From a virus, in IMG/VR virus record IMGVR_UViG_3300025411_000011, positions 37,892-101,891 of that record: a DNA stretch of 64,000 bases. The stretch is one strand, 5' to 3'. The translations under genes were made by a program, and so were the position numbers. This document shows, piece by piece, positions 1-64,000 of this stretch. How positions within the stretch are numbered: position 1 is the stretch's first letter; each line of letters begins with the position of its first letter. The notes beneath the pieces are model-generated. The model made no database searches. It saw only the letters and a list, made by a program, of their open reading frames with translations, and was not told the DNA's origin.

Positions 1-576
1 ATTCCAACTAGTGATAATAGGATTAGCTAGGGTATATTGTACATATTCGTGTCTAGCCATTTGATAAATCTTAATGTACTTAAAAAAAGGAACTGTACTA
101 CCGTTGTCTAATCCGTATGCTGTCGGAATATAATTTGCGTTTTTAGTGGCAGTTCTATTGTATGCTCCGGGTATAGTTGCACTAGTTGGATCAGCATAAT
201 AATAGTTGTAATAATTTTGCCACAGGGCATTAATCAGTCCCATATTATCATCATGAAATTTTATTCCAAGTTCCATGGGTTCATGTATGAACTGAATATT
301 TTTCTTTCTGTTGTATTGATTTGCCATGTCAGTCTTGACTGTGAAATGGGGTAAATCAACACTTTTAACCATCAAGTTAATTTCTTTTCCGTAACGCTGT
401 ACTAAATTTAAATTATAAACTGTAGAATTATCGATGCCAAATGCAACATGGAATAAAAATTTACTTTTAGGCGCTAATCTGAATTGATCAGTTACAAAGG
501 TGTTATAGGCGTGGCGCCAATCTTTAAAAAAAAGATGGTTACTTGCTTGTAAATTACGGTTAGATGTAAAGCTCAT
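1..576 (-). CDS. gp19-superfamily tail tube-like protein (3' end outside window)
   Basis: The first 192 codons of a gene whose end lies beyond the left edge. The N-terminus reads MSFTSNRNLQASNHLFF and is followed by a beta-rich domain with 'LPHFTVKTDMANQYNRKKN' and, near the edge, 'YTLANPIITSW'. This pattern is typical of the T4 gp19/gp54 tube family, in which tube and tube-initiator proteins share one fold. It lies directly downstream of the main tube gene, so it is a second tube-like paralogue, perhaps a tube initiator or a terminal tube ring; which one is inference. The ATG at 574-576 has no Shine-Dalgarno sequence. A late promoter box ends 5 bases upstream, so the mRNA may be leaderless. 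Confidence 0.6.
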   Translation of the reverse strand, partial: MSFTSNRNLQASNHLFFKDWRHAYNTFVTDQFRLAPKSKFLFHVAFGIDNSTVYNLNLVQRYGKEINLMVKSVDLPHFTVKTDMANQYNRKKNIQFIHEPMELGIKFHDDNMGLINALWQNYYNYYYADPTSATIPGAYNRTATKNANYIPTAYGLDNGSTVPFFKYIKIYQMARHEYVQYTLANPIITSWN

Positions 577-581
577 AGTAT

Positions 582-589
582 TATTTATT
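582..589 (-). promoter_or_regulatory. T4-type late promoter box AATAAATA
   Basis: Reads AATAAATA on the minus strand, one base from the T4 late consensus TATAAATA. Using the T4 spacing, transcription would start at about 576, the A of the ATG of the tube-like gene. Confidence 0.6.
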
Positions 590-623
590 TAAATAATTAA
601 CTACGTACATAATGAATAGTCAA

Positions 624-650
624 TAAAAAGCCTACGTGTGTAGGCATTTT
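624..650 (-). terminator. Rho-independent terminator after tail tube gene
   Basis: On the minus strand a 6-bp GC-rich stem (GCCTAC/GTAGGC) with a 4-base loop is followed by five T. It begins immediately after the stop codon of the tail tube gene. A-rich sequence on the other flank would let it work in both directions. Confidence 0.85.
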
Positions 651-652
651 TA

Positions 653-1288
653 TTATGAACCTAATGCGTTATGACCGCTACTTGCACCTGATTTTTGTAC
701 AGATTTAGGAGCACCAATTGCAGGAACTGGATCAGTTTGTACTGCATTATCAAACTGGATTGTTAGATCAATCATTACAGGACCTTGCTCGCTGTATTTT
801 AAATCTTGCCAGTTAGTTTGTTGTACATAACATCCATACAATTCCCAAGTTTCTAAAACGTTAGGAACATTAGAACCGTTACCGCCGTCTAACATTTCAA
901 TACGCATTGTAAACTTGTAATCACCAGCCGCTGCCGCTGAACTTTGTTCAAAAAAGTCAAACTGTTTCTGGTTCTGCTCACCGACCAATTTGCTAACTGC
1001 ACCAGTAACATCATCACGCAATTTAACTGTAAGTGCTTTCCACTTAGGTTTGCCAGCATAATGAATAATACTGTTGTAGATATCGATCTTTTGATCTTCA
1101 AATTCAACTTGTGGACGAGCCGCTTCAGCAACTTGTTTTGTTAGTTCTGTTGTTGGAGTACTTACACCAAAGTTTTCAAAGTTAATTCTAAAACGATACT
1201 TCAACTTAGGCATTAGCATGCCCTGTGAAGCCGCACTTTGATCACTTGCTAGTGGTACTGTAAAATTTGATAGTGCCGCGATTGCCAT
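653..1288 (-). CDS. gp19: Tail tube protein gp19
   Basis: 211 residues. It forms the inner tube of the contractile tail, assembling as stacked hexameric rings inside the sheath. Recognised from its size, its position right after the sheath gene as in T4 (18 then 19), and its content: a short N-terminal arm, 'MPKLKYRFRINFENFG', a central 'QVEFEDQKIDIYNSIIHYAGKP' region (quoted over 20 residues would be longer), 'WELYGCYVQQTNW' and a final beta strand 'MIDLTIQFDNA'. These match the gp19 family plan. The start is supported by an AGGAGA Shine-Dalgarno sequence. The stop is followed at once by a terminator, which closes the sheath-tube transcription unit. Confidence 0.9.
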   Translation of the reverse strand: MAIAALSNFTVPLASDQSAASQGMLMPKLKYRFRINFENFGVSTPTTELTKQVAEAARPQVEFEDQKIDIYNSIIHYAGKPKWKALTVKLRDDVTGAVSKLVGEQNQKQFDFFEQSSAAAAGDYKFTMRIEMLDGGNGSNVPNVLETWELYGCYVQQTNWQDLKYSEQGPVMIDLTIQFDNAVQTDPVPAIGAPKSVQKSGASSGHNALGS

Positions 1289-1299
1289 TTAATTTCTCC

Positions 1300-4200
1300 T
1301 TATTTGCCACTTAAACCGGCAATTGCGCCAGTATTTTCAAGACGTAATGGAATGTAGATGAATTCCACAGACTTAACTGGTTCGATTGCAATGTCAACAT
1401 ACAACTCATTAGCATCAATTCTGCTTGGAGTATTGTTTGAAGTGTCGCATACAACAATATAATCGTACAGGGCACGTTCAGCTGTTAGGTTAAGCAACAA
1501 TTTTTCAATTTCTTGTTTAATTTCGTTACGTGTAATTGTATCATTTGGTTCAAATACATATGGTTTAGAAATGGCGTTCAACTGGTAACGTAAGTAAATT
1601 ACTAAACGTGCTACATTGATACGATTTAAACTGCTTGCGACTAAACTACGAGTATATTGTCCGTATGCTACAAGTCCAACACCGCCAATGTATGTTATTG
1701 GGTTAACTTGTATTGTGGCTAATGTGTTACGTTGCCCAGTATTCAATGCGATAGGATTAAACACACCAGTTTGTGCAGTTACATAACCTACACTACTTGC
1801 ATTTGTTACACCACCACGACGTACACCTGCTGGTGCAAACCAAGGATAAGCAACATTATCGCTTAATGCGATTGTACGCAACATGATATGACTTGGAGGA
1901 ACAACGATGTCATTACCGTATAAGTCTGTTGTATAGCCCCATGGATAATATACACCAGTATTTGCATCTGTTGTAACTAGACCAACTTCGCCATCGCCTG
2001 TTGCATTATTTGTATTATTACCCCAGTTACTTAAACTTGTTGCATCGTTTGGTAAACGTGCAGGAGCATCTGCTACAATAAATGATAGTAATCCACGACC
2101 AGTATTTAAATTAACCAATGCGGATGTTGTTTCTAAATATCCTGGGCAACTTAATAAGTTAAATGTAACACTATCTTCGTTACGAATTTGTTGATTAGCG
2201 TTAATTGTAGCATTTAAAGCCGCTACAACAACAGCACGTTGAGCTTTACGACCAAACACGCCCACACCTAAATAATCATTAGCGGCATCTGTTACCCAAC
2301 GATCTGGATAATAGTAAGTCATTACTGGGTTACCGGTAACGCTTGTATTATAGGCTTGTGTGTTTACATAACCTGAAACGTACTTTTTAACGTTAAAACT
2401 GCTACGGCGTAGATTATACAACAAAGTTCCCTTTGGATATAATTGTGCGTTTGGAGCGTCAAAGTCAACAAAGTCGCTTGATAATAATAATGCAATCGAA
2501 TCCAGTGTATCAGCACCAGTTTTTACAGTATTTGCATTTAATGTTTCATCGCTCCAACGTGCATCGGCAAATATGATACCATTACTAGTTGTGTGATCTG
2601 TGTTGTTAATCAATACCCATGCTTTTGTTAAGAAATTCCAACGATAAATTGTTGGCCATGCTTCTAAATTACTTGAATTAATCCACAAATCACCATGTTG
2701 TAGTACACCGCCTGTACTGTTAGTAGTTGGTTGTGTTGAACTAATGATTGGACCGTTAGCATCAGTTTGTGTATAATTATTTGTATATCCAACACCCTGG
2801 TTAACAACAACTTTACCAGCAGTTGAAGTATAACCTCTCCAATGTGTACCATCATTGATTAAAATATCTACATCAGTGATTGAACTATTATACCATAATT
2901 GTCCGTTAACTGGTAATGTTGAAGGTGCTGTTGCACTAGGTGTAACCAATGCAGTACCGCTACTATTGGCTGCCGCCCATGCAGTAATGATATAGTAGTT
3001 TGCTGTTCCGGATGGATCAGCATAAAATTCATTATTAGTTCCTACAGTAAATATTTTACCAATAGGTAAATTAGTACCGTCTTGGATTCTAATGTCACCG
3101 CCTTGCGTATGGGTAATTGTAACTTGATTTGTACTTGTTACAGTTGCCACAACGTTTGCCAATGGAACTACTGCTGTGTTAATTGCGGCTGCCAATGCGT
3201 TTGCATCAGAGCTAGCACTGCCAGTTGTTGTAAAACTAACTGTTACATAACTTGGTAATGTTGCTGAACCAACTTGGCTAGATGAAAGAGCAAATGTAAA
3301 TGAGCTTGAACCAAATGTACTATTTGTTATAATAGCACTAGTTGAACTTGTTATACCTGTTGATAAACGTTGATAAATTTTGTAATTTACATAAGTTGGA
3401 TTTGTGATTTCATCATCGTTATATTTTACATATACTTGTCCAACTGGAATATTAATACCGCCGCCTGTTGGATCTAATGTTGCCATTGCCGCTTGATTGC
3501 TTGCAAATAACTGACCTACAGCTTGACGAATCCAACTTGCTGTTGTTGAATTATATAGTTCGATGTCAAAATTAGCACCTTGGTTTACTGGAGTTGTTTT
3601 AATCCAGATAGAACCAGTTGGGTAACCGTTAACACTACCTGAATTTGTATAAGAACCATAGTTAGGAACTTGATAGTGTGGAGCAATAGTCACTGTAGGA
3701 GCATAGTATGTCCCAGCGGCAATAATTTTGTTTGTACTGGTTAGTGTACCACTTAATACAATGTTAGCACCTGTTGAATATAAATTCAAATAACCGTTGA
3801 TTACACTTGCTGTTACACCAGATACATGTGAACCTAATGCTGTTACTAATCCAGCGTATGTTGTTGCACCAGTTACTGTGTATCCATTAACAATTAATGT
3901 ATCGCTACTACTAACTGTTGCGGCTGTGGATGCTACTGTACTTGTAGCAGTTGGCATACTTGCGGCCCAAGCTGTTGAACCAACTTGTACCCATGTGCCA
4001 GCTGTGCTTGCGGCGGCGGATGCTCCACCTGTGCCGTCGTTGGCAGTATTATATTGTTTGTACCATAACTGAGCTAGTGTTGTAGCTGTTACAACTGCAT
4101 AACTACCGACAGCACCAAAACTTGGATTTGGAGCAAAAGTTCCAGTATTGTATAGACCAGATCCTGCGTTAATTACTGCTGGATTTTGTACTACAAAACT

Positions 4201-4683
4201 TTGACCGTTAGTTGCTGTAACTGCACTTGCGTTCCATTGGAAAACACCAAAACTTGTTGTTGCAGTATCCCACCAGTATGTACCATTTGATGGAAGTCCT
4301 ACTGGAACTGATGCTGAACCAATTAATTGACTTGTATCAACATTGGCACGAACAACGTATGCTTGACTGCTAACACCTAAGAAACTGTAAGCGGCTTGTA
4401 GACCGTATTCATTAATTTCGCTTGCATTGATAGGATTGTTGCTAGCATCTGTTTGAAAGTATGGTACACCAAATGTTGCGCCTAAGTCTGCTTGACTTGT
4501 CAACAGGTATACGTTTCCAGCATTTGCCGCTAGTGTGCCTGGAGCAATACCTGTTCCAGCTGAATTCATTTTGTTTGCTTGAGTAGCAACTACGATAAGG
4601 GGTACGGTACCTGGTGCAGAAGGCGTGTAGAACGATTCGTTAACTACGGTTACGCTAATTCCAGGTGAACTTAATTGAGCCAT
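1300..4683 (-). CDS. gp18: Tail sheath protein gp18, oversized
   Basis: The contractile sheath subunit, 1127 residues from the start chosen here (T4 gp18 is 659). The N-terminus 'SSPGISVTVVNESFYTPSA' and the last ~250 residues ('SSLNRINVARLVIYLRYQL', 'FEPNDTITRNEI', 'IEPVKSVEFIYIPLRLENTG') match the conserved sheath core. The extra length lies in the middle, roughly residues 150-700, as Thr/Ser/Ala-rich beta sequence. In gp18 that region forms outward-facing domains, so the insertion probably decorates the tail surface (inference). The reading frame is open further upstream to 4740, but ATG 4681-4683 is preferred because it has a GGAG Shine-Dalgarno sequence 8 bases upstream and begins with the family N-terminus. 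Confidence 0.92.
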   Translation of the reverse strand: MAQLSSPGISVTVVNESFYTPSAPGTVPLIVVATQANKMNSAGTGIAPGTLAANAGNVYLLTSQADLGATFGVPYFQTDASNNPINASEINEYGLQAAYSFLGVSSQAYVVRANVDTSQLIGSASVPVGLPSNGTYWWDTATTSFGVFQWNASAVTATNGQSFVVQNPAVINAGSGLYNTGTFAPNPSFGAVGSYAVVTATTLAQLWYKQYNTANDGTGGASAAASTAGTWVQVGSTAWAASMPTATSTVASTAATVSSSDTLIVNGYTVTGATTYAGLVTALGSHVSGVTASVINGYLNLYSTGANIVLSGTLTSTNKIIAAGTYYAPTVTIAPHYQVPNYGSYTNSGSVNGYPTGSIWIKTTPVNQGANFDIELYNSTTASWIRQAVGQLFASNQAAMATLDPTGGGINIPVGQVYVKYNDDEITNPTYVNYKIYQRLSTGITSSTSAIITNSTFGSSSFTFALSSSQVGSATLPSYVTVSFTTTGSASSDANALAAAINTAVVPLANVVATVTSTNQVTITHTQGGDIRIQDGTNLPIGKIFTVGTNNEFYADPSGTANYYIITAWAAANSSGTALVTPSATAPSTLPVNGQLWYNSSITDVDILINDGTHWRGYTSTAGKVVVNQGVGYTNNYTQTDANGPIISSTQPTTNSTGGVLQHGDLWINSSNLEAWPTIYRWNFLTKAWVLINNTDHTTSNGIIFADARWSDETLNANTVKTGADTLDSIALLLSSDFVDFDAPNAQLYPKGTLLYNLRRSSFNVKKYVSGYVNTQAYNTSVTGNPVMTYYYPDRWVTDAANDYLGVGVFGRKAQRAVVVAALNATINANQQIRNEDSVTFNLLSCPGYLETTSALVNLNTGRGLLSFIVADAPARLPNDATSLSNWGNNTNNATGDGEVGLVTTDANTGVYYPWGYTTDLYGNDIVVPPSHIMLRTIALSDNVAYPWFAPAGVRRGGVTNASSVGYVTAQTGVFNPIALNTGQRNTLATIQVNPITYIGGVGLVAYGQYTRSLVASSLNRINVARLVIYLRYQLNAISKPYVFEPNDTITRNEIKQEIEKLLLNLTAERALYDYIVVCDTSNNTPSRIDANELYVDIAIEPVKSVEFIYIPLRLENTGAIAGLSGK

Positions 4684-4715
4684 TGTGTTATCTCCATGAG
4701 TACATGTTCTTAATG

Positions 4716-4723
4716 TATTTATG
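4716..4723 (-). promoter_or_regulatory. Late promoter box CATAAATA for the sheath-tube unit
   Basis: Reads CATAAATA on the minus strand. The predicted start is near 4710, giving a ~27-base leader that contains the GGAG site used by the sheath start at 4683. This supports the shorter sheath start. Confidence 0.65.
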
Positions 4724-4787
4724 GCATTTTGGTAAATCAATGCTTATATAAGCCTACAAAAAGGCTCTAAAAAGGCTTAAATAAAAT

Positions 4788-5114
4788 ATGAGACCATTAT
4801 GTTCATGCGGAAGGGCACCGGTAGCCATCAATTATTATAAAAACGGACAGACTTATTACAGAAGCCTGTGCGGTAACTGCCTACGAGGTGTCAAACTGCC
4901 TAGATGGCAGCAGGCTGGATACAAACTAAAACATACTTGCGACAAATGCGGGTTTAAAAGCCCGCACAAAGAAGTATTTAATGTGTTCCACATTGATGGA
5001 AATTTAGATAATTGTAAACAAACTAACTTAAAGACTGTGTGCGCCAATTGTCAACGGGTTCTTCATCGAGAAGGTGTTCAATGGCGGCAAGGGGATCTTG
5101 TTCCGGATTTATGA
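4788..5114 (+). CDS. Small HNH-type zinc-binding protein
   Basis: 108 residues with four Cys pairs: CSCG near residue 6, CGNC near 28, CDKC near 51 and CANC near 86. The segment 'FHIDGNLDNCKQTNL' followed by 'CANCQRVLHREG' resembles an HNH nuclease fold (His, Asn, His between zinc-binding CxxC pairs). HNH proteins are common free-standing genes in T4-like phages. It could be a homing-type nuclease, a packaging-associated nuclease or a zinc protein without nuclease activity. It stands alone on the plus strand, and its last 92 bases overlap the 3' end of the convergent dNMP kinase gene. AAAGG lies about 12 bases before the ATG. Confidence 0.65.
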   Translation: MRPLCSCGRAPVAINYYKNGQTYYRSLCGNCLRGVKLPRWQQAGYKLKHTCDKCGFKSPHKEVFNVFHIDGNLDNCKQTNLKTVCANCQRVLHREGVQWRQGDLVPDL

Positions 5115-5733
5115 GAGTTTTTACTTGAGCGTATAAATCATCAATGCTACTATCATTAGAAAACACATAATCAAACTTAGTTCCAACCCAAGCAGTTTCA
5201 CTAGCATGAATTCCTAGTTTTTCCATTCTAGTTTTAGCTAGCATCCAATTTATACATTTGTCGCCAGCGTTCATATCAGCGGCATCTCGATACCAGTCGG
5301 GTTCTGGACCACGCTTTACACGAATAACAATTCCGCCGGCATCTTTAATTGATTTAATTTCATTAGGAAAACGGCAGTCACTAATAACTATGTCATCTTT
5401 TGAGTTGCGTAGTTTATTCTCTAATGAAGCAATCCAAATATCATCATGGAAAGCCTTGCGACAAACTTCGGTACCCCAGTATTGTAATACCCAGCGTGGA
5501 GTTAATTCTGGCATACTTAAACGTTCTGCCCACCACGGATCTACTTGTTCGCGCCATTCACGAGCTTGTTTAGTGCGGCCTTCCAGCATAGTACGGTCCC
5601 AACCAAACACTTGTGCCACTGCATCTTTTAATGAATTTGCAAACGATTCTCGTCTAAATCCGTGAAAGTTAGTAAGATAATCAGCAATAGTATCCTTGCC
5701 TGATCCAATAAAACCACACACACCTATAATCAT
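5023..5733 (-). CDS. gp1: Deoxynucleoside monophosphate kinase (gp1-like)
   Basis: 236 residues, close to T4 gp1 (241). It phosphorylates dNMPs to dNDPs for phage DNA synthesis in the cytoplasm. The P-loop 'GFIGSGKDT' is at residues 7-15. The body carries 'WVLQYWGTEVCRK' and 'IVISDCRFPNEI', which fit the nucleotide-binding and lid parts of this kinase family. It has its own sigma-70-like promoter just upstream and an AGGGGG Shine-Dalgarno sequence, unlike its structural neighbours. That suggests expression before the late phase. The last 31 codons overlap the HNH-type gene on the other strand. Confidence 0.85.
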   Translation of the reverse strand: MIIGVCGFIGSGKDTIADYLTNFHGFRRESFANSLKDAVAQVFGWDRTMLEGRTKQAREWREQVDPWWAERLSMPELTPRWVLQYWGTEVCRKAFHDDIWIASLENKLRNSKDDIVISDCRFPNEIKSIKDAGGIVIRVKRGPEPDWYRDAADMNAGDKCINWMLAKTRMEKLGIHASETAWVGTKFDYVFSNDSSIDDLYAQVKTLINPEQDPLAAIEHLLDEEPVDNWRTQSLS

Positions 5734-5755
5734 AGAGCCCCCTAATATTAGCTCT

Positions 5756-5784
5756 AGTATATAACAGTTTTATTACAAGGTCAA
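5756..5784 (-). promoter_or_regulatory. Sigma-70-type promoter for dNMP kinase
   Basis: On the minus strand: -35 TTGACC (5779-5784), 17-bp spacer, -10 TATACT (5756-5761). Spacing is ideal and each hexamer is one mismatch from consensus. It lies in the 59-base gap before the kinase gene. Confidence 0.75.
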
Positions 5785-5792
5785 GAAATTTC

Positions 5793-6578
5793 TTAACCAG
5801 TTATAAAGTAATAGCCCGTTCCGCCAGAAATTAGATTCTCAATCTCTTTGTCTAATTTTTCTAATTCAGCTTTTGAATCAGTTAGCAAAGCGGTTCCATT
5901 TAAAGTAATAGGACTTCCAGGACCTGCAATGCTACCAAATTTGCTACGAGCTTCCCCTAGCATACCTTTGGCGGTGGCAAGTGCATAATCTTTTAACCAT
6001 TGTTTAGCATAGACATCCTGTAGTAAAACCCAATCAGGACGATAGTTATAACTTTGAACAAGAATCTGTTCACCCTGGGCAAAAGGACGTTGTAAAATAT
6101 TTAAAATATGCGTAGTTGGTTTCCATAAAAATTCAATATAGCTACCGAACATACGACCTACTAACTTTTGATATCCAGCAAACGCATCATAAGTTGCTAG
6201 ACCGCCCATCATACTACCTGACATTAAATAGGTATTTGTATAGGCCAAATTAAATGGTTCAAATAATGTGCCGCCAGCACCAATACCGGTACGGGAACCG
6301 ATAGCACGACGAAATACCTGACGTACCGTAATAACTTCGTCAGGTAATCTGTATTCATTTTGATCCTGTATTAGTTCTAAAAACAAATAGCTTTCTTCTA
6401 CAGCATTTGGACTACGTTGACGATAGCGGTTTAATGCACGATCTAACGCAATTTCTAGATGTTTATTATCTAGCTCTACATCAATCATGCCGTCACCCAG
6501 CATAGTTTTGATATAATCAAACACTTTATTTCGCTCTTGAGTAGAATTGCTTTGCGTACTTGATGGCAAATCGTCCAT
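5793..6578 (-). CDS. gp13: Neck protein gp13
   Basis: 261 residues (T4 gp13 is 309). With gp14 it forms the neck that closes the packaged head and joins the tail. The N-terminal part 'FDYIKTMLGDGMIDVEL' followed by an amphipathic helix 'ALDRALNRYRQ', and the C-terminal part 'QWLKDYALATAKGMLGEARS', 'GSPITLNGTALL' and a terminal 'YYFITG', match T4 gp13 segment by segment. It is divergent from gp14, whereas in T4 the neck genes run in one direction. An AGAGGAC Shine-Dalgarno sequence precedes the ATG. Confidence 0.85.
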   Translation of the reverse strand: MDDLPSSTQSNSTQERNKVFDYIKTMLGDGMIDVELDNKHLEIALDRALNRYRQRSPNAVEESYLFLELIQDQNEYRLPDEVITVRQVFRRAIGSRTGIGAGGTLFEPFNLAYTNTYLMSGSMMGGLATYDAFAGYQKLVGRMFGSYIEFLWKPTTHILNILQRPFAQGEQILVQSYNYRPDWVLLQDVYAKQWLKDYALATAKGMLGEARSKFGSIAGPGSPITLNGTALLTDSKAELEKLDKEIENLISGGTGYYFITG

Positions 6579-6596
6579 ATTTTTGTCCTCTTACTA

Positions 6597-6604
6597 TATT
6601 TAGC
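6597..6604 (-). promoter_or_regulatory. Variant late promoter box GCTAAATA for gp13
   Basis: Reads GCTAAATA on the minus strand, with the same downstream TAG context as perfect boxes elsewhere in the window. It stands back to back with the plus-strand gp14 box 4 bases away. The first two bases differ from consensus, so it may be weak. Confidence 0.4.
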
Positions 6605-6608
6605 TAAC

Positions 6609-6616
6609 GATAAATA
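6609..6616 (+). promoter_or_regulatory. Late promoter box GATAAATA for gp14
   Basis: GATAAATA, one base from the T4 late consensus. It ends exactly 5 bases before the gp14 ATG, so T4 spacing puts the transcription start on the A of the start codon. No Shine-Dalgarno sequence is present. Confidence 0.65.
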
Positions 6617-6621
6617 TCAAT

Positions 6622-8082
6622 ATGCCACGATTATCCTTATACAAACCAGAAAAAGGCAACGACTATCAATTTATAGATCGTCAAGCTAGCGAAATGTTCA
6701 CAGTAGGTGGAACCGATGTTTATTGGCACAAATTGTTGGGTGCAAATACCCAGGAAGCCAATGCCACTGCCGAACAGCCATTTTATCCAAATGATAATGT
6801 TACTAACATTCAAGATTTGCTTTTTTTAGAAAATCGCGATAGTAAGTATGAAACTGAAGTGTATAGAATTAGAGGCATGTATAACGTACAGAATATTGAT
6901 TTTAATTTAAGTCAATTTGGATTGTTTATTGATAACGATACGTTGTATATGACTGTTCATATTAATGACATTATTAAAACTATTGGACGTAAACCTATTA
7001 GCGGAGATGTTTTAGAATTGCCGCATCTACGTGACGATTTTGCTCTAAACGATTTTGATGTAAGTTTACCTAGATATTATCAAGTTACCGATGTAGGCCG
7101 TGCAAGTGAAGGATTTAGTGTTACGTGGTTTCCGCATCTATATAGATTAAAACTTAAACGTATCAACGATCAACAACAATTTCAATCAATTTTTAATCAA
7201 GCCGCTACAGATGCCAATGGCGATCCAATTGTTGGAGCTAACGTTACTCTTAAAGACTTGTTGAGTACATTCAACAAAGAGATGGAAATTAATCAACAAA
7301 TAGTTGCACAGGCAGAAGCAGATTCTCCTATGAGCGGATATGAAACTAGACAATTCTACACCTTGGCTGTAGATCCAACCACTGGAAAACCCTTACTAGA
7401 GACTGCTGACGAAACTACATTAGATGCAAGCCAAATCAATTATCTTGCTAATGAAAACAATGCTAAACCAGTTCGTCCTGGATACACAGGATATTTAATT
7501 GGTAATGGGTATCCTGCCAATGGTAATGCATTTGGGTTTGGTATACAATTTCCCGAAAACCCAGGCACAGATGATTTTTTCTTGAGAACAGATTTCTTAC
7601 CTAACAGATTATTTCGTTTTGACGGACCAAGCAGTGCATGGATTAAAGTAGAAGATGCGGTTAGAATGAATATGACTAATAATGATACAAGATCAACATT
7701 AAAAACTGGCTTTATCAACAATACAAATTATACCTATAATGATCAAGTATCAAGTGATGTGATTTCATTAGCACTGGGCGACACACAAATCAATACTAGA
7801 ATATTGTATGCAACAAACAATGCTATTCCTTATGTAGTATTTAAATTTGGTGTAACGCAATTAGAATATGCATTAAGTGATTATCCGACAATGTATAGTT
7901 CATATTTGTATACAAGTCCAGCAGGAATACAAACAACTTGTTTAAGAATCACATTGCCAACTATAAACAACACGCAACAAACCATACCTACTGCTGGTCA
8001 ATGGACAGTTACACTATATAATACACGAGATGCACAACGATCAAGTTTATCAACTGCTCTCAAACCTAGGGCGGATCTATAA
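6622..8082 (+). CDS. gp14: Neck protein gp14, with C-terminal extension
   Basis: 486 residues; T4 gp14 is 256. A head-completion neck protein acting with gp13. The family core is clear at residues ~68-180: 'FLENRDSKYETEVYRIRG', 'FNLSQFGLFIDNDTLY', 'IGRKPISGDVLELPHLRDD', and 'YYQVTDVGRASEGFSVTWF'. The following ~300 residues are additional and include 'PVRPGYTGYLIGNGYPANG', possibly a surface domain. The stop overlaps the gp15 start (TAATG), so the two are translationally coupled. Function of the extension is unknown. Confidence 0.88.
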   Translation: MPRLSLYKPEKGNDYQFIDRQASEMFTVGGTDVYWHKLLGANTQEANATAEQPFYPNDNVTNIQDLLFLENRDSKYETEVYRIRGMYNVQNIDFNLSQFGLFIDNDTLYMTVHINDIIKTIGRKPISGDVLELPHLRDDFALNDFDVSLPRYYQVTDVGRASEGFSVTWFPHLYRLKLKRINDQQQFQSIFNQAATDANGDPIVGANVTLKDLLSTFNKEMEINQQIVAQAEADSPMSGYETRQFYTLAVDPTTGKPLLETADETTLDASQINYLANENNAKPVRPGYTGYLIGNGYPANGNAFGFGIQFPENPGTDDFFLRTDFLPNRLFRFDGPSSAWIKVEDAVRMNMTNNDTRSTLKTGFINNTNYTYNDQVSSDVISLALGDTQINTRILYATNNAIPYVVFKFGVTQLEYALSDYPTMYSSYLYTSPAGIQTTCLRITLPTINNTQQTIPTAGQWTVTLYNTRDAQRSSLSTALKPRADL

Positions 8083-9545
8083 TGCAGTGGTTTTATGACG
8101 GACAAGTAAGAAGATATTTGACACAAACTATACGAGTGCTCAGTAATTTTGTGGTCAAATATGGAGATGGAACACTACATCAAGTACCCGTAATGTACGG
8201 CGATGCAGATCGTCAAGTGGCCAGCATCATACGTCAAAACAGTGAAAATGCTGTTAATAGTATTCCACGTATAAGTGTGTATGTAACTGGTTTAGAACTA
8301 GATAGAAATAGGTTAGCTGATCAAACTTATGTAGGCAAGTTGCATTTTCGCGAAAGAGATATTAACGGAAATAATTATACCGGAAATCAAGGACGTAATT
8401 ATACAGTTGAACGCTTGATGCCTACTCCTTTTCAATTAAAGATGAAATGCGATATTTGGACTAGCAGTACTGATCAAAAATTACAAATATTAGAACAAAT
8501 ACTAGTGTTATTCAACCCTAGTTTAGAATTGCAAACCACAGACAACTATATTGACTGGACTAGTTTATCAGTTCTTAATTTAGGAGATATCGTTTGGGAT
8601 AGTAGACAAGTTCCTGTCGGCAATGATACTCCTATTGATATAGCAACATTAAGTTTAGATTCTCCTATCTGGATTAGTCCTCCAGTTAAGGTCAAACATC
8701 TTGGTGTTATTACAAAAATTATTACAAGTGTCTATGGGTCCGAAGGAACTTATCCGTCTGGGTATGTTGAAGGATTAGGAATAGATCCTGCACTACAATC
8801 TGATGGCACTAGTCCGTCATTTAGCAATTTGCTTGCTACTGAAAATGTTACAGTTACAGGATTTCCTATAGCAGTATACGACGGCCAGGCAACTTTGTTA
8901 GAATCAGGAGGAGGTGTTAATCCTCCAGAACCGACGTTGACTATTCCTACTCCGATCAGTAATCCTCAAAGTTGGGAAAGTGTATTCAATTTATTCCCCG
9001 GAAAATATGTTGCAGGTTCTAGTATGTTGTATTTGTTGCAACCAAATGGGACTTACGTTATAGGTACTATTGCTATTAATCCTACAAATCCTGCAATTTT
9101 ACAAATTAATTATAATACAGATACATTGACTAGCAATACTGGAATTGATAGTAACGGATTTTTAAGTACAGATGTAAAAGATTACAATGCCGCTACTAGT
9201 TATCGACCAAACAGCCCTGGTACTTTTGATGCCATTATTAATCCTCAAACTTATACACCTAACAACCCAATAGCAGGTACACGTTATCTAATTATTGAAG
9301 ATATAGGCAACACGACTAATACAAATCCTGCTGTCGTATGGGGCAGTTTAGTAGCTAATGCTAATGACATTATAGAATATACTGGTTCAGTATGGCAAGT
9401 TATTTTTCATGCCGCTCTAGAATCAGACACTATGGTATGGCAAACGAATATATACACTGGAGTTCAGTACTTGTGGAACGGGGTTGCATGGGTCAAGAGC
9501 TTTGAAGGTGAATATGGTGTGGGCCAATGGAAAATAATATTGTAA
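8082..9545 (+). CDS. gp15: Tail sheath stabiliser / tail completion protein gp15, extended
   Basis: 487 residues (T4 gp15 is 272). It caps the distal end of the sheath and tube and makes the contact to the neck. The N-terminus 'MQWFYDGQVRRYLTQTIRV' and 'DGTLHQVPVMYGD', then 'PRISVYVTGLELDRNR', 'PTPFQLKMKCDIWTSSTDQ' and 'ILEQILVLFNPSLEL', follow T4 gp15 closely. The last ~220 residues are extra and rich in Asn, Thr and Tyr. The start overlaps the gp14 stop by one base. Confidence 0.88.
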   Translation: MQWFYDGQVRRYLTQTIRVLSNFVVKYGDGTLHQVPVMYGDADRQVASIIRQNSENAVNSIPRISVYVTGLELDRNRLADQTYVGKLHFRERDINGNNYTGNQGRNYTVERLMPTPFQLKMKCDIWTSSTDQKLQILEQILVLFNPSLELQTTDNYIDWTSLSVLNLGDIVWDSRQVPVGNDTPIDIATLSLDSPIWISPPVKVKHLGVITKIITSVYGSEGTYPSGYVEGLGIDPALQSDGTSPSFSNLLATENVTVTGFPIAVYDGQATLLESGGGVNPPEPTLTIPTPISNPQSWESVFNLFPGKYVAGSSMLYLLQPNGTYVIGTIAINPTNPAILQINYNTDTLTSNTGIDSNGFLSTDVKDYNAATSYRPNSPGTFDAIINPQTYTPNNPIAGTRYLIIEDIGNTTNTNPAVVWGSLVANANDIIEYTGSVWQVIFHAALESDTMVWQTNIYTGVQYLWNGVAWVKSFEGEYGVGQWKIIL

Positions 9546-9976
9546 AAGATAGAATAGTTTGTAGTGGTGCATTATTTTATGCTAAATCTACACAACGATT
9601 TTTATTACTTCAAAAAAGTCACGGTAAACACGAAGGCACGTGGGGATTAGTCGGCGGGACAAACATCATAGGTGAAACACCTTGGCAAGGTCTTCAACGC
9701 GAAATTAAAGAAGAAATAGGTGCAGTGCCTAAAATAATTAAAACAATCCCATTAGAAACATTTGTCAGTAACGATAAAGTATTTAATTTTCATACTTATT
9801 TGTGTGTAATAGATAACGAGTTTGTTCCTGTCTTGAGTGACGAACACATTGGTTGGGCTTGGACTACTGTAGATCGCACACCTAAACCCTTACATCAAGG
9901 ACTACGTAATAGTTTTAACAGTAAAACTATTCGTACCAAATTACAAACTATATTTGACTTAGTTGATCTAGTTTAA
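9527..9976 (+). CDS. Nudix hydrolase
   Basis: 149 residues with a complete Nudix box, G-x5-E-x7-REIKEEIG, beginning around residue 44. Nudix enzymes cleave nucleoside diphosphates linked to another group, for example oxidised nucleotides, NADH, ADP-ribose or capped RNA. The substrate cannot be read from the sequence. It overlaps the end of gp15 by 19 bases, so it is probably made with the neck proteins. Its 3' end overlaps the convergent halogenase gene by 29 bases. A compact single-domain protein with no signal peptide. Confidence 0.85.
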   Translation: MENNIVKDRIVCSGALFYAKSTQRFLLLQKSHGKHEGTWGLVGGTNIIGETPWQGLQREIKEEIGAVPKIIKTIPLETFVSNDKVFNFHTYLCVIDNEFVPVLSDEHIGWAWTTVDRTPKPLHQGLRNSFNSKTIRTKLQTIFDLVDLV

Positions 9977-11150
9977 TATCAAAGCCTTCGATATATTCTT
10001 TCATCAAGGCTGAATTGTGTGCCCAATACTGCTCGTATTCTCCAGTCTGCTGACACAATCTTACATATTTTTGAAATCTTTCCGATGTTTGTAAACGTTC
10101 TTTAGCCAGTGCTGTGACTGTATTCCAGAAAGGCGTATCTTTTTTGCAAGGACCTACATAGTTTAGTGCAACTAAATTCAACATATCTTCCATACTTTTA
10201 AGATAAGAAGTATTAATTCCTCTATTAAAATGCGGTGTTTGTAAATTAGTACCTTTAATTAATGTTTCAATAAACTCTACAGACAAATTTATATAAAAAT
10301 GTAACGGCAATGCTTGTGCAGGTTCAAGAAAATATAGTCTGTTACCCATGGATAATATGCGTCCATTCATTGCTTCTTTTTTATAATACTGTCTCCAGCT
10401 AAATTTTCTTAATTTACTAGCATCAATATTTTTTAATTTAGAAAATTTTTCAATCGCTTCTTCCTGAGTTGTTATATTTTTATTATATAGATAACCAAAG
10501 GCTTTACGATGAGTTAATGGTACTCCAAACATCCAGCCGTCGTCATGTGGATATGCACTTGTTAAATCTTCGTTATACTCTTTAAAGTCAGGAAATAGTA
10601 TTACTGAGTTAACTGTTTCAAATTTTGGAAATTCGTATAGTCCACTATCCATTTCTTCGGCCGACGGTGATCCTCTACAATCGATGATATAGTCAAATTT
10701 ATGTTGCACTCCGTCGACTAATATCGATACGTGAGTATGATCTTGTGTTATGTCTGAGACATTACCGTGTATTTGAAAAAAATTATCGTATAATTTATCA
10801 AGTTTGTTGATAACAAATCCGCTAAATTTTTCACTGTTGACATGCAATCCTGTATGTCCATGCCTTACTAGGAAATTTTTATCATTAATATCTTCCCAGT
10901 AGTAACGAGTACCCCAGCGAAGGGTACCATCGAACTCTTTTAATTCTTCAGTAACAGAAAAATCAATAGCATGATAAAGTAAACTAGGCATTATAGGGCT
11001 AGTACTTTCGCCCACAGTAGTTACAGGAATGTCAGGATTGTATATGCAATACACATCTATGTGTTTGCATCTATGGAATTTAAATTTATCAAAAATTGCA
11101 AGTAATGAAACGGCGCTGGCGGTACCACTACCTATAATGCCTATTTTCAT
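9948..11150 (-). CDS. Flavin-dependent halogenase (tryptophan halogenase family)
   Basis: 400 residues. N-terminal FAD-binding motif 'GSGTASAVSLL' (G7, G9), then 'PVTTVGESTSPIMPSLL' (res 42-58), a region diagnostic for flavin-dependent halogenases. 'HVNSEKFSGFV' and 'DYIIDCRGSP' complete the Rossmann part. 'GWMFGVPL' (res 205-212) corresponds to the WxWxIP motif in the form WxFxVP. 'GNRLYFLEPAQALPLH' (res 269-284) corresponds to the EPLEST-type motif carrying the catalytic Glu (E276). The position of the catalytic Lys of PrnA appears to be Arg (R78) in 'GTLRWGTRYYW'; this alignment is by eye. A homologue from a marine cyanophage (VirX1) is a known viral halogenase. The substrate is unknown. 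It is the last gene of the appendage run, 7 bases after an Ig-like gene. Confidence 0.85.
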   Translation of the reverse strand: MKIGIIGSGTASAVSLLAIFDKFKFHRCKHIDVYCIYNPDIPVTTVGESTSPIMPSLLYHAIDFSVTEELKEFDGTLRWGTRYYWEDINDKNFLVRHGHTGLHVNSEKFSGFVINKLDKLYDNFFQIHGNVSDITQDHTHVSILVDGVQHKFDYIIDCRGSPSAEEMDSGLYEFPKFETVNSVILFPDFKEYNEDLTSAYPHDDGWMFGVPLTHRKAFGYLYNKNITTQEEAIEKFSKLKNIDASKLRKFSWRQYYKKEAMNGRILSMGNRLYFLEPAQALPLHFYINLSVEFIETLIKGTNLQTPHFNRGINTSYLKSMEDMLNLVALNYVGPCKKDTPFWNTVTALAKERLQTSERFQKYVRLCQQTGEYEQYWAHNSALMKEYIEGFDIKLDQLSQI

Positions 11151-11157
11151 AAAAACC

Positions 11158-12153
11158 TTATTGTACGGTTATAACGCAGTCGTCTGATCCTGACCAATAT
11201 TGAAAACCACAACTTACTGTGATAGTGTCACCTGGAACAAGATGTGTTGCAATTAAACGAACAGTTCCTACACCGTTGACTGTTTGTACTTGTTGTTTAT
11301 TCAAGTGACCTGCCGTAGTTTTTAAATATATAGTTGCATTGTGATCCGTTATAGGCAATCCATGCTCAGAGCTTGTTTTTGCTGGGGGATTTAAATCGGT
11401 AGGAGTTCCTAAGTAAAACGGTAAATCGACATAGCCGTCTGGGCTGACAGTAGCAGTCTTATTTGTAAAATAAACTTTTGGCATAGTATATACGATTCTG
11501 CCAAGCTCGTCGGTGATTACATTTGTGAATTGTTCGCCTGACGATATTCTTACTAGGCCAGGATCGCTATCGCCCAACGCAACCATCATGTTCCAATCTG
11601 ATGGATTCATTTCTGCAAACGGAATAGAAATTAAAATCATAGGACTATTCTTTTGCAAAGACATTGCCCTAACTGGATTTTTCTTATGTAGTTGTGAATT
11701 GGCTACTAAATTGTATAATGGGATACCTGTTCTTGTATTCAAAGCAGTTTGTTGAACGTATCTTACATTTAAATTTCTTACAGTAACTTGGTCAGCTGGG
11801 TGAGTGATTGCAAAAATAGCATGATCTGAAAATCCCTCATTGTTGGTAATATCTGTCCAATTTATTTCTCCAGAAATTCCTGCTGTTACACCAGGATAGA
11901 CTCCTGAAGTTTGACTATAAACTCTATGTGTTTCTGTTTCCCATGCAAATTCGTCAGCAGGGCTTGGATATCTAACTCCGGCTACTTTTCTAGCAGTAAC
12001 GGTATTATCTGCTAAACTAGCCCATTCCAACTGCAATTCTGATTTTTTATAGGCATCAAATACTGTCCACTGAAATCCAGTGTCAGTAAATTTTATATCT
12101 AGTGCTATCAACTGCGAATGTTGAAACTGTATTAAATTTTGAGTTAAATTCAT
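11158..12153 (-). CDS. Unrecognised protein with Ig-like C-terminus, likely virion-associated
   Basis: 331 residues; no family recognised with certainty. The sequence is beta-rich throughout. The N-terminal part contains 'ALDIKFTDTGFQWTVFDAY' and 'TGIPLYNLVANSQLH'. The C-terminal ~100 residues ('TNKTATVSPDGYVDLPFYL', 'ATHLVPGDTITVSCGFQYW') look like an Ig-like or carbohydrate-binding beta-sandwich. It lies between the radical SAM and halogenase genes with gaps of 13 and 7 bases. A late promoter box inside the end of the radical SAM gene would express it with the halogenase. It could be a fibre or decoration protein, and could be a substrate of the neighbouring enzymes (inference). Confidence 0.6.
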   Translation of the reverse strand: MNLTQNLIQFQHSQLIALDIKFTDTGFQWTVFDAYKKSELQLEWASLADNTVTARKVAGVRYPSPADEFAWETETHRVYSQTSGVYPGVTAGISGEINWTDITNNEGFSDHAIFAITHPADQVTVRNLNVRYVQQTALNTRTGIPLYNLVANSQLHKKNPVRAMSLQKNSPMILISIPFAEMNPSDWNMMVALGDSDPGLVRISSGEQFTNVITDELGRIVYTMPKVYFTNKTATVSPDGYVDLPFYLGTPTDLNPPAKTSSEHGLPITDHNATIYLKTTAGHLNKQQVQTVNGVGTVRLIATHLVPGDTITVSCGFQYWSGSDDCVITVQ

Positions 12154-12166
12154 GATCTGCTATTCC

Positions 12167-13633
12167 TTATTCCTGTTCAGTATTTATCAAGGAACTCTTA
12201 CCGTAAACTTCGACATTGTCGATTACAGCAACTTTTTCACTGACAATCTTAATAGGTATTATTTTTTTCTTTTCTTCTTCGTGTTTGAATACACCGCCCC
12301 AGATATCTTGGCGCTCTAATGGTAATCCTTTGCCCTTAATATGGTAAGGAACATAACCACCTGTTATTTTTTCAATACTTGCGGCAAACAATGGTACGTT
12401 ATCGCTATAGGCGTTATTGCAACTTGTAGTCCAGAATTCATCTGAAAGGAACATACATGCACCTTTACAAATATGCAACACTGGACAACTTGGACATTCT
12501 GCACGATTACTCCAGTGTGTACTAGTAGTAATTTTTACGTCCTCGATCTCAGTAATCTTACCACCTAAGTGAGGTTCTCCGTTTTTGTTAATTTCGATAG
12601 CACTGACATTTTGGCAAGTAATTACATTGCCGTTTAAATCAAATGCAACGGTTCTTTCGTCATCCATGCCGCATTTTTGACCTAAATAGTCTGCTTGCTG
12701 ATGGGTCAATACTGATTCTGTGAAATTATCAACTTTTTGTAATATGTTGCCAAAGCCGATTTCACCGTTAGATCCGTAAATTTCTCCGAACGCGATTTTT
12801 CTAAATTCGAAATGATCTTGTTTAGTTTGTAAACTGTGTTGTAGGCCATCGGCATCATATGCATCTACAAAGGTACCTTCACCTAAACTAACATTGGGAT
12901 CATTTGTAAAATTAATAAAATAATCAAATATAGCTTTACGACTAAGATTTTGTCTGTTTAACATTGAGTTAAAACTGATGCGATTTAAAGGACGCAAAAT
13001 CTGGTATAAATCTAAAATAATTTCACGTTTCTTAGGATCTGCAAATGGATCTGGTCCGCGTACATGTTGTCCTGGCCCGTCATGACTGATAGCTACATGG
13101 AATTCCATACTGTATAGCCAAGCACAGATTTCTTCTGTTAAAATACTACCATTAGTAATAATACTAAAAACTGGTTTCTTTCTCCAATCTTTAAAAAATT
13201 CTGCTACTGCTTCGGCCAGGGGTTTTAATGTCTTCCAGTAAACTAAAGGTTCACCTCCCCAAAATTCAACTCGTAAACCGTCTTCTTCGTTAAACTCTAA
13301 AGTCTTAAACATTTCCATAAAATTTTCAATGTCTTTAGCATTAGTTTCACGTGGGCGTTCCACAAATTTTTGACTGCAATAATCACAACTATAATTACAA
13401 CTTAATCCTAGTTGAATTTTTACGTGATTAGTACTGCGAGATTTAATTAAAGGACGATCTTTATCAAATGGTTTGTATGGTACTCGATTTTCAAAATTAT
13501 TTGCATAAGCATCGGGATACTCATAGACGAATCCTGTTTCATCGCTTAAGACATTTTTTTCGTTGTCATAGAAGAACGTTCTTAGATCAGGTGGGTTTGA
13601 TCCAAACTTTTCTGTCAGTATTTCAAAAATCAT
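12167..13633 (-). CDS. Radical SAM/SPASM domain peptide-modifying enzyme
   Basis: 488 residues. The 4Fe-4S radical SAM motif CxxxCxxC is C79, C83, C86 ('CNYSCDYC'). The SAM-binding 'WGGEP' is at 125-129. The C-terminal SPASM domain is complete: C321-x13-G335-x4-C340, then C380-x2-C383-x5-C389-x3-C393, then C405. This arrangement binds two auxiliary clusters and is typical of enzymes that modify peptides or proteins (anSME, PqqE, sactipeptide and ranthipeptide maturases). No RRE-like N-terminal domain is obvious, but the first ~70 residues are extra. It starts 18 bases after an Asn-Cys-repeat gene with an AAGGAAT ribosome site. The adjacent Cys-rich protein is the natural substrate candidate (inference). 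Confidence 0.9.
   Translation of the reverse strand: MIFEILTEKFGSNPPDLRTFFYDNEKNVLSDETGFVYEYPDAYANNFENRVPYKPFDKDRPLIKSRSTNHVKIQLGLSCNYSCDYCSQKFVERPRETNAKDIENFMEMFKTLEFNEEDGLRVEFWGGEPLVYWKTLKPLAEAVAEFFKDWRKKPVFSIITNGSILTEEICAWLYSMEFHVAISHDGPGQHVRGPDPFADPKKREIILDLYQILRPLNRISFNSMLNRQNLSRKAIFDYFINFTNDPNVSLGEGTFVDAYDADGLQHSLQTKQDHFEFRKIAFGEIYGSNGEIGFGNILQKVDNFTESVLTHQQADYLGQKCGMDDERTVAFDLNGNVITCQNVSAIEINKNGEPHLGGKITEIEDVKITTSTHWSNRAECPSCPVLHICKGACMFLSDEFWTTSCNNAYSDNVPLFAASIEKITGGYVPYHIKGKGLPLERQDIWGGVFKHEEEKKKIIPIKIVSEKVAVIDNVEVYGKSSLINTEQE
12181..12188 (-). promoter_or_regulatory. Late promoter box GATAAATA inside the 3' end of the radical SAM gene
   Basis: Reads GATAAATA on the minus strand. 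The predicted start is near 12175, giving a ~22-base leader with AAGGAAT before the Ig-like gene at 12153. It would give the Ig-like and halogenase genes their own late transcript. Confidence 0.55.
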
Positions 13634-13651
13634 AAGATTCCTTGTGGTATA

Positions 13652-14053
13652 TTAGCAGTTACAGTTACAGTTACAATTACAGTTACAATTACAGTTATAA
13701 TATACGTTGGTATTAATGTTACAGTTGTAAGTGCAGTTGCAATTACAGTTGTTTTGTAACCAGTTTTGACCATCGCAATTTGTGCAATTGATGTTATTAC
13801 AATTATAACAGTTTGTACAGCAAATGTTACCACAATTACAATTATTTGGACAATTTCCGTTGTTGCAATTACCCTTGTTATTTGAACGATAGTATGCTCT
13901 GTTACGCATTTCGTTCATAGTTGGGTAACTATCACGTTGTCCTGGAATTACATATCCATTAAGATTACTCAAATTGCTGTATGGACTGCTGTTAGGCAGT
14001 CCAATTTCGCCGTCAATTTGACTAATATAAATAGGACTTGAAGGAGTTGTCAT
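13652..14053 (-). CDS. Asn-Cys-repeat protein, candidate substrate of the radical SAM enzyme
   Basis: 133 residues. Residues 1-60 are ordinary: 'SPIYISQIDGEIGLPNSSP', 'NLNGYVIPGQRD', 'PTMNEMRNRAYY'. They resemble the short virion domain with a conserved start (ISxxDxExG) found in some phage fibre or collar proteins. The rest is almost only Asn and Cys, with about 21 Cys, nearly all preceded by Asn, ending in seven consecutive Asn-Cys pairs. No signal peptide is seen. The start codon is 3 bases after the stop of the S74-type fibre gene, and its Shine-Dalgarno sequence (AAGGAAT) overlaps that stop, so it is translationally coupled to it. The radical SAM/SPASM gene follows after 18 bases. This is the layout of a leader-plus-core RiPP precursor. 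It could instead be a metal-binding or disulfide-linked virion protein. Confidence 0.7.
   Translation of the reverse strand: MTTPSSPIYISQIDGEIGLPNSSPYSNLSNLNGYVIPGQRDSYPTMNEMRNRAYYRSNNKGNCNNGNCPNNCNCGNICCTNCYNCNNINCTNCDGQNWLQNNCNCNCTYNCNINTNVYYNCNCNCNCNCNCNC
13655..13696 (-). repeat. Hexanucleotide repeat encoding (Asn-Cys)7
   Basis: Seven near-identical 6-bp units (AAYTGY on the coding strand) at the 3' end of the Cys-rich gene. Slippage would add or remove Asn-Cys pairs without a frameshift. Confidence 0.85.
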
Positions 14054-14056
14054 CGT

Positions 14057-16027
14057 TTATTCCTTGTTAATCTGTGCTTTTAATTCTTTAACTTGGCTTG
14101 ACAATTCCTTAACTGCTTCAATCACTAATGGTAATAACTTTTCGTACTGAACTGTCATGTACTTAGCGTCGATTGGAGCTGGTTTGATAATTTCTGGCAG
14201 GATTGCATTAACTTCTTGAGCAGAAACTCCAACTTCACGTTGAACAGTATATCCCAAATCCTGAGCAGTTTGGTTAGCTTCAAAGTAAAAACCATTTAAT
14301 GTTTCTAACTTAGCAAGAGCATCTTCAATTTTGCCCAAACGTGTCTTTAATCTGTCATCTGAGTAGTAAGCAACAATGTTGTTTGCCGCATAAATTGTAC
14401 CACCACCACCGTTAGTGTTAGTACCAACGCCTAGCGAACTAAAATAACCATATGTACTACCAGCATTCATTGTACCGCCGCCAGTTAAGTTAAACGCTGT
14501 TACGCTATTCATTGTGAAAGTTGTAATACCGTTAAAAGTAACTGTACCACCAGACTGTCCAACTGTAAAGTTAGTGTTGCTGATTGTAGCAGTACCACCG
14601 CTAGCACCAATGTTAACTGCTGAACTTGCTCCAGTAAACAAGTTACCTGTACCAGCGTTGGTTGCAATGTTAACAGTACCAGTAGCTTGACCGTTGGTCA
14701 ATAAGTTAAAGTTAACGTTGCTACCACTTTGAATACCAAATGTATTAGAAGTATTGATATACAACCCTTCTGAACTAACCCAAGCTGGGTTACCGCCACC
14801 GCTTGTTGGACCTAATGTACTGCTTGCCCATTGTAATGTGTGATTACTAGTTCCATATAATAATATGCCGCCGCCGTTGGCAAATGTATCAGCACTACCT
14901 GGAGTAATAGCTGTAATTGTACCAGCTACAGGAGTTGTGCCGCCTGTTACTGTTACCTGAATACTAGTTCCACTTACAATGTTGCTTATTACATAACTTG
15001 TACCGCCGCCGCCTAAACTACCTGTACCGTTAGTTGCACTAACAGCTTGACCGTTTACCAAGTTGGTAGTGTTGGGCATACCGGTAATAGTTGCAATCCA
15101 AGGACTGTAGTTAACGTTGCTTACAGTGAATGTTAAGTTGTTAGGACTATTAGTACCACCAAGTAAGTTACCACCAATAGTAATTGTATCATTGATTGCA
15201 TAGTTACTTCCTGGATTAACCAATGTAATTGTAGTTACACCAGTATAAGTTGTACCTGACCCAGTTGTAGTGATGTTAAAAGTTGCACCCGATCCGCTAC
15301 CACTTGTAGCAAATTGTCCAACACCACTGTATGTACCTGCACCAGTTACTTTTGTACCAGTAATACTTGTAAATGTTGTACTACCGCCTAACGCACCACC
15401 GATAGTTGTAACAGTACCGCCACCATAAGTAACTGGATTAACATATCCAATTTCAATATTTTTATCTTCTGTACGTACTGAACTAGAGTTAAGAACAACT
15501 GTTCCGCCTTTTACTAACAATTGATTGTTAATAGTAGTTGTACCAGTGCTAGAACCAATATTGATACTAGTTGCCGCGCCTGCAAAGTTAACTGTCTGAG
15601 TATTTGTATTGTAGATATTGGTGGTACCAGTATTGGTACTAATCAAATCAGCTGAAAAAGTTCCGTTAATACCAAATTGATTACCGCCTGGGAATGTAAT
15701 TATACTATAGTTAGTACCATCAGATCCAATAATACAACTAGATCCTGCTGGCATGGCCAATAAGTTTGTACTAGAACCACCTGGTCCGTTAAACACCGGA
15801 GAACTAGGACTACCAGCAATATATCCGCTAGGAGCAGAAAGTGTAACAACACCACTAGTGTTGTTAAAATAACTTTGCGACTGTCCTAAAAATAATGTTG
15901 GTCCTGGGATAACCACCGTGTACGGTGCAGATCCTTGAAATTCTGTGTAACCACCTTGTGCAGGTGTTAACAGAGTTTGTGCTCCGGAAACAATTTCTGT
16001 TGCCAGCGATGTATTATAACGTGCCAT
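14057..16027 (-). CDS. Tail fibre with C-terminal S74 intramolecular chaperone
   Basis: 656 residues. The N-terminal two thirds are Gly/Thr/Ser-rich beta repeats ('NIGSSTGTTTINNQ', 'GNLFTGASSAVNIG') of the kind that form trimeric fibre shafts. The last ~105 residues are a Peptidase_S74 domain: 'YYSDDRLKTRLGKIEDAL' with the Ser-Asp dyad, 'NGFYFEANQ', 'EVGVSAQEVNAILPEII' and a C-terminal coiled coil. This domain helps the trimer fold and then cleaves itself off. Mid-protein it carries a 'GSNYAINDTITIGGNLLGG' module also found in other appendage proteins here. AGAGAG precedes the ATG. The downstream Cys-rich gene is coupled to its stop. Confidence 0.85.
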   Translation of the reverse strand: MARYNTSLATEIVSGAQTLLTPAQGGYTEFQGSAPYTVVIPGPTLFLGQSQSYFNNTSGVVTLSAPSGYIAGSPSSPVFNGPGGSSTNLLAMPAGSSCIIGSDGTNYSIITFPGGNQFGINGTFSADLISTNTGTTNIYNTNTQTVNFAGAATSINIGSSTGTTTINNQLLVKGGTVVLNSSSVRTEDKNIEIGYVNPVTYGGGTVTTIGGALGGSTTFTSITGTKVTGAGTYSGVGQFATSGSGSGATFNITTTGSGTTYTGVTTITLVNPGSNYAINDTITIGGNLLGGTNSPNNLTFTVSNVNYSPWIATITGMPNTTNLVNGQAVSATNGTGSLGGGGTSYVISNIVSGTSIQVTVTGGTTPVAGTITAITPGSADTFANGGGILLYGTSNHTLQWASSTLGPTSGGGNPAWVSSEGLYINTSNTFGIQSGSNVNFNLLTNGQATGTVNIATNAGTGNLFTGASSAVNIGASGGTATISNTNFTVGQSGGTVTFNGITTFTMNSVTAFNLTGGGTMNAGSTYGYFSSLGVGTNTNGGGGTIYAANNIVAYYSDDRLKTRLGKIEDALAKLETLNGFYFEANQTAQDLGYTVQREVGVSAQEVNAILPEIIKPAPIDAKYMTVQYEKLLPLVIEAVKELSSQVKELKAQINKE

Positions 16028-16049
16028 GTTTTATTCTCTCTTATACTAA

Positions 16050-16388
16050 TTATGATGTCGATGTTTCAATTCCGTAAACGTTAACGTTTACACCAGCAAC
16101 GCTTGAGCTAGCAACAATGTTTGCACCAGCTGCCATTACAATTCCTGTACGTTCAAACACACCATAACCAACTACTGTTGTTAAGTATTCATATGCTTCA
16201 CTGGCAACCTGAGATGCCGCAGTACTTGCACCTATATATAATCTAATAGTTGCCGCAGAAGCTGTAGTGTTTGTAAATGAAATGTTATAAACACCGTAGT
16301 AACCGGTTGGTACTGTATAGATTAACGAATAAGTAGACTGTGTACCTGCGTTCAATTGTGTCGTTGCTTTATTTCCTGATCCTGCCAT
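16050..16388 (-). CDS. Small beta-rich appendage protein, paralogue A
   Basis: 112 residues, almost entirely predicted beta strand: 'TYSLIYTVPTGYYGVYNIS', 'AATIRLYIGAS', 'GIVMAAGANIVASSS'. Of a size and pattern like the proteins at 40061-40393 and 44970-45308, which also sit between fibre genes. Probably a small virion protein, for example a fibre collar or tip sandwich. The biochemical role is unknown. It has a GGAG Shine-Dalgarno sequence and lies 22 bases before the S74 fibre gene. Confidence 0.65.
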   Translation of the reverse strand: MAGSGNKATTQLNAGTQSTYSLIYTVPTGYYGVYNISFTNTTASAATIRLYIGASTAASQVASEAYEYLTTVVGYGVFERTGIVMAAGANIVASSSVAGVNVNVYGIETSTS

Positions 16389-16408
16389 GTTATTTCTCCG
16401 TTTTTATT

Positions 16409-19400
16409 TTATCTTGATAAGAAGAATACGGTAGCTACAGGAGCACCGTCAATTCCGCCTGTGAACAGCATCTTACTGCTAACATAAATTTGATTACCAT
16501 TTAGGTTACTAATAGTATTACCAGCTATGTATATCTGTCCTGCCGTTAGTGTATTTACGTTCAAACTACTTGATCCGCCACCAATTTGGGCTGTGATGTA
16601 AGATTTAATAGCTTTTTGTGTTGGTAAAATATTGTCACTATTAGCAGTAAAGTACGGATCTGTACTAAATTGCGTAATCGTTGCACTATTTACACCTAAA
16701 CTTACTGAACCTAGTGTCAAACTCTGTAATCCAGCTAAGTTAAATGCGTTGGCATTCAATGTAGCTGTACCAGTCGCTTGTTGAACTCCAAACAAGTTAC
16801 CAACGTTAAAGTTACCGTCTTGGTCAGTTGATGTAAAGAATACGCGACCACCAATATTTGGATATGTTTGGTTAGCCTGAATTGCATTTGCATCAGTAAC
16901 GTTTGGATAGTTAGTTTGTGTTTGGTTACCTGAGCCAACATACAAGAAGTCATGTCCAGTTAAACGTGTTTGACTGTATTTCAATCTTGTAGTAATCAAT
17001 GCACCGTTCGGTGGAGCAAGATAAGTTGTTAGACTTGGACTTACTTGGAATGTAGCAGTATAGTTACCTGCTTGTCCTAATTGATTACTTGTAGCAACTA
17101 GTTTGTACCATGCGTTAGAAATACTGCTGAACTGTACGTTAGCACCTGCGGCAGGTAATGCATATAAATTAGCAACGTTAATAAATGCTGTATTCTGGTA
17201 GATATCAGCATATCCATCGCCAGTAATACTTGCTGTTGCTGTTGCATTTCCAGCACCACGACATGGGAAACTTGGGTTACCTAACACACCATCACCTGTA
17301 CGTACACGAGTTGGTGCTTTGTTAACTTGGTTAGGATCGGTAATAGTTAATGTTGGTCCTGTTGTATATTGCATACCAGTTGGAGTACTTGTTGTTAATG
17401 TAACACTAGTACCAATTGTTGCCAATGCAGATGAAGTTGCAACTTGGAATGTAGTAGATTGAATTGTTGATCCAATTACATAGTAAGTTGTTTGTGTGCT
17501 TAATCCGCCAGAGCTTACAGTATTGAATTCAATTGGTTGTAGATTATACATGTTTTCTGTTTGATCTACAGTAATTAAATTCAATGGTCCAACTGTACCA
17601 GCTACTGATATGCTACTTGCAGTACCTGCATTAAATGGACTACCATAATAAGTTGAACTGATAGTTAGTGTTGTACCTGAACTTGTTACTTGTACATAAT
17701 AAGTTGTGTTTGCAACTACGTTACCAAACCCAGTAGCAAATGTAATTGGTTGGCCAATTGTTAAATTGGTTGCACCGATTGTAATTGAATTTCCAGATAC
17801 GGCTGTTACGGTAACTGTTGTACCAGCAACATACGTAGTTCCAGTAACAACACCTTTAGCAAATCCACTGCCTGGTTCAATCATACGTATTTCAGTTAAA
17901 GCACCACTAGCTACTTTTGTACGTGCCAACGGTGTTGCACCGGTATGAATACTTGCCGCTACTGTACCAGATTGGTTACTTGCGGTTACCCATAGTGGTG
18001 TGTAACCAGTTGTTGTAACTAATGGATTACCAAATGATGGAGTGATCCAACTTGCGTATGTTGGCAATGTTTGCTGTGTCCAGTTGATACCGTCCCAACT
18101 TGTTGCCGCGATGTTTGTACCAATTGTACTTGTCCATGCACCTGTGTCATTAACTAATGTAATTACTGGAGATAAAGTACTACTTGCACTTACAGTAATC
18201 TGATTGCCTGCAATACTAGCAATATAGTATGTATTACCTGAAATCAAGTTACCAAATAATGAACCTGCTTGTGCAGTCCAAGATCCGCCAGCGTTAGTAA
18301 CTACCGCATTGGTTCCACCATAAATTGTACTTACTGATATTAGTGTACTTCCAACAATTTCAGTAATGAAATATGTCGAGCCGGATGTTAATCCACCAAA
18401 TGTTGCACCTTCAGTTACTGACCATGATCCATTTCCGTTTGTTACAGTTAAGTTAGAACCGCCATAAGTTGTACTTACAGTGATTGTACCGTTTACACCC
18501 GGAGTTGGAATGCTTGTAACGTAGTATGTTGTACCGCTTGTAATACTACCAAAAGCGGCACCTGCTACAAATGTCCATACACCTGTACCGTTAGCAATAG
18601 TTACCGATGAACCATTGTATACTGTACTAATTGTAATATTACTGCCTGCTACACTAGTGATATAGAATGTAGTACTAGCTGTTAAATTACCGCCGCCTAA
18701 TGTCGCACCAGCTGTTACGCTAACACTTTGACCAGTAGTTGTTACTAAAGTCAAATCACTTGTGGCACCATACACAGTACCTACAGCAAGCTGGTTAGTA
18801 CTAATAGTTTTAGTAATATAATATGTGTTACCTGAAATCAAGTTACCTACGTTAGTAGCAACTGTAAATGTTTCACCAATTAACATACCGCTGTTAGAGT
18901 TAACAGTGATAATGTTTAATGTACCTGTAATACTTGTACTAGTTTGTGTAAATCCTGAACTTGTACTTACGTTCCAAGTACTACCGTTACCACTACCAGA
19001 TATATTTGATATAATATATGTTCCAGCAGGAATACTACCACCTGAAATAACAGCTCCTGGAGTGATTGTACCTGCACTCAAAGTACCAACAGTTAATATA
19101 CTGTTAGTAATACTAGAACTTGATAATGTAAATGATCCGTTAGTTGTAGCAGTTAATGTAGTTGTTTGACTAACTGCTGTGAACACAATAGTTTCACCTT
19201 GTACTAAACCAGTAGTTGAGTTCAATGTAATTGTGTTACCAGTACTAGATGTAGAAGTAATATTACCAGTTTGGGTCACTGCTGTAAACACGACTGGAGC
19301 ACCTACCGCCATACCAACAGTTGTACCAACTGTTAACAAGTTACCAGTAGCGGCTGTTGTAGTCAATGTTGTGCTAACAATATTACTCGTAAACACTATT

Positions 19401-22400
19401 GGTTCGCCCACTGACATACCGGCTGTGTTTCCAACTGTAATTGTATTTTGTGTACCAGTGATTGCACCAGCTGCCGCTGTTTGACTTGGAGTAATTGTCC
19501 AGCTTTGTCCGCCAATTGTCTGAGCACTTGAAATAGTTAATGCACTAGTATTCAATGTGTATGTACCAGTTCCGCCTGCTGTATAGAAGTTATAAGTACC
19601 AGTAGCATTTGACCCAGCAATAGTTGCCGCCGCGCCTCCTGCGACTCCCACGGCTAATGGAACTGTTGTACTACCAGGAACATATGAACTTGCTACTACT
19701 GTTCCTGATGGGATGCCTGTACCAATAATTAATTGGCCTGCTACGATACCTGTTCCAGTATTAACAACAAAAGAACTTGCACCAATAGTACCACCAGATG
19801 CCCAACTTGGACTTGCTACTGCACTTGCAGAGCTTGTATTTTGATATGCAATATAAGCAGTCAATCCGCCTGTTATTGTTGTAGATGGAACTAATGAGCC
19901 AGTGTTAGCTACCCATGCATTACCGGTTACAGTAACACTGGTTACTAAACTAGTAGTGCTAATAAAGTATTGTCCAGCAGTACCAGGAATATAACCGTTG
20001 TATGTTCCGCCACCGATTGTTGCATATAATGGCTGACTTAATGTAATTGTTGTGTTGGTTGCAACTGAAACAGCAACTACATAAGTGTTATAGAACAAAC
20101 TACCGCCAGTAATTAATTGTCCTACAGCGAATCCAGTCGATGAACCAGATATTACTAGTGTAGTAGTACCAATTGTTCCGCTTACTCCTGTACCTGTACC
20201 TACCGCACTACTTGTAGTACTGATTTGTCCAGTAATATATGTACCAGCGGTAATTGTACCAGTACCGCCTGTACTAGCCAATACCATACCTGGTATTAAT
20301 GTATTATTGTTGATAGTACCAGTTGTTGTAAGTACATATGGTGTGCCTGTCAATGCAGTTGAACTAACTACTGTTGCTACGCTGACAATCCACTGACCGG
20401 TTGAGCTAGTTGGAGTTGTTGATGAACCGTATGGTGCAACAATAGTTGTGCCAGCTGTAACACCTGTACCACTTAGAATATAACCTGGTTGAATACCAAC
20501 ACCGCTTGGTGTTGAAGACACAGTTAAAATACCTTGTCCGTTAACTATAGAAACACTACCGTTGAATGTAACTACTGTGCTTGGAGATGCTGTTCCAGTA
20601 ATTGTGCTACCTGAAGTAGTTGGATTTGAAACAATATAAGTAGCACCAGTAGTTATATTTGTACCGCTCAACTGACTACCTGTTGTAATTACACCAGTAG
20701 TTGTACCTGCTGGTACAAATACACCAGTTTGTACACCACTTGGATAGTACGTGTTCCAAATGTATGAACTTGTAGTGTTAAATTGTGCGCCAGTTAATGC
20801 CATTCCAGGTTGTACACTATAAGCACTGGTTGTACCAGTACCAGTAACTGTACCGCCAATGGTCAATATAGATCCTGCAATCGTTGACGATGTTGAATTA
20901 AATGTATTGCTACCAGTAATGTAAGTTCCTGATGTCACATTTGAACCAGTCAAATACATACCTAGTGCAAACGGACCTAAACCAACTGGTGCAGTTAATG
21001 TTGTACCTGCGTTGCCTGCAATACCGTTAGAAATAAACGATGTTGACAATCCAATTGCTGTTGCATTAATTGTCTGACTAGCCACTGTAGTTTCAGTCAC
21101 TGCTGTTGGAACAATAGTATTTCCTACGTTCAAACCGGCTGTACTGCTTAATGTAATCAAGTTACCACTTGAAGTAGTAGCTGTCATTGTAGGAGTTGGT
21201 CCTGTTGCTGTTGCAAAGAACTGTCCTTCTCCGTATGAGATTCCCCAGTTTTGTGCTAATGGTAAGTATGTACCGTTATTTGCTACACTTGAGTACCAAG
21301 TTACACCACCGTTGTTGCTGTATGCAACAATATTGCTACCTGCGGCTACTGCAACAAAACGTCCGTTACCATAAGTTACGCTAGACCAGTTAGCAACTGA
21401 CGGTAATGCACCACCAGTAGTCCATGTTAAACCGTTAGTACTGTAAGCTGTTGATGTACTGTTAGTTGCGATAGCTACAAACATACCTGTAGTTGTTGCA
21501 CTAGATCCTGGTCCAGTCCAGCCAAATGCCACAGATGTAAACGCTTGTGTTGCACCGCTTGGAGCTGTTCTGCCAGTCCATGTAACACCGTCTGGACTAG
21601 ATGTAATAATAGCACTGGCATTAGATGTTGTTCCAGTGTAACCAACTGCAACATAAATTCCGTTACCATAAGTTAAACTGTTAAATCCAGCGGATGGAAG
21701 TGCGTTACCAGAAGTCCAAGATGATCCTAAATTAGCTACTGTACTATAAGCTGTTGCTGTAGTTGTTGTAGAAATTGCAACAAATTTAGCACTAGTATCT
21801 AATATTGTAATAGTAGGAGTTGCAGTATAACCGTAACCAATGTTAGTAATTGTGTAACTGCTGACACCGTAATCTGTCAATGTTGGAGTTGCAGTTGCGG
21901 CAGTACCTACGAATGTCAATGACACACCATATGTTCCTGCAGATCCTGTACCTGTTGTAAACGTTGGAGCAGTTGATGAAAATGTTCCGCTCGATGTTGC
22001 TAGGTAATAGTTTGTAGCTTGAGTTGCACCACTATAATAGTAATAGTATGAGCCACTTGTTGCACTCGAACTTCCACTCCAAACAGTTCCACTAAATGGA
22101 GCACTGATTGTTACGCTAACGTTTCCGCTATTGAAATAATTTTTACCCCAAGTGATAGGAGTAATCGCAGTAATAGCACTAGTTACAACTGTTACAGTCG
22201 GTGCTGAAGTATATCCAGAACCATTAACTGTAATAATAACTGATTGAATTACTCCGTTAAGAACAACTGCTGTTCCTTGGGCACCGGTACCGCCACCACC
22301 TGTAAACAATAATGATGGAGCAGTATTATAGTTGTAACCGCCGTTAATTACGTTGACTCCAACTACTTGTCCTAAACTTGTTCCAGTACCAATCACTGCT

Positions 22401-25400
22401 GTCAACTGAGCACCAGATCCGCCAAATCCACCTAGTGTTACTGTTGCGGCAGCACTTTGACCTCCACCGTAAACAACGTTTGTAAATGCAGAAGCTGTTA
22501 ATGCACCACCTGGAGTCCATGTTTTACCGTTAGTGCTAATTGCAGTCGATGTACTACCATTGGCAATTGCTACATAATTTCCAGCACCGTATGTAATACT
22601 TGACCAGATTGCTGTAGCTGGTAATGTTCTTGCTGTTGCGGCATAACCTGGACCTGTGAATGAAACATAAGGTTCAATAATATATGCTGTAGTTAAATCT
22701 AATGTGTTAACTATAGGAGTACCTGGTACAACATGATCCCAACCAGCGGCATATAAGCTGACTGTTTGTCCACTAGTTGCTGTTAAACCAGTAATTGCAG
22801 AACCGCCTGATGTTAATGCTAGTGTAAACTGAGTTGTACTTGAAATAGCCTGTACATAATAAACTTGATATGCAGTCAAATTCATATTAGTAGCGGTTGT
22901 ACTCAAGTAAATTGGCATACCAACATATAATGTTGCAGTACTTGCCACAGTTAATGCAGTAGTACTTGAACTGGTAACAGTTAAGGTTGCAAATGTTGTA
23001 CGAATAATTTGTGCAATTTTACTACCGTTAGTATAAGTTAGTATTGACGCATATTGTCCAACACCTGTACCAGCAGTAATTTGTACTTTCATTCCGTTAT
23101 ATGAACCAGTCAATGCTACGTCGGCTGCCGCAATAGTAATATAACCTACTGCACCGCCTTGGCCTACGTTAACAGAACTTACATAACTTGAACCGCCAAC
23201 ACCTAAACCATTGTTTAAGTCAATTAAACGTGATTCAAATACACCAGCATCACGGAACTCATCTGCAAAAGAAAGAATGTTATAACCTGATCCACTAATT
23301 GTTGGTATAGCATTGGTGTAGTTTGTACCTGCATTTTCGTATTCTAAACGTAAAATTTGTGTTGTACTATCTGTAACCACGTTAGTAACTTGAGGTCCGT
23401 AACTTCTGTTATTTACAGTACCGTAAATTGGAGTTTCAAATGTGTCAACACCTTCGGCAACTACACCGTATGTACCATATGAACTGTTACCGTTAGTAGC
23501 ACGAATGCGTCCTCCTAATTCACTCATGTATCCAGCGTAGCTGTAGTAGTTAAACACTGAAACAAGTTCTGATAATGAACCTGTTCCAGTTGTCCACCAA
23601 CCGATACCATCGCCGATAACACAAGTATAGTCGTTTGCAACCATTGATTTGTATCCACCGGCATGCAATGCACCGTCAACTTTGGCGCCAACGCAAGCGT
23701 AACCGAACATTGTACAATTTTGTACGAATGTTGAACGTGCATAGACCCATGCATTTTGATCGTTTGGTCCAAAGCCTGGATCTAAACTTGCATACGCACC
23801 TGCTGTTGGTCGACGTGTTCCATAAGCATTTGCTGTACTTAAAACACCAGTCAATCCGTTCATAGTTTGATTACGAATACCACATGCATTTCTTACTAGA
23901 TAGAAGTTTTGTGTTGTAGATCCTGCCACCGCGTTAACATAAAGTTCTGCGGCACGCATTGATTTCCAGTTACCTGTATAATTAATATCATAAATCAACG
24001 CATTGATAAAGTTTGTTGTATCGCGTACACACTTAGCATAGTTATAGTAGTAGCCTACAGTTAAACTTCCTAACGAACCTGTTGCTAATGTAAATGTTGT
24101 TTGTGTACCTGTGCCATATTGAGTTGCACTGATAGTAAATGTTGTTGAGCTTGGCACAGTTAAAACATAATAAGTAGTACCAGCAACAATATTGCTTGAA
24201 CCAACAGTACCAGTAAACACTACTGGGTCATTTACTAATAAATTATGTGCGCCACTTGTATTAACAACACTACCAGATGTTATACTGGATACTGTACCGC
24301 CGTAACTTGCTACTGTATAAGCAGATGCTTCTGCGGCCAGGAATGGAATGTTAGCACGAAGAATTTCTGTGCCTTGAATTGTTAGAACGTTATCATTGTA
24401 AGTTAATGAACCATTAATCATTGGATTATTTAAATATGGCCATGTCACTGTTGCTCCAGCAGTGGTTGTAGCTGACATACCAGTTACTGTATTAGTAATT
24501 GTGTATGCTGTACCACTCTTAAAGCTGTTGGTCAATGTTAATGTTGCGGCAGGAACTGTTACAGTAATACCAGTAATTGTTCCACCTGATGTTGTTGATG
24601 TTACAGCACTTCCGCCTAATGTTGCTGACAATTGGAAAGCTGTTGATGTTGGATTACCAATAATATAATATGTTGCACCACTAGTATAACCAGTGATACT
24701 ACCAGCTGAGAACGTACCAGTAATAACAACTGGCTGTCCTACTGTTAATGTTACTGAACTTGTTGCACAACTGAATACACCTGTTGTACTAGTAATTGCC
24801 AATGTGCTTAATGTTGCGGCAGATTGCAATGAATTAATCCAGTATGTAGTATTATTCCATAGTCCGCCTGCGTTATTGAATGCCATTGTCATTGTACCAG
24901 TTGCTGATATCAATGCCACATTACCGCCACCAAATGTTAAACTAACAGTAATTGTACCGTTAGTTCCAGGTGTTGGGATACTTGCAATATAGTATAACTG
25001 GCTTGGAACAATATTACCAAATACTGTACCTGTGAAGTACACTTGCTGTCCAACTGATAAGCCTGTTGTAGTTGCAACTGTAATTAAATTGCTGGTTGTT
25101 GTAGTAGCTGTTGCTGTTACAGAACCTAAAGCTGGTAAACCTGAGAATGTAATTGGCATGTTAGTTGGCATACCTGCTGTACTTCCAAGTGTTACAATAT
25201 TGCTAGATGTTTGTACACCAGCTACTGTAGTTGAATAACTACTTGATACAAATCCTAATGACAATGTTAAACCTTGTCCTGAACTTGTAGTTGTTGTTGC
25301 TTGTGCGGCACTGTATAAACTTGTGTTGTTCCAGTTACCACCAGATGTTACTGTTACAGATGCGATAGTATTATAGTATGTACCAATAGTTACTACGCCA

Positions 25401-28400
25401 ACTGCTCCAGTAACTGTACCACCTGTAAATGAACCAGGTGTTCCCGCCACTGCATTTGCATAACTGCTAGATAAACTTACAGTAAAACTGTTGTTTACAC
25501 CAGTTGTTACATAATATGTGCCTGCTGACATACCGCCTGCGGCTGCCGCAAGAGTAACAGATGTACCTTTAACTAATGTTTGAGCACTACTAAATGTTGC
25601 TAAACCACCAGCAGTAATGTATGTGATAGTTTGTCCAGTAGTTGCTGGAGTCAACGATACTGAGAATGTAGCTGTACCGCCCGATGTTGTTACAGTAATT
25701 ACGTCTGCTGTACCATAGGCAATAGTCTGTGTACCTGCAAGAATTGCTGAACCAACAGTATTAAACGCTACTTGTCCATTGATCTTAGTTACGATATCAT
25801 CAATCAATGTTTGTGCTTGAACTGTCGAACCTGCACTTGCAATTTGTTTTGCTTTAAATCCAATAAATGTTATTGCACCGGTTGTTGCATTCAATTCTTG
25901 GTTTGTATTTGCCACTAATGCCAACGCACTTGCGTTTAAACGATTAAATGCACGACCGCATGCAATACTATTAAAGTTAGTACCAAATAAAACATCCCAA
26001 GCTAATGCCAATGCAATATAACCAGCATCGCGTTGAGTTAATGATTGACTGATTGGATATGCTTGATAATATTTTTGAACCCAAACTTGAGCATCGCTTG
26101 CAATTTCGGTTTGTCTTGCAATTAAATTATTATATGCTGTTTGTAAGTATTGATTGGTTACTAAGGCATACGCACCGCTTGTTACTGGTGTGAATGTTGA
26201 CAATGCTGTAAATGTTGTACCAGTATTGCCACTAGTACTCAACGTATAAGTACCTGCACCGTTAGCTGGATAGAATAAGTATGCACCTGTACCGCCAGTT
26301 GACGTAAAGTTTTGTGGAGCACCAAACGCATTAACTACGGTAATACTTGTTCCGCTAATATATGATGAGCTAACATAAGATCCAGCTGGAAGGTTAGTAC
26401 CTGTAATTAATTGTCCTGCCGCAATACCTGTTGCACTTGAAACCACAAATGTATTAGTACCAGCTGATCCTCCGCTGGCTAATGTTGTAGCCGCTGTTGC
26501 ACTTGCAGAACTTGTTAATTGATTAACAATATATGTACCTGCCACAACACCTGTACCAGTTAACATAGAACCAATATAAATTCCATTACCTGTTCCTGAA
26601 GTAACAGTTAAAGTTGTACCACTCACACTACCGACTAGTGTTAATGTAGTTGCATTACTTGTAGCATTTTGTAACCAGTAAATTACATCACCAACGCGGC
26701 CTGCGGCAAAACTTGCGGCTGCGGCTGAACCTGCTGAACCGCCAGTTGACTGCGTTACAGAGTTACCGCTTGTTGCTGTTACACTTGTACCTGTAACTAT
26801 CTGACTGATAATTGCTTGTAAACGTTGTAGTGCTCCAACAGTTGCGGCATTGTATGATGCTAAGATTTGTGGAATTTGTAAACTGTAATAAGAGCTACCA
26901 TTAATAATACTTTGATTATTACAACCATAAGTCATATCGTACTGTAGGCCATCTAATACGAAACCGATATCACGTAATGTTTCTGTTTGGTTTGTACCGC
27001 CAAATGTTGTCCACACGCTACTATAATATGTATTTAGATATGCGGCAATTTCTGCTTTGATAAACAAATAGTTATTTTGAATCTGTGTTATACCGTATCC
27101 AAATCCTACTAGATAACTTGTATTGTATCCAGTTAATTGTGGGATAGTGATTGCAGGAGTCTTTGGAAGACCGTTATAAATCATATCATTAATTAAACTA
27201 ACACTTGTGTTAATTTGATTAACTACGGTTGTGCTTCCTACATCGCCTGCTGGTAATCCAGTAGCTTGGCCACTTACAACTCCGCCACTTACATAAGATG
27301 CAGAAGTAGTGGAAGTATAACTCACACTATTAGTTGTTACAGCAGTTACAATGTAACTTCCGTTATAACCAGAAGGGTTTACACTAGTTACAGTAATATA
27401 TTGATTTACGTTAAATGGTGCAGATGTCTGTGATGCAAAAGTTAATGTTGCAACAGAACCAGTACCGCTTGCACCTGTTACAGTCAAATACTGAGTATTA
27501 CCCGATGTTGGTGTAATTGCAGTATTTTGTAATAAATTTGGAATTAAACTTTGAATACGTGTTAACGAATTGATTGATCTTGTTTTATCATTAATCATAT
27601 TCAAATTTGGACCTGCTGGTTGAACTACGGTACCACGTAATTCGTCACCGATAATAGAAGTGTATGATGGAACTACAATTGGTAGTACTTCATTATATGT
27701 TCCTGTCTTAACAAAAATAGTTGTGTTTGGTGTAGCCGCTGGCTGTACGTTTGTTGTATAACCAAGAGTCAGTGGGCTAGTGATAATTGAAATTAAATTA
27801 GCTACTCTTGCAACACCAGTAAGTTCTGCTGTATATCCTGTATTGATTTGTTGTGTTGCTCGTGCAACGTTAACTGTACCGCCACTTACATAAGAAGTAG
27901 TTGTTGTGCTTGCATAACTTACACTTGTTAATGTACTTGCAACAACAATGTATGTGCCGTTATATCCGCTTGGGTTGACCCCTGCAACTGTAATAAATTG
28001 TCCAACAGGATAAACATAAGGTTGTGTTGCAAATGTAATTGTTGCAACTGCGCCAGTACCGCTAGCACCAGTAATAGTTACACCTGGCCATACTGTACTT
28101 TGATAGCTTACTGCGGCCGATGTGTTTGTTAATACATAGTTTGTTGCTAATGTATTCAAATAATTCAATGCTGATACAAATGGAGGAATATCATATGCAT
28201 TCACATTAGTTGCAAAGGTTGTGGAATTTGCAAAATATGCCAATGCATTAGTTGTTGTTTTGTAGTTGCCGCCACGGCCGATATCAAATAACAAACCATC
28301 AATAACTGTTCCGGTATCGCGTTCTGTTTTAGCTTGATTGTAACTGTAAGTACCGATGTTTGCAGAACCTGTGCCTACTGTAAACAATGTAGGACTTGCC

Positions 28401-31081
28401 GCAGTTGCGTTAGCATAGGTTGTTGCAATATTAAATGAAGTTGAATTTATCACTTGAGCAACAAAATATGTTGTACCTGCAACAATATTACCTGATGTTT
28501 GTGTAAACACAATAGGCATTCCAGAATACATATTGGTGGTCACAGTCTGTGCTATTGAACTAGTACCGCCTACTGTAATTGTTTGAACTGACGTACCTGT
28601 TACGTTAAAACTGTATGAATAATAAACATAGTTGTTGATTTCTTTCAACATGAATTGTTTATTAATAGATAATAATCCTGTGGTATTAGTATTTAAATAA
28701 CCATTTTCAATTTGATAACACGCATATCTAATAGTTGCCCATGGTTTATCAATAGTTGTACCTTGACTGGCTCCTAAGGAATCCACACCAGTAGTTGAAC
28801 TAACATAAACAATATTATTAATTTGTCCGTAATATGCCCAAGATGGAATTGTTCCGCCAACACGTAAAATTTGTCCGTCGGTACCAACTGGTAAACGAGT
28901 AGGACCGTTTGTTCCGTAATAGGCTAAATCACCTTGTGTTGTTAACACAGCACTTTCAGCACCGCTAGCTAATAAATTCCAGTATGTGCCAGTTGTGTCT
29001 GCATCTGGACGATTACCAGATGCAGAAGTATGTGCAGACACACAAATATAACTGTTTGCACCAAAATAAACTACATCACCTAAAACATAGTTTGATGCAG
29101 TAATCCAAGTAACACTATAACCAGTCCATGTAATACCGCTTGATAAGTTAATTGCACCAGCAGTTACACCTGTTATAGTAATAGTAATATCATTAGCTGG
29201 ACTGATACCGCCAACTTGTGTTCCTAAAATCTTTAATGTTGTACTTGCACTATAACCAGTACCTTGTGATCCAGATTTAACAGTTACCGAATATGTTGTT
29301 CCACTTGTTGTTACGTTAAATTGTGCGCCTGAACCTGCGGCTGTTATATTTGTTCCGCTTAATCCATTATAAGACTGAGTTGTTCCAGCGTTCCAGCGTA
29401 TACCTGCATTTAGTCGAGTCCAATATGTACTGAACGGAGGTTGACTTTGTGTTGTACCAGTTAATGATCCTGTGGCATTAGTTACTGCAAGTGTTGAACC
29501 GCCTGAACTTGTAAGCAATGTGATATGTGTACTATCAATGATAGTACCGACATAGTATGTTGTACCAGATACAATGTTACCAAAACTTGTACCAGAAAAT
29601 ACAATTGGCAAGTTTGCAACCAAGCTACCTGTTGCTGAAACACTTACAGAATTACTACCGCTAGATGTTTGATTAGCAATAATAGTTTGCTGTGCATTAT
29701 CTGCCATGGCCATATATGTATAGCCACCTAAACGAACTACTTGTCCAATTTTATAACTTGTAAGACCTGACCAATCACCTTGGAAACTAAAACCTGTACT
29801 GAAAACTTGCCAGCTGGCTGTGCCTGTACTAGGTGTGGTAGCTGTGTTACTTGCTATTGCAGTATATAAATTTCCGCCGTAAGAAACGATGTCGCCTGTA
29901 ACATAGTTAGCGGCAACAGTACCAAAGACCGATCCTGTCAATGATCCAGCCAATGCATACGATACTTGAGTTGTTGTTGGAGTTCCAGTTACGATAAATG
30001 TACCATTAAATGAACTTGGTGTAACTCCACTGACTGTTATACTTTGACCAACTGCAAATGGTATAGCAGATTGTGTAGCAAAAGATAATGTTGCAGTACC
30101 GCCTGATGCACTAGCCGCAGTTAATGTGATAGAACCGACCCAAGCATTATTTCCGCCTGACACATATTCTAAACCATTAACAAAAACACTAAAGTTTGCT
30201 GAGGCAAATGTGCCAGAACTAGTGTGTGCTGTTGTACAAATCCAAAGACTTGCACCGTATTTTACAATATCATTAATACGATAATGTGTACTGTTACCGT
30301 TCCAAAGTCCTTGATATGCTACTCCTGTATTGAATACAGTCCATGAACTTTGATTAGCTTCTAATCCAAGTGTAGTTGTATTTGCACTAACATGAGCTGT
30401 ATTACAAATATAATTTAAACCACCGTAGCTTACTAAGTCATTATATTTGTAACGTGTATTAATTGTCCATGCACCTGTCCAGTTAAAACTGCTGGCAAAT
30501 GATGTCCAGTTACTTTGATTAACTTCAAGTCCTAGGGTGCCTGTACCGCTAACAGTACCCATTACGGTACCAGTCAATGACTGAGCAAGAGCATAACTAA
30601 CTGTAGTAGCTGTACATGCTGTTACTGTAAATGTTCCGTTAAATCCAGTTTGTGCTGAAAATCCTGAAACAGTTATACTTGCACCAACTAAAAATGGTTG
30701 AATATTTGAACTTAATGCTGTAAATGTAAGTGTTGCTGTAGTACCATTAGCAGTTGCGGCTGTTGGTGTTATGGTAGCTGTAGAAGAAGCACTAGTATGA
30801 GCAGTCGTACATAGATAAACAACTCCGCCATATAATACTTGATCGTTTACAAGATAGTATTGATTATTTGTCCAGTTACCAGTCCATCGACTTCCGTCTG
30901 CAACTACACTCCAGTACCCTGAACTAAAATCTGTTGCAAAAGTAGCACTTGCTGTGTTACTTGTTGTACAAATATAAGTTCTGCCGCCGACTGTAACGAC
31001 GTCATCTACAACATATCCGGTTCCTGTAGTCCATGTACCTTGGTAAACAAACTTAATTCTACCTAATTTAAACTGTGCCAT
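16409..31081 (-). CDS. Giant virion appendage protein (4890 residues)
   Basis: A single open frame of 14.7 kb. Approximate domain order: residues 1-700, repeated modules of ~45-60 residues with 'YxxGDxVxYGGxxYxC' and 'TAHTS' that resemble CBM5/12 carbohydrate-binding units; ~745-1150, beta-helix-like ('DKPWATIRYACYQIENG', 'SIIGDELRGTVVQPAG'); ~1150-2400, Thr/Ser/Gly repeats; ~2400-2550, a second conserved helix block ('GYKSMVANDYTCVIGDG'); ~2850-3290, propeller-like 'YGNGxFVAV...NGxTW' Asp-box repeats; ~3300-4490, tandem 'GTTYYVxSI' modules; ~4690-4890, a C-terminus shared with the next gene ('RVFFTSTDQDGNFNVGNLFG'). Probably a long tail fibre or adhesin binding surface glycans (inference). 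A late promoter box and AGAGGAA site precede it. Confidence 0.8.
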   Translation of the reverse strand: MAQFKLGRIKFVYQGTWTTGTGYVVDDVVTVGGRTYICTTSNTASATFATDFSSGYWSVVADGSRWTGNWTNNQYYLVNDQVLYGGVVYLCTTAHTSASSTATITPTAATANGTTATLTFTALSSNIQPFLVGASITVSGFSAQTGFNGTFTVTACTATTVSYALAQSLTGTVMGTVSGTGTLGLEVNQSNWTSFASSFNWTGAWTINTRYKYNDLVSYGGLNYICNTAHVSANTTTLGLEANQSSWTVFNTGVAYQGLWNGNSTHYRINDIVKYGASLWICTTAHTSSGTFASANFSVFVNGLEYVSGGNNAWVGSITLTAASASGGTATLSFATQSAIPFAVGQSITVSGVTPSSFNGTFIVTGTPTTTQVSYALAGSLTGSVFGTVAANYVTGDIVSYGGNLYTAIASNTATTPSTGTASWQVFSTGFSFQGDWSGLTSYKIGQVVRLGGYTYMAMADNAQQTIIANQTSSGSNSVSVSATGSLVANLPIVFSGTSFGNIVSGTTYYVGTIIDSTHITLLTSSGGSTLAVTNATGSLTGTTQSQPPFSTYWTRLNAGIRWNAGTTQSYNGLSGTNITAAGSGAQFNVTTSGTTYSVTVKSGSQGTGYSASTTLKILGTQVGGISPANDITITITGVTAGAINLSSGITWTGYSVTWITASNYVLGDVVYFGANSYICVSAHTSASGNRPDADTTGTYWNLLASGAESAVLTTQGDLAYYGTNGPTRLPVGTDGQILRVGGTIPSWAYYGQINNIVYVSSTTGVDSLGASQGTTIDKPWATIRYACYQIENGYLNTNTTGLLSINKQFMLKEINNYVYYSYSFNVTGTSVQTITVGGTSSIAQTVTTNMYSGMPIVFTQTSGNIVAGTTYFVAQVINSTSFNIATTYANATAASPTLFTVGTGSANIGTYSYNQAKTERDTGTVIDGLLFDIGRGGNYKTTTNALAYFANSTTFATNVNAYDIPPFVSALNYLNTLATNYVLTNTSAAVSYQSTVWPGVTITGASGTGAVATITFATQPYVYPVGQFITVAGVNPSGYNGTYIVVASTLTSVSYASTTTTSYVSGGTVNVARATQQINTGYTAELTGVARVANLISIITSPLTLGYTTNVQPAATPNTTIFVKTGTYNEVLPIVVPSYTSIIGDELRGTVVQPAGPNLNMINDKTRSINSLTRIQSLIPNLLQNTAITPTSGNTQYLTVTGASGTGSVATLTFASQTSAPFNVNQYITVTSVNPSGYNGSYIVTAVTTNSVSYTSTTSASYVSGGVVSGQATGLPAGDVGSTTVVNQINTSVSLINDMIYNGLPKTPAITIPQLTGYNTSYLVGFGYGITQIQNNYLFIKAEIAAYLNTYYSSVWTTFGGTNQTETLRDIGFVLDGLQYDMTYGCNNQSIINGSSYYSLQIPQILASYNAATVGALQRLQAIISQIVTGTSVTATSGNSVTQSTGGSAGSAAAASFAAGRVGDVIYWLQNATSNATTLTLVGSVSGTTLTVTSGTGNGIYIGSMLTGTGVVAGTYIVNQLTSSASATAATTLASGGSAGTNTFVVSSATGIAAGQLITGTNLPAGSYVSSSYISGTSITVVNAFGAPQNFTSTGGTGAYLFYPANGAGTYTLSTSGNTGTTFTALSTFTPVTSGAYALVTNQYLQTAYNNLIARQTEIASDAQVWVQKYYQAYPISQSLTQRDAGYIALALAWDVLFGTNFNSIACGRAFNRLNASALALVANTNQELNATTGAITFIGFKAKQIASAGSTVQAQTLIDDIVTKINGQVAFNTVGSAILAGTQTIAYGTADVITVTTSGGTATFSVSLTPATTGQTITYITAGGLATFSSAQTLVKGTSVTLAAAAGGMSAGTYYVTTGVNNSFTVSLSSSYANAVAGTPGSFTGGTVTGAVGVVTIGTYYNTIASVTVTSGGNWNNTSLYSAAQATTTTSSGQGLTLSLGFVSSSYSTTVAGVQTSSNIVTLGSTAGMPTNMPITFSGLPALGSVTATATTTTSNLITVATTTGLSVGQQVYFTGTVFGNIVPSQLYYIASIPTPGTNGTITVSLTFGGGNVALISATGTMTMAFNNAGGLWNNTTYWINSLQSAATLSTLAITSTTGVFSCATSSVTLTVGQPVVITGTFSAGSITGYTSGATYYIIGNPTSTAFQLSATLGGSAVTSTTSGGTITGITVTVPAATLTLTNSFKSGTAYTITNTVTGMSATTTAGATVTWPYLNNPMINGSLTYNDNVLTIQGTEILRANIPFLAAEASAYTVASYGGTVSSITSGSVVNTSGAHNLLVNDPVVFTGTVGSSNIVAGTTYYVLTVPSSTTFTISATQYGTGTQTTFTLATGSLGSLTVGYYYNYAKCVRDTTNFINALIYDINYTGNWKSMRAAELYVNAVAGSTTQNFYLVRNACGIRNQTMNGLTGVLSTANAYGTRRPTAGAYASLDPGFGPNDQNAWVYARSTFVQNCTMFGYACVGAKVDGALHAGGYKSMVANDYTCVIGDGIGWWTTGTGSLSELVSVFNYYSYAGYMSELGGRIRATNGNSSYGTYGVVAEGVDTFETPIYGTVNNRSYGPQVTNVVTDSTTQILRLEYENAGTNYTNAIPTISGSGYNILSFADEFRDAGVFESRLIDLNNGLGVGGSSYVSSVNVGQGGAVGYITIAAADVALTGSYNGMKVQITAGTGVGQYASILTYTNGSKIAQIIRTTFATLTVTSSSTTALTVASTATLYVGMPIYLSTTATNMNLTAYQVYYVQAISSTTQFTLALTSGGSAITGLTATSGQTVSLYAAGWDHVVPGTPIVNTLDLTTAYIIEPYVSFTGPGYAATARTLPATAIWSSITYGAGNYVAIANGSTSTAISTNGKTWTPGGALTASAFTNVVYGGGQSAAATVTLGGFGGSGAQLTAVIGTGTSLGQVVGVNVINGGYNYNTAPSLLFTGGGGTGAQGTAVVLNGVIQSVIITVNGSGYTSAPTVTVVTSAITAITPITWGKNYFNSGNVSVTISAPFSGTVWSGSSSATSGSYYYYYSGATQATNYYLATSSGTFSSTAPTFTTGTGSAGTYGVSLTFVGTAATATPTLTDYGVSSYTITNIGYGYTATPTITILDTSAKFVAISTTTTATAYSTVANLGSSWTSGNALPSAGFNSLTYGNGIYVAVGYTGTTSNASAIITSSPDGVTWTGRTAPSGATQAFTSVAFGWTGPGSSATTTGMFVAIATNSTSTAYSTNGLTWTTGGALPSVANWSSVTYGNGRFVAVAAGSNIVAYSNNGGVTWYSSVANNGTYLPLAQNWGISYGEGQFFATATGPTPTMTATTSSGNLITLSSTAGLNVGNTIVPTAVTETTVASQTINATAIGLSTSFISNGIAGNAGTTLTAPVGLGPFALGMYLTGSNVTSGTYITGSNTFNSTSSTIAGSILTIGGTVTGTGTTSAYSVQPGMALTGAQFNTTSSYIWNTYYPSGVQTGVFVPAGTTTGVITTGSQLSGTNITTGATYIVSNPTTSGSTITGTASPSTVVTFNGSVSIVNGQGILTVSSTPSGVGIQPGYILSGTGVTAGTTIVAPYGSSTTPTSSTGQWIVSVATVVSSTALTGTPYVLTTTGTINNNTLIPGMVLASTGGTGTITAGTYITGQISTTSSAVGTGTGVSGTIGTTTLVISGSSTGFAVGQLITGGSLFYNTYVVAVSVATNTTITLSQPLYATIGGGTYNGYIPGTAGQYFISTTSLVTSVTVTGNAWVANTGSLVPSTTITGGLTAYIAYQNTSSASAVASPSWASGGTIGASSFVVNTGTGIVAGQLIIGTGIPSGTVVASSYVPGSTTVPLAVGVAGGAAATIAGSNATGTYNFYTAGGTGTYTLNTSALTISSAQTIGGQSWTITPSQTAAAGAITGTQNTITVGNTAGMSVGEPIVFTSNIVSTTLTTTAATGNLLTVGTTVGMAVGAPVVFTAVTQTGNITSTSSTGNTITLNSTTGLVQGETIVFTAVSQTTTLTATTNGSFTLSSSSITNSILTVGTLSAGTITPGAVISGGSIPAGTYIISNISGSGNGSTWNVSTSSGFTQTSTSITGTLNIITVNSNSGMLIGETFTVATNVGNLISGNTYYITKTISTNQLAVGTVYGATSDLTLVTTTGQSVSVTAGATLGGGNLTASTTFYITSVAGSNITISTVYNGSSVTIANGTGVWTFVAGAAFGSITSGTTYYVTSIPTPGVNGTITVSTTYGGSNLTVTNGNGSWSVTEGATFGGLTSGSTYFITEIVGSTLISVSTIYGGTNAVVTNAGGSWTAQAGSLFGNLISGNTYYIASIAGNQITVSASSTLSPVITLVNDTGAWTSTIGTNIAATSWDGINWTQQTLPTYASWITPSFGNPLVTTTGYTPLWVTASNQSGTVAASIHTGATPLARTKVASGALTEIRMIEPGSGFAKGVVTGTTYVAGTTVTVTAVSGNSITIGATNLTIGQPITFATGFGNVVANTTYYVQVTSSGTTLTISSTYYGSPFNAGTASSISVAGTVGPLNLITVDQTENMYNLQPIEFNTVSSGGLSTQTTYYVIGSTIQSTTFQVATSSALATIGTSVTLTTSTPTGMQYTTGPTLTITDPNQVNKAPTRVRTGDGVLGNPSFPCRGAGNATATASITGDGYADIYQNTAFINVANLYALPAAGANVQFSSISNAWYKLVATSNQLGQAGNYTATFQVSPSLTTYLAPPNGALITTRLKYSQTRLTGHDFLYVGSGNQTQTNYPNVTDANAIQANQTYPNIGGRVFFTSTDQDGNFNVGNLFGVQQATGTATLNANAFNLAGLQSLTLGSVSLGVNSATITQFSTDPYFTANSDNILPTQKAIKSYITAQIGGGSSSLNVNTLTAGQIYIAGNTISNLNGNQIYVSSKMLFTGGIDGAPVATVFFLSR

Positions 31082-31107
31082 CTTATTTCATTCCTCTGGT
31101 CTATTAA

Positions 31108-31115
31108 TATTTATC
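31108..31115 (-). promoter_or_regulatory. Late promoter box GATAAATA for the giant appendage gene
   Basis: Reads GATAAATA on the minus strand, directly after the stop codon of the upstream paralogue. The predicted start near 31102 gives a ~21-base leader with an AGAGGAA site before the 4890-residue gene. Confidence 0.65.
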
Positions 31116-34100
31116 TTATTGCTGACTTGAGCTTCTATGTATACTATTGTTCATAAAGAAGTCTAAAGCTATCATATTTCCGTCTACTCCGTAGGCATCT
31201 ACATACACTTTATTCAACATTTTAACGGATGATCCTACTTGTCCGTTAGGAATACTTGAACGAATATACTGTGCGCCACCAACTACAACTGTACCGGCTG
31301 TCATTTGTCCGGTATAGGTATTTGATCCACCTTGACTTAAACGACTAGCCAAGTAAGTTCTAATAGCTCTTTGTGTTGGGATAATACTGTCGCTATTAGC
31401 GGTAAATGCGCCATCTGTGCTAAACTGTTGTACAATAGTGGCTGATCCGCCTACGCTAATACCACCCAAGCTCAATGTACTCAATCCTGTTAATCCAAAC
31501 TGGCTAGCACTTAATGTAACGATACCCGTTGCTTGTTGAACACCAAACAAGTTACCAACTTTGAAGTTACCGTCCTGATCTGTTGATGAAAAGAATACAC
31601 GCCCAAAATTAACTTCAACTGTTTGATTGTTAACAATTAATTCACTGTCATTTGTTAATGGATATAATGAGTTTACTATATCCCCAGAACCAATATATAG
31701 GAAGTCGTGATTTGTAATACGACATTGACTGTATTTTTGACGAATAGTCGCTACAGCTCCGTTGACAGGACTTAATGCTAATGTCATTGCTGGACTTATT
31801 GAAATGTTTGCTTGAATATTTGGAGCAACTGTTCCATATACTGCGACTGCACTGGTAATCTTATAAGCCTGTGAATTATTACCGGCAAACTGAATGTTTG
31901 ATCCCTGACTTGGTAACAAACTTAAATTATTAATAACAATAGTTAATCCAGTTTGGAATGTATCTGCATATCCGTTACCTGTAATTGCCACCTGTGTTGT
32001 TGTATTACTATATCCAGCCCCCTTATTAACAAATGTTGGACCTCCTAATGTACCGTTACTTACACGAGGAGTTACTGTAGCCAAACTAGTTACGTTTGGA
32101 TCTGTAAATGTAATTGTTACGCTTGAAGAAACTGATCCGTTTATGCTAGAACTAAAAGATCCTGACAACGAATAAGCCACGTATGATGTAGAAGAATTAG
32201 TTACAATATAAGTTCCGTTAATAGCCGTAGGAGTAAATCCAGTAACTACAATAGTTGAACCTGCAGGGAATGGATTTGTTGTTTGTGTTGCTGAGAAAGT
32301 TAATACAGCAGTGCCTGCTCCTACTACGGCAGTAGCAAAAGATGAAATAGTTTGTGTGACATAACCTGAACCAGGTTCAAATTCGCTTACACCATTTAAA
32401 GTATTAGAACTTATACTTGGTCTACCTTTAGCTCTGCAACCAGCTGATATTAAACTACCTGTGCTTTGTTGACTTAATGTTGTAAACACTCCAACGTTGG
32501 TCGATGTAAAACCAAATGCCAAGGAAGTGTACAGATCATTTGTGACAGTTCTTGGAGTCCAATCTAAACCATTTTCACTGGTGTATGCAGTTGTGGATCC
32601 GTTGTATACTGCTACAAAAACACCTTGTCCGTATTTTACACTACTTGCAACTACTGTTTGATTAGACTGATACCATGTTATACCATCAAAACTGTATATA
32701 GCTAGTGAACCGTCATTGGCAACTGCTACGAAACGGCCGTTTCCAAATGCTATACTAGTCCATGCACTGGCGGTTGGCAATGTAGTTGATATCCAAGTTT
32801 GGCCGCCGTTAACACTTCTTGCGCCTGTAAGAGATCCAGGACCTATTGCAACAAAAATATTACTACCGTATGCTAAACTGTTCCAAGTTTGGCTGATTGG
32901 TAATCCGTAAGCAGAATTTCCTCCGGATATAGTTCCAAAAATTCCAGAACTATATGTTCCAGTTAATGCAAATTGTACTTGGCTAGTTGTACAACCAGTT
33001 ACTACAAATGTTGTGTTAACAGCATTTACTGTACCGCTTGTTGTAGTAGGAGTAAATCCAGATAGTGTAATAGTTGAACCAATTGCAAAAGGTGTAATAG
33101 GTTGTGTAGCAAAAGCTACGGTAGCTGTACCTGCACTAACAGTAAATCCAGTTGCGGCTACTGTTGAAATAGTCTGGCCGTTAGTCCAATTTAATCCAAA
33201 GTTTGTTGAATACGCACTAGTGGTGCCGCTAGCGCCAATAGCTACAAAGTTTCCGTTTCCATATGCAATCTGTGTCCACTGAGAATTGCTTGGCATAGTG
33301 CTGGTTCTCCAACCAGAACCATTATTGTTTGAATAAATTACGTTGGCATTTGAAGAATTTACTGCTACAAAGTAGTTGTTACCAAACGCAATACTTGACC
33401 AGCTGGCACTACTTGGTAGTACCATATTCGACCAGTTGCTACCGTCTGTCGAAGTTGCTCCAACAGCGTTAGCACTTGGTATTGCTACAAACGTATTATT
33501 TCCATAAGCTATTGCATTCCAGTATATACCAGATGCTAATGTGATAGTTGAACCTGCAACTGCTTGTGTAAACCCTGGACTACTAAATGCAGGTCTCGAT
33601 TCGATAAAATAAACTGATGTAGAGTCAAGACTTGGAACAATTGGAAAACCAGATGTTACATGATCCCAGCCTACTGCGGCTAAGTTCATAGTACCACTCT
33701 TTGTAGTTGGAACTACTACACCGACACTGTTTATTGCAGTACTGACTGTAAATGTCCCGCCATTACCAGGTGTTGGTATACTTGCAATATAGTAAGTTGT
33801 TCCTGAACTAATTCCGCCAAACAATGTAGTAGAGAATGTACCAGTCATTGAGCCAATTCCCAAATTAACTGATAATTTCTTGCTAGTTGTTACACCTACC
33901 ATGCTACTACCAGTAACGGCTGTAAATGTTAAAGGTGTTGGGCAAGTACGTAAACTCATACTGCCTGTTCCGGTGGTTACACCAAATACACCGCCTCCAA
34001 GTGTTTGACTTATAGTAAATGAAATACCATCGCCTGCCAATGATAAAATATAATAAACTGTTTCTGCTAAAATATTTCCAAATGTAGTACCTGTGAATAT

Positions 34101-37100
34101 AATAGGTTGTCCTACTATAAATCCTGATGTACTAGATGTCACAACAGTATTAGTTGTTCCGTTGGTCGAAGATACTGTTTGGTTTATAATTGATGTAGAT
34201 ATAGTAAAATCTGTTTGGTCTACTATAGAACTAATATAATATTTTGTTGTATCAGCAATACCACTTCCAGCAATAGCAGGCGCAGTGAATATAATTGGAT
34301 TTAAAACTTGCAATCCAGTTGTTGATGCACATTGTAGTGTATTGTTTACTGTACCTGTGACTGTAATATTAAATGTTGCCGCAGAAATTGTAAAATCATT
34401 GCTGTCAATAATATCATTAATATAGTATGTAGTAGCAATACTTAGTCCACCGATAGCTGTTCCTGTAAACGCTATAGGATAATTAACAACCATATTTGTA
34501 GTACTGGCTTGGATATAACTATTACCCGAAGTAAAACTCATAACCATAGTTCCTGATCCGCTTGTCAACGGCCAAACAGTTCCAAATGCCTGTGTTGAAA
34601 TTTGAATCGTTGTAGAACTTAAAATAGCATAGACATAATATTGATATCCTGCTGTAATGGTACTGAAAATTGCGCCAGATCCTGCTGAAAATATGATAGG
34701 CATGTTAACAGTCAAGCCATTTGTACTTGCTAATGTAAGTGTATTAGTTGTTCCGCCAATAGCTTGAGTTACTGTAGTCTGTGATAAAGAAGTAGATGTT
34801 ACAGTAGTTGTATAGTATGTTGGAACAAATTGAACTGGCATGTTTAGATATAACAAACTAGTTGTTGAATTTGCTGATAAAGTAAAAGCACTGGTTACTG
34901 CACTACTACTTGCAATCTGTAACGGAGTAAATGATTCTTTTAATACGTATGCCAATTTGCTTGTAGTATTGTAAGTAGCCATATATCCGTATTGGCCTGC
35001 ACCTGTACCACTTTGAATAAACACACGCATACCGATATAATTACTTGGTTGATTAACATCAGACTGAGCCAATACAATGTATTGATTTGTTCCGCCTTGT
35101 GCATTATTACCTGCTGTCAAATATCCCGAGCCACCTGATGTAACTAATGTTTGGAATACACTATTAGATCTTAGTTCATCTCCAATTAATAATGCACCTG
35201 TTCCTGATCCAGTTACATTATAATAAGCATACGCACTATATCGGCTTACACCAGTATTTTCAATATAAAAACTTGGAGCAAGTGTAGGTTTAGAAATTTC
35301 AACTTGAGCACCATACAAATAATTATAAAGTCCTACAGCGCCATTGATACCTTTTGGATATATTCTTAGTTGTAATGTGTTGTTTAGGCCGGCTGTGTCG
35401 TTGAACGCAAACCATATTCTATACCAACCAGCAACTAGCGTAACTTGTGAACCAAATTGTGTTGGTAAATATCCACCGTTAGAATTAGTTGGAGTAATTG
35501 TGTTAGTAGTAAAATTATAATTAATTGCACTAGTACGTGTACTAGATCCAGAATAGATTGCTTGGATATCAAGCTGTGTTGCAGTTCCTTGATATACATA
35601 AACACTAGCAGTATAACTTTGTGTACTGCCTGTTGGAACAATTCCAGTTGCAACTACCGAAGAAATAACATTACCTGTTACAGTATTAACTGTGATATTA
35701 CAATTATTAAGACCAGATAGTCCTCCTAACAATGCACCTGAAATTGTAAGTGTATTGCCTGCGGCGTATCCGGTTCCTCCGTAGTTTACAGAAACAGTAT
35801 ATCCTGTGCTAGTAACTACTACGTTAAATGTTGCTCCGCCACCAGTACCCGTATTTGTTGTAGATGGAAGATTAGTATAACTTGCTCCAGCTGGATTTAA
35901 TGTTATATTTTGATAGATGTAGCCAGTACCAGTACCACCAGTACCAATCATTGTGTATGCTTCAATGTTGCCGGTCGGAGCGGCAAAAGTTTTGTCAAAA
36001 ATAATATTTCCGTCAGATACCCAATTTGGTCCAAGATAGTTATTACTATAGTACAACATATTTGTCGATGTTGTATTATATGCACTACCTGCATTTGCAT
36101 AATTTAATTTAATCAATTGGGCTGCCGCACCTAAACTACTTTGCACACTTGCCTGTACTTGGCTCGATTGATTATAAACTGTGCCGGTGATAGGAACTTC
36201 AGTGGTATCAAATCCGCTACTAATAACACCATAGTTACCGTATGAACTATTACCGTTGGCCGCACGGATACGACCGCCTGCTTCAGCAAAATAACCAGTA
36301 TATCCAAAATAACAGAACACACTAATACACTCGGTCAATGCTCCGGGGCCTGTACACCAAATGCCTACGCCATCTTGAATAACTTGTGTAAAGTCGTTAC
36401 TTGTAAATGATTTGTAACCGCCGTTATGCAAAGTTCCATCGATTTTATTACCTGTACATCCGTTACCAAATGTTGTAATATTTTCCATAAATGGACTACG
36501 ACGAATAATCCAAGCTGTCGAATCGTTAGGACCTTGTCCTGGATCTAATGCTGTATAAGCACCACCACTTGGATGCTGAATATTATTTGCATCTGGTGCC
36601 AACAATGTTCCTTGTAGACCTGACAATGTCATATTACGAACGCTAGTACCATTGCGGCAACGGAACATGTCTTTTAAACAATCTCCTGCATATACTGTCA
36701 TAGTACCTGTTGCAGATGTTAAAGATAATGTTGCACCAGTAGATGTCAAATATACATTGCTTGCAGTTACAGTCGTTGGTAAACTAATTGAAATAGAATT
36801 CAAACTAGAATTGCTAGGAGCAATAGTTATACCTGTAATTGTTGTACCTGTTTGTATACCAGGACCTGTAATTGTAGCACCAACCACAAGGCCGATAATA
36901 TTTGAAACATCTGTTAATACCTGACTACTAGCAGTTGTTGTTGCAATAAATTGTGTGGTGGGACTCAATGCTACACTAAATTGGTTTGATGTAATTGTCG
37001 ACCCAATTACATAATATGTCTGGCCTGGAGTAATTCCACCAAACCCAGTATAAATGGATGTGGTAAGAATAGTAGTATCTGCAAATTGAATTGGCATTTG

Positions 37101-39653
37101 ATCTACTAATCCAGATGTGCTAGTAACTGTAATTAAATTTGTTCCTGTAGTAGTTGCTGTGCAAGTTGTTTGGATACTTGTTTTTGGAAGAACTACTACT
37201 CCTCTTAATTCATCTCCAATAATAGAAACGTTTGCCGGAACAACAATTGGTAACGATTCAAGATATGTTCCAGTTTTAACATTAATAACACAAGACACTC
37301 CACTATTTTGTGCAGGTAACAACGATGTACTTTGTGTAGCCAACGCATTGTAAATGTAATTAAACAATGTTGTTGCTGAACTTGCGCCAGAAGCTTCTGC
37401 CGCTGATCCAGAAGTATTTTGATAAATGACTGGAGATACGCTGTTTAATACTTGATAGTTGTATGCTGGAGTTGTTTGTGTTATTGCATCGGTTAATAAT
37501 GTCAATGCGTAGTTTAACATTGGAAGATAATATGGCATATCAGCCGCAACTGCTGTATTATAGAATGTACTTGTCAATCCATATGCAAAATAAGCCAATG
37601 CCGTTGCAACACTTTGACTGTTTCCACCTCGAGCTAAATCGTATGCGATGGCATCGATAATTAATCCAATATCTCTTGCCGCTTTAGTTGAATTAAATGC
37701 GTATGCTGTACTATAAGGACTAATATTATTATTAATCTGATACTGTGCCCATTGTACCATCTCTGCTTGAATCCAAGATTTATTTTGTGTAATCAAAGCA
37801 ACTGTGTTGGTGTTTTGTGTGCCGGCACCAACTGTGGCAGCCGCATAGGCAATAGTTTTCCATGGGCGATCCCAGTTTTTTCCATAGCCAGGCGCATCTA
37901 TACCAGTTAATGCTGACACATAAAACACGTTTGGAACAACGTTAATTTGACTCCAAGTCGGATTATTATTAGTAGCACGTAAAGTATAGCCACTTGTACC
38001 GATGGCAATGTTAGAATATGCACCGTTGCTAAATGTTTCAATATCGCCTTGCGATGTTAATGCTTCTTTTCTTGCACCAACTGCTAAAATTTTCCAATAG
38101 GTATTAAATGAATCCAAGTCTGGACGATTGGCATTAGATGCTGTATGATTTTGATCACATTGGTATGTTGTGTTGCCCCATATTACCTGATCTCCTACAA
38201 TGTAAGATGCTCCAGATGCCCAACGTCCGTACCAAATGCCGCCTGGTATTACTAATTTCCAATAAAGATAATTGATTCCAACAAAATTAATATTTTGTCC
38301 ATTAATTAATGTGCCATCAGGAGCATAATTTAAAGTTACTCCCACTGGGGAAGAAATAATACTATTAACAGATTGTCCTAAAGTTAATCCAGCTCCTAGA
38401 GCTATCATACCTACTTGAACACCAGATGTTGAACTAAGATTTACAGTTGTTCCGCTACTGCCTGTGCTGTTATAAGTGATACCCGAAGTAGAATAGGATG
38501 CTGGATCTTGACTTGTATTGTCTTGTACAGCTTGGAATACTAGACCGTGTCTGCGTACCACTGTTCCAATTTGATAAAGTTGTCCTGTAATCCAATCAAC
38601 CGGACTACTACCATTTGGTGTTAGCAATGTCCAGTCTATTGTGTCAGTTGACGGTGCGGACCCGCTATTATTACTAGCAGTATTATTAATATATGTATTG
38701 CCACCATAGGTAACAATGTCTCCTATTTGGTATGTTACACCGACGTTAAATCCTGAAATAAATCGTTGATCAGGAATATAAGCAATCCAATATGTAGATG
38801 TTGCAAATGCAATACCAGACACATTGTATTGTGTACAGGCATATAAACTTCCGCCCACTTGCACTATGTCATTTAATTTATATCTTGTATTGGCAGCCCA
38901 TGCTCCAACATAATTATAATTACTATCTAGAACTGTCCAAGATGATTGATTGGCTTCTAGTCCTAATTGCGACACACCTGTAGAGATACCTGGAGTTGCA
39001 ATAGTACCATTGATTGTAATTTGTGATGCAAATGTTACACTACTTTGTGTACTAGAAACAACTGTATAAGTACCATTAATAATTGTAGGATTAAATCCTG
39101 ATAAAGTTATAGTTGTACCAACTGCATAAATTACAACGGGTTGAGGAGTAAATGTAATTGTTACTTGGCTTCCAGTACTAACTGCGCCTACGGCTTGCAA
39201 AGCACCTGTGGATGTATGACCAGTTATACAAGAATAAACAATACCACCATATTGTACCACAGCACCGACACCATAAACAGTATTAGGTTGCCATGTTGAT
39301 AACCATTGCGGGTATTGAGTATATTGTGTCCAGTTAGACTGTTGACTCTTAAATGCTGTTGAAGTATGAGGAGTTGTACAATAGTAAACAAATCCACCAA
39401 ATATAACAATATTACCTAAACTATAAAATGTATTTGTCTGCCAAGGACCATCAAATTGTTTACCATCTAAAATTAGACTCCAAAGTCCATTATTAAGATC
39501 TGTGTAAAAATTTGAACTTGCTGTATTAGGTGTTACGCATGAATATGTTTTTCCTTGATAACCGACAACACTATCTTTTGCATATTGTGTGCCAGTAGTC
39601 CATGCTCCTGACCATATAAAACGTAATCTACCAATTTTAAATTCTTGTGCCAT
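31116..39653 (-). CDS. Large virion appendage protein (2845 residues), paralogue of the giant gene
   Basis: Shares both ends with the 4890-residue protein. The N-terminus is 'KIGRLRFIWSGAWTTGTQYA' with several CBM5/12-like modules (to ~530). Next come beta-helix blocks ('VFYVSALTGIDAPG' near 575, 'SIIGDELRGVVVLPKTS' near 815, 'LHNGGYKSFTSNDF' near 1080). Asp-box propeller-like repeats 'AFGNGRFVAVAND' follow at ~2040-2365. The C-terminus has 'RVFFSSTDQDGNFKVGNLFG' and a 'TPTQRAIRTYL'-like helix. Probably a tail fibre or adhesin subunit acting with the giant protein. AGGAAC serves as ribosome site. The middle is much shorter than in the giant paralogue. Confidence 0.8.
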   Translation of the reverse strand: MAQEFKIGRLRFIWSGAWTTGTQYAKDSVVGYQGKTYSCVTPNTASSNFYTDLNNGLWSLILDGKQFDGPWQTNTFYSLGNIVIFGGFVYYCTTPHTSTAFKSQQSNWTQYTQYPQWLSTWQPNTVYGVGAVVQYGGIVYSCITGHTSTGALQAVGAVSTGSQVTITFTPQPVVIYAVGTTITLSGFNPTIINGTYTVVSSTQSSVTFASQITINGTIATPGISTGVSQLGLEANQSSWTVLDSNYNYVGAWAANTRYKLNDIVQVGGSLYACTQYNVSGIAFATSTYWIAYIPDQRFISGFNVGVTYQIGDIVTYGGNTYINNTASNNSGSAPSTDTIDWTLLTPNGSSPVDWITGQLYQIGTVVRRHGLVFQAVQDNTSQDPASYSTSGITYNSTGSSGTTVNLSSTSGVQVGMIALGAGLTLGQSVNSIISSPVGVTLNYAPDGTLINGQNINFVGINYLYWKLVIPGGIWYGRWASGASYIVGDQVIWGNTTYQCDQNHTASNANRPDLDSFNTYWKILAVGARKEALTSQGDIETFSNGAYSNIAIGTSGYTLRATNNNPTWSQINVVPNVFYVSALTGIDAPGYGKNWDRPWKTIAYAAATVGAGTQNTNTVALITQNKSWIQAEMVQWAQYQINNNISPYSTAYAFNSTKAARDIGLIIDAIAYDLARGGNSQSVATALAYFAYGLTSTFYNTAVAADMPYYLPMLNYALTLLTDAITQTTPAYNYQVLNSVSPVIYQNTSGSAAEASGASSATTLFNYIYNALATQSTSLLPAQNSGVSCVINVKTGTYLESLPIVVPANVSIIGDELRGVVVLPKTSIQTTCTATTTGTNLITVTSTSGLVDQMPIQFADTTILTTSIYTGFGGITPGQTYYVIGSTITSNQFSVALSPTTQFIATTTASSQVLTDVSNIIGLVVGATITGPGIQTGTTITGITIAPSNSSLNSISISLPTTVTASNVYLTSTGATLSLTSATGTMTVYAGDCLKDMFRCRNGTSVRNMTLSGLQGTLLAPDANNIQHPSGGAYTALDPGQGPNDSTAWIIRRSPFMENITTFGNGCTGNKIDGTLHNGGYKSFTSNDFTQVIQDGVGIWCTGPGALTECISVFCYFGYTGYFAEAGGRIRAANGNSSYGNYGVISSGFDTTEVPITGTVYNQSSQVQASVQSSLGAAAQLIKLNYANAGSAYNTTSTNMLYYSNNYLGPNWVSDGNIIFDKTFAAPTGNIEAYTMIGTGGTGTGYIYQNITLNPAGASYTNLPSTTNTGTGGGATFNVVVTSTGYTVSVNYGGTGYAAGNTLTISGALLGGLSGLNNCNITVNTVTGNVISSVVATGIVPTGSTQSYTASVYVYQGTATQLDIQAIYSGSSTRTSAINYNFTTNTITPTNSNGGYLPTQFGSQVTLVAGWYRIWFAFNDTAGLNNTLQLRIYPKGINGAVGLYNYLYGAQVEISKPTLAPSFYIENTGVSRYSAYAYYNVTGSGTGALLIGDELRSNSVFQTLVTSGGSGYLTAGNNAQGGTNQYIVLAQSDVNQPSNYIGMRVFIQSGTGAGQYGYMATYNTTSKLAYVLKESFTPLQIASSSAVTSAFTLSANSTTSLLYLNMPVQFVPTYYTTTVTSTSLSQTTVTQAIGGTTNTLTLASTNGLTVNMPIIFSAGSGAIFSTITAGYQYYVYAILSSTTIQISTQAFGTVWPLTSGSGTMVMSFTSGNSYIQASTTNMVVNYPIAFTGTAIGGLSIATTYYINDIIDSNDFTISAATFNITVTGTVNNTLQCASTTGLQVLNPIIFTAPAIAGSGIADTTKYYISSIVDQTDFTISTSIINQTVSSTNGTTNTVVTSSTSGFIVGQPIIFTGTTFGNILAETVYYILSLAGDGISFTISQTLGGGVFGVTTGTGSMSLRTCPTPLTFTAVTGSSMVGVTTSKKLSVNLGIGSMTGTFSTTLFGGISSGTTYYIASIPTPGNGGTFTVSTAINSVGVVVPTTKSGTMNLAAVGWDHVTSGFPIVPSLDSTSVYFIESRPAFSSPGFTQAVAGSTITLASGIYWNAIAYGNNTFVAIPSANAVGATSTDGSNWSNMVLPSSASWSSIAFGNNYFVAVNSSNANVIYSNNNGSGWRTSTMPSNSQWTQIAYGNGNFVAIGASGTTSAYSTNFGLNWTNGQTISTVAATGFTVSAGTATVAFATQPITPFAIGSTITLSGFTPTTTSGTVNAVNTTFVVTGCTTSQVQFALTGTYSSGIFGTISGGNSAYGLPISQTWNSLAYGSNIFVAIGPGSLTGARSVNGGQTWISTTLPTASAWTSIAFGNGRFVAVANDGSLAIYSFDGITWYQSNQTVVASSVKYGQGVFVAVYNGSTTAYTSENGLDWTPRTVTNDLYTSLAFGFTSTNVGVFTTLSQQSTGSLISAGCRAKGRPSISSNTLNGVSEFEPGSGYVTQTISSFATAVVGAGTAVLTFSATQTTNPFPAGSTIVVTGFTPTAINGTYIVTNSSTSYVAYSLSGSFSSSINGSVSSSVTITFTDPNVTSLATVTPRVSNGTLGGPTFVNKGAGYSNTTTQVAITGNGYADTFQTGLTIVINNLSLLPSQGSNIQFAGNNSQAYKITSAVAVYGTVAPNIQANISISPAMTLALSPVNGAVATIRQKYSQCRITNHDFLYIGSGDIVNSLYPLTNDSELIVNNQTVEVNFGRVFFSSTDQDGNFKVGNLFGVQQATGIVTLSASQFGLTGLSTLSLGGISVGGSATIVQQFSTDGAFTANSDSIIPTQRAIRTYLASRLSQGGSNTYTGQMTAGTVVVGGAQYIRSSIPNGQVGSSVKMLNKVYVDAYGVDGNMIALDFFMNNSIHRSSSQQ

Positions 39654-39668
39654 TATATAATGTTCCTA

Positions 39669-40049
39669 TTAACCTAATGATATTGTTTGTGCGCCAGTAT
39701 AGTTATATACCTGATTGATCTGAACACATAATTCGCCTTGGTTATCTAAAAAATAATAACAATTTTTATTATCCCAGCGATATTGATCAAACTGTAAATT
39801 AGGATAAGGACGACTGTGATCTGTTGCCAAACGTCCGTCGAAGAAATCGACACCGTACTCAAACTGTTCAAAATTTCCAGTATTAGGACCTGGAACATTT
39901 ACAGTTAGAGTTGTGACAGATGTTAGCTGATCGATTTTATAAAAATAAAGAGTACCATCATCTAAACGTTGTAGTCCGTAGAAATATCTAGGATTTCCTT
40001 CGCCTAAACTGTCATTTAAATTAAGTTCTGTACCAATAGTATATGCCAT
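39669..40049 (-). CDS. Small conserved-looking virion protein, function unknown
   Basis: 126 residues, not recognised. Contains 'NPRYFYGLQRLDDGTLYFYK', 'EYGVDFFDGR' and 'RWDNKNCYYFLDNQGELCV'; aromatic-rich and beta-type. It lies between a small sandwich protein and the 2845-residue appendage gene with gaps under 20 bases, in the middle of a fibre operon. A virion role is therefore likely but unproven. AAGGAT lies before the ATG. Confidence 0.6.
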   Translation of the reverse strand: MAYTIGTELNLNDSLGEGNPRYFYGLQRLDDGTLYFYKIDQLTSVTTLTVNVPGPNTGNFEQFEYGVDFFDGRLATDHSRPYPNLQFDQYRWDNKNCYYFLDNQGELCVQINQVYNYTGAQTISLG

Positions 40050-40060
40050 AATAGTTATCC

Positions 40061-40393
40061 TTAACTGATCTCAACCCAACTCATTACTAAATCTATACTA
40101 CTAGCAAGATTTGAAGTAACTATAACATAAGTTAATGGTCCTAGATTTAATTTTTCACCGCCAGTAATTACCCTAGCACTACTATTGGGAGGTATGGTGA
40201 GATTGTTTATAAAATATGCTGTAGTACCTGCCACAGTATCTTGTAACTGTACGCTAGCTTGTATAATACTAGATGTTGTGTTAGTTAAACTCATGCCAAT
40301 TACAGTAGTAGTAGCACTACCGTTAGTTGTTACTACTGTTGTAGGAGTTGTTCCTAGCCCTGTGTTTAATACGTTTTTAAATACTGTTCCCAT
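40061..40393 (-). CDS. Small beta-rich appendage protein, paralogue B
   Basis: 110 residues: 'VIGMSLTNTTSSIIQASVQL', 'FINNLTIPPNSSARVITGG', 'LASSIDLVMSWVEIS'. The plan (pairs of strands, PPNSS turn, hydrophobic end) matches the protein at 44970-45308 and loosely that at 16050-16388. It is likely the same beta-sandwich fold, used once per fibre cluster. Flanked at 3 and 11 bases by other appendage genes, with an AGGAT ribosome site. Confidence 0.62.
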   Translation of the reverse strand: MGTVFKNVLNTGLGTTPTTVVTTNGSATTTVIGMSLTNTTSSIIQASVQLQDTVAGTTAYFINNLTIPPNSSARVITGGEKLNLGPLTYVIVTSNLASSIDLVMSWVEIS

Positions 40394-40396
40394 ATA

Positions 40397-42544
40397 TTAT
40401 CCTAGTGCGATCGCTAGACCTGCGCCAATTGAATTTGCTGTTGCTGTTGTTACGCCTGAACTACTACCTGCAACACTTCCCCAACCTGATCCGTTATATA
40501 CTTCAACATATTGTTGTTGAGTATTAAATCGAAGCATGCCTGTTGTTTCGTAAAGTGTTATAGGATAGTTGCCACTGGTTCCTACTGGAATTACAACACC
40601 GTTTGTTCCGGTAAATTGAAAATATCCTTGACTTGTTCCTGCAATAGTTACGGAAGTTATAGTTTGACTTGGTGCAACATAATAAGTTCCTGTGCCGCCT
40701 GTTCCTGACAAATTGGCAACAATACCTGAATTTGCAAGAATTGTGTTAGCACCACTACCTCCGCTTATACCCATGCCTGGAATAATTGTTCCACTATTTA
40801 CACTAGTTACGTTCAATACGATTGGTGTTGCAAGAATGGTTTCGATTGCAATAGTACTTGAATAATTTGAACTGATGTACCATGTACTACTAGAGCTTGA
40901 ACCAGTTCCTGATATATTACTTACTATGTATGTTCCGGTTGTAATGCCAGTTCCTGACAAAGACATTCCAGGAACTAGTGTAGGAGTTCCGCTTGCATAT
41001 GGAGTTGCTATTGCAAATGCAGTTCCGTTATTGGTCAATGTTTGATATCCGCTTGGACCAGAAGTATCTGTTGTAAATGCGCCTGGTGTTAAAGCTGTTA
41101 ATAACAATTTTGTGTTGGCTACGGCTGTTAATGTTGTATTTGGTACGGTGATGGTTGTCTGTGTTGGATCGTAAACATTGCTACCAATTACAACTCTAAT
41201 ATTAGTCAAATTGCCTTTAAAGTAATTTGTATTACCTTGTTCGCCTACCAAAGACATATATCCTTGATAATTTAAATTGTTAGATGTTGTACCACTACTT
41301 GAGCGTGTTCCATTTAAAAATATAGTCTCTATACCACTACTGTTACGTGTGGCTGCCACATGATTCCATGTGTTTAAACTAATTGTAGGAACTGTGTATG
41401 TATTAGTTGTTGTGTTATAAGTTGATGTAGTAATGCTAGTTAATGAATTAATAATTAATCCATATCCATAATTATTTGACCCGCCTAGAATTACTCCGCT
41501 AGTGCCGCTGGTCATATAAAACCATGCTTCGGCAGTATATGCACCTGTACCAAGAATTAATCCAGGACTCATGCTTAGATACTGTGGACTACCTGTCATT
41601 GCAATACTTCCGCCTGCTGGCCAGAAAGGAGCAACTGCCAATGTCAATACAGAACCTGTTATAGTAGAACTTGTAGCAATTGGTGTACCAGGTGTGATAG
41701 TTCCTACAAAACTGGCATTGCTAACAGTTTGTGTAAATTGTGTTACAGCATTGGGACTAATATTTGTAAGAGTATTATTAGTAAATTGTAAATTTCCAAA
41801 TACAATACCGCCTGAACCTGTTGAGTTAAAGTAGATGCTAGTGTTGGTTCCAGTAGCTTGAATAGTACTTCCAGAAATTATTAAATTACTTGTATTAAAT
41901 GTAGTTGTGTTTAATGTTGTAGCATTAAATGTGCTGGTTGTTAATCCTGCTGTATAAACGTTTGCCCAAGTTAAATTACTTGCGCCTAAATTATATGTGT
42001 TTGTAGTTGATGGTAAAATATTACTATTAACTTCACCTGTAAAAGTAATAGTATCGTTTGTTGCGGCACCAAGATTAATGTTTCCGTCGGCTGTAATATT
42101 GCCAGTTGCATGCAAATTACCATTTACCAATACATTATTGTTAAGATTAATAACACCAGTTCCGTTGGCTGTAATATTAATTGCTTCATTAGTATTAATA
42201 CTACTGATAGTATTTCCACTAAGTGACAAATCGCCAATGTTGGCAGTTGTCATGTTAACTGATGGAGTGCCACCACTAGGTGTAAATGTAATTGTACCGT
42301 TAGTACTTGAAATTGTACTGCCAGAAACAGTAATATTACCTAGTGTACTTGATCCGCTAATGTATAAATTGGTAGTACGGGTTGTCCCATTAACTGACAA
42401 ATCGTTAGTGGGCGTGGCGGTGTTGATGCCCACGCGGCTGTTATTAACATCCAAATAGAGAAGGCTCGTCTCAAAGGCTAAATTGACCCCGTTACGAAGC
42501 AAATTATCCTTTAAGAGCGGACCTGAAATTCGACCAACAGCCAT
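40397..42544 (-). CDS. Tail fibre protein with inserted LamG-like domain
   Basis: 715 residues. The N-terminal 'RISGPLLKDNLLRNGVNLAF' and 'NVNNSRVGINTxTP'-type start, fibre repeats ('GNLHATGNITADGNI', 'NSNILPSTTNTYNLGA') and C-terminal 'FQFTGTNGVVIPVGTS' and 'GMLRFNTQQQYVEVYNGSGW' are shared with the 354-residue neighbour. Residues ~310-485 are an added LamG/concanavalin-like domain: 'AYTAEAWFYMTSGTSGVILG', 'NTWNHVAATRN', 'NYFKGNLTNIRVV'. LamG domains bind carbohydrate or protein, so this may be a receptor-binding part. A ~142-base structured leader precedes it. Confidence 0.78.
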   Translation of the reverse strand: MAVGRISGPLLKDNLLRNGVNLAFETSLLYLDVNNSRVGINTATPTNDLSVNGTTRTTNLYISGSSTLGNITVSGSTISSTNGTITFTPSGGTPSVNMTTANIGDLSLSGNTISSINTNEAINITANGTGVINLNNNVLVNGNLHATGNITADGNINLGAATNDTITFTGEVNSNILPSTTNTYNLGASNLTWANVYTAGLTTSTFNATTLNTTTFNTSNLIISGSTIQATGTNTSIYFNSTGSGGIVFGNLQFTNNTLTNISPNAVTQFTQTVSNASFVGTITPGTPIATSSTITGSVLTLAVAPFWPAGGSIAMTGSPQYLSMSPGLILGTGAYTAEAWFYMTSGTSGVILGGSNNYGYGLIINSLTSITTSTYNTTTNTYTVPTISLNTWNHVAATRNSSGIETIFLNGTRSSSGTTSNNLNYQGYMSLVGEQGNTNYFKGNLTNIRVVIGSNVYDPTQTTITVPNTTLTAVANTKLLLTALTPGAFTTDTSGPSGYQTLTNNGTAFAIATPYASGTPTLVPGMSLSGTGITTGTYIVSNISGTGSSSSSTWYISSNYSSTIAIETILATPIVLNVTSVNSGTIIPGMGISGGSGANTILANSGIVANLSGTGGTGTYYVAPSQTITSVTIAGTSQGYFQFTGTNGVVIPVGTSGNYPITLYETTGMLRFNTQQQYVEVYNGSGWGSVAGSSSGVTTATANSIGAGLAIALG

Positions 42545-42686
42545 TTACGCTCCCGTATACCCCGTGTTTCACGGTTAACCACTTTTTCAGCTGGACGCTC
42601 TTAGCGGGTTTACCACTGTTTAACCATACGAAAAATTGGTCATTTTTCGTAATCAATGTATTTAGCTGTTTTTAATTTTTGGGTTA
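42545..42686 (-). promoter_or_regulatory. Structured leader of the LamG fibre gene
   Basis: A 142-base gap. It contains a variant late box GCTAAATA at 42659-42666 (predicted start ~42653), a 9-bp stem (42628-42650, ACGAAAAAT / ATTTTTCGT) at the very 5' end of that transcript, and further small stems CGCT-aag-AGCG and CCGTG-aaa-CACGG. A GGGAG site lies near the ATG. Whether the hairpin stabilises the RNA or terminates upstream transcription is open. Confidence 0.55.
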
Positions 42687-43751
42687 TTATCTGCCGAATA
42701 TTATGGCATCTGTAAGCATAATAGTTTGTACTTGAGAAAGGCTTAGGGTAGCACTGGCTCCGCCAATGGCTTGCCAGGATCCGCCATTAAAAAATTCCCC
42801 ATAGCCCAAAGTTGTATTAAATCTTATCATTCCTATAGTAGCGTTGAATGGTCTTTGGGCTGTTGTTCCTGCCGGAATTGCTACCCCATCCGTACCGCCA
42901 AACTGGAAATATCCGTTACTCGTTGGAACAAATTGAAACGCACCCGTCGATGGATTTGTAATACTATTTTGATTTACTGCTGTAAACTGAGTGCCGTTTA
43001 GGCTAATTATACCAGTACCAGTAGGCAAAATTTGTGTGTTTGTACTGGCTGTAGTATTAGTAATTGTACTACCATTAAAACTTAATTGTCCGCCATTAAA
43101 TGTAGTAGCAGATGTTGTAGGAACTGTAGTAGATCCTACACTAAAAGAATTTGTATAAACATTGTTCCATTGATTTGTATTAGATCCTAGCGTATAGGTG
43201 TTAGTAGTTGATGGTAAAATATTACTATTAATTTCGCCTGTAAAACTGATAGTGTTACTATTGCTAGTACCTAAAGTTAAATTTCCATCAAAAGTTACAT
43301 TTCCAGTAGCATGTAAATTTCCGCTCACTGTAACTTGAACACTAGAATTTCCGTTAGATAAATTGATTGACCCTGAACCGTTCGCAGTAATATTAATGTT
43401 GTCATTTGCAACATTATTACCAATAATATTACTACGTAAATATAGGTTATTTGTAGTTAAACCAGGAGTAACCGTTGTTCCACTAACAGTAATATTGCCA
43501 ACAGCATTTTGAATATTATTTGTACTAATGACAAAATTGCCAAGGTCGGCAGTAGAATCAACTGTTAATCCGACCGAATCTATTGCAGTAGGAGTATAAA
43601 GATCGTTAACTGGTGTAGTTGTATTAAATCCGACACGTTTGTTATTAACATCTAAAAACAAAACTTGAGTGTCAATGGCGAGGTTATTACCGTTACGTAA
43701 TAAATTGTCCGATAATAACGGACCGCTAATTCTACCTAGTTCTCGCCCCAT
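42687..43751 (-). CDS. Tail fibre protein, short paralogue
   Basis: 354 residues. Start 'RISGPLLSDNLLRNGNNLAI', 'DVNNKRVGFNTTTPVNDLY', shaft repeats, and C-terminal 'GYFQFGGTDGVAIPAGTTAQ' with 'IGMIRFNTTLGYGEFFNGGS'. Almost the same architecture as the 715-residue neighbour but without the LamG insert, so one arose from the other by duplication and domain gain or loss. Probably a trimeric fibre segment. AGGAGCC ribosome site; 13 bases after the preceding gene. Confidence 0.72.
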   Translation of the reverse strand: MGRELGRISGPLLSDNLLRNGNNLAIDTQVLFLDVNNKRVGFNTTTPVNDLYTPTAIDSVGLTVDSTADLGNFVISTNNIQNAVGNITVSGTTVTPGLTTNNLYLRSNIIGNNVANDNINITANGSGSINLSNGNSSVQVTVSGNLHATGNVTFDGNLTLGTSNSNTISFTGEINSNILPSTTNTYTLGSNTNQWNNVYTNSFSVGSTTVPTTSATTFNGGQLSFNGSTITNTTASTNTQILPTGTGIISLNGTQFTAVNQNSITNPSTGAFQFVPTSNGYFQFGGTDGVAIPAGTTAQRPFNATIGMIRFNTTLGYGEFFNGGSWQAIGGASATLSLSQVQTIMLTDAIIFGR

Positions 43752-43764
43752 GGTAGGCTCCTAA

Positions 43765-44970
43765 TTACTGGTCAAAGCCAAGTAATGCAATAACTGTTTT
43801 TCCGTAAGGTACTGGTGCAGTAAATTGCAAATAATAACCAGACTCAAGTGTACTTGAACTAGTAATTGTAATTTGTGTATTAACTGCCAATGTGCTTGTT
43901 GTAGTTGCTTTGTTGATTGTAATACTGGTCAATGCATCTGTGTTTGGATCTGTTGTGAATGCTGTTATTATAGTGCTTGCTTGAATATTTGTACCTGTTA
44001 CTGTTGCTCCAGATATATCTCCAGTAACAGTTGTTGCGGTACCTGTACCACTACCTACGCCAGTTGCCACAAAACTTGTACCAACGTTGCTGTTAGCCGC
44101 GCCAATTAATGTAAAGTTTGTAGTACCTGCTGAAGTAATTGTATAAGTTGTTCCTAGAATAAATGAACCAGCAGTTACAGTTGTACTTTGACTTGCTACA
44201 AACGTTGCATAACCATTAGTTGTTCCGCTAGTTGTAATTGTTCCCGGTACTGTTCCTGCTCCAGGGTTACTTGCCAATGCATAGCTAACACTAGAACTTG
44301 TACTAGCTGTTACTGTAAAGACTCCGTTGTATCCGCTTGGAGTAAATCCTGTCACAGTGATAGTTGCACCAACTGCAAACGGTACCCATGAATAACCAGT
44401 AAAGGTTAATGTTGCCACACTACCTGACCAACTTGCACCAGATGCATTAGCACTTGTATTAAAATATAATGTTGTCGAACCACTTGGTGCAGCCACACTC
44501 AATGTTGGTGTATAAGTTCCATCTATGATTGTAGGATTTTGAACAACTGTATAATTGATACCTGACAACTGAGGAATGTTTTCAACATAGACTAAAACAT
44601 TTTGTGCACCAAAGTTTGTAACATCGCTTGATTTATTTGTTGGATTGTAATATACTGGATTCAAAGGTCCAAAGTATGTACTAGAACTATCTCCAGCACC
44701 TAAATTTTGTTGAACAATTTGTGTAGCCTCTTTAAAACGCAAAGCTCTCCACGTACTACCTTGATAAATTTCTGCTTCGTTAGTTGTTGTATTATAACGC
44801 ATCATACCAGATGTTGGACTACCTGGACGTTGTGTAGTTGTGCCGTTAGGAAGTACTAGGCTTCCTGCACCGGTAGGACTTATATAGACGTTGGCATTTG
44901 CTGTATCTGAATATACAGTAGTATCAAAAATTGCACGACGACTAAGAGTTTGTTGTTTAAGAAATCTCAT
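43765..44970 (-). CDS. Tail fibre / appendage protein
   Basis: 401 residues. The N-terminal part has the 'TTTQRPGSPTSGMMRYNTTT' and 'EIYQGSTWRALRF' pattern found at the ends of the other fibres here, then 'NVLVYVENIPQLSGINYTVV' as seen in marine phage structural proteins. A shuffled 'GFTPSGYNGVFTVTAST' module sits at about residues 190-250. The C-terminus 'YYLQFTAPVPYGKTVIALLG' is distinctive. The start overlaps the previous stop (TAATG), so it is coupled to the small protein upstream. No catalytic motif is seen. Confidence 0.68.
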   Translation of the reverse strand: MRFLKQQTLSRRAIFDTTVYSDTANANVYISPTGAGSLVLPNGTTTQRPGSPTSGMMRYNTTTNEAEIYQGSTWRALRFKEATQIVQQNLGAGDSSSTYFGPLNPVYYNPTNKSSDVTNFGAQNVLVYVENIPQLSGINYTVVQNPTIIDGTYTPTLSVAAPSGSTTLYFNTSANASGASWSGSVATLTFTGYSWVPFAVGATITVTGFTPSGYNGVFTVTASTSSSVSYALASNPGAGTVPGTITTSGTTNGYATFVASQSTTVTAGSFILGTTYTITSAGTTNFTLIGAANSNVGTSFVATGVGSGTGTATTVTGDISGATVTGTNIQASTIITAFTTDPNTDALTSITINKATTTSTLAVNTQITITSSSTLESGYYLQFTAPVPYGKTVIALLGFDQ

Positions 44971-45308
44971 TATACTGGCAATGTGCTTATGGTTATATTC
45001 AAAGTGCTAGCCTGACTGCTAACTGCTACGATTGTGTCGTTTGAACTCAAAACTAATTTCTCTTGATCTAAACTTACAGTTTCACCCGCAGGCACTGCAA
45101 GAGCATTAATGATCATATTAGAAGTACTAGCAGTACCTACTGATCCGCCATTGTTAGGAACTGCATACAATGTTAAATTTGATGCAGTTGATCCACTTGT
45201 GTTGCAAACAATCATACAAGTAATAGCATTACCAATTTGAGGACTAGTTACGGTACTAGTATAAACTGTTGTGTTTGTTGTTCCGATTATCTGTGATGTT
45301 AATGGCAT
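44970..45308 (-). CDS. Small beta-rich appendage protein, paralogue C
   Basis: 112 residues: 'IGNAITCMIVCNTSGST', 'NLTLYAVPNNGG', 'MIINALAVPAGETVSLD', 'LVLSSNDTIVAVSSQ'. It has the same strand plan as the protein at 40061-40393, with a PAGETV turn in place of PPNSSA. Probably a small accessory virion protein; exact role unknown. AAGGAC ribosome site. Its stop overlaps the start of the next fibre gene. Confidence 0.65.
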   Translation of the reverse strand: MPLTSQIIGTTNTTVYTSTVTSPQIGNAITCMIVCNTSGSTASNLTLYAVPNNGGSVGTASTSNMIINALAVPAGETVSLDQEKLVLSSNDTIVAVSSQASTLNITISTLPV

Positions 45309-45317
45309 GTTATGTCC

Positions 45318-46568
45318 TTATAGTAAAATACTTAGCAGTACTGCTCGGTTTCTACTAATTAATTCGTCTGCGGTTTGTACGGTAGAATTGACCAAATACA
45401 ATCCAGTTCTTCCTGGGCCAATTGTAGTACTAGAATATAATTTTGTACCACCACTAGTATAAGTAGGAGTGCTTGCTTGGTTGTCCAACTGAGCAACTGC
45501 ATTAATTTCTACAGGATAAGTTGAACTTTGTGTTGTTAAAATTAAATTAGCATTGGTAGAGTTTGAAATAGTATTAGGATTAGCTGTTGATCCAACTGAT
45601 AAATTTCCTAAAACAGCACCTGTACTGTTAATAGTAACGACTGTGCTACCAGCTATCTGGAATAAAAGACCTGAGCTGGTCGCTTGAATAGCACTATTGG
45701 CTGAACCAATAGCAACGCCGACTGGCTGTTGGATTGTTTGAACTGTAGCAGTACCTGGTGTACTTGAACCTAATGTATAGTTAGATGCGATATAAGTTTG
45801 TACCCATTGCACGTTTGGAATATCGTCACCACTTAACACACGTTGATAATATGGAACTCCTGCGGCTGTTGTACTATTAGCCAAACGCAAAGTAGGAGCT
45901 CCTCTTTGCATGTCAATGATTAAAGTATTATTTCCGTCACTTGTGATTGTTCTTAATTCTAATCCGCTCAAAGATCCGTCAGCAGTTTGTAATTTAAATG
46001 TACCACCTTTGTTTAAAGTGATAGTACCTAATGTTGTAATAGTTCCAGTCACAGCACTGGCAAATGTAACAGAACTAGTAGTACATGCTGTTACTGTATA
46101 TGTTCCGTTATATGTTGAAGGTGTAAACCCTGCAACTACAATGGTAGATCCAGTACTTCCGTTTGAAGCCACTGGAAATGGTACAGAACTCTGTGTTGAA
46201 AAATTAAATGTTACTGCTGATCCTGTTGCAGTATAACTTGTTGCAGTTATAGCAGTTGTTGGATCATAATGTCTTACTGATTCATCAAATAATAATTCTG
46301 CCGCTTGTGCAACACCCCTATCTATTTGTAATCCAGATTGATAACTTAATGCACTAGGAATTCCGTTAGTAGTTAGTCCTGCATTGATTTGTAATACGTT
46401 TACTTCAACGTTTAAAGTACTCGAATTAATTGTAGTAGTTGTACCATTAACAACAAGATTGCCAGTGACTGTTACTTGACCAGAACTAGTAGGGTCAAGA
46501 ATAATTGTCCCACCATTTTGAACTAATACGTGGTAATCGCCTTGGTTTGTTTTTACAACTCTTGTCAT
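45318..46568 (-). CDS. Tail fibre / appendage protein
   Basis: 416 residues. Begins 'RVVKTNQGDYHVLVQNGGTI' followed by 'GNLVVNGTTTTINSSTLNV', a start common in T4-like phage fibre-type virion proteins. Carries one shuffled 'GFTPSTYNGTYTVTACT' module near residues 140-180. Later 'GGTFKLQTADGSLSGLELRT' and 'VPYYQRVLSGDDIPNVQWVQ'. No enzymatic motif. AGGAT ribosome site, preceded by a UUCG hairpin in the intercistronic gap. Confidence 0.68.
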   Translation of the reverse strand: MTRVVKTNQGDYHVLVQNGGTIILDPTSSGQVTVTGNLVVNGTTTTINSSTLNVEVNVLQINAGLTTNGIPSALSYQSGLQIDRGVAQAAELLFDESVRHYDPTTAITATSYTATGSAVTFNFSTQSSVPFPVASNGSTGSTIVVAGFTPSTYNGTYTVTACTTSSVTFASAVTGTITTLGTITLNKGGTFKLQTADGSLSGLELRTITSDGNNTLIIDMQRGAPTLRLANSTTAAGVPYYQRVLSGDDIPNVQWVQTYIASNYTLGSSTPGTATVQTIQQPVGVAIGSANSAIQATSSGLLFQIAGSTVVTINSTGAVLGNLSVGSTANPNTISNSTNANLILTTQSSTYPVEINAVAQLDNQASTPTYTSGGTKLYSSTTIGPGRTGLYLVNSTVQTADELISRNRAVLLSILL

Positions 46569-46581
46569 TTAGAATCCTAAT

Positions 46582-46599
46582 TGGGGACCGAAGTCCCCA
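46582..46599 (-). other. Intercistronic UUCG hairpin
   Basis: On the minus strand a 7-bp stem TGGGGAC / GTCCCCA closes a UUCG loop. No T run follows, so it is not a terminator. It sits between the stop of the 503-residue gene and the ribosome site of the next. C(UUCG)G hairpins are a known feature between T4 genes. Confidence 0.75.
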
Positions 46600-46608
46600 T
46601 TGAGTTTA

Positions 46609-48120
46609 TTAAGCGTTATCTAGTGTTACTGAAACGTTAGCGGTCGGAGTTGTTAAATTCCATTGTGCCGCTTGTCCAGTAGTAAACTGTGTACCTGAAA
46701 TTGGAGTTAAGTATGCCTTACGGTTTGTTAACTTAGATACAGCATAGATACCACCAGCACTGTCAGTAGCAATGATTGCCATTTGACCTGAAGTCAAACT
46801 GCTTTCAGCAACTGCTGTTAGCCTGCACAATGTACCTGGGAATGTACCACCTTGTTGGATAACACGGAATGTACGTGAACCTTCTTGTTTGATGATGTCA
46901 CAATCGGTATACAATGTTCCGCCAATGTTGGCGTTAGCAATAATCTGCTCGTAACGTCCTGTGTAACCACTTGTTACTTGAGCGGCTAATGTAGCTGTAG
47001 CTGTAGCTGAACCAGAACTTAATGTTACAACTGGAGTGTAACCAGCGATTGTTACAGAATCACTTACAGTATAAGTGAATGTCAAACCAGTTGATGTTGA
47101 ACCACCAACTGTTACAGTACCTGTACCGGCAAGAGCACCTGCTAGTGATGTACTTAATGTAACTGCTGTAGTTGTTGGAGCAACTGCTGAGCTAACATAA
47201 TATGTTGTACCGCTTGTTACACCTGTTAAGTTACCACTTAGTGTACCTGTTACTGCAATCGCTGTTCCTACTGGAAGAGCTGTTGTAGTTGCTGTATATG
47301 TTAACTGACCGGCTGTTTGGCTAACTGCGGCCAATGCGGCACTGTTAGGTTGTGATGTTGTTGATGCGGCTGTACCAACACCTGCGCCAGTAACTGAAGT
47401 ACTTACTGTAACTACTTTAGTTGCTGTGTTAGCAGTTTTGATATAGTAAGCTGTACTACCTGTTAACCCACCGATTGATTGGCTTGGTGTAAATTTCATA
47501 CCAACAATCATTTCATCAATCGAACTAACTGTAATGTTACCACTACCGTCAGTTGCTGTGATGCTCATAGTCTTAGTATCTGCAGAATCTAAATAACCAT
47601 CACCACCGTTGTTAGTTAATGAATAACTTGTAATTGTGAATGATGTTAGTGTGAATGTAGCGGCCGATGTAAATGTACTACCAACTGCCGTTAAAGCTGT
47701 TGCACCTGATGTTGCGCCAGTCCATGTACCGCCAGAAGTTACTGAGTTAACTGTTGTAATAACGCCAGAACCGTTTGTTGTAACGTTCAATACTGCTGTA
47801 CCACCGCCTTGAGCACTTGTACCAGTTACTGAAACTGTAAATGTACTTGATGCTGGATAACCTGTACCACCACTTGTTATGCTTGCGGCTGCGGCTGTTA
47901 AAACTGCAACTGCCGTAGCTTGTACACCGTTAGCAAGTTGTGGACCAAAGATTGATAAACTTGGAGCACCAGATGTATAACCTGTTAGTGTACCGCCTGT
48001 TGCAAGACTTGCAATATTTGAACCACCAATGCCGGCATCAACTGCGGCAGAGCGGCTATATGTACCTGATGCTGACGCATTACGTGAGCCAAAGTACTTT
48101 TTATTAAGAGGACGTCCCAT
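46609..48120 (-). CDS. Virion structural protein, function unknown
   Basis: 503 residues. N-terminus 'MGRPLNKKYFGSRNASASG', then Gly/Thr/Ser-rich repeats including 'GGTGYPASSTFTVSVTGTS'. The C-terminal ~110 residues are better conserved in appearance: 'YTDCDIIKQEGSRTFRVIQQ', 'GGIYAVSKLTNRKAYLTP'. I recognise the type (structural proteins near gp23 in marine T4-like phages) but not a specific function. A long leader with its own late promoter, and an AAGGAG site, suggest strong independent expression. Confidence 0.65.
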   Translation of the reverse strand: MGRPLNKKYFGSRNASASGTYSRSAAVDAGIGGSNIASLATGGTLTGYTSGAPSLSIFGPQLANGVQATAVAVLTAAAASITSGGTGYPASSTFTVSVTGTSAQGGGTAVLNVTTNGSGVITTVNSVTSGGTWTGATSGATALTAVGSTFTSAATFTLTSFTITSYSLTNNGGDGYLDSADTKTMSITATDGSGNITVSSIDEMIVGMKFTPSQSIGGLTGSTAYYIKTANTATKVVTVSTSVTGAGVGTAASTTSQPNSAALAAVSQTAGQLTYTATTTALPVGTAIAVTGTLSGNLTGVTSGTTYYVSSAVAPTTTAVTLSTSLAGALAGTGTVTVGGSTSTGLTFTYTVSDSVTIAGYTPVVTLSSGSATATATLAAQVTSGYTGRYEQIIANANIGGTLYTDCDIIKQEGSRTFRVIQQGGTFPGTLCRLTAVAESSLTSGQMAIIATDSAGGIYAVSKLTNRKAYLTPISGTQFTTGQAAQWNLTTPTANVSVTLDNA

Positions 48121-48218
48121 TTTGTTTTCTCCTTATGAAAAACACGGCGTTCTAGGCCGTACGCAGTTGGATTTCTGCATAAAACTCACCCCATGTGAGT
48201 TGTTACTATGTATTTATG
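48121..48218 (-). promoter_or_regulatory. Late promoter CATAAATA and structured leader of the 503-residue gene
   Basis: The late box CATAAATA is at 48211-48218 (minus), overlapping the previous stop codon; predicted start ~48205. A 7-bp stem AACTCAC / GTGAGTT (48183-48201) lies within the first ~25 bases of the RNA, and a second small stem ACGGC / GCCGT lies nearer the gene. AAGGAG precedes the ATG at 48120. Confidence 0.6.
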
Positions 48219-48804
48219 CGTAGGTAACTCTTACACCTATTTGATCTATATAAGCTGTGTCTCTGTGAGGGTATATACTGTTGCTTTTAAAACTAATTAC
48301 AACTCCAAATGTAGGATCACTAATGTTGGCCGCTGTAAGCCCAGTTGTACCCCATAAATCTGCAGGACCGCCATATATATTAAAATCACCCACAGGTACT
48401 AGCGGAATATCGTTAGGACCTCCACCTGTATACATATTACTTTGTACAGGATTAATTAAACTGGCATAATTATTTCCAATAAGATTACCTCCCAGTGTTA
48501 ATTGTATTACTAAATCTTCAATTCGTCCTGCACGTAAAAGATTTAATTTAAATTCTATACCCTGTACTGCGGTTGCCTTCAATGGAATTTTTAAATTAGT
48601 CAGCCACAGTTGACTTGTATTACTAAGAAACTTTTCCATCCACATACCACTAATGGTATACAACGGTTGTTTGCTTGTTGCATAATTATTTTCTGATATA
48701 ATCTTATTAAACTGCCAATCAATACTAGGAGTATTAATGATTTCATTTAATACATTAACATTTGTAACTGTTTGCGGATTATAAAATTGTGTGGTAGTCA
48801 TCAT
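48214..48804 (-). CDS. Virion structural protein, function unknown
   Basis: About 196 residues from the tandem ATG at 48799-48804. Beta-rich: 'PLYTISGMWMEKFLSNTSQL', 'WLTNLKIPLKATAV', 'VVISFKSNSIYPHRDTAYID'. Not recognised; the final part looks like a jelly-roll or sandwich. The frame stays open to 48909, but that would run backwards through the gp23 terminator and into the gp23 coding end, so the start after the terminator is chosen. GGTAAATA, a variant late box, lies one base upstream of the ATG pair and no Shine-Dalgarno sequence is seen. Confidence 0.6.
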   Translation of the reverse strand: MMTTTQFYNPQTVTNVNVLNEIINTPSIDWQFNKIISENNYATSKQPLYTISGMWMEKFLSNTSQLWLTNLKIPLKATAVQGIEFKLNLLRAGRIEDLVIQLTLGGNLIGNNYASLINPVQSNMYTGGGPNDIPLVPVGDFNIYGGPADLWGTTGLTAANISDPTFGVVISFKSNSIYPHRDTAYIDQIGVRVTYA

Positions 48805-48814
48805 ATATTTACCG

Positions 48815-48844
48815 AAAAAAAAAGTCCACCGAAGTGGACTTTTT
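48815..48844 (-). terminator. Rho-independent terminator after major capsid gene
   Basis: Minus strand: stem AAAAGTCCAC / GTGGACTTTT closed by UUCG, followed by a run of T (48815-48823). Situated 30 bases after the gp23 stop. It closes the head operon. Confidence 0.92.
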
Positions 48845-48874
48845 AATTTACTAATTAACCTCTTGGTTATCAGA

Positions 48875-50050
48875 TTAGCTGAACTTAACGTTAGCGGCAG
48901 TGATAGCAACTAGACCTAAATAGTCAGCGGCGTTACCTAGAGATGATGCAGTGTTTGACAACTCAACATAACCATAACGTGTCATGAATGAAACGACTGG
49001 TTCGAATGTTGATGGGTCAAGAACAACACCAGAACTCATTAAAGGAATATATGGGCAATAGAATGCAGGAGCATCTGATTCACTTGCACCTTTGTATCCG
49101 ATAAGGATTGGTGTAGCATCTTGTGCGTAGCTGTTAACATACACTTTCATTGCATTGTTTAATGTACCAACAAACTTAGTGTTTGTAGGTGCTTCAAATG
49201 TACCTTCTGTTGTACGAGCAAAAGCTGAAGTAGTAGCAGATTGTAGAATTGTTAATGCAAATGGGCTTACAACAGCATAATTACCAGCGCCACGACGTGT
49301 TCTTTGAGCGATCAAGTTGCTTACGCGATTGATCTGAACAGCTAGAGCGGCATGCTCGTCACCTACGAATGTTGCAGTACCAGAAACTTGTGACTGGTCA
49401 AAAGTTTGTGTTGCAGTACCAGCTAAAGAAATCAATGAAGAAATAATTTCTTGGTCGATTTCAGCTGTAATTTCTTGTGCTAAAGCAGCCATTACTTCTG
49501 CTTCAACGTCGATACCTTGTTGTGCTTGAGCATCTTGTGCTGACTCAAATGTCCAACGAGCTGATAGCTTGCGTGTTTTTGCTTCAACAGTTTGCTTCAA
49601 GATTTGAATACTTAAACGGTTACCAGCAACACCTTCTAAAGTAGCTGTTGAAGCTGCCTTAGCAAAAGCGTCGTTAGCGTTACCAGAATAAGCACTAGCA
49701 ATCTTGAATGGGCTCAATGCCTCTTCACCAGCTAGTACGTTAGCACCAGTTGATGTATCACTATAACGCACACGCAATGTGTGGATCTGTCCTACTGGAC
49801 CAGTCATTGGTTGTACACCTACTAATTCGTTAGCAATAACGGTAGGCATAACGCGGCGGATTACTGGAAGAATCACGCGATTTAAAGTTGCAACGTTACC
49901 AGCAGAAGTGGCACCAGCAGTTGGAGATTCCATCAAATACTTGCGAGTATTCTCTAGGGTTACACCCATTACTGATTTTTTTGTGCCTTGTAAGCCTTCT
50001 AATAGGGCTTCCTTAGTTTCTGCCCAACGTCCTGTTAATAGTTCTGACAT
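48875..50050 (-). CDS. gp23: Major capsid protein gp23
   Basis: 391 residues (T4 gp23 is 521, so a compact version that probably lacks the T4 insertion domain). It builds the icosahedral head with the HK97 fold. Diagnostic: 'VGVQPMTGPVGQIHTLRVRY' around residues 79-98, 'SARWTFESAQDAQAQQGID', 'EIDQEIISSLISLAG' and the C-terminal 'FMTRYGYVELSNT'. The N-terminus is a propeptide. 'YLMES' at residues 38-42 fits the gp21 cleavage rule (L/I-x-E), predicting maturation after E41. AAGGAG ribosome site; 12 bases after gp22; followed by a strong terminator. Confidence 0.95.
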   Translation of the reverse strand: MSELLTGRWAETKEALLEGLQGTKKSVMGVTLENTRKYLMESPTAGATSAGNVATLNRVILPVIRRVMPTVIANELVGVQPMTGPVGQIHTLRVRYSDTSTGANVLAGEEALSPFKIASAYSGNANDAFAKAASTATLEGVAGNRLSIQILKQTVEAKTRKLSARWTFESAQDAQAQQGIDVEAEVMAALAQEITAEIDQEIISSLISLAGTATQTFDQSQVSGTATFVGDEHAALAVQINRVSNLIAQRTRRGAGNYAVVSPFALTILQSATTSAFARTTEGTFEAPTNTKFVGTLNNAMKVYVNSYAQDATPILIGYKGASESDAPAFYCPYIPLMSSGVVLDPSTFEPVVSFMTRYGYVELSNTASSLGNAADYLGLVAITAANVKFS

Positions 50051-50062
50051 TTAAATTTCTCC

Positions 50063-51175
50063 TTAAAATTTTAGTCCAGCAAGTCTACGAATGTCAACAA
50101 TATTGCTACTGTCACCATCTAACCCACTGCTATTTTGGTTGTTGGAAATCTTATTTCCGGTTATTTCTTTAGCCTCTACTAGTGCCTGTTTCTTCTGCGG
50201 AGTCTTGCTAACATTACCATTGATAACGCTTGGCAAGTACTTTTCAAAACTTTCGTTTAGACGTTCTGTTTTCACAGACTCCATCAACTCGCTCATGATT
50301 TGCTTTTGCTCACTGTTAAGTGGCGCCAACAATTCACTCATGATTTCTTTTCTTTCTTTAGCTTCTTTCAAAGCACGGATCTCTGCATCTTTACTTTCTA
50401 GGATTTGCTCAGCTTGTACGACTGCCTTAGCGGCCTCTTGCATAGCTTGATCTTTCAGGTCTATAACCTTGAGTAATTTAGATGTTTCCGATTTTTCATT
50501 TAGGTAAGACGCTTGATATTCGTGAGCAAAAGCTTCAAATAACTTGCGACCAAAATCTGCACGACGAGCTGTTTCGATGTCTTCTTTTAATGATGTAATT
50601 TCAGAACGTAGTCCTTCGCTTACAACACCTTGAACCATCTTAGCGGCACGAGTTACAAATTGCTCTTTTACCTTCTTGATTTCTTGTCGACCTTCACGGA
50701 TTAAGCGAACTTTAGTTTCTGCTAAATCCTTCTTGTCTTGACCAAACTCTGTAATTTCTTGAGCTAGAGCCTCAACTACAAATTGTTCTAACACGCCAAA
50801 CTTATTTGCCATTCTTACTTGATCTTCATGAAGTTCACGAACTTCTTGAGCTAGTTGACGAGTAACAAATTCCTTCATCATCTCGGCATCTTTCTTCATC
50901 TTCTTAGCATACTTGACTTTCATCTCAGCTAATTGATTGCGATCATCGGCAAATTCTACGATTTCAACAGCTAGTTGATCAGTGATCATACGATCAATTG
51001 CTTCAACCATTGTTGCTTTATCGTGTTCATATTTTTGTGCAAACTCTTCACGTAATTGTTGAGCGGCTGTTTCCTTAGCTTCGTTAACCTTAGCTTCAAA
51101 CGCCTTCTCAATTGACTCTTTAATCTCTACAGAAATCACATTGTTTTCAAATAAACTTTTTAGTGCATCCAACAT
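50063..51175 (-). CDS. gp22: Prohead scaffold core protein gp22
   Basis: 370 residues, nearly all charged helix and coiled coil ('EAKVNEAKETAAQQLREEF', 'KMKKDAEMMKEFVTRQLAQ', 'EAKERKEIMSELLAPLNSE'). It forms the internal core around which the prohead assembles and is then degraded by the gp21 protease. Recognised by its order gp21-gp22-gp23 as in T4, length and composition. Several L-x-E sites suit cleavage. The final residues 'NIVDIRRLAGLKF' are a short conserved tail, probably capsid-binding. AAGGAG ribosome site. Confidence 0.9.
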   Translation of the reverse strand: MLDALKSLFENNVISVEIKESIEKAFEAKVNEAKETAAQQLREEFAQKYEHDKATMVEAIDRMITDQLAVEIVEFADDRNQLAEMKVKYAKKMKKDAEMMKEFVTRQLAQEVRELHEDQVRMANKFGVLEQFVVEALAQEITEFGQDKKDLAETKVRLIREGRQEIKKVKEQFVTRAAKMVQGVVSEGLRSEITSLKEDIETARRADFGRKLFEAFAHEYQASYLNEKSETSKLLKVIDLKDQAMQEAAKAVVQAEQILESKDAEIRALKEAKERKEIMSELLAPLNSEQKQIMSELMESVKTERLNESFEKYLPSVINGNVSKTPQKKQALVEAKEITGNKISNNQNSSGLDGDSSNIVDIRRLAGLKF

Positions 51176-51188
51176 ATGATTCTCCTTG

Positions 51189-51818
51189 TTATTGGAGTCT
51201 GCTTATTATCGCTAATAAGCTCTCTTTGAGATATTTCTGTGCCTTAGGATCCCCTTTCACCTCTTCCGCTATACGCAAGGCACTTAGACCACCGCGATTA
51301 TTCATCAGGTGTTCATAAATTGGTGTGGGATATGCTCCAGGAGCACTAGGTTGAGCTACCATATCTACTGTGATAATCTCAAAATCTGATACTTCACCGG
51401 ATCCGTCATCTTTGACGTTTCCGGATCCGCGACTTGAAACACCTAACTTGACTCCGCTTTCTAGCATCGTCTTGATTAGTTGTCCCATTGGTGTTGGAAG
51501 TATTTTCAACTTCCCGTAACCATTAGGACCGTCCATCCACATATTAACTATCATGTGTGACACACGGTCCAGGTTAATTTTTAGATCATCTGGATGATCC
51601 ACTTCTCCGAGAACTGAATAACCGTTTTGAATCTGATCGTTAAGGGTCTTAACAGCCTTGCCAATCTCATTAACAGGGTAAACACGCTGGTTGGCGTTTT
51701 TAATACCGCCCTGGATGCAAATCCCGGACATGTACAAGTTTTTCCCATCTTTGTCATCAGATTCAACGATCATTTTTGCTTCGTTGAAACTGAGATTCTC
51801 TCGGAGGTATAAAGACAT
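51189..51818 (-). CDS. gp21: Prohead core protease gp21
   Basis: 209 residues (T4 gp21 is 212). A serine-type protease of the phage prohead family which processes capsid and core proteins and itself. Likely catalytic His in 'GEVDHPDD' (~res 72-79) and Ser in 'LGVSSRGSGNV' (~res 126-136), with 'DMVAQPSAPGA' beyond. N-terminal 'IVESDDKDGKNLYMSGICIQ' matches the family. Between gp22 and the acidic core protein, as in T4. The ribosome site is weak (AAGAGA about 12 bases upstream). Confidence 0.92.
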   Translation of the reverse strand: MSLYLRENLSFNEAKMIVESDDKDGKNLYMSGICIQGGIKNANQRVYPVNEIGKAVKTLNDQIQNGYSVLGEVDHPDDLKINLDRVSHMIVNMWMDGPNGYGKLKILPTPMGQLIKTMLESGVKLGVSSRGSGNVKDDGSGEVSDFEIITVDMVAQPSAPGAYPTPIYEHLMNNRGGLSALRIAEEVKGDPKAQKYLKESLLAIISRLQ

Positions 51819-51839
51819 ACTTTTAATAGTCTCTTTTAA

Positions 51840-52907
51840 TTATTTACGAGCACGTAAAACGCTTTGTGTGTTGCTTTCGCCACGGCCATTAGAATCTTTA
51901 GCACCTACTTCTTTACCTTGTGCTTTTTTCTGATTGCCATTGCTGTCTACACCACCATAACCATTTTGACGATCACGGAACGCTTTCTTACCAGCATCGC
52001 CACCTGGACGGTTCATTGTATCACCGATTAATGGTTTTGGATTGCTTGGATCAGCTAAACCACCTTTGGTTCCGCCGGCTCTTGTACCAGCATCACCTTT
52101 TACTTCTACGTGATTCTGTGCAATGTTTTCTGAAGTGCCGCCCATGTTGTTTACCATGTGTCCGTCGATTGAACTTTTCTTGTTCATGTTACTTGTAACT
52201 GAACCAGCTTGAGCACCAACGTGTGCGCCTTCTGTTGAACCAGCAATGTTTTTGCCTGATTCGTATGGAGCACCGATCTTGTTAACGTATTCCATGATGT
52301 GAGCTAGTTCATCTAAACCGCCCATTTCATGATCATCGTCACTACCCATGTCACCACCCATCTCAGCACCTAAATCGTGCATTGGAGCGCCATCACCATG
52401 GATACCTGGCTCGTTTTCTTCTTCGTGTTCTTCACCAGCCAATAGCTGTTCAAATTCTGCTTTTAGATCTTCTAATGCATCTTCTAGATCCATTACGCGA
52501 TCTTCCATGTCGCCTGCATCTTGATCGATAGCTTCTGCGTCATCTTCTGCGTCATCCATATCATCTTCTGCGTCATCTTCTGCATCATCGCTGTCATCTT
52601 CTGCATCATCGCTATCATCTTCTGCATCATCTTCTGCATCATCGCCGCCGAATGGGTTTTCTTCTTTGTCTTCCCCGTCATCTTCGGAGCTTTCTTCTTC
52701 CATATCCTTTTCTTCCATCTCTTCTGTGTATGGATTTCCGGAATCTTTTTTGTTTGTACCAGCAATACCAAAGTCTTCTGCTAGTAGTTCTTCGTAGATT
52801 TCACGGCTTTTGCCTACTACGATATTATGAAATATTTCTTTTGCCGCTTGTTGGTCGTCATTGATTAACGCTTCAAGCATGGCTTCAAATTGAGCACGGT
52901 CAGTCAT
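51840..52907 (-). CDS. Acidic prohead core protein (gp67/gp68-like)
   Basis: 355 residues. The N-terminal ~45 residues 'AQFEAMLEALINDDQQAAKE' and 'KSREIYEELLAEDFG' resemble the small T4-like prohead core protein. Residues ~65-135 are an Asp/Glu tract with DDAE and DDSD repeats. Then come 'MEDRVMDLEDALEDLKAEFE', a coiled-coil segment, and a Gly/Asn-rich tail. Position between gp21 and the portal matches T4 genes 67 and 68. It is probably an internal core protein cleaved during maturation; much longer than its T4 counterparts. AGGAG ribosome site. Confidence 0.7.
   Translation of the reverse strand: MTDRAQFEAMLEALINDDQQAAKEIFHNIVVGKSREIYEELLAEDFGIAGTNKKDSGNPYTEEMEEKDMEEESSEDDGEDKEENPFGGDDAEDDAEDDSDDAEDDSDDAEDDAEDDMDDAEDDAEAIDQDAGDMEDRVMDLEDALEDLKAEFEQLLAGEEHEEENEPGIHGDGAPMHDLGAEMGGDMGSDDDHEMGGLDELAHIMEYVNKIGAPYESGKNIAGSTEGAHVGAQAGSVTSNMNKKSSIDGHMVNNMGGTSENIAQNHVEVKGDAGTRAGGTKGGLADPSNPKPLIGDTMNRPGGDAGKKAFRDRQNGYGGVDSNGNQKKAQGKEVGAKDSNGRGESNTQSVLRARK
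52531..52643 (-). repeat. 12-bp tandem repeats encoding DDAE/DDSD
   Basis: About nine imperfect 12-base units with the core (minus strand) GATGAYGCAGAA or GATGACAGCGAT. They encode the acidic tract of the core protein. In-frame expansion or contraction would change its length. Confidence 0.8.
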
Positions 52908-52946
52908 GTTAAATTCTCCTGTTGTTATAGATACAAGGCTGTGTAA

Positions 52947-52954
52947 TATTTACA
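52947..52954 (-). promoter_or_regulatory. Variant late promoter box TGTAAATA before the acidic core gene
   Basis: Reads TGTAAATA on the minus strand inside a small palindrome (52941-52955), ~40 bases before the core protein ATG and downstream of a terminator. One base differs from consensus at position 2, so it is a possible secondary late promoter. Confidence 0.4.
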
Positions 52955-52984
52955 CCTATGTTAAAAAAACGGGGTGATATAGGC

Positions 52985-53012
52985 AAAAAACAGTCAAATT
53001 TTGACAGTTTTA
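52985..53012 (-). terminator. Probable terminator after the 82-residue gene
   Basis: Minus strand: AAAACTGTCAAA pairs with TTTGACTGTTTT with one mismatch, followed by more T. It starts 3 bases after the stop at 53016. Leaky termination here would lower gp67/21/22/23 readthrough unless the variant late box downstream contributes. Confidence 0.6.
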
Positions 53013-53015
53013 TTA

Positions 53016-53264
53016 TTATTGAGGTGCACCAGCTTCAGGAGCGGGCATTGCATACATGGCATGTATAAATTCTAGTTCTTTTTCTTGTTCTAGAATGTGT
53101 GCTTCTGTGCTTTTGCGTAATTCGTTGATTTGTCTAAGAGTTAAACGTGTCTTACGTGTATCGTCTCTATGTAATTGAGTATCGTCACGATGGGGCTCGT
53201 AGCGTAAGTCGTTAGCTACATTACGAGTGCTTGGATCAATATAAAACAATTCACGTAGGATCAT
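53016..53264 (-). CDS. Small conserved head-cluster protein
   Basis: 82 residues: 'MILRELFYIDPSTRNVANDL', 'PHRDDTQLHRDDTRKTRLTL' and a C-terminal helix 'EAHILEQEKELEFIHAMY'. It looks like a protein found beside the portal gene in marine T4-like phages, where it has no assigned function; the slot is that of T4 gp67/68. It could be a core or portal-associated protein. No Shine-Dalgarno sequence; a perfect late box ends 4 bases before the ATG. Confidence 0.65.
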   Translation of the reverse strand: MILRELFYIDPSTRNVANDLRYEPHRDDTQLHRDDTRKTRLTLRQINELRKSTEAHILEQEKELEFIHAMYAMPAPEAGAPQ

Positions 53265-53268
53265 ACTA

Positions 53269-53276
53269 TATTTATA
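53269..53276 (-). promoter_or_regulatory. Perfect late promoter TATAAATA before the 82-residue gene
   Basis: Exact T4 late consensus on the minus strand, 4 bases from the ATG at 53264 and overlapping the end of the portal gene. Predicts a leaderless or nearly leaderless transcript. Confidence 0.7.
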
Positions 53277-55034
53277 TTAAACCGGTCCTTGAGCACCACC
53301 TGCTACACCTGCTCCGCCGGTACTAGGAGGTACTGCACCGCCTGCACCTTCACCAGATTCAGGACCTTGCATATCTTCAGGTGCTTCCATATCGCTTGCA
53401 CCAGCTAAATCGCCTGCAATACCAGCGGCACTAAGCCCTGCACCACGCAATTCACCTTGACTATCTGTAGTAGTTGGCTCACCGTGACCGTTTTCTTCTG
53501 CCCACATGCGTTCATTTTCTGCAATTTCTTCGTCTGTTAGGGCTAGGAAACGTTTAAATGCAAAGCGTTTTGACACGAAAGGCAATGCACTGATGGTACT
53601 AAAGGTGTTAATACGCTCTGCATCGATAGTAGCTTGACGGCTACTTGCAAAGTTCATCGGTGGATTAAAGTTTAATTCAAACAAATTAGGATCAATGTTC
53701 ATGCCTTTGTAATACATGAAGCGTTTAAACTCTTCATCAAAGATATGAACTAACAAACTTTGCAAACGTTCGCAATATTTGTTGAAACGTAGTTCTTGAA
53801 TGTATGCTGTTCCGACACGACCGTCATTGAAATTGCTTTGACTGTCATCTTGTCCTGTAGGCAAATAGCTACTAGGAATACGCAATCCACGGAATAACTT
53901 GTTAGTAAAATACTTCAAGTCATCAATCTCGCCAATATTCTTACCGCCTTCTAGCATTGTTACGTCGGAACCTTTGCCGTCTGGAGTTTTAGGGAAGAAA
54001 TAATCTTCGTTAATGCTTAGAGGGTTGTATGCAGAGTCTATGACGTTCTGTCCTCCACCTGTTTGTGAAGGAATACGACGTTGGTGGATTTCGTTCTTTA
54101 CACGTTCTACAAATGCCATGGCCAAATGCGGAGGCATATTACCTACATCAATGTGGAATACTCTGCGTTCTGGAGCACGTTGTATACGATAGATTAGAAT
54201 AGCATCTTCTAATAATTCTTTTTGTTTGTAAACTTTAAAGATATTCTCTAATAAACTGTTGCCAAATGGATAGTTGTTGTCTAACCCTTCTGACAAACTT
54301 AAATGTATGACATGTTCTGCATTGACAGCAGATTCTTTTTGATTTAAACCAAAGCGACTAGTGTTGCCTGGAGTAGGACCTTTGCCACCACCTGGACCGC
54401 CACTTGTGCTTCCACCAAAATTTCCACCGCTAGGTTGTGATCCTTGTCCGCCTTGGCGTGGTCCAACTTGTGGAGTGATCTGTGTTGCTACTAAATTTTC
54501 AAAATTAGGAGCAAGATCTTTAATAATGAACTGCTCTGGTTTCTTACCTTCGCTTTCATTTACAATAACTTTAATAATTTGTGCAGAATCGACCCAATTC
54601 CATTTTTGATTTTCTGGATCACGTACAAAGAATGCATCTCCGTATTTGAATGTGTTACGCACAATACGGAACATGCGAGTATCAAACTGTTGTAGCTTGT
54701 TCCATTGCTGTAGATATTCACCTAAGATTTTAATTTCAGCGTTAGTTGCTTTGTTGCGCCATTTAATAGCAAATGGACTCTTAGAATCTTTTAATTTTTG
54801 TGTGCAGAATTCTGCAAGAATATCTAGTGCCGCATTAACTTCTGGATCGCTATCCATGACTTCGTATTGAGCATAACGTTCAATACGGTTTGGACTACCA
54901 GTGTACACATCTGGCAAATAGCTGGAATAATTTGTACGTGCTGGTCCTGGACGGTTTCCGCTAGATTGCCCGCTGATAGGGCTTAGTAACTGACCGTTAA
55001 CAGGGACGGGTGTAAAATATTTTTTCCAACTCAT
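53277..55034 (-). CDS. gp20: Portal vertex protein gp20
   Basis: 585 residues (T4 gp20 is 524). It forms the 12-fold ring at one head vertex through which DNA is packaged and to which the neck binds. Diagnostic: 'NRIERYAQYEVMDSDPEVNA', 'FKYGDAFFVRD', 'RRVFHIDVGNMPPHLAMAFV', 'DYFFPKTPDGKGSDV', 'LRIPSSYLPTGQDDSQSNFN'. A Gly/Pro-rich insertion ('GGSTSGGPGGGKGPTPG', ~res 205-230) and a Gly-rich C-terminal tail account for the extra length. AAAGGAT ribosome site; 10 bases after the tape-measure-like gene. Confidence 0.95.
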   Translation of the reverse strand: MSWKKYFTPVPVNGQLLSPISGQSSGNRPGPARTNYSSYLPDVYTGSPNRIERYAQYEVMDSDPEVNAALDILAEFCTQKLKDSKSPFAIKWRNKATNAEIKILGEYLQQWNKLQQFDTRMFRIVRNTFKYGDAFFVRDPENQKWNWVDSAQIIKVIVNESEGKKPEQFIIKDLAPNFENLVATQITPQVGPRQGGQGSQPSGGNFGGSTSGGPGGGKGPTPGNTSRFGLNQKESAVNAEHVIHLSLSEGLDNNYPFGNSLLENIFKVYKQKELLEDAILIYRIQRAPERRVFHIDVGNMPPHLAMAFVERVKNEIHQRRIPSQTGGGQNVIDSAYNPLSINEDYFFPKTPDGKGSDVTMLEGGKNIGEIDDLKYFTNKLFRGLRIPSSYLPTGQDDSQSNFNDGRVGTAYIQELRFNKYCERLQSLLVHIFDEEFKRFMYYKGMNIDPNLFELNFNPPMNFASSRQATIDAERINTFSTISALPFVSKRFAFKRFLALTDEEIAENERMWAEENGHGEPTTTDSQGELRGAGLSAAGIAGDLAGASDMEAPEDMQGPESGEGAGGAVPPSTGGAGVAGGAQGPV

Positions 55035-55044
55035 CGATTATCCT

Positions 55045-56970
55045 TTAGGCGTGAAGATCTGGATGCAGATCTTTTAAGGCACGTATTTGTTTATCAGTAT
55101 TGCTGGCAATTTCAGGCAAATGTGACATAAATGTATTTAACTGTCCTAGCAGTTGTTTGATATCAGTTAAATGAGCATCATTGAGTTGATTAACTTGAGC
55201 TCCGGCAGTATTACTATTAGTTTTTTGAATATCGCTTGAAATATTCATTGCAGTTCCGGCAACACTATTGATAATATTAGAAAATTGGGCTTCGGTGACC
55301 ACTGCTTCTCGACCGTCTAACTGATGCAGTTCACCGTTAGTATTAAAGTCGTGAAATAGTTCTCCCCACACTCCCATAGTTCCAGTTGCATGGGGTTTTA
55401 CATTTCCAGTTAATTTATCTGAAGCCCAATCGAATGCTGATTTACCATATTTTGCAATAATGTCTGTAGCATTTTCTAAGCCTTTAACAAATCCAGCAGG
55501 CATAGTTTTACCTACAGCATCTGTTATTGCATTAAAAATCTCCTCGGTCTTACGCTGTATGTTGTCAGGGTTAAATGTATTAGGACTACCGTCCGGTTTT
55601 TGTTGATTTAATTTACTCGATATATCATATTTCAAAGCTTCAGAACCTAATTTATTTGCTCCTACTTTTAATAACTCACCTAGTAGTATTGTATTCTGTT
55701 GATTTAATATCTGTTGTCCACGAAGCATGTCTTTTGATAATTCTTCCTGAGCTTTTCTTTCTTTTTTCTGCTCTTCTGTTTCATTTTTTCTTTGTTCTTC
55801 GTCTTTTTCTACTTTTTTCGTATATGCCTGTATTATAGAAGTTACACTTGCATTTTTGTCTCCGCCTTCTTTTGATCGTTCGGCACGAATAGCTTCGTTA
55901 ATGTTTCGATTAGCGGCAGATACTTTTGAAGAAAATTCTCCCACTTGGCTGCCTGCATCTGTGTAAAACTGTTGATATCTTACTCTGTCTTGAAATTCTT
56001 TAGTTTTTGTTAATTCGTTAATGCCTTGTTCAGCCGCTCTTAAATCGGCTTTTGCTTTTTCTTTGACCGCAGGTTCTGCATCTGACGCCATGGTCTTAGT
56101 ATAATTTAATAATGCATCTCTAAATTGAATACCAGGTGCACCTAACACAGCTAATTGTTCTGATTGTTTTTGTGTTAAATTACCGTTTTGTGCTACAATC
56201 GCTTTGCTAAGGTCTCCAACACCAAATGCTTTTAGTTCACTTTCCATAGATTCAAAAGCGGCTCTCGCTCCTTCACCTAATTGATCGTATGCTACTTGTA
56301 AGGCCTCATTCTCTCTGGATTTTTGTATTTCTTCCATCTGGGCTTTTCTACTTTCGCCGGTCAGTTCAGCAACTAAAGATAATTGTTGCCCTAAATCACG
56401 TGTTGCTTGAAGAGTCCGATCGATGCCATCAGGACCTAGTCTACCCATTTTAGAATTTAATGCTCCAAATTGTGTAGCCGATATGGCTAGCAACTCATTG
56501 TAACCTTCTGTGTCATATCCTAGATCTCTCAACTGTGTTGCAAAATCGCTCTTAGAAAGATCTTTACTCAATTGAGCAAATGCTTTTGTACTTTCCTCCA
56601 TGCCGCCACCGAGTCCAGTAAAGCCAATTTTATTTTTATTGATTACTTTAACAAAGTCTTCTGTAGACAACATAGTTTGCAAAACTGCAATGTTGAAACC
56701 TACAAGATTTTTTGTAAATGTTACGCCGGTATCGGACGCTTGTTGAAAATTTGTTATTAACTGTTCTGATGCTTTTGCAATAGATTGAAACGCACTTGCT
56801 ACTAATTTTGCCGAGGTTACTACAGTACCAAACGTTCCACTTAGTAGTCCCATATTACCAATTAAATTTGTAATATTTCCACTTCCACTTCCAGCTCCAG
56901 AGCCAAAAGAGCTTCCGGCACTTTTGAATCCGTCTTTGATTGCGGCAATGATTTCGTCTTTATCTGACAT
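55045..56970 (-). CDS. Probable tail tape measure / baseplate hub protein
   Basis: 641 residues. A Gly/Ser-rich start, then a hydrophobic stretch 'FGTVVTSAKLVASAFQSIAK' and long helices with charged coiled coil ('KKVEKDEEQRKNETEEQKKE'), ending with 'HQLDGREAVVTEAQF'. This overall layout fits a tape measure, which sets tail length and is ejected with the DNA; T4 gp29 (590 residues) is similar in size. The neighbour on the other strand is hub protein gp26, which supports this. Identity to gp29 is not proven; another internal tail or virion protein is possible. Confidence 0.6.
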   Translation of the reverse strand: MSDKDEIIAAIKDGFKSAGSSFGSGAGSGSGNITNLIGNMGLLSGTFGTVVTSAKLVASAFQSIAKASEQLITNFQQASDTGVTFTKNLVGFNIAVLQTMLSTEDFVKVINKNKIGFTGLGGGMEESTKAFAQLSKDLSKSDFATQLRDLGYDTEGYNELLAISATQFGALNSKMGRLGPDGIDRTLQATRDLGQQLSLVAELTGESRKAQMEEIQKSRENEALQVAYDQLGEGARAAFESMESELKAFGVGDLSKAIVAQNGNLTQKQSEQLAVLGAPGIQFRDALLNYTKTMASDAEPAVKEKAKADLRAAEQGINELTKTKEFQDRVRYQQFYTDAGSQVGEFSSKVSAANRNINEAIRAERSKEGGDKNASVTSIIQAYTKKVEKDEEQRKNETEEQKKERKAQEELSKDMLRGQQILNQQNTILLGELLKVGANKLGSEALKYDISSKLNQQKPDGSPNTFNPDNIQRKTEEIFNAITDAVGKTMPAGFVKGLENATDIIAKYGKSAFDWASDKLTGNVKPHATGTMGVWGELFHDFNTNGELHQLDGREAVVTEAQFSNIINSVAGTAMNISSDIQKTNSNTAGAQVNQLNDAHLTDIKQLLGQLNTFMSHLPEIASNTDKQIRALKDLHPDLHA

Positions 56971-56995
56971 AAAAAAAATCCTGAAAATATGCGTA

Positions 56996-57003
56996 TATAA
57001 ATA
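56996..57003 (+). promoter_or_regulatory. Perfect late promoter TATAAATA for gp26
   Basis: Exact late consensus. The predicted start is ~57009, giving a 24-base leader with CAGGAG before the ATG at 57033. It lies inside the leader of the opposite-strand transcript. Confidence 0.75.
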
Positions 57004-57013
57004 CTGTACACTA

Positions 57014-57021
57014 TATTTATC
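57014..57021 (-). promoter_or_regulatory. Late promoter GATAAATA for the tape measure-head operon
   Basis: Reads GATAAATA on the minus strand, with predicted start ~57008. It heads the unit tape measure-gp20-82 aa-core-gp21-gp22-gp23. It lies inside the gp26 leader, interlocked with the plus-strand box. Confidence 0.7.
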
Positions 57022-57032
57022 AGGAGCCTAAA

Positions 57033-57857
57033 ATGGCAGAAAACAACCCTTTACAGCAATACTTTAGACAACCAAAAATATTTGTAGATTTACCTTCTAA
57101 AGGGATCTATAATAAGCCCGGTTCTTTAAACAAACACAGTAATCTAGCTGTATATGGATTAACCGGCATGGATGAAATCATTTTAAAGACACCTGATGCT
57201 TTACTGTCAGGCGAAGCAATTACACGAACTGTTAAAAGTTGTTGTCCAGATATTACAGATCCTTATGAATTACCCAGTATGGATATAGAAATGCTAGTGG
57301 TGGCTATTAGAGTAGCAACCTATGGCAATAGTATATCACTGACCCATACATGTAAAAAATGTCAATCAGAAAATGATTATGATGCAGATTTAGGAATTAT
57401 TTTAGAACATTATAAACATGCGTCATTCTCTAACAAAATCAAAGAAGATGAAATTGTTATAAATGTAAGACCGTTATCATACAAAGAATCAAACAAATTC
57501 AACATAGAAACTTTTAACCTTCAAAGAAGATTATTTCAAATAAACAATGTTCCAGAAGCTGATCAAGAAGGATTCTTGCGTGAAATATATGAATCGCTTG
57601 GAGTAATACAAACAAACATGATGTTTGAAAGCATTGAAAGCATTGAATTACCTGACACTGTGGTAGTTGAAAGAGAATTCATTAAAGAATTTGTAGAGAA
57701 ATGTGACCGAGCTGTTTTTCAATCACTTAAAACACAGTTTGAAAATAATATTAAAAATATGAAGTATCCAGATATTGATATAGTTTGCTCTTCTTGCGAT
57801 ACAGCTGACAAAATTTTATTGGAGTTAAATCAGACAAATTTTTTCGTTGGCGCCTAA
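57033..57857 (+). CDS. gp26: Baseplate hub protein gp26
   Basis: 274 residues (T4 gp26 is 208). Part of the baseplate hub assembly pathway. 'NPLQQYFRQPKIFVDLPSKG', 'TGMDEIILKTPDALLSGEAI', 'SCCPDITDPYELPSMDIEML' and 'VVAIRVATYGNSISL' are diagnostic of the T4 baseplate gp26 family. 'CKKCQSENDYDADLG' (~res 108-122) and 'CSSCDTADK' (~res 251-259) form a likely four-Cys zinc site. It starts with a perfect late promoter and CAGGAG site. A small coupled gene follows after 5 bases. Confidence 0.88.
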   Translation: MAENNPLQQYFRQPKIFVDLPSKGIYNKPGSLNKHSNLAVYGLTGMDEIILKTPDALLSGEAITRTVKSCCPDITDPYELPSMDIEMLVVAIRVATYGNSISLTHTCKKCQSENDYDADLGIILEHYKHASFSNKIKEDEIVINVRPLSYKESNKFNIETFNLQRRLFQINNVPEADQEGFLREIYESLGVIQTNMMFESIESIELPDTVVVEREFIKEFVEKCDRAVFQSLKTQFENNIKNMKYPDIDIVCSSCDTADKILLELNQTNFFVGA

Positions 57858-57862
57858 CAAAG

Positions 57863-58078
57863 ATGACTAACGAAGATATTAAAGATTATCTTGTTAGGCT
57901 AGAAAAAGAAGTTTTAGATTTTAAAGAAGAATTATTTAGAATAAGTTGGTTCATGCGTGGTGGAGTGAATATAAACGATTTATTTCACACGTACAGTCAT
58001 GAAGATATCAAGTTGATTTCAGAAATAATTAAGGGTAATACAGAAGCTACTAAGAATTCAGGCCTGCCACTGATTTAA
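57863..58078 (+). CDS. Small hub/tape-measure assembly protein
   Basis: 71 residues: 'LEKEVLDFKEELFRISWFMR', 'GGVNINDLFHTYSHEDI', 'IIKGNTEATKNSGLPLI'. Small proteins of this pattern (acidic helix, WxMRGG, KxTGLP end) follow gp26 in T4-like phages. They are thought to be hub or tape measure assembly factors, similar in role to T4 gp51. That role is inference here. Its last 4 bases overlap the convergent gene at 58075. Confidence 0.6.
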   Translation: MTNEDIKDYLVRLEKEVLDFKEELFRISWFMRGGVNINDLFHTYSHEDIKLISEIIKGNTEATKNSGLPLI

Positions 58079-58959
58079 TTCTTTTGCCAAGGATTTCCGT
58101 ATTTTTTAGCAAACGCATTGTCTGATGTATAGTTGGCAGGATCATGTAATAGTTTATCCGTGTCAAGACCATTGCCCGAAGCTGAAGTAGCGTTGATTGA
58201 TGCATTAGGAGTTGAACTGCCAGCTGTAGTATCTTTACTGTTAGAACTTGTGGCATCTACACCCAATGCTGTGCCAGCAGTGCCTGCCAAACCGTTAAGT
58301 TTGTTTGAAATTTTATCGCCGATATCGCCAGGTCCTAATTTCTTATCGTATCCAGCTTGGCCTTTGCTACTTAAGTCTTTTAGTTTGCCAGCAAATGTGC
58401 CTGGTCCTAAATCCCATAATACTTTTACACCTGGATCGACCAAGTGTAGTACAACATAGGCCACGCATTGTTGACCTTCTTTGGTAGCTAGCCATTTTTG
58501 CAAATACAATGCCGCGGCTTCTTGAGCCAACAATAAAGCAATACTTTCTGGAGCAAGTATGCCCCCGGTAAAAATACCAGCGGCAGTTCCAACTACGCCA
58601 GTTGCAATTCTACCAACTAAAAATATTCTAAAGAAAAATTGAATAACACGCAGTATAGCACCGCTTGCTATCATAGACACCACCATCTTTTCAGCTTCAA
58701 GACGCATGGCCACAGGATAGTCTTCTTTTTCTAGCTCTCCAGCTTGAATCATCTTTTCAATGACCATTCTGTGTTGCATGAACTGATAGATAAAAGTGGC
58801 AAGATTCAAATACTTGATGATTTTTAAATAACCACCAAGAACTTTTTCTGTTTTAAGTGTAACAGCTTTGCCGGAAATAGGTGTAGTACTGGCAAATTTA
58901 TCAATAGCTGCCAATATACTACTGCCAGTTCCTTCTGAGATTATTTCATAAACTTTCAT
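58075..58959 (-). CDS. Protein with hydrophobic segments, probably virion-associated
   Basis: 294 residues. The N-terminus 'MKVYEIISEGTGSSILAAID' is a short tag common on marine T4-like phage proteins. Two or three hydrophobic stretches follow: 'MIASGAILRVIQFFFRIFLV', 'IATGVVGTAAGIFTGG', 'SIALLLAQEAAALYL', separated by short loops. A Ser/Thr/Asn-rich tail ends the protein. It could be an internal head or pilot protein that enters a membrane, or a membrane protein made late. It has its own late promoter and an AGGAAT ribosome site. Not recognised as a T4 gene. Confidence 0.55.
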   Translation of the reverse strand: MKVYEIISEGTGSSILAAIDKFASTTPISGKAVTLKTEKVLGGYLKIIKYLNLATFIYQFMQHRMVIEKMIQAGELEKEDYPVAMRLEAEKMVVSMIASGAILRVIQFFFRIFLVGRIATGVVGTAAGIFTGGILAPESIALLLAQEAAALYLQKWLATKEGQQCVAYVVLHLVDPGVKVLWDLGPGTFAGKLKDLSSKGQAGYDKKLGPGDIGDKISNKLNGLAGTAGTALGVDATSSNSKDTTAGSSTPNASINATSASGNGLDTDKLLHDPANYTSDNAFAKKYGNPWQKN

Positions 58960-58977
58960 TATTCAATTCCTGTAAGA

Positions 58978-58985
58978 TATTTATC
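58978..58985 (-). promoter_or_regulatory. Late promoter GATAAATA for the 294-residue gene
   Basis: Reads GATAAATA on the minus strand, predicted start ~58972, with an AGGAAT site in the short leader before the ATG at 58959. Confidence 0.65.
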
Positions 58986-59446
58986 AAGTCATTTAAGAAG
59001 AACTTGCGTTCTTCTATTCTTCGCTTTCGCTCGAACTATTAAGGATTAGTTAACAACACTTATAACGCGAAGCGTTTAAGATATTATCCAGATCGTTCAG
59101 TCACACTTTGCCCTGGCGGGCAAAATGACAAACATTATCCGAGTCGAACATGCTCACTCTTACGTTTTGGCATGGCGGTCATCCGGTACCACGAGCCAAG
59201 TCTTTATATGACGGCAGTCTAATAAACAACGTAAAACGTTTATTAAACCCGAGGTTTCTCTCCTCTCTTTTAGCCTGTAAAATATATTTTCTTGCTGATC
59301 AAACGGGTTTATTCATAGGCATATCCCATCCGCGTCCTGTAAAGGATAGTGATCCAGCTACTCTGCGCCAAGCAGAGATTCCTTGCCGCCACACATCAGA
59401 GCGGATTCAGGGCACAATACTATCGCCTGTGCGGGCTTATTTGGCG
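58986..59446. other. Structured non-coding spacer
   Basis: About 460 bases without a credible gene, and visibly richer in G+C than the flanks. It holds strong inverted repeats: 58996-59015 (8-bp AGAAGAAC/GTTCTTCT; loop GCAA on the minus strand, a GNRA tetraloop), 59107-59124 (7-bp TTTGCCC/GGGCAAA), 59220-59245 (8-bp TAATAAAC/GTTTATTA) and 59360-59376 (6-bp CTCTGC/GCAGAG). None is followed by a clear T run. No tRNA cloverleaf was found. It separates the late structural genes from the gp46-47-55 unit. It could encode a small RNA or hold a replication or regulatory site; neither is shown. Confidence 0.55.
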
Positions 59447-59890
59447 TTATTTTGCCTGGTTTTCTTGAAGTTTGCGAATATGCGAACCATGTACACGCAC
59501 TTGAATATGACCATTATAATAGTCATTTGATTCTAAAACTCTGCGTGAAAATTGTTCTCTAGCCTCTATATAACTGCATTCTGCCTTGCTTCGACAGAGA
59601 AACAGTATCTCTCTTGTAAAATTTTCTGTGCCTAATGCCGTAACATCCTTGCTTAATTCTGGGCTTGAACCATAATATTCCCGCCAGTCTGAGTCAATTT
59701 TGCTACGAATTTTCTTTTTTTTCTTGTTGCCGTTCTTTAATTTTACTGTCTTGTATGTGGTTTTTGAGAATTTAGCTAGTTTTTTGCCTATGTACATGCG
59801 ACCGTTAGTAGTGTTTGTTATGATATAAACAAATCCTATACAGTCTTCTGGTAGTGTTTCTATTGGTTGAGATTGATAAGTCCAAGACAT
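59447..59890 (-). CDS. GIY-YIG family nuclease-like protein
   Basis: 147 residues. 'GFVYIITNTTNGRMYIGKK' (~res 19-37) is the GIY-YIG core in the form VYI...MYIG. 'YYGSSPEL' and 'FTREILFLCRSKAECSYIEA' follow, with the expected Arg and Glu of the catalytic fold. A Lys-rich loop ('KNGNKKKKKIRSK') may bind DNA. GIY-YIG proteins in T4-like phages include homing endonucleases, but this one is short and lacks an obvious DNA-recognition tail. It is the last gene of the gp55-47-46 run. No clear Shine-Dalgarno sequence is seen. Confidence 0.78.
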   Translation of the reverse strand: MSWTYQSQPIETLPEDCIGFVYIITNTTNGRMYIGKKLAKFSKTTYKTVKLKNGNKKKKKIRSKIDSDWREYYGSSPELSKDVTALGTENFTREILFLCRSKAECSYIEAREQFSRRVLESNDYYNGHIQVRVHGSHIRKLQENQAK

Positions 59891-59902
59891 TAACTATGTA
59901 GT

Positions 59903-60172
59903 TTATTCGGACTCACCCTCCCCTGCCTTTTGATTTGCCTTGCGTTCTGCCTTGTTTTTATCTAACCATACGCGATACTGTTGCACATGTTCCCTGCGTT
60001 CCCGGGCAATAATGCGTATTTGTGCCAGCCAGTATCGCATGTTTTCCCCAGCACGACGAGTCCCACGAGCTTGCCATTTTTGATTTTCTTTAAAGTATTC
60101 CTTAAAAGCATGCATCAAACGCTCATGTGACTCTTCATTTTGATAGGGACTGGGTTCTACGTGTCTACTCAT
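59903..60172 (-). CDS. Small basic helical protein, function unknown
   Basis: 89 residues: 'SRHVEPSPYQNEESHERLMH', 'KENQKWQARGTRRAG', 'RYWLAQIRIIARERREHVQQ', ending in a Lys/Glu tail. Helical, basic in the middle, not recognised as a T4 gene. It overlaps the 3' end of gp46 by 8 bases, so it is translationally coupled and may act with the recombination nuclease (inference). Confidence 0.6.
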   Translation of the reverse strand: MSRHVEPSPYQNEESHERLMHAFKEYFKENQKWQARGTRRAGENMRYWLAQIRIIARERREHVQQYRVWLDKNKAERKANQKAGEGESE

Positions 60173-61943
60173 GTATCTCTAAATCGTTTGCATAGCTGGT
60201 AAAACCGTTTTCTTTGATAACTCTCAGTACATTGTTTACACGGCCTATCAGCTCTTCCTTGTGACTGATCAAGAATATGTTTTTCTTGCGTTCACGACCC
60301 ATCTTTTTCAGTATGCCCAGGGCACCTTCTACTCCTGAAGGATCTAGTCCGTTGTCTATGAGCTCGTCAACAAACAGCAAATTAATACTTTGATATAGAC
60401 TTTCCCATACATCACGGAAAGCCCACGACAAGCCCAGTATGAGTCTATTGCGTTCGCCTCGACTTAGATTATCAAAATCTAAATCTTGCCCCAGCTGTGT
60501 GATTAAGACCGTCAAGTCGTTTTGGAATGTAACTGTGTGTGGTAACCCCAGCTTGTCCAAGTAATAGGTCAAGCGATTGTTTAAGTATGCTAGGTTTTGA
60601 TCTATAATCTTTTTGCGAATAAATGAATCTTTTGATGTCAGCAATTTCAACAAGAACTCTTGATGATCCTTCAAGCGAGTCAGCTCATTGACCAAGTCCC
60701 AAGAAATTTCCTGCATGGCAGTCATACGCAGTTCTTCAATTTGCTCTTGATACGGATCAGTTTCACCCGCTTTGATAGTCAACTGTGTTTCAAGAGTTTT
60801 TAAGTTGTTTTGATGTTTAAGAGTCTGCTCCACGCTGTCATAGTACGTTGAAGGACGTTGAGTCAGCTCACCCAGGGTAGCAATTTCGGCTTGTATTTTT
60901 GACAAATCCTTAGTGACCTTGTCGAAATACTTTCGGGCCTCGTCAAGGTGCCCTTGTGCTGTTGATGTCATTTCTTCATGCTTGTGATCATGTAGCTCTT
61001 GTTCACATGCGTGACAGGTCTTGTTAGCCAACTTGACGAGCTCGCCGTCGTACTTCGTGACGCTTCGCTCCGCTTGTGCTATCGCACTTTCGAGCGTTGC
61101 ACGCTCTTTATTTAGGCTTTTCAGCTTCGCTGACTTCTCGTCATACACTTTGAGCTCCGCATGCTTCGCAAGCTCAGCGTCGATATCTACGTCCTCTAAT
61201 TCGACAATGGCTCTGCCCATCTTTTCTAGCTCTTGAGTATGTTGATTACCCCAAGCCATTTGTTTGGTTAGCAAACTATCAATACTTAATTGTATTTTTT
61301 CGTTGCTTTTCTTTGTAGCTTCGAGATTGGCAGTCTCTTGTGTAATAGCATCTTTAGTTTCTTTAACTTGTTCTTTAAGAGTTTCTGCTTTTTCACTTAG
61401 TAATGTAATACCCAACAACTGTTCAATGATAGCACGTTGGTCGTTAGCCCGCATACTTAAGAAAGGTTCTGTATAAGTGTTAAGAGCAACAATATGTTTG
61501 AACATATCGTGGCTCATGCCCAGCAAGTCATCTAAGTCCTTCTGGGTTTCACGCATATCTCCTTGAGCATCGTCTGTTTCGTCTGTTTCTTGCTCTTGGT
61601 CATCAATAAAAAACTTTAATATGTTAGGTTTACGCCCACGTTCTATACGATAGAGAACACCATTTTTTTCAAATGTAAGTGTAACCAACATACCTTTGGC
61701 GTTAATCTTATTGATAAGATTATCTTTTTTAATGTTAGTGAGTGCAATACCGTAAAGTGCATAACTTAAAGCATTTACAATGGTTGTCTTACCTGTACCG
61801 TTACGACTTCCGCTATCATCACCGCCTTGATCTAAATTCTCACCTAATACGAGTGTTAAATTTTCTTTACCAAAGTCTACAGCTTGAGTCTGGTTGCCCA
61901 CACTCATGAAGTTACGTACTGTTAGTTCTTTTATTATAATCAT
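60165..61943 (-). CDS. gp46: Recombination nuclease ATPase subunit gp46 (Rad50-like)
   Basis: 592 residues (T4 gp46 is 560). With gp47 it resects DNA ends for recombination-dependent replication and takes part in host DNA breakdown. Walker A 'GSRNGTGKTT' (~res 45-54) follows an extended loop 'LDQGGDDS'. A long coiled coil is interrupted by a CxxC zinc hook ('CHACEQE', ~res 310). The ABC signature 'LSRGERNRLILGLSWAF' and Walker B 'INLLFVDELID' with D-loop 'NGLD' are near residues 495-545. The start overlaps the gp47 stop (ATGA). Confidence 0.95.
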   Translation of the reverse strand: MIIIKELTVRNFMSVGNQTQAVDFGKENLTLVLGENLDQGGDDSGSRNGTGKTTIVNALSYALYGIALTNIKKDNLINKINAKGMLVTLTFEKNGVLYRIERGRKPNILKFFIDDQEQETDETDDAQGDMRETQKDLDDLLGMSHDMFKHIVALNTYTEPFLSMRANDQRAIIEQLLGITLLSEKAETLKEQVKETKDAITQETANLEATKKSNEKIQLSIDSLLTKQMAWGNQHTQELEKMGRAIVELEDVDIDAELAKHAELKVYDEKSAKLKSLNKERATLESAIAQAERSVTKYDGELVKLANKTCHACEQELHDHKHEEMTSTAQGHLDEARKYFDKVTKDLSKIQAEIATLGELTQRPSTYYDSVEQTLKHQNNLKTLETQLTIKAGETDPYQEQIEELRMTAMQEISWDLVNELTRLKDHQEFLLKLLTSKDSFIRKKIIDQNLAYLNNRLTYYLDKLGLPHTVTFQNDLTVLITQLGQDLDFDNLSRGERNRLILGLSWAFRDVWESLYQSINLLFVDELIDNGLDPSGVEGALGILKKMGRERKKNIFLISHKEELIGRVNNVLRVIKENGFTSYANDLEIHE

Positions 61944-62953
61944 AGGTTACTGTAAATCGATAGTAGTGTATTTTTGTCGTAGGTGTCTGAATCAATGCTG
62001 ACAATTTGATTACTGACAATTTGATCAACACTTTCAAAACTTTGAATATCTATATTAGTGTTAATTTCGATTTCTTTCTTTTCAGCTATCAATGTAAGTT
62101 CTCTGATATTGTAGTCTGCAATGAATTTTTCTTTGATAAAACTTGCTTCTTCAAAACTAATATCAATGTCTAATGCAACACGAAGATGTTGTCTAGGCAG
62201 AATAATTTCATCGGCACGATCAATCAGTTCACTTAATTTAAGAGTTCGATATGTAGGTTGTCCAGGCCAGCTATGATATACAGGTTGTCCACCCCACTCC
62301 AATATCATCATACCACGTTCATCATCCCATGCATCCGAATAGTTGTGCGGGAACGCATTGCCAATATAAACCATGTTTTCATTTTGTTGACGTTTGTGGA
62401 AATGTCCACTAAACCCTAATTCAAAACCTTTAAATGCGTCAACTTGTAGTTCTCCGTGATCCGGCATTTGCACCATGGCATTCATAAAAAATTTAGGAAG
62501 TTCAAAATGTCCAAAGCAATATTTGCCTGTACGTTTGTTTATGTTTTTCCATTCTTCTCCCACCAACCACGGATAAAGGGTGACATCTCCAATAGTAGTA
62601 GGCTCGTGTATGACAGTAACACCAGGAATGTATTTTCCAAATTCCACAGAGTGTATGTCTCGTTTGTCTTTGTAATACAAATCATGATTACCAGGAAAGA
62701 AATAGAAGTTGTTAAACGCCTGACCCAACTTTTCCAAGGCCCTAAGGCTATAATCCATTGTAGTAATGTTAAGGCTATTACGGTTATGGTGCCAATCACC
62801 CATAAAGATACCTGTATCACAACCTTCCTCCTTTGCTTTAGCGATATACCAATCCACAAATTCCTCACAATCTTGATTGTGAATTGATGAATTACTTTTA
62901 AGACCAAAATGTATGTCAGTAAAAGCGGCAATCTTTTTAAACATATTACTCAC
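61940..62953 (-). CDS. gp47: Recombination nuclease subunit gp47 (Mre11-like)
   Basis: 337 residues (T4 gp47 is 339). Metallophosphoesterase nuclease partner of gp46. Motifs in order: 'FTDIHFGLK' (D-x-H), 'IFMGDWHHNRN' (GD), 'FFPGNHDLYYKD' (GNHD) and 'LGFSGHFHKRQ' (GHxH). The C-terminal ~80 residues form the gp46-binding part. It overlaps the gp55 end by 8 bases and the gp46 start by 4, showing tight coupling of all three. Confidence 0.95.
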   Translation of the reverse strand: MSNMFKKIAAFTDIHFGLKSNSSIHNQDCEEFVDWYIAKAKEEGCDTGIFMGDWHHNRNSLNITTMDYSLRALEKLGQAFNNFYFFPGNHDLYYKDKRDIHSVEFGKYIPGVTVIHEPTTIGDVTLYPWLVGEEWKNINKRTGKYCFGHFELPKFFMNAMVQMPDHGELQVDAFKGFELGFSGHFHKRQQNENMVYIGNAFPHNYSDAWDDERGMMILEWGGQPVYHSWPGQPTYRTLKLSELIDRADEIILPRQHLRVALDIDISFEEASFIKEKFIADYNIRELTLIAEKKEIEINTNIDIQSFESVDQIVSNQIVSIDSDTYDKNTLLSIYSNL

Positions 62954-63794
62954 TAGCAGTATCCTCGTTGTGTCGTTTTAATGCGTTTGCATGTTCACCT
63001 GCGCCAGTACGGCTATAACTAGGATTCATTCCGTTGATTTCCAGTATGTCGTCACGGATATTTTGATTGCGTTTTTCTATATTAATAACACGAACAAAGC
63101 TATTAGTAACAGCCGCAGTAAAATACGCAAAAGGATTGTCTGATTTCGATTCATCAAATTGTAGTCCTATCTGTGTAAGTTGCAAAATAGCCTGACCTTT
63201 CATTTCGTCATTATATGTGTACCCACGAACGTTACCCCGAGTAGCATAACGCTCACATAATTTTAACATCATACGAGCTAAGGTGTTAGTTATTTGGCCC
63301 GCATTTTTGTCAAAATGACCAGTCTTCAATCCACCTTTCCAATGACTTTTACCAACACATATGAGTTCATCTTCGTCATTAAATTTCCAATGTTGGAAAG
63401 GAGGAAAATTAACCTTATCACGGTGATCTGCAAGACTCTTTGGATTTTTCTTACGTGTATTGTTAAGTGGAATATGATCAAATGTCATGATCCTGAAGAC
63501 TACATCTGTCTTTGGAATTTTTTTATAATCAATTTCGCAGTCGGCTTGTTTAATTTTTTCTCCGCCCTTTTTACGAGCGGCATAATCGGTGTCTCCAATA
63601 CGTTTGGCACGATTACGTTTGGCTTCTGCAATAGTTCTAATATTAATTTTATCTACGCTGGGCAGGATTATATCGTATTGATGATATTCTGGTTTGGAAA
63701 ATACACAATAACTACTTTTTGATTTGTGTATTTCGGCCAACATGTCTTTGTTGTTTAAGTAATTTACTTTGGGCGGGTTTGCTGGTATTGTCAT
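62946..63794 (-). CDS. gp55: Late-transcription sigma factor gp55
   Basis: 282 residues (T4 gp55 is 185). It binds host RNA polymerase and recognises the late TATAAATA box; such boxes are abundant in this window. The family parts are an N-terminal 'KVNYLNNKDMLAEI' (as 'YVNNKELL' in T4), 'GYTYNDEMKGQAILQLTQIG', 'ESKSDNPFAYFTAAVTNSFV' and 'RVINIEKRNQNIRDDI'. About 100 residues (~30-140) between the first and second parts are extra and basic ('AEAKRNRAKRIGDTDYAARK'). Led by a near-perfect sigma-70 promoter, so host polymerase makes it early; a GAGG ribosome site is 10 bases upstream. Confidence 0.92.
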   Translation of the reverse strand: MTIPANPPKVNYLNNKDMLAEIHKSKSSYCVFSKPEYHQYDIILPSVDKINIRTIAEAKRNRAKRIGDTDYAARKKGGEKIKQADCEIDYKKIPKTDVVFRIMTFDHIPLNNTRKKNPKSLADHRDKVNFPPFQHWKFNDEDELICVGKSHWKGGLKTGHFDKNAGQITNTLARMMLKLCERYATRGNVRGYTYNDEMKGQAILQLTQIGLQFDESKSDNPFAYFTAAVTNSFVRVINIEKRNQNIRDDILEINGMNPSYSRTGAGEHANALKRHNEDTASE

Positions 63795-63817
63795 CCTTAA
63801 GAGTCCTCTAATGGTTA

Positions 63818-63846
63818 ATTATAAACTACGCACTTTATAAAGTCAA
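63818..63846 (-). promoter_or_regulatory. Consensus sigma-70 promoter for the gp55-gp47-gp46 operon
   Basis: Minus strand: -35 TTGACT (63841-63846), 17-bp spacer, -10 TATAAT (63818-63823). Only one base differs from consensus. Start expected near 63811. Confidence 0.88.
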
Positions 63847-63853
63847 CTAAATA
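63846..63853 (+). promoter_or_regulatory. Variant late box ACTAAATA for the right-edge gene
   Basis: ACTAAATA, two mismatches from consensus, touching the -35 of the divergent gp55 promoter. The leader would contain AAAAAGGAAT before the ATG at 63877. Tentative. Confidence 0.35.
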
Positions 63854-63876
63854 TTATACCAAAAAGGAATAATATT

Positions 63877-64000
63877 ATGGCCGTAACAGGAGCAACAGCA
63901 CAGGTACAACAAGGCGCAAGTGCTAATTCGATTGGATCTGCTATCAATAAAGCAGGTAAAATCACTGCATTGGCAGGAGCGGTGGGTAATGCCACCAATT
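63877..64000 (+). CDS. Unidentified protein, 3' end outside window
   Basis: Only 41 codons are visible: 'MAVTGATAQVQQGASANSIG' then 'SAINKAGKITALAGAVGN'. Ala/Gly-rich, small residues, possibly a virion protein start. AAAAAGGAAT lies ~8 bases before the ATG. It is divergent from gp55. Too short to assign. Confidence 0.55.
   Translation, partial: MAVTGATAQVQQGASANSIGSAINKAGKITALAGAVGNATN

Follow-up and report, generated by a model that had tools for sequence, protein, structure and literature searches.

What does a virus keep in some 460 nucleotides that are rich in hairpins, slightly richer in GC than the adjoining sequence and devoid of any credible gene? The spacer lies in a window of 64,000 bases, the whole stretch of DNA analyzed here and itself part of a virus record of 101,891 bases. 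Its neighborhood is T4-like, with portal and baseplate-hub genes, gp46- and gp47-like recombination genes, a late sigma factor and a SegE-type endonuclease, and by the gp46 protein the closest named relatives are jumbo phages such as PA5oct (∼50% identity). Directly 5' of the spacer is the SegE-type GIY-YIG endonuclease gene segE (59447–59890, minus strand; PF19835, E = 1e-34), followed by a gp46-like (SbcC-like) gene that serves as synteny anchor (60165–61943, minus strand; phrog_77, E = 2.1e-102). The next gene 3' of the spacer is a 294-aa ORF (58075–58959, minus strand). A baseplate-hub gene (57033–57857, plus strand; PF12322) and a 71-aa ORF (57863–58078, plus strand) run towards it.

A preliminary description of the spacer, which placed it at positions 58986–59446, had called its composition unlike its surroundings and found no credible gene. 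In 250-base windows its GC content rises to 0.46 versus ∼0.36 on both sides, but values of up to 0.50 occur in the gp46 gene close by, and the compositional difference is thus mild and a weak argument. The absence of a gene is borne out: the ORFs that span the spacer are frames that overlap one another, and conservation tracks the RNA pairs. ARAGORN detected no tmRNA gene in the window. A group I intron was considered and rejected, as the window has no RF00028 match and the flanking segE gene and 294-aa ORF are whole.

Polynucleobacter-1 is the 5' third of a large structured RNA

A cmscan search of the whole window against Rfam, a check that the preliminary description had proposed, returned two matches. 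The first assigns minus-strand positions 59437–59292 to RF01718 (Polynucleobacter-1) with 69.5 bits against a gathering cut-off of 37; the alignment spans the full model (1–141), and the E-value is 1.1e-12 for the whole window. The second is a freshwater-2 RNA (RF02980, 75 bits) at 48118–48200 (minus strand), located directly before a 503-aa ORF (46609–48120). The entry for Polynucleobacter-1 in the 2010 list describes a probable RNA from Burkholderiales and from fresh water or estuary, marked 'y' for probably cis-regulatory (Weinberg et al. 2010, PMC2864571), and this was the only report on RF01718 that we found in the open-access literature.

Of 50 viral records selected through their gp46 gene, 41 contain RF01718, as do 29 of 50 in a mixed set; among 50 selected through a short RNA pattern, 19 score above cut-off. 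None of these sets was drawn at random, and fragments make up many of the records. The model matched none of nine named phage records, nor any of seven bacterial genomes, and a blastn search with the window RNA and that of its relative L249 gave no match among 50,697 phage records.

Aligning the downstream flanks of 63 of 77 loci (the distant L242, L245, L247 and L277 and loci with <330 nt downstream were left out) revealed that conservation goes on for ∼320 nt past RF01718, up to a last hairpin, and a first consensus fold from 59 sequences contained many covarying helices. From the conservation and covariation of 145 viral sequences and of a 64-sequence alignment, we delimit a structured RNA of ∼460 nt on the minus strand (58991–59447), from first helix to last hairpin; the analysis of the 145 sequences also uncovered mutually crossing helices and hence pseudoknots. 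These sequences were taken from 177 unique cores, after removal of short flanks and of eleven bacterial loci that matched by chance. The ends given for the RNA are the limits of conservation and agree with the boundaries given earlier to within a few bases. In the window and in most relatives, the 5' third of the RNA matches the full RF01718 model above cut-off, whereas ∼300–320 nt more, with covarying pseudoknots and two matching core segments, lie outside it. The model covers only the 5' third of the RNA.

The 5' domain (59292–59437, minus strand) corresponds to RF01718 positions 1–141. The first helix starts at the segE stop codon: it is a long-range helix (59447–59443 with ∼59373–59369) formed inside the loop of a hairpin (59375–59373/59362–59360), and together they make up a pseudoknot at 59369–59447 (covarying helices 1, 2 and 6). 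At 59412–59436, a hairpin (59432–59428/59416–59412) is crossed by a second helix (59436–59435/59426–59425), with 96.9 and 97.2% of cells paired (helices 3 and 4). Further along the minus strand, a hairpin (59248–59238/59228–59217) pairs its loop region (59236–59229) with 59165–59159, giving another pseudoknot at 59159–59248 (helices 11 and 12). It encloses a pseudoknotted domain at 59168–59212 (59212–59208/59182–59178, 59198–59195/59171–59168, and 59192–59188 with ∼59177–59176; helices 13–15), which carries the near-invariant sequence GGTAC.GG...ACCGCC. Towards the 3' end, a GC-GAAA-GC hairpin (59023–59030; helix 17, 98.4% paired) lies in a conserved GAGCGnnAGCGAA box, and the last hairpin, AGAAGAAC-GCAA-GTTCTTCT (58996–59015; helix 18, 95.5% paired), has double changes at all 8 pairs and marks the 3' limit of conservation. 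As it lacks a T run, it is not a standard intrinsic terminator. The hairpin richness first noted for this spacer is therefore real: a program search returned inverted repeats at 59217–59248 (11-nt arms, 91%) and 59104–59127 (10-nt arms, 90%), conservation adds the 8 pairs at 59015–58996 and the hairpin at 59030–59023, and the latter is the GNRA loop already described for the minus strand.

To quantify the fold, we scored 79 pairs, including those in mutually crossing helices, in 64 relatives drawn from 113 diverse rows chosen out of the 145. Standard pairs occupy 93.4% of the cells, compared with 76.9% in shuffled and 34–42% in slid versions, and none of 500 shuffles reached the real level. 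Changes on both sides are found in 820 cells (219 shuffled, 79–150 slid) and affect 67 of the 79 pairs, and the covariation score is 0.493 (0.192 shuffled, 0.055–0.087 slid). Since the sequences from which the structure was derived overlap with this set, it has an advantage over its slid versions; the size of the gap goes far beyond that. Two helices had been removed before this count, a doubtful one (184–186/208–210) and one that competed with a strong hairpin (295–297/400–402). Columns 305 and 403 behave as a possible base triple on hairpin pair 389–403. In a hairpin of the form TATCC..GGACG, alignment columns 174 and 186 swap T/C for C/T, neither as an identity nor as a standard pair, in 142 of 144 rows. 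Around position 59175, the window RNA lacks six bases (CTGTAA) of the near-identical contig L024, by mutation or assembly error. Frequent G-U pairs on the minus strand agree with an RNA of that strand.

Comparison with related phages, the second check proposed at the outset, thus reveals strong conservation, with covariation that greatly exceeds both the shuffled and the slid controls, and we have very little doubt that the spacer encodes a large conserved structured RNA. Of the readings first put forward, that of a small RNA comes closest: it is a conserved structured RNA, but a large one (∼460 nt) and in part already known as RF01718.

Two cores in the 3' domain covary by identity

The 3' part of the RNA contains two copies of a core of 7–8 nt, one on either side of a hairpin. 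In the window, copy 1 (59132–59146, minus strand) reads CGA-CTC-GGATAAT-GT, the hairpin (59106–59126, minus strand; helix 16) reads TTTGCCC...GGGCAAA, and copy 2 (59081–59095, minus strand) reads CGA-TCT-GGATAAT-AT. The core is identical and the preceding triplet is different (exact matches). In general form, copy 1 is nXACTCxyATzAwG and copy 2 is nXATCTxyATzAwA. The core columns, at constant offset, covary by identity and not by complementarity: the two copies agree in 139 of 140 rows at position x, in 138 at y, 137 at z, 136 at w and 113 at X, and at position 368/418 T with A is tolerated in 22 of 140 rows. Among the 97 column pairs at least 10 apart and with a score of at least 9, 45 are complementary, and the twin-core pairs rank as the top five among those that covary by identity.

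We mapped the core changes onto a tree built without the core columns from 140 of the 145 rows. Position x has 29 changes per copy, of which 28 are shared by the two copies in both branch and kind. The four other core positions show concerted changes in 10 of 11–12, 13 of 14–16, 11 of 13 and 20 of 26–38 cases, and Watson-Crick control pairs on the same tree give similar concerted rates. The CTC and TCT triplets are nearly changeless and never converge, save for two rows at one position. Single positions are homogenized but the copies as a whole are not, and we rejected gene conversion as the cause of core identity since these neighboring boxes remain different. Intermediates with unlike cores are almost absent, suggesting that the cores are linked in function, be it through a symmetric protein, a shared strand or each other. 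A partner in cis was also rejected: no third column covaries with the cores from ∼−2.7 to +0.7 kb (77 of 82 rows), and core complements are not enriched in the RNA itself. One viral RNA (L295, row L295_p_8516) has lost copy 1 and the hairpin and has kept copy 2.

The identity rule extends to bacterial homologues

RF01718 reaches its cut-off in 1 of 399 genomes from the family of a Variovorax record, in 1 of 10 genomes from the genus of that match and in 4 of 399 genomes from its order, with one more below; these matches overlap and come from five genomes in all. One of the contigs is very short (4.8 kb), and another is a single 1.95-Mb contig. All five loci follow the same plan, in which a divergent DUF6641-type gene adjoins the RNA (one is assigned by Pfam PF20346, and all five align with other DUF6641 proteins). 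Their downstream genes differ, and segE is not found alongside.

The bacterial RNAs obey the identity rule with other core sequences. A strict search recovered twin cores in four of the five loci (ATCGAAAG, AACAAAAG, AGCGAAA and GGCGAAAG), and the fifth has the core AGCGATG with CTC/CCT flanks. In 19 loci picked by DUF6641 only, five carry twin cores (AGATGAA, AAATGA, AAATCAA, AGTAAATGA and AGTAAATG), two of them on the other strand, where they were noticed in what had been intended as a control scan. Shuffled 510-nt RNAs yield such a core pair at a rate of 0.0002. The scan covered 24 loci, and a 25th, the short L456, was scanned separately; L450, in which the repeat resembles coding sequence, and L459 were rejected as twin-core loci. 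The other 14 of the 19 loci are without twin cores, and some of these seem, by eye, to keep the RNA. Together with the loss in L295, this indicates that the core pair is not indispensable everywhere. A broad range of T4-like freshwater viruses share the RNA with scattered Burkholderiales-type bacteria.

Five DUF6641 proteins had no match in PADLOC, a predicted structure (pLDDT 84.9) returned no PDB fold at E ≤0.001, and we found no mention of DUF6641 in the open-access literature. None of 35 phage records contains DUF6641, so that a protein partner shared with bacteria is not evident. A 106-aa ORF lies between the DUF6641 gene and the RNA (L440 1709–2029, L455 2439–2759, L458 2467–2787 (−)); it has relatives in seven loci in all and no convincing Pfam match. 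A group I intron is found near a DUF6641 gene in L441 (752–965, minus strand).

Could the cores act as DNA and not as RNA? Tyrosine recombinases need an overlap of 6–8 bp that is identical between two sites and otherwise varies freely. The twin cores would suit such an enzyme, or a similar strand exchange. Of 22 bacterial loci, 9 place a compact integrase-like ORF close to the DUF6641 gene; both of two tested are Pfam Phage_integrase proteins, and their loci also carry twin-core RNA. However, PF00589 is absent from 34 viral records, most of them fragments, in a search that was positive in 14 of 14 controls. The spacing of the cores (47–61 nt, one 74) has no helical period and is short for excision. 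The L295 virus kept copy 2 whole when the segment was lost, and the ends of that segment are thus not the cores. The common G-U pairs again fit RNA. We consider strand exchange at the cores unlikely, and the replication or recombination site of the preliminary description gains no support in the phages; in the bacterial loci with integrases, the cores may act as recombination sites.

The cores could also belong to a trans-acting antisense RNA, both pairing with the same mRNA target while wobble absorbs the CTC/TCT difference. All fixed differences between the copies are transitions (C/T three times, G/A once), which a single partner strand could accommodate through G-U pairs. Yet we found no covarying partner within ∼3 kb or in the RNA, and in the 2.0-Mb bacterial genome G918 the complement of the 15-mer is found only in the RNA gene and at one site with 1 mismatch (reversed control, 5 and 3). 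Matches in the window occur at chance number (32 versus 30.5 expected); the one close antisense match, at 2300–2314, was set aside as being at chance level and, by eye, probably coding sequence. An antisense function thus appears improbable to us.

The RNA follows segE but is not tied to one downstream gene

Among unique phage loci, 136 of 142 have segE upstream of the RNA and in its orientation, 105 of 120 have gp46 upstream, and 96 of 112 have a convergent hub gene downstream. Because the RNA sits alike beside segE and gp46 in most relatives, the recent import once suggested for the spacer is not supported for this lineage.

This constant association, the start of the first helix at the segE stop codon and a window scan in which we found no convincing promoter would all be in line with a structured 3' UTR that merely stabilizes or regulates the segE message. 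Against this, the segE stop codon is at least 750 nt away in three loci, the bacterial homologues occur without segE alongside, and the elaborate fold and twin cores seem to exceed what a stabilizer needs. We judge a 3' UTR function of this kind to be rather unlikely.

The spacer had also been described, only in part correctly, as the meeting point of convergent late and early units. In the window both flanking genes are on the minus strand and the convergent hub side begins at 58078, but in 29 of the 146 loci that extend far enough downstream, the nearest recognized gene is convergent and ends ≤150 nt from the estimated 3' end of the RNA. Those loci offer no space for a downstream gene that the RNA could regulate, and an RNA with convergent genes at its 3' end cannot in general be a 5' leader. 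A cis-regulatory leader, already disfavored, is accordingly very improbable: the 2010 table (PMC2864571) carries a 'y' for it and the same-strand 294-aa ORF begins 36 nt after the last hairpin in the window, but we recognized that gene in no more than 4 of the 112 loci that reach far enough downstream, the genes downstream of the five bacterial RF01718 loci differ, and the label does not fit this phage-borne RNA.

A proposed free-standing RNA with one partner for both cores

We think that the RNA probably stands alone and is not the leader of the next gene. In view of the window scan, which gave no convincing promoter or terminator, we infer stand-alone expression from genomic context. Synthesis of the RNA would accompany or follow that of the segE operon, with read-through from segE as our simplest guess for how it is made. 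Its 5' and middle domains may build a pseudoknotted scaffold, with the 3' domain holding the two cores, which must remain identical, on either side of the hairpin. Both cores would engage the same partner simultaneously, in a geometry set by the hairpin, and one core could change only if the other changed in the same way. We lean towards this reading, a free-standing minus-strand RNA of ∼460 nt in which both cores must engage one same partner, as somewhat better than an even choice. Such a partner could be a protein with two-fold symmetry; the other core is a less likely candidate. In the latter case, the cores would touch directly in a short parallel same-base helix (A-A, G-G, U-U, C-C), a self-matching lock that we regard as quite a long shot.

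Other structured RNAs offer partial parallels. HEARO-type and omega RNAs are structured RNAs beside nucleases. The spacer RNA likewise adjoins a nuclease gene, but the nuclease class differs (here GIY-YIG), there is no Rfam match, and the bacterial copies have no nuclease; a guide role finds no support here. GOLLD, ROOL and OLE are longer than the spacer RNA. Like it, they are large, ornate, pseudoknotted and non-coding, but the window has no Rfam match to any of them, and the abstract of a study on them (PMC12286853) does not mention twin-core identity.

Jumbo phages of the Rak2/GAP32 type have gaps of 600–800 nt near gp46 and the baseplate hub (L396 6380–7175 in phage CBB; L397–L403 and relatives). 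Like the spacer, these gaps are long, conserved and unannotated or filled with doubtful small ORFs, and most of those fetched have the gp46 ... baseplate hub neighborhood. They contain a TATAATA-like box and invariant blocks, and 34 phage records match. The CBB gap has no profile similarity to the spacer RNA and no Rfam match. Long unannotated, structured-looking gaps are found in the same place in PA5oct (L393 7867–8531) and Phosso (L394 7410–8425).

The size of the RNA, its phage setting, the twin cores and the bacterial gene neighbor were not found in print in the open-access literature. What was catalogued as a family in 2010, on the basis of a fragment, is the front third of a large RNA, and covariation tools that seek complementarity would not report its identity-kept stretches as structure. 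Should the two cores touch, covariation by identity would join the signatures of RNA structure as a new one, and the RNA that starts with Polynucleobacter-1 would be the first in which a same-base lock is known. If instead both cores serve one partner, the identity rule offers a route to finding it. Through its bacterial copies, which adjoin DUF6641 genes, the RNA would become testable in the laboratory.
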